The notes beneath the pieces are model-generated. The model saw only the letters and a program-made list of their open reading frames with translations. It was not told where the DNA came from and searched no databases. The position numbers were made by a program, and so were the translations under genes. A stretch of DNA of 22,677 nucleotides from a virus: positions 1 to 22,677 of IMG/VR virus record IMGVR_UViG_3300031746_000185; one strand, written 5' to 3'. Numbering within the stretch: the stretch's first letter is position 1; each line of letters starts with the position of its first letter. Positions 1 to 22,677 of this stretch are shown one piece after another.

Positions 1-909
1 CGGGCTCGAACTTGAGTTGCTGCTCTTGGCCGTCAAGCCAATCTTTACCTTGTACCTCGAAGAAGCGGCCAGCGTGACGACGAGGTCCGTGTCGCTCGTA
101 ACCGTGGTCCCAGTCTTGGTCTCGGTAGCCGTCTTGATCGCCATGATATTGAACAGGGCGTTGGCTGCACCAGAAGCCCCGGAGTACCCGGACAGCAACG
201 TGGCACCTGAGAACCCGCTGGCGCCAGAAGTTCCGCTGGCGCCTGAATACGTCCCGCTGAAACCGCTGACGCCGGACTCTCCGCTTGGGCCAATGACTGC
301 GCTGCTGAACCCGCTGATCCCCTCGGCTCCGCTGAACCCGCTATTGCCGCTGAACCCACTGAACCCGGACCACCCGCTGACTGCCTCGATTGGCATGGCG
401 CAAAGCCACGCAACCGTGGCGCTCTCGGCCCTTCCCACGATCTTGGCCACGGTTCCAGGCGTCAGGCTGTACCCGCCGGCGTTCGTCAGGTAGACGTCGA
501 GCCCGGACGACAATGCCGACAAGCCCGTCTTCTGCATGAAGTGCGATATGTAACAAGTCGTGCTCGTCGGCTTGTCCGCAACGAACCCGAACACCTTCGA
601 CTTCGGCACAGTCGTTGCCAGGGCAAGGGCCACGTTGCCTGAAGAGCTGACGTAGATCGGGTCCCCGACCACAAGTCCTGCCGGGCATGTCCATGTCTTG
701 TTCGAGTACTGGTAGCCTGCCACCCCGCCGCCTGCCTGCCATAGGGCGAGCAGGTTGGATTGGACTGGCTCAAGGAAGTACTTGGCGTCGACCCTGTCCG
801 GGTTCTGCGAGGCATAGGCCTGCGACCCGGGGTCTTGGTAGGTGAACCCGCTGTAGGCATTGCGTCCAGCCGTATTACTCAGGCCAGAGGGCTCGTATGG
901 AAGTCCCAT
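1..909 (-). CDS. Collagen-like tail fibre/appendage protein, C-terminus cut by window edge
   Basis: The frame is open from ATG at 909 to the left edge, giving 303 residues without a stop. AGGAGA precedes the start. The N-terminal 175 residues have no recognised fold. Residues about 177-250 are a Gly/Ser-rich collagen-like run built from SGFSG, SGASG and SGVSG units. The part after it (motif TDLVVTLAASSRYKVK) looks like a fibre head domain. It is the last gene seen of the tail module, after the tape measure and distal tail genes, which is the usual place for host-contact proteins. The fibre role is inferred from position and repeats. A minor structural appendage is also possible. Confidence 0.75.
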   Translation of the reverse strand, partial: MGLPYEPSGLSNTAGRNAYSGFTYQDPGSQAYASQNPDRVDAKYFLEPVQSNLLALWQAGGGVAGYQYSNKTWTCPAGLVVGDPIYVSSSGNVALALATTVPKSKVFGFVADKPTSTTCYISHFMQKTGLSALSSGLDVYLTNAGGYSLTPGTVAKIVGRAESATVAWLCAMPIEAVSGWSGFSGFSGNSGFSGAEGISGFSSAVIGPSGESGVSGFSGTYSGASGTSGASGFSGATLLSGYSGASGAANALFNIMAIKTATETKTGTTVTSDTDLVVTLAASSRYKVKIGLTAKSSNSSSSP

Positions 910-924
910 TCAAAGTCTCCTGTG

Positions 925-1392
925 CTAAACCAAGCGCATTTGCTTGAACTGCACGTCCACGAGAAGGACGAACTTCCCGCCCATGTACGTCCATTGCCCC
1001 GACGAGGCCGATCCATGCACGATCCTGCATGAGGGGCGAGTCGTCCCGCCTGGAACCTTAACGTCGAACGAGGCCAGCGGGGTTATCAGCGTAAAGAAGA
1101 AGTTCTTGTTCACCTCAGCCTCGTCCTTGTCCTCTCCCACGAAGGCCATGCGGCAGAAGATCGGCCTACCCCTGAATCCCATTCTCTTGATCGCTATCCC
1201 GTCCACGCCCGGAAGCGTGATCTCCATGTCCTGGTACTCCGGGGCCCCCTCGTATGGCGGCGTCCCATGTTCCCCCGTGGCAAAGTAAGTCCCTACGACT
1301 GGCCCAAGGACGCCGGTGTTGATCCCCATGTCGTCCCAGGCGGAGGCGAGCTCGCCATATACCTGCCCGGCCACCTCGAGTATGTTCGCCAT
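925..1392 (-). CDS. Putative distal tail/baseplate-hub-type protein
   Basis: This is a 155-residue protein directly abutting the tape measure gene (stop at 1393, start at 1392) and 15 bases before the fibre. Its composition suits a beta-rich virion protein, for example VDGIAIKRMGFRGRPIFCRMAF and KVPGGTTRPSCRIVHGS, with no signal peptide or membrane segment. In siphophages the gene after the tape measure usually encodes the distal tail protein that forms the tail tip. That position is the main basis for the call, and I do not recognise the family from residues. It could equally be a minor tail protein. Confidence 0.6.
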   Translation of the reverse strand: MANILEVAGQVYGELASAWDDMGINTGVLGPVVGTYFATGEHGTPPYEGAPEYQDMEITLPGVDGIAIKRMGFRGRPIFCRMAFVGEDKDEAEVNKNFFFTLITPLASFDVKVPGGTTRPSCRIVHGSASSGQWTYMGGKFVLLVDVQFKQMRLV

Positions 1393-2901
1393 TTAGTCCC
1401 CAGTTCTCGATCCGCCACGTGGCTGCTGGCTTCTCGCCCAGTTTCGCCCGGCGATGCGGGCCGACTCCATGTTCTTCAGGAACTTCTCCGGCTCCCGCCA
1501 GAAGAACGGCGCCTTGTCCCCAAGCATCACGGCTTCCTTGGCCTTCCTGACGTTCTCCTTGACTGTCTTCCATCCCTTGAACTCGACGGCCTCGACGGCT
1601 GTCTTGTGGTACTTCGACATGTCCTTGGCCCGCTGCTCCTTCTCCCTCGCCTCCATGGCGGGGGTTCCCTCCCATGCGGCCCACGCGGCCGCGATTGTCT
1701 TCATGACATATCCGGAGTCGTCCTTCGTCCCGCCATTCAGGGCGATCTCAAGTGCTCCCCTTGACCACTCGCCCCTCTTGATCTTGTTGCCGTCGGCGTC
1801 GTAGTAATGCTCGGCGACGGATGACTTGATTGACTTGTTCCAGGCGGCGACGACCTTGTCGTCTACCTTAAGCGTCGTGGTATCCTCGCCATGGGCCACC
1901 CCCCTTAGGTTAGAGGCTATCTTCCCCAGCAGGAGGTTTGACTTGTTGTCTTCCTTGGCCGACTCGACGGCATACGTGACTCCCTGTATGGCGGCCTCGG
2001 TCGCCGCGACGATGGCCAAGCCAATTCCAGTTGGCGCGGCCACGGCCTTCGCCCCGGCGAACAACGTCCTCGCCGTTGACGCAGCCCTGCCGGCCTGAAC
2101 CAGGCGATAGGCGTTCTTCCCAAGCCTGAAGGCGTTCGGGACCTCCGACACCATCCTCGACATGGCCGTCGCCTGGACGATCCTCATGCCAATGCTGAAC
2201 GTGCTCGCCGTGGCGTCGGCTATCTTGATCGCCCTCGTCTCGCCGGCCTCGTAGTCGACCTCGCCGGCCAGCGCCCCATACACCTGCTGCAACCCATGGA
2301 TCGTGGTTATCATGCGGCCAAACCGGCGGTTCATCTTGTCCCCGCCCACGAACGACATGGCGTACCCAAGCTTGGCATTGGACCTGATGCGAGAGCCAAG
2401 CTCCTTGATGCTGTCGATTCCCTTGATCATCGCCGGGCGCCTGACCACCTCGTCTCCAATTCGGAAGGATGACTTCAGGTTCTCGAAGGCATGCCATTCC
2501 ATGAACCGTCCCTTGCCATATGCCTTATGGAAGCCCACGGTTGCGCTTATTTGCTCCGCCATTCCAGTCAGGTTTCTGCCAGGGTTGGCAGTGGCAATGT
2601 CCTTCATTATGCGTTGACTCTCTTTGGAAGACAAGTTGCCAAGGTTGCCCTTGGTGCTCATCAATCCACTCAACGCGGACAACTGCCCAAGCTGGTCGTA
2701 CCCCGTCCCCCCGCCAGGATGAACCCCCTGGTGGTCCGGGTTCTGCGTCCCAAGCGGGCTGCTTCCCGTCGTCCCCTTGCCGCCAATCGTCTGGCCCATG
2801 GCGGCGACCTTGCCCAGGTCGATGCCCAGGCGCTGGCATACCGCCGCTATCTGCCGAAGATCGTTGAGCAGTTGCTGGGGGTCGGCGCTGTCGCTAGCCA
2901 T
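1393..2901 (-). CDS. Putative tail tape measure protein
   Basis: This 502-residue protein is the longest ORF of the tail module. It is mostly helical and Ala/Lys-rich, with one hydrophobic stretch around residues 280-310 (AAPTGIGLAIVAATEAAI). Such stretches are typical of tape measure proteins, which sit in the tail lumen, set tail length and enter the host membrane at infection. Gene order (major tail protein, chaperone, this gene, distal tail gene) supports the call. At 502 residues it is short for the family, which would mean a short tail if the usual length scaling holds. The start overlaps the end of the preceding gene by 8 bases, suggesting coupled translation. Confidence 0.75.
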   Translation of the reverse strand: MASDSADPQQLLNDLRQIAAVCQRLGIDLGKVAAMGQTIGGKGTTGSSPLGTQNPDHQGVHPGGGTGYDQLGQLSALSGLMSTKGNLGNLSSKESQRIMKDIATANPGRNLTGMAEQISATVGFHKAYGKGRFMEWHAFENLKSSFRIGDEVVRRPAMIKGIDSIKELGSRIRSNAKLGYAMSFVGGDKMNRRFGRMITTIHGLQQVYGALAGEVDYEAGETRAIKIADATASTFSIGMRIVQATAMSRMVSEVPNAFRLGKNAYRLVQAGRAASTARTLFAGAKAVAAPTGIGLAIVAATEAAIQGVTYAVESAKEDNKSNLLLGKIASNLRGVAHGEDTTTLKVDDKVVAAWNKSIKSSVAEHYYDADGNKIKRGEWSRGALEIALNGGTKDDSGYVMKTIAAAWAAWEGTPAMEAREKEQRAKDMSKYHKTAVEAVEFKGWKTVKENVRKAKEAVMLGDKAPFFWREPEKFLKNMESARIAGRNWARSQQPRGGSRTGD

Positions 2902-3307
2902 TCGTCTGCCTCATCTTCTCCAGCCACTCCTCGAAGCTTACCACCGGATACGGGCAAAGCATCGCCACCTCCAGCATGCCCAGCGGCGTCAAGTCCTCGA
3001 ACCTGCCGCTATGAAGCCTCGCTATCGCATGCACGTACTTGATCATGGCCTCGATCTCCGGCGTCAACTCAGGCGCCTTCGGGGCCGCTTCCTCGTCCGG
3101 GACTGAGTTCCTTGACTTTATGGCTGCGTCCAGGGCGTCCTTCTCGGACCCCCCGGCGTCCTTGACTGCCTGCGCGGCCATGGCCCCAAGGACGGCCCGC
3201 CTGCTCATGTTGACCCCTAGCGGCAACTCCCGCTCGTCCAGTTGCCTGGAGACTACCTTGCCGTCCTTGTCCTTGACTTCCTCTGTGATCCAAGGTGCTT
3301 CCGCCAT
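2894..3307 (-). CDS. Putative tail assembly chaperone
   Basis: The protein is 137 residues, acidic and helical, and lies between the major tail protein and the tape measure. That slot is normally held by the gpG/gpT-type chaperone that coats the tape measure during tail assembly. AAAGGAG lies upstream of ATG 3307. Many phages express a longer form by ribosomal frameshift. I saw no clear slippery heptamer near the 3' end, where the last codons simply overlap the tape measure start in another frame. The call rests on position, size and composition, since the family itself was not recognised. Confidence 0.55.
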   Translation of the reverse strand: MAEAPWITEEVKDKDGKVVSRQLDERELPLGVNMSRRAVLGAMAAQAVKDAGGSEKDALDAAIKSRNSVPDEEAAPKAPELTPEIEAMIKYVHAIARLHSGRFEDLTPLGMLEVAMLCPYPVVSFEEWLEKMRQTNG

Positions 3308-3343
3308 GACCTGCTCCTTTGCCGAAGGGGGTTGGGGACGGAG

Positions 3344-3364
3344 GGATCGTGGACCCCACGATCC
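3344..3364 (-). terminator. Hairpin between major tail protein and chaperone genes
   Basis: GGATCGTGG (3344-3352), a 3-base loop and CCACGATCC (3356-3364) make a perfect 9-bp stem. G-rich and C-rich flanks on either side could extend it. No T-tract follows on the minus strand, so it is more likely an mRNA-stabilising, processing or partial-termination hairpin than a strong intrinsic terminator. It sits just after the stop of the presumed abundant major tail protein. Confidence 0.55.
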
Positions 3365-3380
3365 ATCCCCCTTGGCTATT

Positions 3381-3800
3381 CTAGGCGACGGTGACGTTCG
3401 TCGTGTCGGCGACGCCGATGCTGTTGACCTTCATCGGCCCGACGTGCGCGAACGACTGCCTGTACATGGCCGGTGGCGATTCGCGGTTGAACTCGTAGGC
3501 GAACCCACGGCTCACCATGTTCTTGAGCGTGTGCGTCCTCGTGGCCCCCGACCCGAGGTACGCCGTGACGACCAAGTCGCCGACGTAGTCCGAGTCATAG
3601 GAAGGCTTGACGAGGTGGCTGACCACGGCCGTCAAGTCCTTGCCCACGATGGCCCTGCACGAGGGGCCCACGACCCCCTCGCCCCTGACCACGACGTCCT
3701 GCACGCTGAGCTCGTAGCTCACCGCCACGGCGACGTTGTAGGCATGGGCCCCATGCACAACGGAAACCATGAGTACTTCACTGTCGCAAGCCGATGCCAT
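3381..3800 (-). CDS. Putative major tail (tube) protein
   Basis: This 139-residue protein is beta-rich, with alternating valines (VAVAVSYELSVQDVVV; VGDLVVTAYL), and has no membrane segment. It lies between the tail terminator candidate and the chaperone/tape measure pair, where the tail tube protein is found in siphophages. A strong ribosome site (AAAGGAGAG) precedes ATG 3800. A strong hairpin follows the stop, as often seen after abundant virion proteins. The length is at the low end for tube proteins. Function is inferred from position, composition and expression signals rather than from a recognised motif. Confidence 0.65.
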   Translation of the reverse strand: MASACDSEVLMVSVVHGAHAYNVAVAVSYELSVQDVVVRGEGVVGPSCRAIVGKDLTAVVSHLVKPSYDSDYVGDLVVTAYLGSGATRTHTLKNMVSRGFAYEFNRESPPAMYRQSFAHVGPMKVNSIGVADTTNVTVA

Positions 3801-3817
3801 TTGCTTCTCTCCTTTGC

Positions 3818-4276
3818 CTAGGTATCACACTCTGGTCCAACTTTGTACGTGAACGTGAACGACACCTGCATCACGTTATCTTCCGGGCTCCCGTCCTCCA
3901 CGTTCTCCCATGTCCCCCCGAACGGGACCGCCGGAACCGCTCCGAACGTCGTCGCGTTCTCAAGCTTGTTCGCCAGCTCCTCAATCTTGTCGTACGCCTT
4001 GTCCATTACGCTACCAACGTCCCTGTCCAGCCTGAGTAGCAACAACCCCCTGACAGTCACGGTAAAGGGCTGCCATGGATATGCCTGGCTCTGCCTCGAT
4101 CCGATCCAGAACCATGCCCTGCCCTGATCCTCGGCGTTCAAGGCACGAACCTCGTTCTCGACGCTGTCCGTCTCGTTCCATATCTTCTTTCCCTGATACG
4201 CCTGTATGCCCGTCACGGCGTTGGCGCTTGCCGTCACGAGATCAAGAAGGATCGCAGGCAGCAAAGTCCCAGCCAT
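3818..4276 (-). CDS. Putative tail terminator / tail completion protein
   Basis: A 152-residue protein with an N-terminal helix rich in small residues (LLPAILLDLVTASANAV) followed by mixed alpha/beta sequence. It ends in a strand pair (NVMQVSFTFTYKVG) resembling the fold of gpU/gp17-type tail terminators, which cap the tail tube and join it to the head. It lies immediately upstream of the major tail protein, the normal terminator slot. Its start shares one base with the preceding stop (TAATG), so translation is probably coupled. Family assignment is by position and general shape only. Confidence 0.5.
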   Translation of the reverse strand: MAGTLLPAILLDLVTASANAVTGIQAYQGKKIWNETDSVENEVRALNAEDQGRAWFWIGSRQSQAYPWQPFTVTVRGLLLLRLDRDVGSVMDKAYDKIEELANKLENATTFGAVPAVPFGGTWENVEDGSPEDNVMQVSFTFTYKVGPECDT

Positions 4277-4551
4277 TATGGCTTCTCCCTCAAGTGCATG
4301 TCCAACTTCAAGTCAATCCGCTCGATCTGCTTGCTCAGTTCCCCAAACCGCCTGTCTATCTGCTCCTGCAACAGCTTGAACTGGACGGCGCTCTGCTTGT
4401 CCTGCTCCACGATCTTGACCACCGTCGAGGCTTGGTCCGCCTGCGCCTGCACCGTCCGGTTGAAGACATACGTCCCGAAGAGTATTATCCCTGCGGACAG
4501 CAATGCCCAACAACAGTGAAGGCCGTTCTCGAGCGTCAAGTACTTCCTCAT
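4276..4551 (-). CDS. Small membrane-anchored coiled-coil protein
   Basis: A 91-residue protein with one transmembrane segment near residues 12-30 (CCWALLSAGIILFGTYVF) and a C-terminal heptad-like helix (LLQEQIDRRFGELSKQIERI). The predicted shape is an N-terminal anchor with a coiled coil on one side of the membrane. It overlaps its upstream neighbour by 4 bases (ATGA) and its downstream neighbour by 1, so it is embedded among head-tail joining genes, which is unusual for a membrane protein. It could be a holin-like, spanin-like or superinfection-exclusion protein. No specific family is recognised. Confidence 0.6.
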   Translation of the reverse strand: MRKYLTLENGLHCCWALLSAGIILFGTYVFNRTVQAQADQASTVVKIVEQDKQSAVQFKLLQEQIDRRFGELSKQIERIDLKLDMHLREKP

Positions 4552-5039
4552 CCCAGCGCCCTCCTGAGCAAGCGCCTAGCCACCTTGACGCAATAACTAT
4601 CCGCCGGGTTGAGCTCCGACTTCGTGGGATCATTCAGGAACGGCCTTCGTGGCATTTTGCTCGTCCCCTGCTGGTGGTACAACCCATATGGGACGTTCAC
4701 CCTTGCAATCTGCCAGCGAACCTTGAGTATGTTGTACGTGTTGCGGACCGCCCTGAGGGCCGCCTGCAACAGCCTGCCCGTGTCCTGTAGGATCTGGTGC
4801 CCGTCCCCCGAATCCTTCCTCGGGTCCCATGCCAAGCCACCGTCGGCATACCCACGCTCGTTGTCAAACCTCGCCTGAACTATGTCTTCCATAAACCCCT
4901 TGCGGTTGACTTCTCGCTCCGAGTTCTTGACTATCGCCTGCATTTGCCTGGACATGCCGCTGACTCGCCTTCCCCGGCGCCCAAGCGAGGAGCTCAGGGC
5001 CTTGAGACGGGCCAAGTCAGACATCACGTTGCGGGCCAT
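4548..5039 (-). CDS. Tail completion protein, HK97 gp10 / virion morphogenesis (gpS/gpG) family
   Basis: A 163-residue basic protein. The C-terminal part contains the hallmark YGLYHQQGTSKMPRRPFL, matching the 'HQ-G-..-PRRPFL' signature of phage virion morphogenesis (gpS/gpG) and HK97 gp10-like tail completion proteins. Members help join tail to head. Its place between the connector genes and the tail terminator candidate fits. The start directly follows the stop of the previous gene (TAAATG). Confidence 0.75.
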   Translation of the reverse strand: MARNVMSDLARLKALSSSLGRRGRRVSGMSRQMQAIVKNSEREVNRKGFMEDIVQARFDNERGYADGGLAWDPRKDSGDGHQILQDTGRLLQAALRAVRNTYNILKVRWQIARVNVPYGLYHQQGTSKMPRRPFLNDPTKSELNPADSYCVKVARRLLRRALG

Positions 5040-5474
5040 TTAGCTCTTCTCGCCCCCACGAAGCGTCTTGATCTCCTGCGCCACGACCTCATACACATAC
5101 CCGTTATGGGTAGTCCGAATCGGGGTATCAACCCAGAAGTACCTGCCCGACCCGATTGGCCACTCAATGCGGTCGCCATTCGTTATGGACTTAGCCGTCC
5201 CAGAGCATGCGCTGACGCCTTGGGCGCCTGAGAAGCCAGAGACGCCAGAGAAGGCAGGGGCTTGCGCCGGAATGAAGAACGTGGTCGAAGCTGTCTGGCT
5301 TAGCCTGCCCAGAGAGTTGTAGAGCGAGTCGTGCTGCTGATCGATGACTTGGGCATAGAGTGGGACTTGCAACTGCTGTCTATGCTGCAAGCCAATCAGG
5401 ACGCCAATCGCCTTGGCTACTTCGAGCTCGGTGCGTCCAAGGTCACGTCCTAGTTGATCGAAGAAGTTGGACAT
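5040..5474 (-). CDS. Head-tail connector (head closure) protein with collagen-like insert
   Basis: A 144-residue protein in the head-to-tail joining cluster. Residues about 96-135 (DRIEWPIGSGRYFWVD and later VYEVVAQEI) resemble the small beta-barrel of head closure/stopper proteins. Residues about 75-92 are an unusual Gly/Ser insert (FSGVSGFSGAQGVSACSG) of the same type as the repeats in the fibre at 1-909. The start shares one base with the stop of the gene before it. The connector role is inferred from position. The insert is seen directly. Confidence 0.55.
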   Translation of the reverse strand: MSNFFDQLGRDLGRTELEVAKAIGVLIGLQHRQQLQVPLYAQVIDQQHDSLYNSLGRLSQTASTTFFIPAQAPAFSGVSGFSGAQGVSACSGTAKSITNGDRIEWPIGSGRYFWVDTPIRTTHNGYVYEVVAQEIKTLRGGEKS

Positions 5475-5932
5475 TACCTATCCCCTACGCTGCCGCCTGC
5501 GCCACGGGCCCAACGAGCAACGCTGTCTCCGTACGTCGCTTGGATCTCCTTCAAGAACCCGCCCTTGGGAACGGCGATACCGGCGGCGTTGCTGATCCTC
5601 TGGCGAATATTTTCTCGCTCCAGCTCATGGTCCACGAGGTTGCCCCCAGCCCCGCCAGCGGCCGAGGTCACCTTCATGGGGCTGACTTCTATCTCGGTGT
5701 AGCGGGTAATCAGGGTCGTCACGATTGTCTCGGTGTTGGCCGACATGGCCGTGATCCTGGCGTCGACCGCCGTGATCAAGTCAGTCAGGTCCCCCACGTT
5801 CCAGGTCGGCTCCCACTGCTGGGTGTTCGAGAATGGCCAGTGTACCAATGACGTCACGACTATGGTCCCGCCCGATGGCGGCAACCCGATGATCTCCATG
5901 AACCTCGCACGCTGGTCGGCAGTCAATGCCAT
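5474..5932 (-). CDS. Putative head-tail adaptor protein
   Basis: A 152-residue protein, mostly helical (for example LTDLITAVDARITAMSANTE), with a Gly-rich loop near residue 92. It is the first protein of the connector cluster after the MptE-like gene and is translationally coupled (TAATG) to the closure protein. gp6/gp15-type adaptors that sit under the portal are helical, small and found in this position. I do not recognise a specific family. Confidence 0.5.
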   Translation of the reverse strand: MALTADQRARFMEIIGLPPSGGTIVVTSLVHWPFSNTQQWEPTWNVGDLTDLITAVDARITAMSANTETIVTTLITRYTEIEVSPMKVTSAAGGAGGNLVDHELERENIRQRISNAAGIAVPKGGFLKEIQATYGDSVARWARGAGGSVGDR

Positions 5933-5937
5933 GTCCG

Positions 5938-6534
5938 CTACTCCTTCAGAGCTTCCCTGACGTCAATCAACGGTACCGCCTTCAGCGCAGTCCCAGGGTT
6001 TGCGTTGAACACCTCGCAGCCCAAGTCATGCAACCCCGTAACCAGCTTCTGCCACCCGCCCTCGACGACGTCCATGTGGTCCCAGAACTTGTCCGGGCTC
6101 GACATGCTTTGGTGCAACCTGTCGTAGCTGCGCCTCTTGTCGTGGTAGTCCAACCCCCATACCATGCAGCGCTTGGCGCCCAGCCACCATGCCAGGTGAC
6201 AAGCCAGTTGCCCGACGCTCCCATGCCAGAAGAACCCGGCAACCTCCGGGTTGTCCATGACATGGACATGGTTATGGCGGATCACGGTCCCGCCCAGGAC
6301 GTCATGCTTGTTCAAGTCGGTGCAGTACCTGGTGTTCTCGCAGGGGTTCTGGGTCCACGACTTCAGGCCCTCGGGTATGGGGTCGATCATTACCCAGCGC
6401 AAGTCCTCGCACCTGGCAGTCCACAGGAGCGGCATGCCGTTGCAAAGGATGACTGACTTCTTCAACCAAGTGTCCATGGCCAGGTAGGGCCTGGTGCTTG
6501 GGCCGGCGCAGATTATGTGGAACACGTCGCTCAT
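5938..6534 (-). CDS. MptE-like / GT42 sialyltransferase-like Rossmann-fold protein (DUF115 type)
   Basis: A 198-residue protein from ATG 6534. The N-terminus FHIICAGPST matches the 'xxGxGPS' nucleotide-binding opening of DUF115/MptE-like proteins and of GT42-type sialyltransferases. The later segment GSVGQLACHLAWWLGAKRCM followed by VWGLDYHDKRRS matches their 'SG-x-ALxLAxxLGxKxIxLxGxDx' helix-strand. Such proteins act on nucleotide-activated sugars or pterins. Phage copies are usually of unknown substrate and may modify surface glycans or virion proteins. The open frame continues upstream to 6675, but that part covers the divergent promoter and hairpin region, so I use 6534 despite a weak ribosome site. 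Confidence 0.65.
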   Translation of the reverse strand: MSDVFHIICAGPSTRPYLAMDTWLKKSVILCNGMPLLWTARCEDLRWVMIDPIPEGLKSWTQNPCENTRYCTDLNKHDVLGGTVIRHNHVHVMDNPEVAGFFWHGSVGQLACHLAWWLGAKRCMVWGLDYHDKRRSYDRLHQSMSSPDKFWDHMDVVEGGWQKLVTGLHDLGCEVFNANPGTALKAVPLIDVREALKE

Positions 6535-6554
6535 TGGTTTTGTTCCAAGAACCC

Positions 6555-6583
6555 TTGCGGGCGTTCTTCTACAGTGATAGTAT
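6555..6583 (+). promoter_or_regulatory. Sigma-70-like promoter for the plus-strand moron gene
   Basis: TTGCGG (6555-6560), a 17-bp spacer and TAGTAT (6578-6583). The predicted start, near 6590, falls exactly at the 5' arm of the leader stem at 6591. It lies between two divergent genes. Confidence 0.5.
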
Positions 6584-6590
6584 CTCGGAA

Positions 6591-6672
6591 GGGGCGAGGC
6601 TCCAACTCCGAGGGAGTTTGCCACAACCCAGACGTCGACAAAACGCGGGCAGCAATACTGGAGCCTCGCCCC
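6591..6672 (+). promoter_or_regulatory. Structured 5' leader: 13-bp stem enclosing further hairpins
   Basis: GGGGCGAGGCTCC (6591-6603) pairs perfectly with GGAGCCTCGCCCC (6660-6672). Stacked on it is AACTCC-GAG-GGAGTT (6604-6618), and TGCC (6619-6622) can pair with GGCA (6648-6651), giving a possible three-way junction. The ribosome site AAAGGAG (6678-6684) follows directly. It would form the whole 5' UTR of the gene at 6690. It may stabilise the mRNA or bind a ligand or protein. The structure is seen in the sequence; the function is inferred. Confidence 0.6.
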
Positions 6673-6689
6673 CATTAAAGGAGAAGATC

Positions 6690-7055
6690 ATGGACATGAA
6701 TTGTGACCTGGACAACACGAGGGCATGCGGGGTGGGCAAGTATGGCCGCTGGGTACCCTTCGTCGAGCGAGTATGCTACGCCGGCAACCAGGTCCACGAC
6801 GGCTGGGCCTTCAGCGCAAAAGAACTTCAGGCTTGGAAGGACTCAGGTTTCTGGCTGCTCCACGTCTGGACGCCTGGCGGCAGGGACTTGTGGGCGAGGC
6901 TGGACCAGCCATGGAAGCCAGTCGAGGCCGGCTCGAAGGAAGAGCCCATGATGAGCCCGCAGAAGTGGTTCATGGACGTGGACGACATCCTTGGCCCGGT
7001 GAACTTCTGCCCCGACCACCCCGTCCCATACAACCCCGCAAAACACTCGATATAG
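6690..7055 (+). CDS. Unknown protein encoded by a plus-strand moron
   Basis: A 121-residue acidic, Trp-rich protein from ATG 6690, chosen because AAAGGAG lies 6 bases upstream. Segments such as YGRWVPFVERVCYAGNQVHD and GFWLLHVWTPGGRDLWARLD suggest a compact soluble domain, and there is no signal peptide or membrane segment. I do not recognise the family. It lies against the direction of all surrounding virion genes, with its own promoter, folded leader and a 17-bp hairpin starting in the stop codon. Such self-contained units (morons) often carry host-modifying or exclusion functions, but no function is visible here. Confidence 0.75.
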   Translation: MDMNCDLDNTRACGVGKYGRWVPFVERVCYAGNQVHDGWAFSAKELQAWKDSGFWLLHVWTPGGRDLWARLDQPWKPVEAGSKEEPMMSPQKWFMDVDDILGPVNFCPDHPVPYNPAKHSI

Positions 7056-7099
7056 ACGCAGAGAGGGACCCGTGGGTTGGAGGGGTCCCTCTCTGCGTC
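7055..7099. terminator. 17-bp perfect hairpin between convergent genes
   Basis: GACGCAGAGAGGGACCC (7055-7071) pairs without mismatch with its complement at 7083-7099, leaving an 11-base loop. The first base of the stem is the last base of the stop codon of the plus gene. The minus-strand capsid gene ends at 7119. It could serve both transcripts. No T-tract follows on either strand, so termination efficiency is uncertain and RNA stabilisation is an alternative. Confidence 0.7.
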
Positions 7100-7118
7100 C
7101 GCTAGACAGCAACTTCCC

Positions 7119-8078
7119 TTAGCCGGCGATGCTCGTGATGCCGACGAAGTTCATGTTCCTGTGGTCTTCGTACGCCGCCGTCCACAAACCGCTCGTGAGC
7201 AGGTTGGCGTCGGTCGGGTTGGCAGTCGCCATGTAGAACGCTCTCGGAGCGGCTACATAGTCAACGGCAACCTTCTCGTACACGATGGTGTCCGCATTCG
7301 TCACGTCTTCCCAACCGTCCACGTACGGGGCTTGCTGGTGCGAGAAGTACAGCGCACCCTCGCCGAGCAAGTGGGTGTAGTAGATGTCGTCGCCAGCCGA
7401 GGACGTGGCGCCCGCTTCCGGGGTCAGGTCGTCGCTGATGATGACGTTGCGCACGCCGAGGATCGTCTCGATCATGCCGTTGTTGATGATCTCGCCGGAC
7501 CAGACGCCAGCGTACTTGTACGTGCTGATGAGGTCCTTGAGCAGGCTGTTCCAAGGCTTGCTGTGGATCAGCATGGTATGGAGCTGATCGGCGTTGTCGC
7601 CCATCTTGGCTCGGCCTTCTTGGACCGCCAGAACCGTGAGGGTTCCGCCGGTTACGTACTTGTGTGGGGTGGCTCCGACGTTCTCGCAAGCCTGAAGCGA
7701 GTAGTCCATGACCTTGATCGAGCGCTTGGCGAGCTGGTTACCAATCGTCACGGCAACCTTCTGTCCAAAGTCCTCGCCGGCCAACGCTAGCTGGTGCTTG
7801 TACCACTTGTTGCCGCTGTAGTCACGAAGGACCGGCACCTTGCCGTCGTTCGTGGCGAACGCGGTGAAGGACGCAGAGGACGTGGCGCCAATCGCGACCC
7901 GGCCGAACGCTGCGGCCTGCACGTACTTCGGGATGTTGACGAACTCGCCGCCTTGGGCGGTCAAGTTTGCGGTCGAGACATCCAGCGCACCGGATGCCAT
8001 GAGAGCAGCGAACTTTTGCTGAGAAAAAAGTCCCTGCGGCAAATAACGCGTTTGAATTACAGGAGTGTAAATTGCCAA
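7119..8078 (-). CDS. Major capsid protein
   Basis: A 319-residue protein if it starts at TTG 8078. AAGGAG lies 8 bases upstream of this TTG and the product would begin MAIYTPVIQTRYLPQG, a typical capsid opening. The frame is open up to 8252, but that stretch is a structured leader and translates to unlikely sequence. The body is rich in Ala, Gly, Thr and Val, with segments such as YKHQLALAGEDFGQKVAVTIG and VRNVIISDDLTPEAG like other phage capsid proteins. It follows the scaffold gene by two small ORFs, the normal order. It has its own promoter and leader, consistent with high expression. Which capsid family it belongs to is not certain. Confidence 0.85.
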   Translation of the reverse strand: MAIYTPVIQTRYLPQGLFSQQKFAALMASGALDVSTANLTAQGGEFVNIPKYVQAAAFGRVAIGATSSASFTAFATNDGKVPVLRDYSGNKWYKHQLALAGEDFGQKVAVTIGNQLAKRSIKVMDYSLQACENVGATPHKYVTGGTLTVLAVQEGRAKMGDNADQLHTMLIHSKPWNSLLKDLISTYKYAGVWSGEIINNGMIETILGVRNVIISDDLTPEAGATSSAGDDIYYTHLLGEGALYFSHQQAPYVDGWEDVTNADTIVYEKVAVDYVAAPRAFYMATANPTDANLLTSGLWTAAYEDHRNMNFVGITSIAG

Positions 8079-8191
8079 GTTGGTGGCTCCTTGCAAAGTC
8101 TTGGGAGGGATTCTTGCTCCAGCGGCGTACGCTGGTTGCTCACCCGTACCCCACAAGCCGAGCTCCGCAAGGCCAGAGGAACAAGCCCGAC

Positions 8192-8221
8192 GGCTCTCCG
8201 AGCCTGGGACTGTCCCTATCC
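8192..8221 (-). repeat. Leader module copy 3 (before capsid gene)
   Basis: Read on the minus strand it has GGATAGGGAC with the palindrome GGGAC-A-GTCCC (8206-8216), then the hairpin GGCTC-GGA-GAGCC (8192-8204). The same elements occur before the scaffold gene and before the methylase gene. Here they lie at the predicted start of the capsid transcript. Confidence 0.6.
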
Positions 8222-8223
8222 CG

Positions 8224-8252
8224 ATAATACTTGACAAGGGGCAAGGCCCCAA
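8224..8252 (-). promoter_or_regulatory. Promoter for the major capsid gene
   Basis: On the minus strand TTGGGG (8252-8247), a 17-bp spacer and TATTAT (8229-8224). The -35 is weak and the -10 is good. Transcription would start near 8217, giving a leader of about 140 nt. The site lies inside an imperfect palindrome (ATACTTG...CAAGTAT) shared with an opposing promoter. Confidence 0.5.
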
Positions 8253-8259
8253 GTATCAT
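8231..8259 (+). promoter_or_regulatory. Strong sigma-70-like promoter reading away from the capsid gene
   Basis: TTGACA (8231-8236), exactly 17 bp, then TATCAT (8254-8259). The -35 is a perfect consensus and the -10 matches 5 of 6 positions. The -35 elements of this and the capsid promoter lie between the two -10 elements, a back-to-back overlapping pair, so polymerase may occupy only one at a time. Confidence 0.6.
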
Positions 8260-8265
8260 GAAGGC

Positions 8266-8376
8266 ATCGGGGCTGCAACCCTCACCCGGGAGTTGCCCCG
8301 GCTCCCATGCGGGCCAGAACCTATCATGGGATGACGCCCCTGGATGACCAATAGGCTCCAGGGGCGTATCTTTTTT
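8266..8376 (+). ncRNA. Candidate small RNA of about 110 nt
   Basis: A near-consensus promoter is followed about 110 nt later by a T6 intrinsic terminator, with no ORF that has a ribosome site in between. The only ATG frame begins inside the -10 box. The predicted RNA can form a 5' hairpin (GCAAC near 8274 with GTTGC near 8293, flanked by CGGG/CCCG) and the terminator stem. It is not antisense to any gene found here. A regulatory or packaging role is possible. Ends are predictions from the promoter and T-tract. Confidence 0.5.
8334..8376 (+). terminator. Intrinsic terminator, plus strand
   Basis: ACGCCCCTGGA (8334-8344) pairs with TCCAGGGGCGT (8357-8367), an 11-bp stem with a 12-base loop, followed by ATC and T6 (8371-8376). 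The stem closely matches the terminator-like hairpin at 18457-18490. Confidence 0.85.
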
Positions 8377-8387
8377 AATCTCAAATT

Positions 8388-8412
8388 AAAAACCCCGACC
8401 ACGAGGCCGGGG
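8388..8412 (-). terminator. Intrinsic terminator, minus strand, ending the terminase-scaffold transcript
   Basis: On the minus strand CCCCG-G-CC, loop TCGT, then GG-T-CGGGG and a T5 run (8392-8388). The stem has 7 pairs and one mismatch. It lies about 50 bases after the KTSC stop, which explains why the capsid gene needs its own promoter. Bases 8079-8463 otherwise hold no gene, only leader, promoters, the small RNA candidate and the two terminators. Confidence 0.8.
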
Positions 8413-8463
8413 CGGAACAGGAGTGACCCCATCCAGCTCGAATGAGGCACTGATCAGGACTAA

Positions 8464-8664
8464 TTATACGTCGTACGTTGGCTTGATCTCGGCGTTGAAA
8501 AACTGCCCCTTTGACGCAGCCTCGACGAATTCTTGGTACGTGTCCGGGTCGACGCCTTGATACTCGTAGGGCCCACGATCCGCTATCCAGACGATCAGCA
8601 GCTCTTTATCCTCGTCGTAGGACAAGGCGTCTATGAAGCTTGACGTGACGTATTGGGTCAGCAT
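8464..8664 (-). CDS. KTSC-domain protein
   Basis: A 66-residue protein matching the whole of the small KTSC domain. The opening TSSFIDALSYDEDKELLIVW, the central YEYQGVDPDTYQEFVEA and the ending SKGQFFNAEIKPTY correspond to the family pattern 'SS-x-I-x-xhxYd...L-x-hxF...YxYxxVpxxxYxxhxxAxSxGxyhnxxIxxxY'. KTSC domains are common in phages and bacteria as stand-alone genes or fused to other domains. Their biochemical role is not established, with nucleic-acid or ribosome-related functions suggested. It is the last gene of the transcript that begins upstream of the scaffold. Confidence 0.75.
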   Translation of the reverse strand: MLTQYVTSSFIDALSYDEDKELLIVWIADRGPYEYQGVDPDTYQEFVEAASKGQFFNAEIKPTYDV

Positions 8665-8665
8665 G

Positions 8666-8854
8666 TCACTTGGCCCCGGCTGATTCCATGCAGCTACCCC
8701 TCACGATCATTATCCAGTCGAATAGCAATAGCTTCGCCCGCCTTGGGCCAACTTCAGCCAAGGCCGAGGAGTAGACCACTTTGGCCTGCTCCTCGACCTC
8801 GGGCGAGTCCTTCAGTTCAACTGCCCAGTTGCGTATGAACTCGTGGATGTCCAT
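8666..8854 (-). CDS. Small unknown protein
   Basis: A 62-residue helical protein (MDIHEFIRNWAVELKDSPEV opening). It is coupled to the scaffold stop by TAATG and followed by the KTSC gene after one base. It has two predicted helices and no cysteine cluster or membrane segment. I do not recognise it. Position between scaffold and capsid suggests a head-assembly or decoration-related role, but nothing in the residues shows this. Confidence 0.6.
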   Translation of the reverse strand: MDIHEFIRNWAVELKDSPEVEEQAKVVYSSALAEVGPRRAKLLLFDWIMIVRGSCMESAGAK

Positions 8855-9603
8855 TACTTGGGCTTGATCCCCATGCCAGCCAACGTCCTGGCCTTGACTG
8901 CCGCAGGGGTGTAGTACGCCTGCTCAGCAGCCTTCAGGCCGTCAGGGTCCGACTGCTCCCATGACGCCATGAGCTTCCTGTCCCCCAGGGCCGCCTCGTA
9001 TGACATCGTGGTGCCCTTGTTGCCAGCGCTCTGCCCATGCCTCGTGGGCAAGCCGTCAGCCAACAGGTATGGCCTTGCCGAGGCGAACTGTTGCAAGTAG
9101 GACTCGAGGGTGACTGCGTTCAGCTTCTCGTCAAGCAGGGGCTTGCCGTCCGGGCCCTTGACGAAGACATTGAGATCGTCTGGGTTGAGGGACACGACGT
9201 CGCTCAAGAGCTTGGGCAGATCATTTACCGCCTCTGGGGTAAGTCCCTTGACTGAGAGGGCAGCAGTTTTGATGGCCAATGGGACGAGTCGTTCGGCGGT
9301 GGCCCTGCGGTTCTCTTCCAGCTTGGACTGCCACTTCTGTTCGGCGTTCTGAAGGGCTTGCTTGTAGTTGCCCTCGCTCTCGAGCTTGGCCTGCTCGAGT
9401 TGCTGCTTGGTTTGGGTCTCGGTCTTGGCTCGCTCTGCTTCCTTCTGTCGGAAGCCTTGAATCTCTGCGTCAATGGAACGGACACGTTCCTTGAGAGAGT
9501 CACGATCAGTCACGAGTTCAGTCCATGCTTCCTTCCAGGGCTTTCCGCCTGGGGCGAGGTCCGGCTTCGGGTCAGTTGGGGGTACGACCACTGGTTCTGC
9601 CAT
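8854..9603 (-). CDS. Capsid scaffold protein
   Basis: A 249-residue, charged, coiled-coil protein. Residues about 30-100 form a long helix rich in Glu, Lys and Gln (KQQLEQAKLESEGNYKQALQ), after a Pro-rich opening. Such proteins fill the procapsid and leave or are cleaved before DNA entry. It lies between portal/methylase and capsid genes, the standard place. GAAGGAG precedes ATG 9603. Length and composition are typical of scaffolds of phages with HK97-fold capsids. Confidence 0.75.
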   Translation of the reverse strand: MAEPVVVPPTDPKPDLAPGGKPWKEAWTELVTDRDSLKERVRSIDAEIQGFRQKEAERAKTETQTKQQLEQAKLESEGNYKQALQNAEQKWQSKLEENRRATAERLVPLAIKTAALSVKGLTPEAVNDLPKLLSDVVSLNPDDLNVFVKGPDGKPLLDEKLNAVTLESYLQQFASARPYLLADGLPTRHGQSAGNKGTTMSYEAALGDRKLMASWEQSDPDGLKAAEQAYYTPAAVKARTLAGMGIKPK

Positions 9604-9619
9604 TGTCTTGCTCCTTCAC

Positions 9620-9674
9620 TCTCTCCGAGAATGCCATGCCCCCTCCGGGGGACATGGATGTCACGTCCCTATCC
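9620..9674 (-). repeat. Leader module copy 2 (before scaffold gene)
   Basis: On the minus strand it begins GGATAGGGAC right after the methylase stop, with GGGAC (9649-9653) and GTCCC (9665-9669) as inverted arms. A 10-bp hairpin at 9634-9657 (CCATG-CCCCC, loop TCC, GGGGG-A-CATGG on the plus strand) and TCTC-GGA-GAGA (9630-9620) follow. The module ends just before the scaffold ribosome site. Confidence 0.6.
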
Positions 9675-10921
9675 TAGTCCCAGTCCATGCTTCGTGGGCC
9701 CACGAGATCGGGCTCCATGGATTCCCTGGGGCTGTCCTTGGCTACTTCCAGGTCGCCTTCCTTGAGGCAATGAGGGCTGAACCATATGCGCTCCATGTGG
9801 CGGTTCACGTTGCCCTTCTTCTCCTTCGCCATGCCGATGTTTCCAGTCCATGGCATGACTTGCCAGCCTGGGAGGTTGTACTCGCCCTCCAAGCCGCACA
9901 GGGCGATCCTCATGTCCGGGTCGTCCTGGTTGGCCATGCAGAAGGACATGATCTCGGCCGTCATGGAACCGTCGTTGGAGTTGATGGAGTATACGTCCTG
10001 CTGCTCCCGGTTCTCCATGCTGTATGGAGGGTCGAGGAACACTCCAGTAAGTCCATGTCTCTGGGCCACGCTTGGCGTACATACCCTCTTCCAGTCTCCG
10101 CAGCAAACCCGGACGAACCTGAGCCTGTCCCGAAGGTCCCGCATGTATGCACGCAAGTCCTCCAGGCGCTCCTCGCATGTCCGGTTGCGCCCGTTCATGA
10201 CCCGCTCCACGCATCGAGTTCCACCAAGGCTAGGCTTCTGCTGATTTAGCTCCCTGTTGACGCCAAGGCCTGAGTTGCTAAGGCTAGGCTTCTGCTGCTT
10301 TAGCGCCCTGTTGACGCCCTGGCCTGAGTCGCCAAGGTGAGGGACTGCCTGCTTTAGCGCCCTGTTGACGCCCTGGCCTGAGTCGCCAAGGTGAGGACTG
10401 CGTCCTGTATTGCCTGGCCCAAGCGCCCTGTTGACGCCGACGCCAGAGTCGCCAAGGCGAGGTATAGGTCCCGACCGGGCGTCTTTGACGTTGTCCTCAA
10501 GTAACCCTTTGTTCGAGCACCAGTTCGCCCCGATCCACGAACTCAACCCCCACATCCACCAACCCGCCACCTTGCAGTCGTGGTACTCGGGCTCCGTCCG
10601 CATGCGCCTCCTGAAGTCCTTGTTGTCGTAGAGCCAGCGATGCCGGGCATGCAGGTCCGCCTCGTTCACCGGCCCGTCAGCCCACTTGGCCACCTCGTCC
10701 GGGTCCATGGACATGGACCGCCAGGCGTTGGACAAGTAGCAGTCGATGTCGTTGACCGTCTCGATCTTGTTCGTCTCGAAGGGCCAGTCCGGCCTGGCGA
10801 GCAGGACGGCCAGGCTCCCGGCGAAGGGCTCGACGTAGTTGTGGACCTCGCCCAGGCGAGGCCAGACCTCGTGGGATATGCGTCTCTTGCCGCCAAACCA
10901 TGGGAAGGGTGCCTTGAGCAT
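9674..10921 (-). CDS. D12-class DNA adenine methyltransferase with internal peptide repeat
   Basis: A 415-residue protein from ATG 10921, chosen over an upstream TTG because AGGAGA lies 7 bases before it. Motif I region PFPWFGGKRR (residues 6-14) binds S-adenosylmethionine, with YVEPFAGSLAVLLARP following. The catalytic DPPY is at residues 297-300, preceded by LTGVFL. These define Dam-like N6-adenine methylases. Target sequence cannot be told. Residues about 153-233, in the region between the motifs, carry four to five copies of a 'LGDSGxGVNRAL' unit, making it longer than usual Dam proteins. It lies between portal and scaffold, with the same leader module on both sides. Likely roles are protection from host restriction or marking of DNA for packaging. 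Confidence 0.88.
   Translation of the reverse strand: MLKAPFPWFGGKRRISHEVWPRLGEVHNYVEPFAGSLAVLLARPDWPFETNKIETVNDIDCYLSNAWRSMSMDPDEVAKWADGPVNEADLHARHRWLYDNKDFRRRMRTEPEYHDCKVAGWWMWGLSSWIGANWCSNKGLLEDNVKDARSGPIPRLGDSGVGVNRALGPGNTGRSPHLGDSGQGVNRALKQAVPHLGDSGQGVNRALKQQKPSLSNSGLGVNRELNQQKPSLGGTRCVERVMNGRNRTCEERLEDLRAYMRDLRDRLRFVRVCCGDWKRVCTPSVAQRHGLTGVFLDPPYSMENREQQDVYSINSNDGSMTAEIMSFCMANQDDPDMRIALCGLEGEYNLPGWQVMPWTGNIGMAKEKKGNVNRHMERIWFSPHCLKEGDLEVAKDSPRESMEPDLVGPRSMDWD
10225..10463 (-). repeat. Tandem coding repeat inside the methylase gene
   Basis: Degenerate direct repeats of about 54-63 bp, each containing a core close to CCCTGTTGACGCC and GAGTCGCCAAGG on the plus strand. Two adjacent units are almost identical over about 40 bp. 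Each keeps the reading frame and encodes a 'P-x-LGDSGxGVNRALxQ' peptide. Both in-frame length and near-identity suggest recent expansion by slippage or recombination. Confidence 0.85.
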
Positions 10922-10933
10922 TCGTGGTCTCCT

Positions 10934-10986
10934 GGCTCTCCGAGCCAAGCCCTTGGGGTTCCACCCCTCGGGACATGTCCCTATCC
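10934..10986 (-). repeat. Leader module copy 1 (before methylase gene)
   Basis: On the minus strand it begins in the portal stop region with GGATAGGGAC and the palindrome GGGACATGTCCC (10970-10981). A hairpin GGGGT-GGA-ACCCC (10955-10967) and the hairpin GGCTC-GGA-GAGCC (10934-10946) follow. The methylase ribosome site starts 2 bases later. Confidence 0.65.
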
Positions 10987-12618
10987 TACCATTGGCCCGC
11001 TTGGCGCCTTGCTTCCAGGCGCATAGGCCGGGTTCTGCGCCTTGCGCTGGTCCAGGTTCTCCCGCCTGTACATGGCCGGGTCGCTCTTCAGGTGGTCCTT
11101 GACCAGCTTCATCACGGTCGAGTCGTCCAGCTCCGGATGCTCCGCCTTCTCCTTGGCGAACCCAAGCTGCTCGTCCGTCTCTCCAGTGCCTACTTCCTGC
11201 TCCGGGACGATCCCAGTTGCGTACTTGCTCTCGATCTCCTGGTGCATCTCCTCGAGCTCGTCAGCCTCCATCTTGGCGCTGAACGCCAGGTCTGCCCACT
11301 TCTTGACCTGGGCCTTCTTGCACGTCTGAGGCAAGTCAGCCGCTATGACTGAGATCGTGGACGTCAACTCTTCCGCAAGGTTCTCGTCGTCGAAGTTCTC
11401 AGGGTAGTCCGGCCCCTCAACCTCAATCCCCAACGCCCCGGCCACCAAGTCCGTGACCTTCTCTTCGGCGTCCTCAGCCATGTCGCTGATCTCTGAAGCC
11501 TTGAATGCCGACTCGGTGAACCTGATCTTCAGGGCCCTGCCTGACTCCGGGCCGGATTCCGTGAGGGGATCCTTGAGTCCCATGGTTCGGTAAATCTCTC
11601 GTACCTCGCCCTCAATCGTCTGGCGCAGGGACTCGGCTTGGCTTGGGTCTGAGGACAGCCTCTCGAACTTGACTGAGTTGGCGTCAACGGGCATGACGAT
11701 CACCTTGCGTGACCCCACGTCGAACGCCTGCAACATGTCCTGCGTGGCGCTTGGACACGCCAACCACCACTGCGAGAACGTGTTCTTGCTGAGTTCTTCC
11801 CGCAGGATGGAATCCAGATTAAAGATTGACATTTGCAGCTCGGCTACGTCCTCGATCATGCTCTCGCCACATGAGTGCGGCTTGACCCACACTATGGGCA
11901 TTCCTTCCCAGCCATGCTCAACAGCCTGCTCTATGGACTTGATCTTGCCGTCCTTGCCCAGCAGTACGTCCTGGTATCCAACCTCGTCCCACAGTCTTGC
12001 CCCGCCGTATTCGCCAATGGACTCGTCTGTCACGAGCAGCTCGTCGTCCGTCCAGTTGATTACCCGGCATGGGTCCAAGTCCCGCATCACGATCCTGGAC
12101 CCGGCGGCCTTGGCCTGGGCTAGCGTCATGTTGGGTTCTGGCTTCGTGGTATCCAGCATGACGAACCAGCGGCCGGAGACGCAGGCCTTCAGGACGCATT
12201 CCCTCATGAACTCGGGCAGGCACATGTCATTGCCGTCCACGTCCTCGCTGAACTCCTCGAAGGCGGGCGTCGAGTCCCTGGTGATTGGGCTTGAGAAGAC
12301 GTATCCAATCATCTTGTCCACGAGGGCGCGGCAGAAGTTATGGCAAGTGGACAGCCTCTTGCGCCTGTCCCATGCCTTGCCTGACTCTTGTTCATGTTTG
12401 ACGAGGACGTCCTGTCCCTCGGAGTCCTTGGCGTTTTTGTAGGCGGCGCCGCCCTTGTAGCTGGCCTTGAGGAACTTCCACTTGAGGCTGAGCTTGAGGT
12501 AATCCTCGTGGAAGGGCAACGGCTTGCCTGCCTCTAGGCTGATACCAGGGGTGGGCTGAGCCTGACTCTGGTCCAGAATCTCCTGGTACTTCATGTTACG
12601 CTTGGCTAGTCCGCCCAT
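10981..12618 (-). CDS. Portal protein
   Basis: A 545-residue protein placed after the large terminase. The early segment (YKGGAAYKNAKD, then CHNFCRALVDKMIGYVFSSP) matches the opening of SPP1 gp6/DUF4055-type portals, where a helix with 'D-x-x-hGYhF' follows. A central helix with EIYRTMGLKDPLTESGPESG corresponds to the portal crown/stem region. Acidic C-terminal helices (about residues 375-500) end in a Pro-rich tail. Twelve copies form the ring through which DNA enters the capsid. AGGAGA precedes ATG 12618. Confidence 0.85.
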   Translation of the reverse strand: MGGLAKRNMKYQEILDQSQAQPTPGISLEAGKPLPFHEDYLKLSLKWKFLKASYKGGAAYKNAKDSEGQDVLVKHEQESGKAWDRRKRLSTCHNFCRALVDKMIGYVFSSPITRDSTPAFEEFSEDVDGNDMCLPEFMRECVLKACVSGRWFVMLDTTKPEPNMTLAQAKAAGSRIVMRDLDPCRVINWTDDELLVTDESIGEYGGARLWDEVGYQDVLLGKDGKIKSIEQAVEHGWEGMPIVWVKPHSCGESMIEDVAELQMSIFNLDSILREELSKNTFSQWWLACPSATQDMLQAFDVGSRKVIVMPVDANSVKFERLSSDPSQAESLRQTIEGEVREIYRTMGLKDPLTESGPESGRALKIRFTESAFKASEISDMAEDAEEKVTDLVAGALGIEVEGPDYPENFDDENLAEELTSTISVIAADLPQTCKKAQVKKWADLAFSAKMEADELEEMHQEIESKYATGIVPEQEVGTGETDEQLGFAKEKAEHPELDDSTVMKLVKDHLKSDPAMYRRENLDQRKAQNPAYAPGSKAPSGPMVG

Positions 12619-12634
12619 GGTATGTCTCCTATTC

Positions 12635-12862
12635 TCAGAGTATCTCTTGATCCCATTCAGGGGAACAAGGTTCCAAGTCCTCTTCCCACCAGCCCTCTTC
12701 TATCCCGCTGACGAAGTACGACCACTTGGCGTACTGCGAGTCTGGCCTGAAGTCGCAGAACTGCATGGCGATTATCGTCCATTGTCTCTTGCCACGTCCC
12801 TTGATCGTGACTCTTTGTCCGACATGCAGCCTTGGCTCCTCGCATATGTCAACCTTGACCAT
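12635..12862 (-). CDS. Small unknown protein, SH3-like beta sequence
   Basis: A 75-residue protein between terminase and portal. The pattern VGQRVTIKGRGKRQWTIIAM followed by YFVSGIEEGWWEEDLEP suggests a five-strand barrel (KOW/SH3-like), similar to small phage proteins that start 'G-x-x-V...W...hxV.....WhxExxL'. AGGACAG lies upstream of the start. No function can be given. Only short gaps separate it from both neighbours, so it is part of the head operon. Confidence 0.6.
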   Translation of the reverse strand: MVKVDICEEPRLHVGQRVTIKGRGKRQWTIIAMQFCDFRPDSQYAKWSYFVSGIEEGWWEEDLEPCSPEWDQEIL

Positions 12863-12871
12863 GCCACTGTC

Positions 12872-14254
12872 CTATCGATCCGCCCCTACTGGGGCAGGGA
12901 ATCCACGCTCCTGTGGGGCCTTCTGCTGGACTGGCTTGTCCAGCGACCCGTCCAGCCCGAAAGCCTGCGCTTCGCTGCCCACCGGGAACAGGCGATGCAC
13001 CAAATATCCAAGTGCGTCCCCCATATGGGTTCGCTTGGAATCGCTCTTGTCTATCTTCCCGTAGTCGTCCCACGATACCTCTTCCAAGTCTGTGATGAGT
13101 TCTCGGCAGGACTGATCGAATGTCAACCGTGGGTTACCTTCCGCGGGGTCGAGCATGGCGTTGACGCTGTTGTACCTGTCCACGACCCTCGGCTTGGCGA
13201 CGCCGTTCAGGCTTCGTGACCTCTTGAAGAGCTTTCGCATGGCCCCGTCCATGATCTGCACGTCCGATTCCAGAGTCCTAGTCGACCTGGCGGCCCCTGC
13301 CTCGTCACACATATGCCAAATCTCCAAGAACTTGTCGGCATAACGACTTGCGACTAGCTCGCAGGCGATCCTTGTCTGTGCGTTGTCACGTATTATGACT
13401 TCATGGAAGACGTGCATTGTCCTCTTTGCGGGATCGTGCTGGGCGATGACCCCGCAAAGAGGAGACACGTTAAGGTCCATGGAGAAGAGCAAGGGCTTGC
13501 GGACGTCGTAACAAACTCCAGTGGAGTCCATGGAACTCGTGACGTGCTTGTTCCTGTCGAACACGAAGGCCCTGCCTTGTTGATCCTCGACCCAGTTGCC
13601 CAGGACTTCCTGATTGAGTTGTTGTTGGCCATAGGTTGAGACGAGGTTCTGGATGTAGCCCGCCGGCAGGTTGGCCTCGTTGTCGTAGGTGGACCCACGG
13701 ACGACGAGCCAGTCCGTCCTTGGGTTGGACACCATGCGCTTGTAGAGCCAGCCACGCTTGCCATTCGGGGTTGAGGTGATCCTGATCTGTCTGGGGCCAA
13801 TCTTGCCCCTCATGCGCCCCAGCATGACGTCGAGGACGACTTCTTCCATGTCTCTGGCTTCGTCGAGGTAGCAGAAGTCTATCTCGATGCCACGGACGGC
13901 CCTGTCGATTCCTGACTCGAACATGGAGCGCAGGAGTATCTGGGTACCACCGGCGATGGACAGGACGTTGCTATGGGACTCGAACCTGGATGGCCAAGGG
14001 GGAGCCTCGCCGAGGTAGTATGGCACGCCCATGGAGTCCAGGTGTTGCTTGATCGAGGGGACGACGACGGCATGTAGCTGCGAGGGGGTGTTGGCCCCGA
14101 TCAATCCAAGGGAGCCCTTGTTCGTGATGGAGGTTATGGAAGCCCATAGGGTTCCAATCCATGTCTTGCCGGAGCCTAGTCCGGACAGGAAGGCTGCCAC
14201 TGGGAGCGTGGACAGGAGGAAGTCCTTTTGGGATTGGCTAAGCGTCAGGTTCAC
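12872..14254 (-). CDS. terL: Terminase large subunit
   Basis: A 460-residue protein with GTG start at 14254, overlapping the small subunit gene by 17 bases. Walker A is SGLGSGKT (residues 24-31). Walker B is FCYLDEARD with D131/E132. The C-terminal RNase-H-like nuclease shows the first acidic site in LLFSMDLNVSP (D260) and a late one in HMGDALGYLVHRL (D413). It powers DNA translocation into the procapsid and cuts the concatemer. All key residues are present, so it should be active. The ending QQKAPQERGFPAPVG is low complexity. Confidence 0.95.
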   Translation of the reverse strand: MNLTLSQSQKDFLLSTLPVAAFLSGLGSGKTWIGTLWASITSITNKGSLGLIGANTPSQLHAVVVPSIKQHLDSMGVPYYLGEAPPWPSRFESHSNVLSIAGGTQILLRSMFESGIDRAVRGIEIDFCYLDEARDMEEVVLDVMLGRMRGKIGPRQIRITSTPNGKRGWLYKRMVSNPRTDWLVVRGSTYDNEANLPAGYIQNLVSTYGQQQLNQEVLGNWVEDQQGRAFVFDRNKHVTSSMDSTGVCYDVRKPLLFSMDLNVSPLCGVIAQHDPAKRTMHVFHEVIIRDNAQTRIACELVASRYADKFLEIWHMCDEAGAARSTRTLESDVQIMDGAMRKLFKRSRSLNGVAKPRVVDRYNSVNAMLDPAEGNPRLTFDQSCRELITDLEEVSWDDYGKIDKSDSKRTHMGDALGYLVHRLFPVGSEAQAFGLDGSLDKPVQQKAPQERGFPAPVGADR

Positions 14255-14618
14255 TCTTCTTGTCCCTGACGTTGATGTTGAGCTCTATGTTGGGGGTCAC
14301 CCCGGTGGACCCCACGCTGCCAGCCTCGCCATACCTGCTCTTCAGGCGGCATGACAGGAGCTTCCAGAGCAGGAAGTCTGAGCATACGCTTGCCCTTCTG
14401 ACTGCCTCTGCTTCTAGGATCACGACGGATCGATCAAGGGCTTCCTGCCATTCTTTGAGAAACTCTGGGTTGGCTCTGAGTTCACGGTAGACGGCATGGT
14501 TAGCTATCTTGGCGAGTTCGCAAGCCTTGCGGACGCCCATTCCAAGGGCTATGTATTCGAGGACTTTGGGCTTCCATAGTTTGCCACGCTGGGGACTGAA
14601 GGGGTTAGCCTTTGACAT
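14238..14618 (-). CDS. terS: Terminase small subunit
   Basis: A 126-residue protein. The N-terminal half has a helix-turn-helix-like segment (VLEYIALGMGVRKACELAKI followed by NHAVYRELRANPEF), the usual DNA-binding part of small terminases. CSDFLLWKLLSCRLKSRYGE near residue 82 is the characteristic helical motif before the C-terminal tail. It recognises packaging sites and hands DNA to the large subunit, whose gene overlaps it by 17 bases. AAGGAA precedes the start. Confidence 0.88.
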   Translation of the reverse strand: MSKANPFSPQRGKLWKPKVLEYIALGMGVRKACELAKIANHAVYRELRANPEFLKEWQEALDRSVVILEAEAVRRASVCSDFLLWKLLSCRLKSRYGEAGSVGSTGVTPNIELNINVRDKKSEPDA

Positions 14619-14675
14619 GTTCTATTCCTTCGGGAACTCCGTCCCGGCGGGTGGAAGCTCCGCCTCCACAAAGGA

Positions 14676-15386
14676 TCATACCTTTCGGGGCGTATACCTA
14701 CCAGATCTGCGTCCCCTTGGGGTACTCTTGCCCGTGCTGTCCCTCTTGCCCATGCCCGGATCATAGGTTCCCAGAACTTTGAGTTCCATTTGGCGGTAAT
14801 GCTCTGGTGACCACTTCCGGTTTGCCAGAGCAGCAGCGTCTTCAATACTCAGTTGCCCCACAATGCGCAGGGCTAGGTATTTACGGCTGGCGAGTTGCCA
14901 TTCGTTGGTGCTGCCGGCCTGGAAGGAGCCAAGGAGCTGGAAGAGGTCGACGAGCAAGTCCTGGGCTGGGTTCTCGTCGCCTGGTTCAGGGGCATTGCTT
15001 GGGACATGGGCGTAATCATGTCCTTCTTCGAGGGACGACTCGGAAGCCCATGCCATGGGCCTATGTCTTCCGTGGTACTGCGAATGGTTGCTGATCCAGC
15101 GGAACCAGCACGATCTGATCCACATGGGCCAGTTCACCATTGAAACCGGGAATGTCTTGGCCCATTTGGGGACCCTGATGAACAGTTCTTGTTCCAGGTC
15201 TTCGACGCCCATGGAGGGATCGTGGCCTGACATACGGGAGCGTGCTTCGATACCCTTATGCAGGTATGCCACGGTCTGTTCCCATAGGAATACGAGCTCG
15301 TCCGGGCTAGCTGAGCCGGCCTGGATGAGGCGGACAACCCGGATACAGCCTGGGTTGTCTATGCCTGCTTCTTCGGGACAGTCCAT
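14676..15386 (-). CDS. Putative sigma-70-like transcription factor
   Basis: A 236-residue protein from ATG 15386. A GTG at 15404 would add 6 residues. Residues about 28-105 resemble sigma region 2: SPDELVFLWEQTVAYLHKGI, then DLEQELFIRVPKW and MWIRSCWFRWISNH, like the 'DLxQExFhxhhxxxxxF....WhxxhxxN' core. Residues about 165-205 (YLALRIVGQLSIEDAAALAN) look like region 4 helix-turn-helix. The tail is basic (PRGRRSGRYTPRKV). The gene lies 57 bases before the terminase operon, fitting a late-gene activator. The similarity is remote and judged by eye. A different helical DNA-binding protein is possible. Confidence 0.55.
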   Translation of the reverse strand: MDCPEEAGIDNPGCIRVVRLIQAGSASPDELVFLWEQTVAYLHKGIEARSRMSGHDPSMGVEDLEQELFIRVPKWAKTFPVSMVNWPMWIRSCWFRWISNHSQYHGRHRPMAWASESSLEEGHDYAHVPSNAPEPGDENPAQDLLVDLFQLLGSFQAGSTNEWQLASRKYLALRIVGQLSIEDAAALANRKWSPEHYRQMELKVLGTYDPGMGKRDSTGKSTPRGRRSGRYTPRKV

Positions 15387-15538
15387 CGGGTTCGATCCCC
15401 GCACTTCTTACAGACGAGTTGGAAGCCATGAAAGTTGCCCTCGCTGACGTGGGTAACTTCCCTCATGGACTTGCACTTGGGGCAGGCGAAAGCCCTCTGC
15501 TTCTCCATGAACTTCTCCAGTTGGGTTCGCTTCTTCAT
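15359..15538 (-). CDS. Small zinc-ribbon protein
   Basis: A 59-residue protein with CPKC (C19, C22) and CKKC (C43, C46), a complete four-cysteine zinc ribbon, between Lys-rich ends. Its ATG overlaps the TGA of the upstream sigma/ribbon protein (ATGA), and its end overlaps the start of the next sigma-like gene. The three are therefore probably translated as a coupled set. Single ribbons of this kind bind DNA, RNA or RNA polymerase. The exact partner cannot be told. Confidence 0.75.
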   Translation of the reverse strand: MKKRTQLEKFMEKQRAFACPKCKSMREVTHVSEGNFHGFQLVCKKCGDRTRWTVPKKQA

Positions 15539-16773
15539 TCCTTCTTGCCTCCCCTTGCATGGCTTGAAGATGGCTTGCAGTCCCAGCACAGGGACCGTCC
15601 GACGAGGTGCATGTGGCGATTGAATTCGTTGCCGCACCTTTGGCACTTGACCACGACCATGGCCGACGAGGTGACTGGCTGGCATTCCCAGCACCGTTTG
15701 CGACCCAAGGACGTGAACCCGTGGATGGAGAATGGCTTGCCACACTTCTCGCATTCATTGTCCTGGAACTTCCTCCTTGGAGTTGCCTTCCTGGAGAATG
15801 GGGGAGCGCAGTCGAAGCACGTGGTCCTCTTGTGGTGGTAGCTAGTGCCCACCACGAACGTCCCCCCGCACTTGTCGCATGTCCTGTCCCTCTTGAGCGG
15901 CTTGGCCCTGGGCTTGCAATCCCAGCAGGTGGTCCTCCAGGCATGGCCTTGGCCCGTTGGCACGGAGGTCCTGAATTCCTTGCCGCACTTGTCGCACTCT
16001 ATGTCCATGTTCTTCTTGCGCTTGGGGACGCAGTCCCAGCAGTAGGTTCGCGGGGACGAGTACTTGTTCTTGACCAGGAACGACTTCCCGCACTTGTCGC
16101 ACGTCCTGGTTCCCTTGCCCCAGAGGGAAGGGTCCCTTGGGTCGGCCCTCTGCTTGTCCCTGTTCGCCGCCAAGGCTGCCAGTTCCTTCTCGCTCTTCCC
16201 CCAGTTCTCCTTGGCGAAGGCACGCAGCTTGTGGACCATGCGCTGCTTCGAGTTGTCCCTTGACTTGTTGAATTCCGGGCCCTTGTCGCCCGACAACATC
16301 AGGTCCAGCTCCAGCTTCTCCGGGTCCGTGAGGCGCAGGTACCTTGCAAGGCGAATCACCTCGTCCAGTTCCGACTTGGCATCGAGCCACTTCTTCTCGA
16401 TCCTGTCCCTGATCCACCCTGGATTCATAAGCTCCTCCATGGACATGAGGTCGTCGGAGCTCTCCAGCCTCTTGTCCATGTCGTTGTTCAGGCTCACGAG
16501 CGACATCCCCCGGGGGACGTTCCGCCTGAACGAGGATGACCTGAGGAACGTGCGGGCACGGTTCATGAAGCACGTGCTCAGCCACGTCGAGAAGGAGCTC
16601 TTGGACTTGTCGTAATGACGCCATATCCTGGGCAGGTCCAGCAGGCACCAGGAGGCGCAGTCCTCCTGGTCGTGGAGCCTCTTGACGCACTTCTTGGCGC
16701 AGAGCCTGGCCATGTCGAGGGCGTCGGACCAGGCTTCCTCGGTGAGCGGCAGGGGGTTGGCATGGCTTCCCAT
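15535..16773 (-). CDS. Sigma-like protein fused to five zinc ribbons
   Basis: A 412-residue protein. Residues about 35-90 (ASWCLLDLPRIWRHYDKSKS, FSTWLSTCFMNRARTFL) resemble sigma region 2. Residues about 138-190 (LTDPEKLELDLMLSGDK, then SRDNSKQRMVHKLRAF) resemble region 4 with a recognition helix. Residues 225-399 hold five ribbons, each CxxCGxxF...CxxC: C225/228-C245/248, C260/263-C283/286, C299/302-C319/322, C341/344-C361/364 and C377/380-C396/399. Most end CWDC followed by Lys-Pro. The ribbon array is clear. The sigma part is a remote match judged by eye. I know of no family with this layout. Upstream ribosome signals are weak. Confidence 0.65.
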   Translation of the reverse strand: MGSHANPLPLTEEAWSDALDMARLCAKKCVKRLHDQEDCASWCLLDLPRIWRHYDKSKSSFSTWLSTCFMNRARTFLRSSSFRRNVPRGMSLVSLNNDMDKRLESSDDLMSMEELMNPGWIRDRIEKKWLDAKSELDEVIRLARYLRLTDPEKLELDLMLSGDKGPEFNKSRDNSKQRMVHKLRAFAKENWGKSEKELAALAANRDKQRADPRDPSLWGKGTRTCDKCGKSFLVKNKYSSPRTYCWDCVPKRKKNMDIECDKCGKEFRTSVPTGQGHAWRTTCWDCKPRAKPLKRDRTCDKCGGTFVVGTSYHHKRTTCFDCAPPFSRKATPRRKFQDNECEKCGKPFSIHGFTSLGRKRCWECQPVTSSAMVVVKCQRCGNEFNRHMHLVGRSLCWDCKPSSSHARGGKKE

Positions 16774-16791
16774 GCCTTGATGATAGGAGGA

Positions 16792-17049
16792 CTACGGGTT
16801 GTCGGGGCGGGGGCCGAAGCGGGAGTAGATCGGTGATATTGCGCTGAAGTACCTTGCCAGAACCTCCGAGTGTCGCTCGGGCGTGTTCTCGACGGCGACC
16901 TGCTTGTCCATGAGCCACCATTCCTTGGAGCCGTCCGACCGTTCTATTGCGGGTCCATGGTTTCTATGCCAGGGCTGGTAGGGGCTTCCGGTATCTTTGT
17001 ACCAGAGTCGATCCCCGTTTTCGCAGTGGTGTGGTTTACACACAACCAT
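16792..17049 (-). CDS. Small protein with a MORN-variant/YwqK-like motif
   Basis: An 85-residue protein from ATG 17049 (MVVCKPHH), which overlaps the previous gene by 14 bases. The segment LWYKDTGSPYQPWHRNHGPA, then IERSDGSKEWWLMDKQ, matches the 'WY..G..HR.dGPA.x.x.DGxxxWhhxGxxh' repeat seen in phage and bacterial proteins related to YwqK. The role of that repeat in phages is unknown. The rest is helical. The cysteines (C4, C9) are too few for a zinc site. Confidence 0.6.
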   Translation of the reverse strand: MVVCKPHHCENGDRLWYKDTGSPYQPWHRNHGPAIERSDGSKEWWLMDKQVAVENTPERHSEVLARYFSAISPIYSRFGPRPDNP

Positions 17050-17401
17050 TTGGACACTTCCACGTTCCAAGGGGCCATTGCCCGATTATCGTCCGGCCAA
17101 TGACTCGCTCGTTGGAGCACTTGGAGCAACGGAATGTCCCGTTACTTCCGTCCTCCGACACGAGCTTCACCGAGCGGTACTTTGCCTTCCAGTACGCCGA
17201 GTTCTTCGTCGTGACATTCGATCCCATGGCGCGAATATGGCGGTCCTCGACGTGCTTCGCCAGCTCGAGAAAGCAGTACTCGACCACGTCCCGCCAGCCC
17301 TCGTGCTCGATCCCGGCGACGAGAGCGTTGAACTGCTCGGCCGAGATGAGCTTCAGGGTGTGGGCCTGGCCGAGCGAGTCGTACATGTCTTGGATTGTCA
17401 T
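17036..17401 (-). CDS. Helical protein with C-terminal zinc ribbon
   Basis: A 121-residue protein from ATG 17401, preceded by GGAGG. A TTG at 17413 is a less likely start. Residues 1-60 are helical (GQAHTLKLISAEQFNALVAG). C92/C95 (CSKC) and C116/C120 (CPNGC) form a zinc-ribbon-like site at the very end. The start overlaps the stop of a 31-residue ORF by ATGA. It belongs to the minus-strand regulatory block with many ribbons. Function unknown; nucleic-acid or RNA polymerase binding is plausible. Confidence 0.7.
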   Translation of the reverse strand: MTIQDMYDSLGQAHTLKLISAEQFNALVAGIEHEGWRDVVEYCFLELAKHVEDRHIRAMGSNVTTKNSAYWKAKYRSVKLVSEDGSNGTFRCSKCSNERVIGRTIIGQWPLGTWKCPNGCV

Positions 17402-17493
17402 GAGAGCCTCCAAACCCGCCTACCATACCGCTTGGACAACCTCTTGTCAAGCCTCCAGCGCAGCCGGGGGCGCTTCTTCTCGGTGCGAGTCAT
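17398..17493 (-). CDS. Very small, highly basic protein (31 aa)
   Basis: A short frame exactly fills the gap between two genes: ATG at 17493, and TGA overlapping the next start as ATGA. The product has 14 Lys/Arg out of 31 residues plus three Trp (RPRLRWRLDKRLSKRYGRRV), resembling a nucleic-acid-binding or RNA polymerase-binding peptide. The ribosome site is only G-rich and sits in the stem of an inverted repeat at 17462-17509. Tight coupling suggests it is translated. No family is recognised. Confidence 0.45.
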   Translation of the reverse strand: MTRTEKKRPRLRWRLDKRLSKRYGRRVWRLS

Positions 17494-17509
17494 GTTGATG
17501 CCCCCGGCT
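17462..17509 (-). promoter_or_regulatory. Inverted repeat enclosing the start of the 31-aa ORF
   Basis: AGCCGGGGGC (17462-17471) and GCCCCCGGCT (17500-17509) are 10-base perfect arms. The loop holds the ATG at 17493-17491, and the arm holds its G-rich ribosome site. The stem could mask the site or act as a weak transcription stop. No T-tract follows. Confidence 0.5.
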
Positions 17510-17520
17510 TGCGCCCGGCT

Positions 17521-17799
17521 CTACTCCGACATCTCCTCGATCTCGATTGCGATTGCCCTGAGGGACTTGGTGATCCTCGAGAGCCGAAGCACGTCCGCGC
17601 AGATCCCGTGAACGGAGACCCCCGACCGCTGGCAGGCCTTTCTTGACTGGTCCATGAGCTCGTTGTACCTGCGGCACCGGGCGGGATCGATCCCGAAGCC
17701 AGGCTCGAACTCCTCGTCGGGGTTGAAGTTGAGGTTAAGGTCCGAGAGCTCCTTGAAGAACCTCTTCACGTCCTTGACAGTCTTGATCGTCCGAATCAT
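17521..17799 (-). CDS. Small helical unknown protein
   Basis: A 92-residue charged protein (MIRTIKTVKDVKRFFKELSD opening), coupled to the RHH gene by an ATGA overlap. The C-terminal helix is LSRITKSLRAIAIEIEEMSE. Two cysteines (residues near 57 and 67) do not form a zinc site. Co-translation with the RHH protein suggests a shared regulatory unit, as in toxin-antitoxin pairs, but no toxin motif is visible. Confidence 0.65.
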   Translation of the reverse strand: MIRTIKTVKDVKRFFKELSDLNLNFNPDEEFEPGFGIDPARCRRYNELMDQSRKACQRSGVSVHGICADVLRLSRITKSLRAIAIEIEEMSE

Positions 17800-17984
17800 G
17801 TCCTGTTCCTCCCAGTTTTGTTCAGCCGTTCCTCGATCAGGATTCGCACGAACCCTGCAACCGTCGTATGGCTGGCCTGGGCCGCCTCGACTAGGCGGGG
17901 CCAGTCGCTCTGCTTGATGAAGGTCCGAACCGGGCGGGTGTAGCAGTCCTCGGCCGGCTTGTACCGCTGTCCAAAGTTAGCCAT
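17796..17984 (-). CDS. Ribbon-helix-helix (CopG/Arc-type) DNA-binding protein
   Basis: A 62-residue protein from ATG 17984, chosen because AAAGGAGG lies just upstream. The body reads as strand-helix-helix: a short strand VRTFIKQ, first helix WPRLVEAAQASH, turn TT and second helix VAGFVRILIEERLN, the RHH plan. RHH dimers insert the strand into the major groove and bind short tandem palindromes. Two such 13-bp sites lie only about 230 bp away at 18215-18249. It is therefore the best candidate repressor for the divergent control region. Binding itself is inference. Confidence 0.65.
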   Translation of the reverse strand: MANFGQRYKPAEDCYTRPVRTFIKQSDWPRLVEAAQASHTTVAGFVRILIEERLNKTGRNRT

Positions 17985-18010
17985 GGCTAGTCCTCCTTTG
18001 TTACATCTCG

Positions 18011-18115
18011 TCAATGCTCTTGCTGGGGAATGCCATCAGACCATTTTTGGAGTACTTCCTGGACTTGCGCACATTCATCGTCAGTCCTGATCGTACCCCT
18101 GATCCCGTTCTTCAT
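18011..18115 (-). CDS. First gene of the minus transcript, 34-aa ORF
   Basis: ATG at 18115, preceded by AAGGAGGAAGAG, a near-perfect ribosome site. It encodes 34 residues (MKNGIRGTIRTDDECAQVQE opening) and ends at TGA 18013-18011. The product is an acidic-to-neutral helix with a short strand and no recognised family. It is the first ORF after the predicted minus promoter at 18142-18169, so it could be a leader peptide or a small regulator. Confidence 0.55.
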   Translation of the reverse strand: MKNGIRGTIRTDDECAQVQEVLQKWSDGIPQQEH

Positions 18116-18141
18116 CTTCTCTTCCTCCTTGACTTAACCTT

Positions 18142-18169
18142 ATCATGCCCAGAACAGGAGTCAAGACAA
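18142..18169 (-). promoter_or_regulatory. Promoter for the minus-strand regulatory/late block
   Basis: On the minus strand TTGTCT (18169-18164), 16 bp, and CATGAT (18147-18142). Both boxes match 4 of 6 positions. The start would be near 18135, about 20 bases before ATG 18115. The -35 overlaps the inverted repeat at 18165-18185, so a bound protein could block it. Confidence 0.4.
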
Positions 18170-18185
18170 AACGGTACATTTTGTC
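18165..18185. promoter_or_regulatory. 21-bp inverted repeat (operator candidate)
   Basis: GACAAAA, 7 bases, TTTTGTC: perfect 7-base arms. It overlaps the -35 boxes of the minus promoter and of the first plus promoter, which lie back to back. This is a good place for a regulator that controls both directions. Confidence 0.55.
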
Positions 18186-18208
18186 AGAATTCTTGTTTTG
18201 CCTATGAA
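18181..18208 (+). promoter_or_regulatory. First plus-strand promoter of the control region
   Basis: TTGTCA (18181-18186), 16 bp, TATGAA (18203-18208). The predicted start near 18215 coincides with the first 13-bp operator, so binding there would block it. Moderate match to sigma-70 boxes. Confidence 0.4.
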
Positions 18209-18214
18209 GACCGG

Positions 18215-18249
18215 GGACAACTTGTCCGCCGGCCGGGTACAACTTGTCC
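18215..18249. promoter_or_regulatory. Two tandem 13-bp palindromic operators
   Basis: GGACAACTTGTCC (18215-18227) is a perfect palindrome around a central C. GTACAACTTGTCC (18237-18249) differs at one base. Their centres are 22 bp apart, about two helical turns, so dimers would sit on one face of the DNA. They lie between the two plus promoters, over the start of the first and about 20 bp before the second. Confidence 0.75.
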
Positions 18250-18269
18250 AGTGCAAGCGGTGTCTTCCT

Positions 18270-18297
18270 TTGCACGGGTCTGCATGGGGCATACAAT
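18270..18297 (+). promoter_or_regulatory. Second plus-strand promoter, for the primase operon
   Basis: TTGCAC (18270-18275), 16 bp, TACAAT (18292-18297). The -10 matches 5 of 6 positions. Transcription from about 18304 gives a leader of about 210 nt before ATG 18517, with an intrinsic terminator inside it. Bases 18116-18516 hold no convincing gene, only these control elements. Confidence 0.55.
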
Positions 18298-18393
18298 CGG
18301 CTGCTGAACGCATATAACATTCTGCTTTGACCGAACCACTCGCCCGGTTCTGGGGTATAACCTTACGGCCAGGGTTCATTCCCCTCGGCTTGA

Positions 18394-18498
18394 TTCAGGC
18401 AGAAGCAAAGTAGAACTTAACTGGGAGCCGGAGTAATGACCCGGCGGCAGTTCCCGCCCCTGGAGTCCTTCCTGCCTGAACCTCCAGGGGTATTTTTT
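18394..18498 (+). terminator. Leader terminator with loop-complementary upstream segment (attenuator candidate)
   Basis: CCCCTGGAG (18457-18465) pairs with CTCCAGGGG (18482-18490), followed by TA and T6 (18493-18498), an intrinsic terminator 18 bases before ATG 18517. The loop contains CTGCCTGAA (18472-18480), the exact complement of TTCAGGCAG (18394-18402) upstream. Loop pairing could compete with the terminator stem or form a pseudoknot, so read-through may be regulated. The stem matches that of the terminator at 8334-8376. Confidence 0.65.
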
Positions 18499-18516
18499 GA
18501 ATTCAAGGGGCAGGAC

Positions 18517-20007
18517 ATGTCCACAAATGAGGAACGGGCCCGCTGGCTCTACGACAACCTCGTCATAGACAGGATGATCATGGGTGCCGAGCGCAGGGAC
18601 GACTATTCCCGGAAGGGCAATGCCTTTGCCCATATGGCCAGCCACGATCCAGCCGATGGTTGGCTTGGCCTTTGTCTGGCCCATGTCCAAGGAAAGCCCT
18701 TCGGCGCCCATGTCATGTTCATTGATGCCCAGACGGAAGGAGACGTTGTAGCCAATGTCCTTGGCTCTTACTACGGCGGAAGCCTAGTCAACAACATGAC
18801 GAGGCTGGTGGCCCTGGACTACGACGTACCAGCCGACGCCGTGCGGGTAATGCCGGCGTACCAAGAGGCTCTGCCAGAGTTCAGGTTCTTCACAAGCAAC
18901 GAGAACAAGTGGCATGCCTACGGCCTTCTGGACGAGCCAATCGACGCGAGGATAGCCAAGCGTTGGCTGAGGGGCATTGTCAATTCCTTGCCCACGATCA
19001 AGGGGGTAGAGGTTTTCCCGAAGACGGCTGATCATGGCCTCAGCAGGTTAAGTTGCTACCTGAAGTTCCCCTTCGACGGAGGAAAGTACCTACAGCCCAT
19101 GGACGACCTGAGCCCCTTGGTTCCGATACCCGTCTCAAGGATGAAGCAGGCCAAGGAATGGTTCGCCAGTGGCGTGACTAGTTCGGGGTTAACGACCACA
19201 ACCCAAGCCCGGCCCACGAAAAAGACCACGCCCCCACGCTCTGACGGTACCCCCCCGTTCGGCATGTCTCAGTCTCATTGGGACAAGTACAGGTTCAAGA
19301 ACGACGACAGGAGCAGGGATGGAACCAGGAGCTGGAAGTTCCACCTGTTCTCTTGGAACTGCGGCCTGAGTCACGAAGCCGCGTCGAAGTTCTTCGGCGA
19401 ACGCTTCCCGTCGATGTCCATTCCTACCCTTCCCCAGTTCGACAAGGCAAGAAGGCTTCTCAACGACAGGCATAGCAGGACAGGAAAGTTCGACTTAGGC
19501 TGGCAAGTCGAGAACGCAAAGAGGACCGCCCCGTCAGGTAGTCTTGAAGAGAACTGGATATTCAGGCTGCGGAACAAGGTTTGGAGCCCTCGTCATGGCC
19601 TGGGGCCACTGTCCAAGGACCTGTTCCACTGGTTCTGCCTGCGGGCAAACTCAAGGGGTTGTCTTGGAAGCGGATGCTTCGACAAGCCCGAATGCCGAAT
19701 ACCGCTCAAGGAGTTCCTCTCGCCCGGCAGGCCATACGCCGGCCTGATGCTGCCAAGACTAAAGCTTCAGGCCGCCGGGTTGATTCGCCTGTCCGTCAAC
19801 CCGGTCAAGTACCAAAGCCGAGGCTACCAAGTCATGCTTCCTTCCAAAGAACAGGAAGCAACGATCCTGAGTAGGGTTGTCTGGATCAAGACAGCCAGGG
19901 GTTCGGAAAGCTGGAAGGATTCGCAGGAAGAGTTCAATGCCCTAACCAAGGTTTTGGACGAGCGATTTTCGTTGAGTCATAAGGGTATTGACAAACATGA
20001 AGGTTGA
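18517..20007 (+). CDS. Archaeo-eukaryotic primase (AEP/prim-pol)-like replication protein
   Basis: A 496-residue protein from ATG 18517, with AAGGGG 6 bases upstream. An in-frame ATG at 18436 would place the terminator inside the gene and is less likely. Motif I is LVALDYDVPAD (D101, D103), motif II SNENKWHAYGLLDEP (H133) and motif III GVEVFPKTADHG (E165, K169). This order and spacing match the metal-binding and nucleotide-binding motifs of TOTE/AEP-type primases. The C-terminal part (about residues 345-450; GPLSKDLFHWFCLRA and KLQAAGLIRLSVN) looks like a winged helix, as in replication initiators. It likely primes or initiates phage DNA replication. As first gene of the rightward operon it is under the attenuator and operators. 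Confidence 0.65.
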   Translation: MSTNEERARWLYDNLVIDRMIMGAERRDDYSRKGNAFAHMASHDPADGWLGLCLAHVQGKPFGAHVMFIDAQTEGDVVANVLGSYYGGSLVNNMTRLVALDYDVPADAVRVMPAYQEALPEFRFFTSNENKWHAYGLLDEPIDARIAKRWLRGIVNSLPTIKGVEVFPKTADHGLSRLSCYLKFPFDGGKYLQPMDDLSPLVPIPVSRMKQAKEWFASGVTSSGLTTTTQARPTKKTTPPRSDGTPPFGMSQSHWDKYRFKNDDRSRDGTRSWKFHLFSWNCGLSHEAASKFFGERFPSMSIPTLPQFDKARRLLNDRHSRTGKFDLGWQVENAKRTAPSGSLEENWIFRLRNKVWSPRHGLGPLSKDLFHWFCLRANSRGCLGSGCFDKPECRIPLKEFLSPGRPYAGLMLPRLKLQAAGLIRLSVNPVKYQSRGYQVMLPSKEQEATILSRVVWIKTARGSESWKDSQEEFNALTKVLDERFSLSHKGIDKHEG

Positions 20008-20034
20008 GATAACCATAGTATCTAGGCTCCATCA

Positions 20035-20049
20035 ATACCAAGTTGGTAT
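20035..20049. promoter_or_regulatory. 15-bp palindrome (operator candidate)
   Basis: ATACCAA-G-TTGGTAT is a perfect palindrome with a central base, in the 147-base gap after the primase gene. A TTGACA lies upstream at 19988-19993, but no good -10 at the right distance was found. The site may be an operator for an internal promoter or a replication-protein site. Confidence 0.45.
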
Positions 20050-20056
20050 AGCTGGA

Positions 20057-20098
20057 GTAGCTGGTATGGGCCGGGCTTGTATGGGCCAAGCAAGCTAC
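20057..20098 (+). promoter_or_regulatory. Nested hairpin in the primase-to-zinc-protein gap
   Basis: GTAGCT (20057-20062) pairs with AGCTAC (20093-20098). Inside it GCTTG (20075-20079) pairs with CAAGC (20087-20091). GTATGGGCC occurs twice, at 20064 and 20079. No T-tract follows. It could be an mRNA processing site or regulatory leader of the next gene. Confidence 0.4.
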
Positions 20099-20154
20099 TG
20101 TGAAGTACGCAAGTAATAAGGATCATAATACCATTAGGACAAAAGGAGCAGGCA

Positions 20155-20469
20155 ATGGCGGAAGTAGTCAGGTGTTCCGACTGCGGAAAGGAGTACCTGA
20201 GAACCAGGCTCATCAAGGTCAGGGGTGAGAGCACCCTGATATGCTTTGCCTGCCAGGTCAAGCGGGTTCGCAAGAGAACGCCATGCGAACCCTGCCGGTC
20301 CGACAAGATCGTTAGCCATAGCTCGTGGTACAGGGACACGGAATGGTTCGTCAAGGTCTTCTGCGCCCAGTGCGGGCACCCGGAGTGGGCCAGCAGGTCC
20401 AAATGGAAGCCGCCCCCGGGATACGTCGAGCCCAAGGAGCCCAGCATGTGGGACGTTCCCTTGACATGA
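20155..20469 (+). CDS. Double zinc-ribbon protein
   Basis: A 104-residue basic protein with two four-cysteine clusters: C7/C10-C30/C33 (CSDC, CFAC) and C44/C47-C70/C73 (CEPC, CAQC). AAAGGAG lies upstream of ATG 20155. The linker VKRVRKRT is Lys/Arg-rich. Tandem ribbons like this bind nucleic acid or replication/transcription partners. In the primase operon a DNA-binding accessory role is likely, but no family is recognised. Confidence 0.75.
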   Translation: MAEVVRCSDCGKEYLRTRLIKVRGESTLICFACQVKRVRKRTPCEPCRSDKIVSHSSWYRDTEWFVKVFCAQCGHPEWASRSKWKPPPGYVEPKEPSMWDVPLT

Positions 20470-20556
20470 CGCTTGACATCCCAACCCAACCACTGTAGCA
20501 TTCGTTGGAGATCGTGGCGTGGCGTGGCAAGGAACGTGATCCAGGGGGTATCCAGA

Positions 20557-20739
20557 GTGACCATCCAATGCCCAAACTGCGGGCGACAGACCCGAGCCAT
20601 GACGCATGTCCAAGTCCCCCTCTCGGTGGGCTACGAGAAGATCGTGGGCTGCCAGGCATGCGTCCGGATTCTGGGAAGGAACGGGTTGCGGATTCGCCGA
20701 AGTCAAGCCCTGGCGAACAGGAGGAACGACAATGGCTGA
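20557..20739 (+). CDS. Small zinc-ribbon protein with basic tail
   Basis: A 60-residue protein from GTG 20557, chosen because GGGGG lies 8 bases upstream and the sequence before it in frame is unconvincing. CPNC (C5, C8) and CQAC (C32, C35) form one zinc ribbon. The tail GRNGLRIRRSQALANRRN is strongly basic. The stop overlaps the start of the next gene by 8 bases. Likely a nucleic-acid-binding accessory. Confidence 0.6.
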   Translation: MTIQCPNCGRQTRAMTHVQVPLSVGYEKIVGCQACVRILGRNGLRIRRSQALANRRNDNG

Positions 20740-21250
20740 TTTTGACGATACCCCAGAGGCTAGGCTTTCAAAGTCCATGCGCCCGGCATGCGACAGGGTT
20801 CTATGCGGGGTTTTCTCGGTTACCCCAGAACAGATTCACCGGTCCAAACCAGGTGGTTACCTTGACGCCCGGTGTGGAATCGATGCCAAGATTACCCTGC
20901 ATCGTGGCCTGAACATAACTGTTCAAGAGAAGACCCTTGGGTTCCGATACTCCAGCTACAGAACCTTCACCGTGGAATATTGGCAGAACTGGAAGACGAA
21001 AGAGCCCGGAGAGATATTCCATTGCGCAGCGCAGACCTGGCTGCATGGATATGCCGACGAGACGGGTACCCAGTTCATTGAATGGTACCTGCTCAAGGTA
21101 TTGGATCTACTGCTATGGATCGACAAGCAGGACGCAGACAAAATGGAATCCTGCGTAATGCACGCCGGAGGTTCAAAGGCCGGGTTCCTAGCGATCCCCT
21201 ACGACACCCTTCCCAAAGACGTGGTTATGGCAGGTTGGAGGAGACCATGA
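20732..21250 (+). CDS. PD-(D/E)XK-like nuclease candidate
   Basis: A 172-residue protein from ATG 20732 with AGGAGG upstream. The segment YLDARCGIDAKITL, followed by LNITVQEKTLGF, matches the core of restriction-like nucleases: D51 at the end of one strand and a Q65-E66-K67 signature at the end of the next. YRTFTVEYW and HCAAQTWLHGYADE follow, as in small phage proteins of this type. If the match is right it would cut or process DNA. The 'QxK' in place of 'ExK' is seen in some RecB-like families. It is in the primase operon, so a recombination or end-processing role is plausible. Remote similarity, judged by eye. Confidence 0.5.
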   Translation: MADFDDTPEARLSKSMRPACDRVLCGVFSVTPEQIHRSKPGGYLDARCGIDAKITLHRGLNITVQEKTLGFRYSSYRTFTVEYWQNWKTKEPGEIFHCAAQTWLHGYADETGTQFIEWYLLKVLDLLLWIDKQDADKMESCVMHAGGSKAGFLAIPYDTLPKDVVMAGWRRP

Positions 21251-21480
21251 ACAACTTCGGCACCGAACTCAGGTCCTTCCCTTCCCTTTCCGAGACGGGC
21301 AAGGTGAACAGGGTGGCGCTGGACGGCGACGGAAGGATATTTTGCACTTGTCATGGCTGGAAGTATCAGGGATACTGCTGGCACGTTGATAGCCTGCTTG
21401 AGAAGGAACTCTCAAACTGGCTTTCGGCTCGTGGTGTGTACATGGATAAGAACGGAGCATTCAGGAGAACGGGACAATGA
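21247..21480 (+). CDS. SWIM-type zinc-finger protein
   Basis: A 77-residue protein from ATG 21247, overlapping the previous stop by ATGA and preceded by GGAGGAGA. C33-x-C35, then C44-x-H46 (CTCHGWKYQGYCWH) fits the SWIM zinc motif CxC...CxH. SWIM domains bind DNA or proteins and occur with helicases, transposases and recombination mediators. Here the motif makes up most of the protein. The next gene also overlaps by ATGA, so it is part of a coupled operon. Confidence 0.6.
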   Translation: MNNFGTELRSFPSLSETGKVNRVALDGDGRIFCTCHGWKYQGYCWHVDSLLEKELSNWLSARGVYMDKNGAFRRTGQ

Positions 21481-21731
21481 AGATTCAGAGCATTACGGTC
21501 GAGTGGTCCCAGACGGTGAAGCCGGCCGACTACGAGTCCAAGAAGTGCGGGTTGATAGTCCAGGCCCAGATCGAAGAATCCGACGACGTCAGACTCGTTA
21601 CCGACAGACTCATGGTTAGGGTAAGGGAACGGGTTCAGGTTGAACTCGGCCTGATCGCCAAGCCGGCTACCCCGCCACCGGCAGAGGGGATCAAGAGCGT
21701 ACCGCTTACCTCGACTACCGACTGGGACTAG
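21477..21731 (+). CDS. Conserved-type phage protein of unknown function
   Basis: An 84-residue protein opening MKIQSITVEWSQTVKPADYE, followed by SKKCGLIVQAQIEESDDVR. I recognise the general pattern 'MKIxSIxVxxxxTxxxxxYESxxxxxxhxAxhEExDD' from small phage and mobile-element proteins. They are often found near replication or recombination genes and have no established function. The first half is probably beta and the second a helix. The C-terminal tail is Pro-rich. Coupled to the SWIM gene by ATGA. Confidence 0.65.
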   Translation: MKIQSITVEWSQTVKPADYESKKCGLIVQAQIEESDDVRLVTDRLMVRVRERVQVELGLIAKPATPPPAEGIKSVPLTSTTDWD

Positions 21732-21740
21732 AATTGTTGC

Positions 21741-22418
21741 ATGCCTCTCGCTACCATAATCTGCGAGTCCGCCTGCCTCCTCGACCTGGGCAACTCAACC
21801 CTGCCAGGTTTTGAACTTCACCAGTTTGACATGTCCCCTGCCACCCACTCTGCGTCAAGCCTATGGTTAATGCAGAGCGACGAGCCAGTACCTCCGGGTC
21901 CGGTATATGGTCCCAATCTCTTTGCCGAAAACAGAGGGTTCATCTCACAAAAGGTTCGTAGCAGGATCGTGGGACACTACTGGCCGCAGCGGTTCAACCC
22001 AGCGGCTTGGGACAACGAGATCATGCCGAACAGAATGTGGTACAACGTTATCGATGAACCGAACGAAGAATGGGCACGCACCTGTTCCCTTGCCCGGACC
22101 CTGGGGCAAGGCGATGTCCAATGGTTGATATACTGGCCTACCCTCGGGCACGAGAAGCATAGGCTCGACCACGAGAACAAGGGGATACCAGCCACGATCC
22201 ACAATACGCTAGCGAAGTGGCTGGGGTTGATCGAGTCTGACTTCCTGATCGAAGCCCCGCCTTGGTTGCCAATTCTCGTTCACCCGGACCACGGGACTGC
22301 CCGCAGTTCCGGCAACGGGTTCATAGAGGGGTTCATCCTGTCCCGAAACGTTGTCCTACCAGCCCGTTGTACTTGGGCTGATATTCGCAAGGCCGAACGA
22401 CAATGCTTGGGCTTGTAG
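21741..22418 (+). CDS. Unknown protein of 225 aa
   Basis: The protein is soluble and Trp/Pro-rich, with segments GDVQWLIYWPTLGHEKHRLD and FLIEAPPWLPILVHPDHG and several scattered His and Asp. It has no signal peptide, cysteine cluster or membrane segment. No ribosome site is clear before ATG 21741, which follows the previous stop by 9 bases, so translation may depend on coupling. It keeps the coding-like composition of the operon and has no better frame on the other strand. I do not recognise a family; the His/Asp pattern is not enough to claim an enzyme. Confidence 0.6.
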   Translation: MPLATIICESACLLDLGNSTLPGFELHQFDMSPATHSASSLWLMQSDEPVPPGPVYGPNLFAENRGFISQKVRSRIVGHYWPQRFNPAAWDNEIMPNRMWYNVIDEPNEEWARTCSLARTLGQGDVQWLIYWPTLGHEKHRLDHENKGIPATIHNTLAKWLGLIESDFLIEAPPWLPILVHPDHGTARSSGNGFIEGFILSRNVVLPARCTWADIRKAERQCLGL

Positions 22419-22618
22419 TCCTTCTACTCCTGTACCTATCAATCTGCTGGAAACGCTGGGAAGTTGGCAGACATTATGGAGAGCCCTTCAGGTTCCTTGG
22501 ATACCAGGACTTGAGGGAGAGCTGGGAGTATACCAGGTTCAGTCCCCATTGCATGCTGATACGAATTATCGTGGTGTTCTGGGCTTGCGCGGGGGTACTA
22601 CTCGTGATATCCTCCTGA
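22403..22618 (+). CDS. Small protein with two membrane segments
   Basis: A 71-residue protein with a hydrophobic N-terminal segment (MLGLVVLLLLYLSICW) and a second at the C-terminus (MLIRIIVVFWACAGVLLVIS), joined by a charged loop. It overlaps the previous gene by 16 bases in another frame. This suits a small hairpin-like inner-membrane protein. Holin-like or exclusion roles are possible, but the surrounding early operon does not favour a lysis gene. Confidence 0.55.
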   Translation: MLGLVVLLLLYLSICWKRWEVGRHYGEPFRFLGYQDLRESWEYTRFSPHCMLIRIIVVFWACAGVLLVISS

Positions 22619-22633
22619 ATAGGAGGTAGAATC

Positions 22634-22677
22634 ATGAGAGAGTTCGAGGCGTTCCATGGCGGCCTAAGGTTTGAGGA
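22634..22677 (+). CDS. Start of a further gene, cut by window edge
   Basis: AGGAGG at 22621-22626 is followed by ATG 22634 and an open frame to the edge (MREFEAFHGGLRFE). Only 14 residues are visible, so nothing can be said of function. It continues the plus-strand operon after a 15-base gap. Confidence 0.6.
   Translation, partial: MREFEAFHGGLRFE

Follow-up and report, generated by a model that had tools for sequence, protein, structure and literature searches.

A candidate small non-coding RNA unit opposite the capsid gene of an uncultured bacterial virus, with a promoter overlapping the probable capsid promoter

A good candidate for a phage small RNA (sRNA) of a known kind was found on the strand opposite to the capsid gene of an uncultured bacterial virus. 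The DNA analysed, hereafter the window, is a single virus record of 22,677 bases (IMGVR_UViG_3300031746_000185). In the predicted unit a near-consensus promoter is followed by an intrinsic terminator, with no gene in between. It had been spotted earlier by a model given the letters and a list of open reading frames (the sequence-only reading), in our judgement correctly, and it appears to be an orphan. Gene callers pass over autonomous non-coding units, so those in phage late regions seldom receive an annotation. If this one is transcribed, it would represent a new phage sRNA family, and its overlap with the capsid promoter would make it simple to test whether such units set the timing of structural gene expression. 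The features of the locus are as follows.

8231..8259, + strand: candidate sRNA promoter, TTGACA-17-TATCAT, 11/12 matches to the sigma-70 consensus
8266..8376, + strand: predicted non-coding RNA, ~111 nt, folding into three successive hairpins at −57 kcal/mol (z −3.8 to −4.2)
8268..8301, + strand: hairpin 1, loop UCACCC; z −2.2 alone
8303..8331, + strand: hairpin 2, loop CCAGAA; z −2.2 alone
8334..8376, + strand: intrinsic terminator, 11-bp stem, 12-nt loop and T6, its stem detected in the joint scan; z −5.5 alone
8224..8252, − strand: probable capsid promoter, TTGGGG-17-TATTAT, 8/12 matches, predicted
8079..8217, − strand: predicted capsid mRNA leader
7119..8078, − strand: major capsid protein (Gp13-like), TTG start at 8078 after AAGGAG
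8387..8413, − strand: intrinsic terminator ending the upstream scaffold-KTSC operon, in convergent orientation to the sRNA terminator
8464..8854, − strand: KTSC-domain protein and 62-aa protein, encoded between the scaffold and capsid genes; they belong to a block not seen at that place in distant relatives

The promoter that the sequence-only reading had placed opposite the capsid gene was found exactly as described, with boxes TTGACA at 8231-8236 and TATCAT at 8254-8259 of the + strand separated by 17 bp. It is the best sigma-70-type match and the sole 11/12 site in the window as scored with the general sigma-70 consensus, and we assume that it would be read by the sigma-70-type polymerase of the host. 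The pattern TTGACA-N15-19-TATNAT occurs once in the window, compared to 0.01 occurrences expected by shuffling. The T6 terminator reported about 110 nt further on also proved to be real, giving a predicted RNA of 111 nt that extends from A8266 to T8376. The GC-rich stem is formed by arms ACGCCCCTGGA (8334-8344) and TCCAGGGGCGT (8357-8367) and is followed by ATC and by the T-run at 8371-8376. A T-run that begins 3 nt past the stem makes this a slightly poorer structure than an ideal intrinsic terminator. A generic terminator scan, which allows loops of up to 8 nt, missed it because of its longer loop.

Promoter and terminator were also considered together, a joint event being defined as a promoter with at least 10/12 matches plus a stem of at least 8 bp with a T-rich tail 50-260 nt downstream. 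Such an event was found once in the window and in none of 300 dinucleotide-shuffled windows; four were found in 2.12 Mb of other loci, every one of them with a 10/12 promoter. The nearest gene-like ORF upstream on the + strand (6690-7055) stops at a hairpin of its own (7055-7099), so within the sequence examined the terminator has no evident use besides stopping RNA initiated at the 8231 promoter. The two signals, therefore, support each other.

The claim that no translatable ORF lies between them was borne out. Coding signal is absent from the overlapping frames, which gave codon log-odds of −0.08 to −0.18 per codon against +0.26 to +0.50 in genes of this phage, and the longest ATG frame wholly within the RNA has 15 codons and lacks a well-placed RBS. 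The locus, in other words, has sequence features expected of an autonomous phage sRNA: its own promoter, its own terminator within 50-500 nt downstream and no translated ORF. Given the strong promoter, the dedicated terminator, the lack of an ORF and the exclusion of chance, the sequence gives good support to the prediction of a non-coding transcription unit, and the RNA is probably made. The idea of a small RNA produced from a promoter and terminator without a gene thus stood, whereas a packaging role and antisense control of the capsid gene did not, as described below. The significance of the fold comes mostly from the terminator. Hairpins 1 and 2 together gave z −2.1, a value matched by 7% of random windows of equal length; their structure is only modestly significant and is no more than suggestive.

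The sRNA promoter had been described as back to back with the capsid promoter. The two are indeed on opposite strands, but they are not merely adjacent. On the − strand the capsid promoter boxes, TTGGGG (8252-8247) and TATTAT (8229-8224), are separated by 17 bp, and the two promoters overlap by 22 bp; a partial dyad, CAAGTATTATC / CAAGTATCATG, holds both −10 boxes. With such an overlap polymerase could occupy only one promoter at a time, and the promoters would compete if both are used; the 8/12 capsid promoter, however, may not be the real one. The TTG start of the capsid gene agrees with the aligned N-termini of four homologues, and codon statistics indicate that the frame upstream of it is non-coding.

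An arrangement of this kind might be a simple divergent promoter pair yielding a functionless antisense RNA, with a terminator that only keeps this by-product out of the scaffold operon. Bacterial promoters commonly give divergent transcripts, which often do not code for protein (PMC10268837); the modest significance of the 5′ hairpins and the failure to find a target for the RNA among phage start regions point the same way. However, in a typical bidirectional promoter of the Warman class a single −10 box serves two start sites separated by 7-25 bp (PMC10268837), while the predicted starts of the sRNA and of the capsid mRNA are ~49 bp apart and are served by two full sets of boxes. In addition, the antisense promoter is the stronger match of the two, 11/12 against 8/12. 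We regard a by-product, the chief competitor of our preferred reading, as possible but rather doubtful.

Our preferred reading, to which we give an even chance, is that the locus holds a self-contained RNA unit resembling a moron, and that its host-type promoter and the capsid promoter compete. Moron-type accessory loci, e.g. STMMW_20121, lie opposite lytic genes, have their own promoter and code for protein (PMC7067206). The present unit resembles them in its independent promoter, opposite strand and position inside the late region, but has no ORF. The locus would then be a small transcription unit without a protein, set in the scaffold-capsid block. Host sigma-70-type polymerase would start at about 8266 and stop at 8376, producing a non-coding RNA with a tight fold, and polymerase bound at one of the overlapping promoters would exclude the other. 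The sRNA may be made in early infection or lysogeny, holding the capsid promoter down, and the late programme, with two candidate sigma-like proteins encoded by the phage, may later favour the capsid strand. If stable, the RNA may add a role in trans in the host. That occlusion of the capsid promoter by the strong host-type promoter is itself a timer, with the RNA strand on under host sigma and the capsid strand on once a phage sigma appears, seems to us quite improbable.

The surroundings of the unit were compared with those in other phages. The convergent terminators at 8334..8376 and 8387..8413 would insulate it from the scaffold operon, which we take as support for a separate unit. Capsid homologues were located in 28 loci of distant phages, at a capsid identity of about 25%. 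In 27 of these the distance from the capsid gene to the previous ORF of at least 80 aa is 41-263 nt, mostly 75-100 nt; here the capsid gene is 386 nt from the KTSC gene and 775 nt from the scaffold gene. The block comprising the 62-aa gene, the KTSC gene, the terminator, the sRNA unit and the capsid promoter looks lineage-specific, either gained here or lost elsewhere. The KTSC-domain protein (8464-8664, − strand) was recognized by a match to PF13619 (E 3e-18), and the distant relatives examined have little room at that place.

A moron could also have lost its protein gene and left only the promoter and terminator behind. The real-looking + strand gene at 6690-7055, across the capsid gene from the sRNA unit, indicates that opposite-strand insertions occur here, but 8266-8376 contains no decayed ORF, RBS or coding composition, and such a remnant is very unlikely.

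The OOP RNA of phage lambda is transcribed from its own promoter to an intrinsic terminator, divergently from the main operon. It is 77 nt long and antisense to cII mRNA (PMC12197685). The candidate shares with it the small size, the independent promoter and the intrinsic terminator; unlike OOP, it overlaps no predicted mRNA and sits in the head region. In prophage BTP1, the 786-nt RNA STnc6030, fully antisense to tailspike/injection genes (PMC7067206), is likewise a non-coding RNA opposite structural genes, but the candidate is ~111 nt long and intergenic. Capsid regulation, raised in the sequence-only reading, is not supported in an antisense form by these coordinates: as far as the predicted mRNA ends can be relied on, the RNA (8266-8376) lies outside the capsid mRNA, which starts from 8217, and beyond the terminator of the scaffold operon.

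Alternatively, the RNA could act in trans in the manner of OOP, sar, c4 or PreS, by pairing with mRNAs of the phage or the host. In length and in its promoter-terminator layout it resembles trans-encoded phage sRNAs, which measure 50-125 nt (PMC12197685), and an 8-bp match, CUCACCCG/CGGGUGAG, connects the hairpin-1 loop region with the capsid leader at 8139-8146. Complementarity to phage mRNAs, proposed as a check of the original idea, was assessed as accessibility-weighted pairing with phage start regions in comparison with 60 shuffles. Pairing with the start regions was equalled or beaten by all 60 shuffles, and pairing with the capsid leader by 9 of 60, so better-than-chance accessible seed pairing was not seen in either. 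The result for the start regions indicates that the RNA is tightly folded and exposes little seed; there is no long unpaired seed outside the loops. Regulation by pairing in trans is, in our view, unlikely.

The late genes are read leftward in the order TerS, TerL, portal, DNA methyltransferase, scaffold, 62-aa protein, KTSC-domain protein, capsid and tail genes. This layout bears on the proposal that the RNA acts in the head like the packaging RNA (pRNA) of phi29, a small structured phage RNA of 174 nt. Apart from closeness to the capsid gene nothing speaks for such a role, which we consider extremely improbable. The phage has TerS, TerL and an SPP1-like portal, the terminase genes are ~4.5 kb away from the unit, and no Rfam pRNA model matches it. 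The candidate also differs from pRNA in length, and by inspection its loops are not mutually complementary.

Searches of phages, plasmids, viral contigs and sampled genomes turned up no homologue of the sRNA locus. Rfam searches at gathering and relaxed thresholds returned nothing on the + strand unit; weak − strand matches, far below the cut-off, fell mostly on the neighbouring terminator. Scans of viral contigs with the capsid, the portal and the + strand gene yielded no confirmed relatives. TerL scans revealed one close relative (L002, 87%); its contig breaks off within TerL and does not reach the sRNA locus. The remaining TerL relatives have at most ~33% identity across most of the protein. 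A search with the hairpin-1 pattern gave no match, and the terminator-stem pattern was found in four contigs, two of them near-identical to each other and none with the sRNA unit. A covariance model was built from the single sequence and as such is not evidence of a family. It detected nothing convincing in the other loci examined, where one contig that the terminator pattern had brought in (L163) scored 25 bits. In 398 genomes from the phylum of a betaproteobacterial genome the model had no match, and plasmid and phage DNA contained nothing relevant to the locus. In 297 genomes of another phylum there were three weak matches, the best at 34 bits. These were rejected as chance: the 5′ hairpins are shortened in two of the alignments, and the second-best match (L247) overlaps a coding sequence.

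Several further features of the window were recorded. The predicted capsid leader begins with two mini-hairpins, GGGACAGTCCC and GGCTCGGAGAGCC (8190-8216, − strand). Five distant relatives (L003, L004, L017, L065 and L088) have, in the gap between scaffold and capsid genes, tandem mini-hairpins with 3-nt loops, of the GGGC-TGC-GCCC type, just upstream of the capsid gene; the leader structures are similar to these, though the sequences differ. Two sigma-like candidates are encoded on the − strand just upstream of TerS, at 14676-15404 and 15535-16773. The latter, which is the larger, contains Sigma70 region 2 (PF04542, E 7e-7) and, after it, repeats of a CxxC motif resembling a zinc ribbon. The former, sigma-like by eye only and with no PHROG match, is 65% identical to its L002 counterpart.

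The + strand ORF at 6690-7055 is a genuine-looking 121-aa gene opposite the late genes (codon log-odds 0.36, GC3 0.81). Its product has no PHROG match, and a viral-contig scan found no relatives of it. The leader of this gene (6576-6689) carries a perfect 14-bp inverted repeat (about 6593-6606 / 6659-6672) that ends just before the RBS. The hairpin at 7055-7099, between the converging ends of the capsid and + strand genes, is a perfect 17-bp inverted repeat with an 11-nt spacer and no T-run, and is perhaps a shared factor-dependent terminator or an RNA-processing site.

Follow-up and report, generated by a model that had tools for sequence, protein, structure and literature searches.

A sigma-like phage protein with a predicted C-terminal array of five zinc modules

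Introduction

Some phages are well known to encode sigma factors for their late genes, with gp55 of T4 and gp34 of SPO1 as examples (PMC9429907), and the ECF sigma factor of phiEco32/SU10 likewise is a late-gene sigma factor encoded by a phage (PMC4281155). Bacterial ECF sigma factors may carry C-terminal extensions, such as the SnoaL-like one of ECF41 and the TPR-rich one of ECF42, and Cys-rich C-terminal extensions regulate the sigma factors of group ECF238 (CorE-type) (PMC8999054). In a survey of jumbo phages, sigma factors encoded by phages and expansions of single zinc ribbons are separate observations, and the passages on them describe no fusion of a sigma factor with zinc ribbons (PMC7824862). 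Here, we analyzed a protein, P0001, encoded in a 22,677-base record of an uncultured virus, the whole of which is referred to as the window. In this protein, a sigma-like core is followed by a regular tandem array of cysteine motifs.

Results

The record represents a tailed phage of bacteria. Its genes lie mostly on the minus strand, and the plus-strand genes from position 18436 on are of unknown function. The original prediction had placed the protein at 15535-16773, and these boundaries proved exact; however, the gene is located on the minus strand, where the reading frame is intact, and the plus-strand reading of the same interval is broken by stops (Table 1). The gene stands just ahead of the packaging and particle genes, in a leftward gene run that is headed by a promoter-like site. 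By inspection of the intergenic gaps and the listed repeats, no late-promoter motif common to several sites was identified.

An unusual number of small zinc-ribbon-like proteins is encoded by the phage: further small open reading frames with CxxC pairs occur at 17036-17413 (-), 20155-20469 (+), and 20473-20739 (+). A 54-nt tandem repeat at 10224-10462, giving a protein repeat like HLGDSGQGVNRALKQ, is situated within a gene for a D12-type adenine methyltransferase (9674-10948, -). Viewed by eye, the gap ahead of the major capsid gene (8253-8853, -) contains a short unlisted open reading frame (MLTQYVTSSFIDALSYDEDKELLIVWIADRGPYEYQGV...) as well as a terminator-like element in which TTTTT follows a G+C-rich stem.

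Table 1. Position of P0001, its parts, and neighboring features in the window.
Feature	Position	Strand	Remarks
Promoter-like site, sigma-70-type	17422-17450	-	TTGACA-N17-TATGGT (10/12); consensus match only
P0001, sigma-like/zinc-array protein, whole gene	15535-16773	-	412 aa; ATG 16773, stop 15535
Sigma-70 region 2-like domain, ~residues 24-86	16516-16704	-	core YDKSKSSFSTWLSTCFMNRARTFLRSSSFRR; Pfam PF04542, hhalign, Foldseek
Helical segment, residues 118-190	16204-16422	-	predicted helices; possible region 4-like helix-turn-helix
Linker, residues 191-221	16111-16203	-	mostly predicted helical
Zinc unit 1, residues 225-248	16030-16101	-	CDKCGKSF...CWDC
Zinc unit 2, residues 260-286	15916-15996	-	CDKCGKEF...CWDC
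Zinc unit 3, residues 299-322	15808-15879	-	CDKCGGTF...CFDC
Zinc unit 4, residues 341-364	15682-15753	-	CEKCGKPF...CWEC
Zinc unit 5, residues 377-399	15577-15645	-	CQRCGNEF...CWDC
59-aa zinc-ribbon protein, two knuckles	15359-15538	-	CPKC...CKKCGDRTRW; 56% identical in L002 (from 3782, +)
P0002, second sigma-like protein	14676-15404	-	at most 242 aa, true start uncertain; 63% identical in L002
Terminase small subunit (TerS), Sf6-type	14238-14618	-	weak match
Terminase large subunit (TerL)	12872-14254	-	profile matches
Portal	10981-12618
Scaffold	8854-9603
Major capsid	7119-8252

Sequence profiles and a structure model support the presence of a region 2-type domain at the N-terminus of P0001. 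The Pfam family Sigma70_r2 (PF04542) covers residues 26-81 with 29.4 bits (E = 7e-7), above its gathering cut-off of 24 bits; within the protein's own record the E value is 1.6e-9, and this is the sole such match in the 22.7 kb. The NCBIfam sigma70-ECF model gave 1.9e-6, which is below the NCBIfam cut-off. Against a sigma profile that combines E. coli RpoE with 14 phage homologues (15 sigma factors), the core scored 44.7, compared to 21.2 for the best of 250 shuffles (0/250 reaching the score), and the region 2 part alone scored 39.0 by hhalign versus a null maximum of 20.1 (0/200 shuffles). Weak matches only were obtained when P0001 was searched by sequence against the PDB. The AlphaFold model, built from two sequences, is weak overall (mean pLDDT 53.8), with core helices mostly at pLDDT 65-79. 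Compared to the PDB by Foldseek, this predicted model matched SigE domain 2 with a TM score (target) of 0.60-0.69, an rmsd of 2.3-3.7 Å, and a probability of 0.95-0.99, and nearly all of the 50 matches listed were sigma factors. Among the viral models of BFVD, the core half matched phage ECF sigma factors and the array half zinc-array nucleases; no named top match clearly possessed both halves, and several matches were unnamed.

The likeness to region 2 that had been read from the sequence was thus borne out by the Pfam score, the shuffled profile comparison, and a predicted fold that matches sigma domain 2 and not an unrelated one. Nor did the homologues turn out to be endonucleases: the only core homologue located is none, and the nucleases found are relatives of the zinc array only. 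At the position of the region 2.2 core-binding motif D-L-x-Q-E, alignments inspected by eye display EDCASW in P0001 and GEALSF in its homologue from a sister contig (see below), so that docking of P0001 to RNA polymerase may differ. Divergent phage sigma factors are variable at this motif as well.

Residues 1-190 had originally been assigned to sigma regions 2 and 4. Only the first half of this assignment was confirmed, as no Pfam region-4 match occurred in P0001 and the hhalign score against a region 4 profile lay within the shuffle range (13 of 200 shuffles reached it). The AlphaFold model predicts three helices in this part (118-143, 150-161, and 174-190), and a region 4 within residues 118-190 is possible on the basis of that model. 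Residues 81-224 contain no Cys and hence lack the CXC linker motif of CorE (a feature described in PMC8999054); P0001 as a CorE-type sensor is therefore not supported.

The array at residues 225-399 consists of five CxxC-x16..20-CxxC units, with CxxC pairs starting at residues 225, 245, 260, 283, 299, 319, 341, 361, 377, and 396. The C-to-C spacing within the units is 20, 23, 20, 20, and 19, respectively, the units repeat every 35-42 residues, and their consensus is C[DEQ][KR]CGxxF...C[WF][DE]CxP. Residues 216-412 contain exactly 20 Cys, all of which (20/20) fall within the units, in line with the five evenly spaced zinc ribbons proposed for this stretch in the original prediction; none of 100,000 residue shuffles produced five units or ten CxxC motifs. 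Judged by these motifs, the five Cys4 modules are predicted to bind zinc of the structural type. Identity between units is only 33-55% at the protein level and 57-69% at the DNA level, indicating that the array arose by an old duplication that has been maintained, and not by an assembly slip. The segment is basic, with 41 K+R versus 17 D+E.

Nearest to the array in sequence are tandem zinc arrays carried by nucleases of phages and plasmids, in which DNA binding is their probable role. An 'HNH endonuclease' of Mycobacterium phage Lukilu (L029), a very-short-patch-repair-type nuclease of a Streptomyces plasmid (L048), and phrog_1271 share with P0001 the tandem Cys4 units and the CxxCGxxF first half. 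However, the second half is mostly CSxxxC-like (FCS/treble-clef type) in these proteins and CWDCxP in P0001, so that the nuclease arrays are related in style and not proven homologues. They also end in a nuclease domain, in contrast to P0001. No such domain was present among the Pfam or NCBIfam matches to P0001 up to E = 10, and the PHROG endonuclease matches cover the zinc array only. With no nuclease domain among these matches, P0001 as an HNH/PDDEXK nuclease is not supported. A zinc-array protein of a Natrinema plasmid (L049), which has an FCS-type zinc finger match, resembles P0001 in its tandem CxxCG-type array and in having no recognized nuclease fused to it; unlike P0001, it possesses no sigma-like core.

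Alignment searches with TerL yielded one close contig, L002, in which TerL is 88% identical, and three distant ones. At the same place as P0001, L002 encodes a distant homologue of 220 aa that is 26% identical to residues 9-183 (E = 3e-7 for the contig alone). Its match to the sigma profile is weak (21.9 versus a maximum of 17.7 in 150 shuffles). The homologue ends before the array and has no zinc array, which indicates that the array is an optional add-on. The DNA of both contigs becomes similar precisely where the next gene starts (first base at window 15538 and L002 3782). Downstream of this position L002 aligns at approximately 73%; the P0001 gene does not align and thus has either been replaced or diverged far faster than its neighbors.

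The order sigma-like gene, 59-aa zinc protein, second sigma-like gene, TerS, TerL is common to the window and L002. The ATG of the 59-aa protein overlaps the P0001 stop (ATGA). P0002 is encoded directly upstream of TerS, and its segment VEDLEQELFIRV matches the sigma region 2.2 motif, at which VEDLEQE is retained. Against the sigma profile, P0002 scored 31.7, with a shuffle maximum of 23.4 (300 shuffles). The region 2 part alone exceeded all 200 shuffles, and the region 4 part, a possible helix-turn-helix, was marginal (reached by 3/200). P0002 had no match in Pfam, PHROGs, or NCBIfam at the usual thresholds and a Pfam match of 0.18 once cut out, and its structure model, of too low a quality to be informative (pLDDT 43), gave no fold match. 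From these profile scores, P0002 is a candidate sigma-like protein, more weakly so than P0001. In the more distant TerL relatives (KBS-S-2A, Scapp, and L003), no obvious sigma-like gene was seen by eye ahead of the terminase. The sequence HR-HGPAIE--DGSK-WWM is common to small proteins encoded at window 16792-17070 (-) and L002 1129-1572 (-), the position and orientation of which relative to the terminase genes differ between the two phages.

No homologue of full P0001 was obtained from IMG/VR or, using peptide patterns, from GTDB genomes. Phage and plasmid records returned none over most of its length, with similarity at the level of the array only, and in 50,697 phage records the core had no sequence homologue. 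A degenerate WDC...C[DE]KCG pattern for consecutive units matched 23 contigs across IMG/VR, none of which displayed an array or a sigma core. TerL alignment searches of GTDB gave no match and searches with the major capsid protein and P0002 nothing new, so that none of these searches pointed to a host. The original prediction had termed the architecture unfamiliar, and in limited searches we likewise found no other example: no second sequence combines a sigma core and a tandem zinc-ribbon array in one protein, within searches that reach close relatives or named records only, and no report of it was found in a limited search of the literature. The joining of a sigma-like core to a five-module zinc array therefore appears to be new, with a rarity that searches of this reach do not prove.

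Discussion

With moderate confidence, we read P0001 as a sigma-like factor for late transcription of the phage, to which the array adds an accessory means of binding nucleic acids. The first part of this reading is based on the region 2-type domain, the gene order kept in L002, the promoter match, and the known late sigma factors of phages, the second on the basic charge of the array and on its relatives on nucleases. P0001 would probably be expressed from the host-type promoter heading the leftward gene run. The region 2-type domain would then dock on the clamp of the host RNA polymerase and engage phage promoters at a -10-like element, and the basic five-module array might add contacts to nucleic acid or RNA polymerase; in the simplest case, these would be made to DNA upstream of the promoter and help or replace a degenerate region 4. 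The gene order suggests that P0001, the 59-aa zinc protein, and P0002 could together redirect the host RNA polymerase to the genes for packaging and structural proteins. Several points speak against this reading: region 4 is undetectable by sequence, the region 2.2 motif appears altered, no repeated late-promoter motif was identified in the gaps and repeats inspected, and the weak model built from two sequences is accompanied by one homologue only, that of the core alone.

Other roles in packaging or processing, in binding of RNA polymerase or RNA, or in metal sensing are less likely than that of a late-transcription factor. The best of these, although unlikely, is that the sigma-like gene pair serves DNA packaging or processing without any role in transcription, the region 2-like domain binding single-stranded or melted DNA and the array a packaging or nicking site. 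TerS and TerL immediately adjoin the pair in both phages, and the array's nearest relatives sit on nucleases; however, both adjacent genes are sigma-like, sigma domain 2 dominates the fold matches, and the distant TerL relatives have, by eye, no such genes ahead of the terminase. Next in rank and similarly doubtful is that the partner of the array is not DNA but RNA, RNA polymerase, or a further transcription protein; targeted by the core, the array might, for example, displace the host sigma factor or influence elongation. Several transcription factors contact polymerase through zinc ribbons, and the gene next to that of P0001 encodes a small zinc-ribbon protein that is conserved. The strong positive charge and the nearest relatives on DNA-cutting enzymes argue against this role. 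Lower again we place a narrower form of our own reading, in which region 4 has been replaced by the tandem zinc array that would read upstream promoter DNA, with P0002, two genes downstream, as a sigma-like partner.

We consider it quite improbable that the array is a metal- or redox-responsive extension that switches the sigma core on and off in the manner of CorE. To our knowledge, phages seldom need a metal-sensing switch. The array is C-terminal to the sigma core, as are the Cys-rich extensions that regulate ECF238 factors (PMC8999054), but it comprises five regular, basic Cys4 modules of the structural-zinc type, and the sister phage does without it; no anti-sigma or metal-response context was seen around P0001. 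Least probable of all is a functionless fusion accident or mobile-nuclease remnant, in which the array of a free-standing nuclease was inserted into a sigma-like gene: it would fit the array-less sister phage, the DNA similarity that begins exactly at the end of the P0001 gene, and the related arrays of mobile nucleases, but the reading frame is intact and 5/5 units retain every one of their cysteines (20 in total) together with the CG/F pattern in spite of only 33-55% identity, which implies selection.

If the array of the presumed late-transcription factor binds promoter DNA, P0001 would represent a natural case of a sigma-like factor that reads DNA through a modular arm made of repeats, which we encountered in no other sequence or paper, and the replaceability of sigma region 4 could be tested on it directly. 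Two sigma-like genes and a small conserved zinc protein ahead of the terminase would suggest that a phage group with few sampled members possesses a late-gene switch that has gone unrecognized. Should the array have another role, phage sigma factors would still be seen to gain or lose large C-terminal modules between close relatives.

P0001 shares with T4 gp55, SPO1 gp28/gp34, the ECF sigma factor of phiEco32/SU10, and the sigma-W-like proteins of crAss-like phages a region 2 domain in a phage protein near late genes. It differs from the phage ECF and sigma-70 factors in its five C-terminal zinc modules, the lack of a detectable region 4, and the altered region 2.2 motif. As in the ECF sigma factors with extensions, a sigma core is followed by a C-terminal extension, which in CorE is also Cys-rich; in contrast to theirs, the extension of P0001 is a regular, basic tandem of five Cys4 units of approximately 24-27 residues, and it occurs in a phage.
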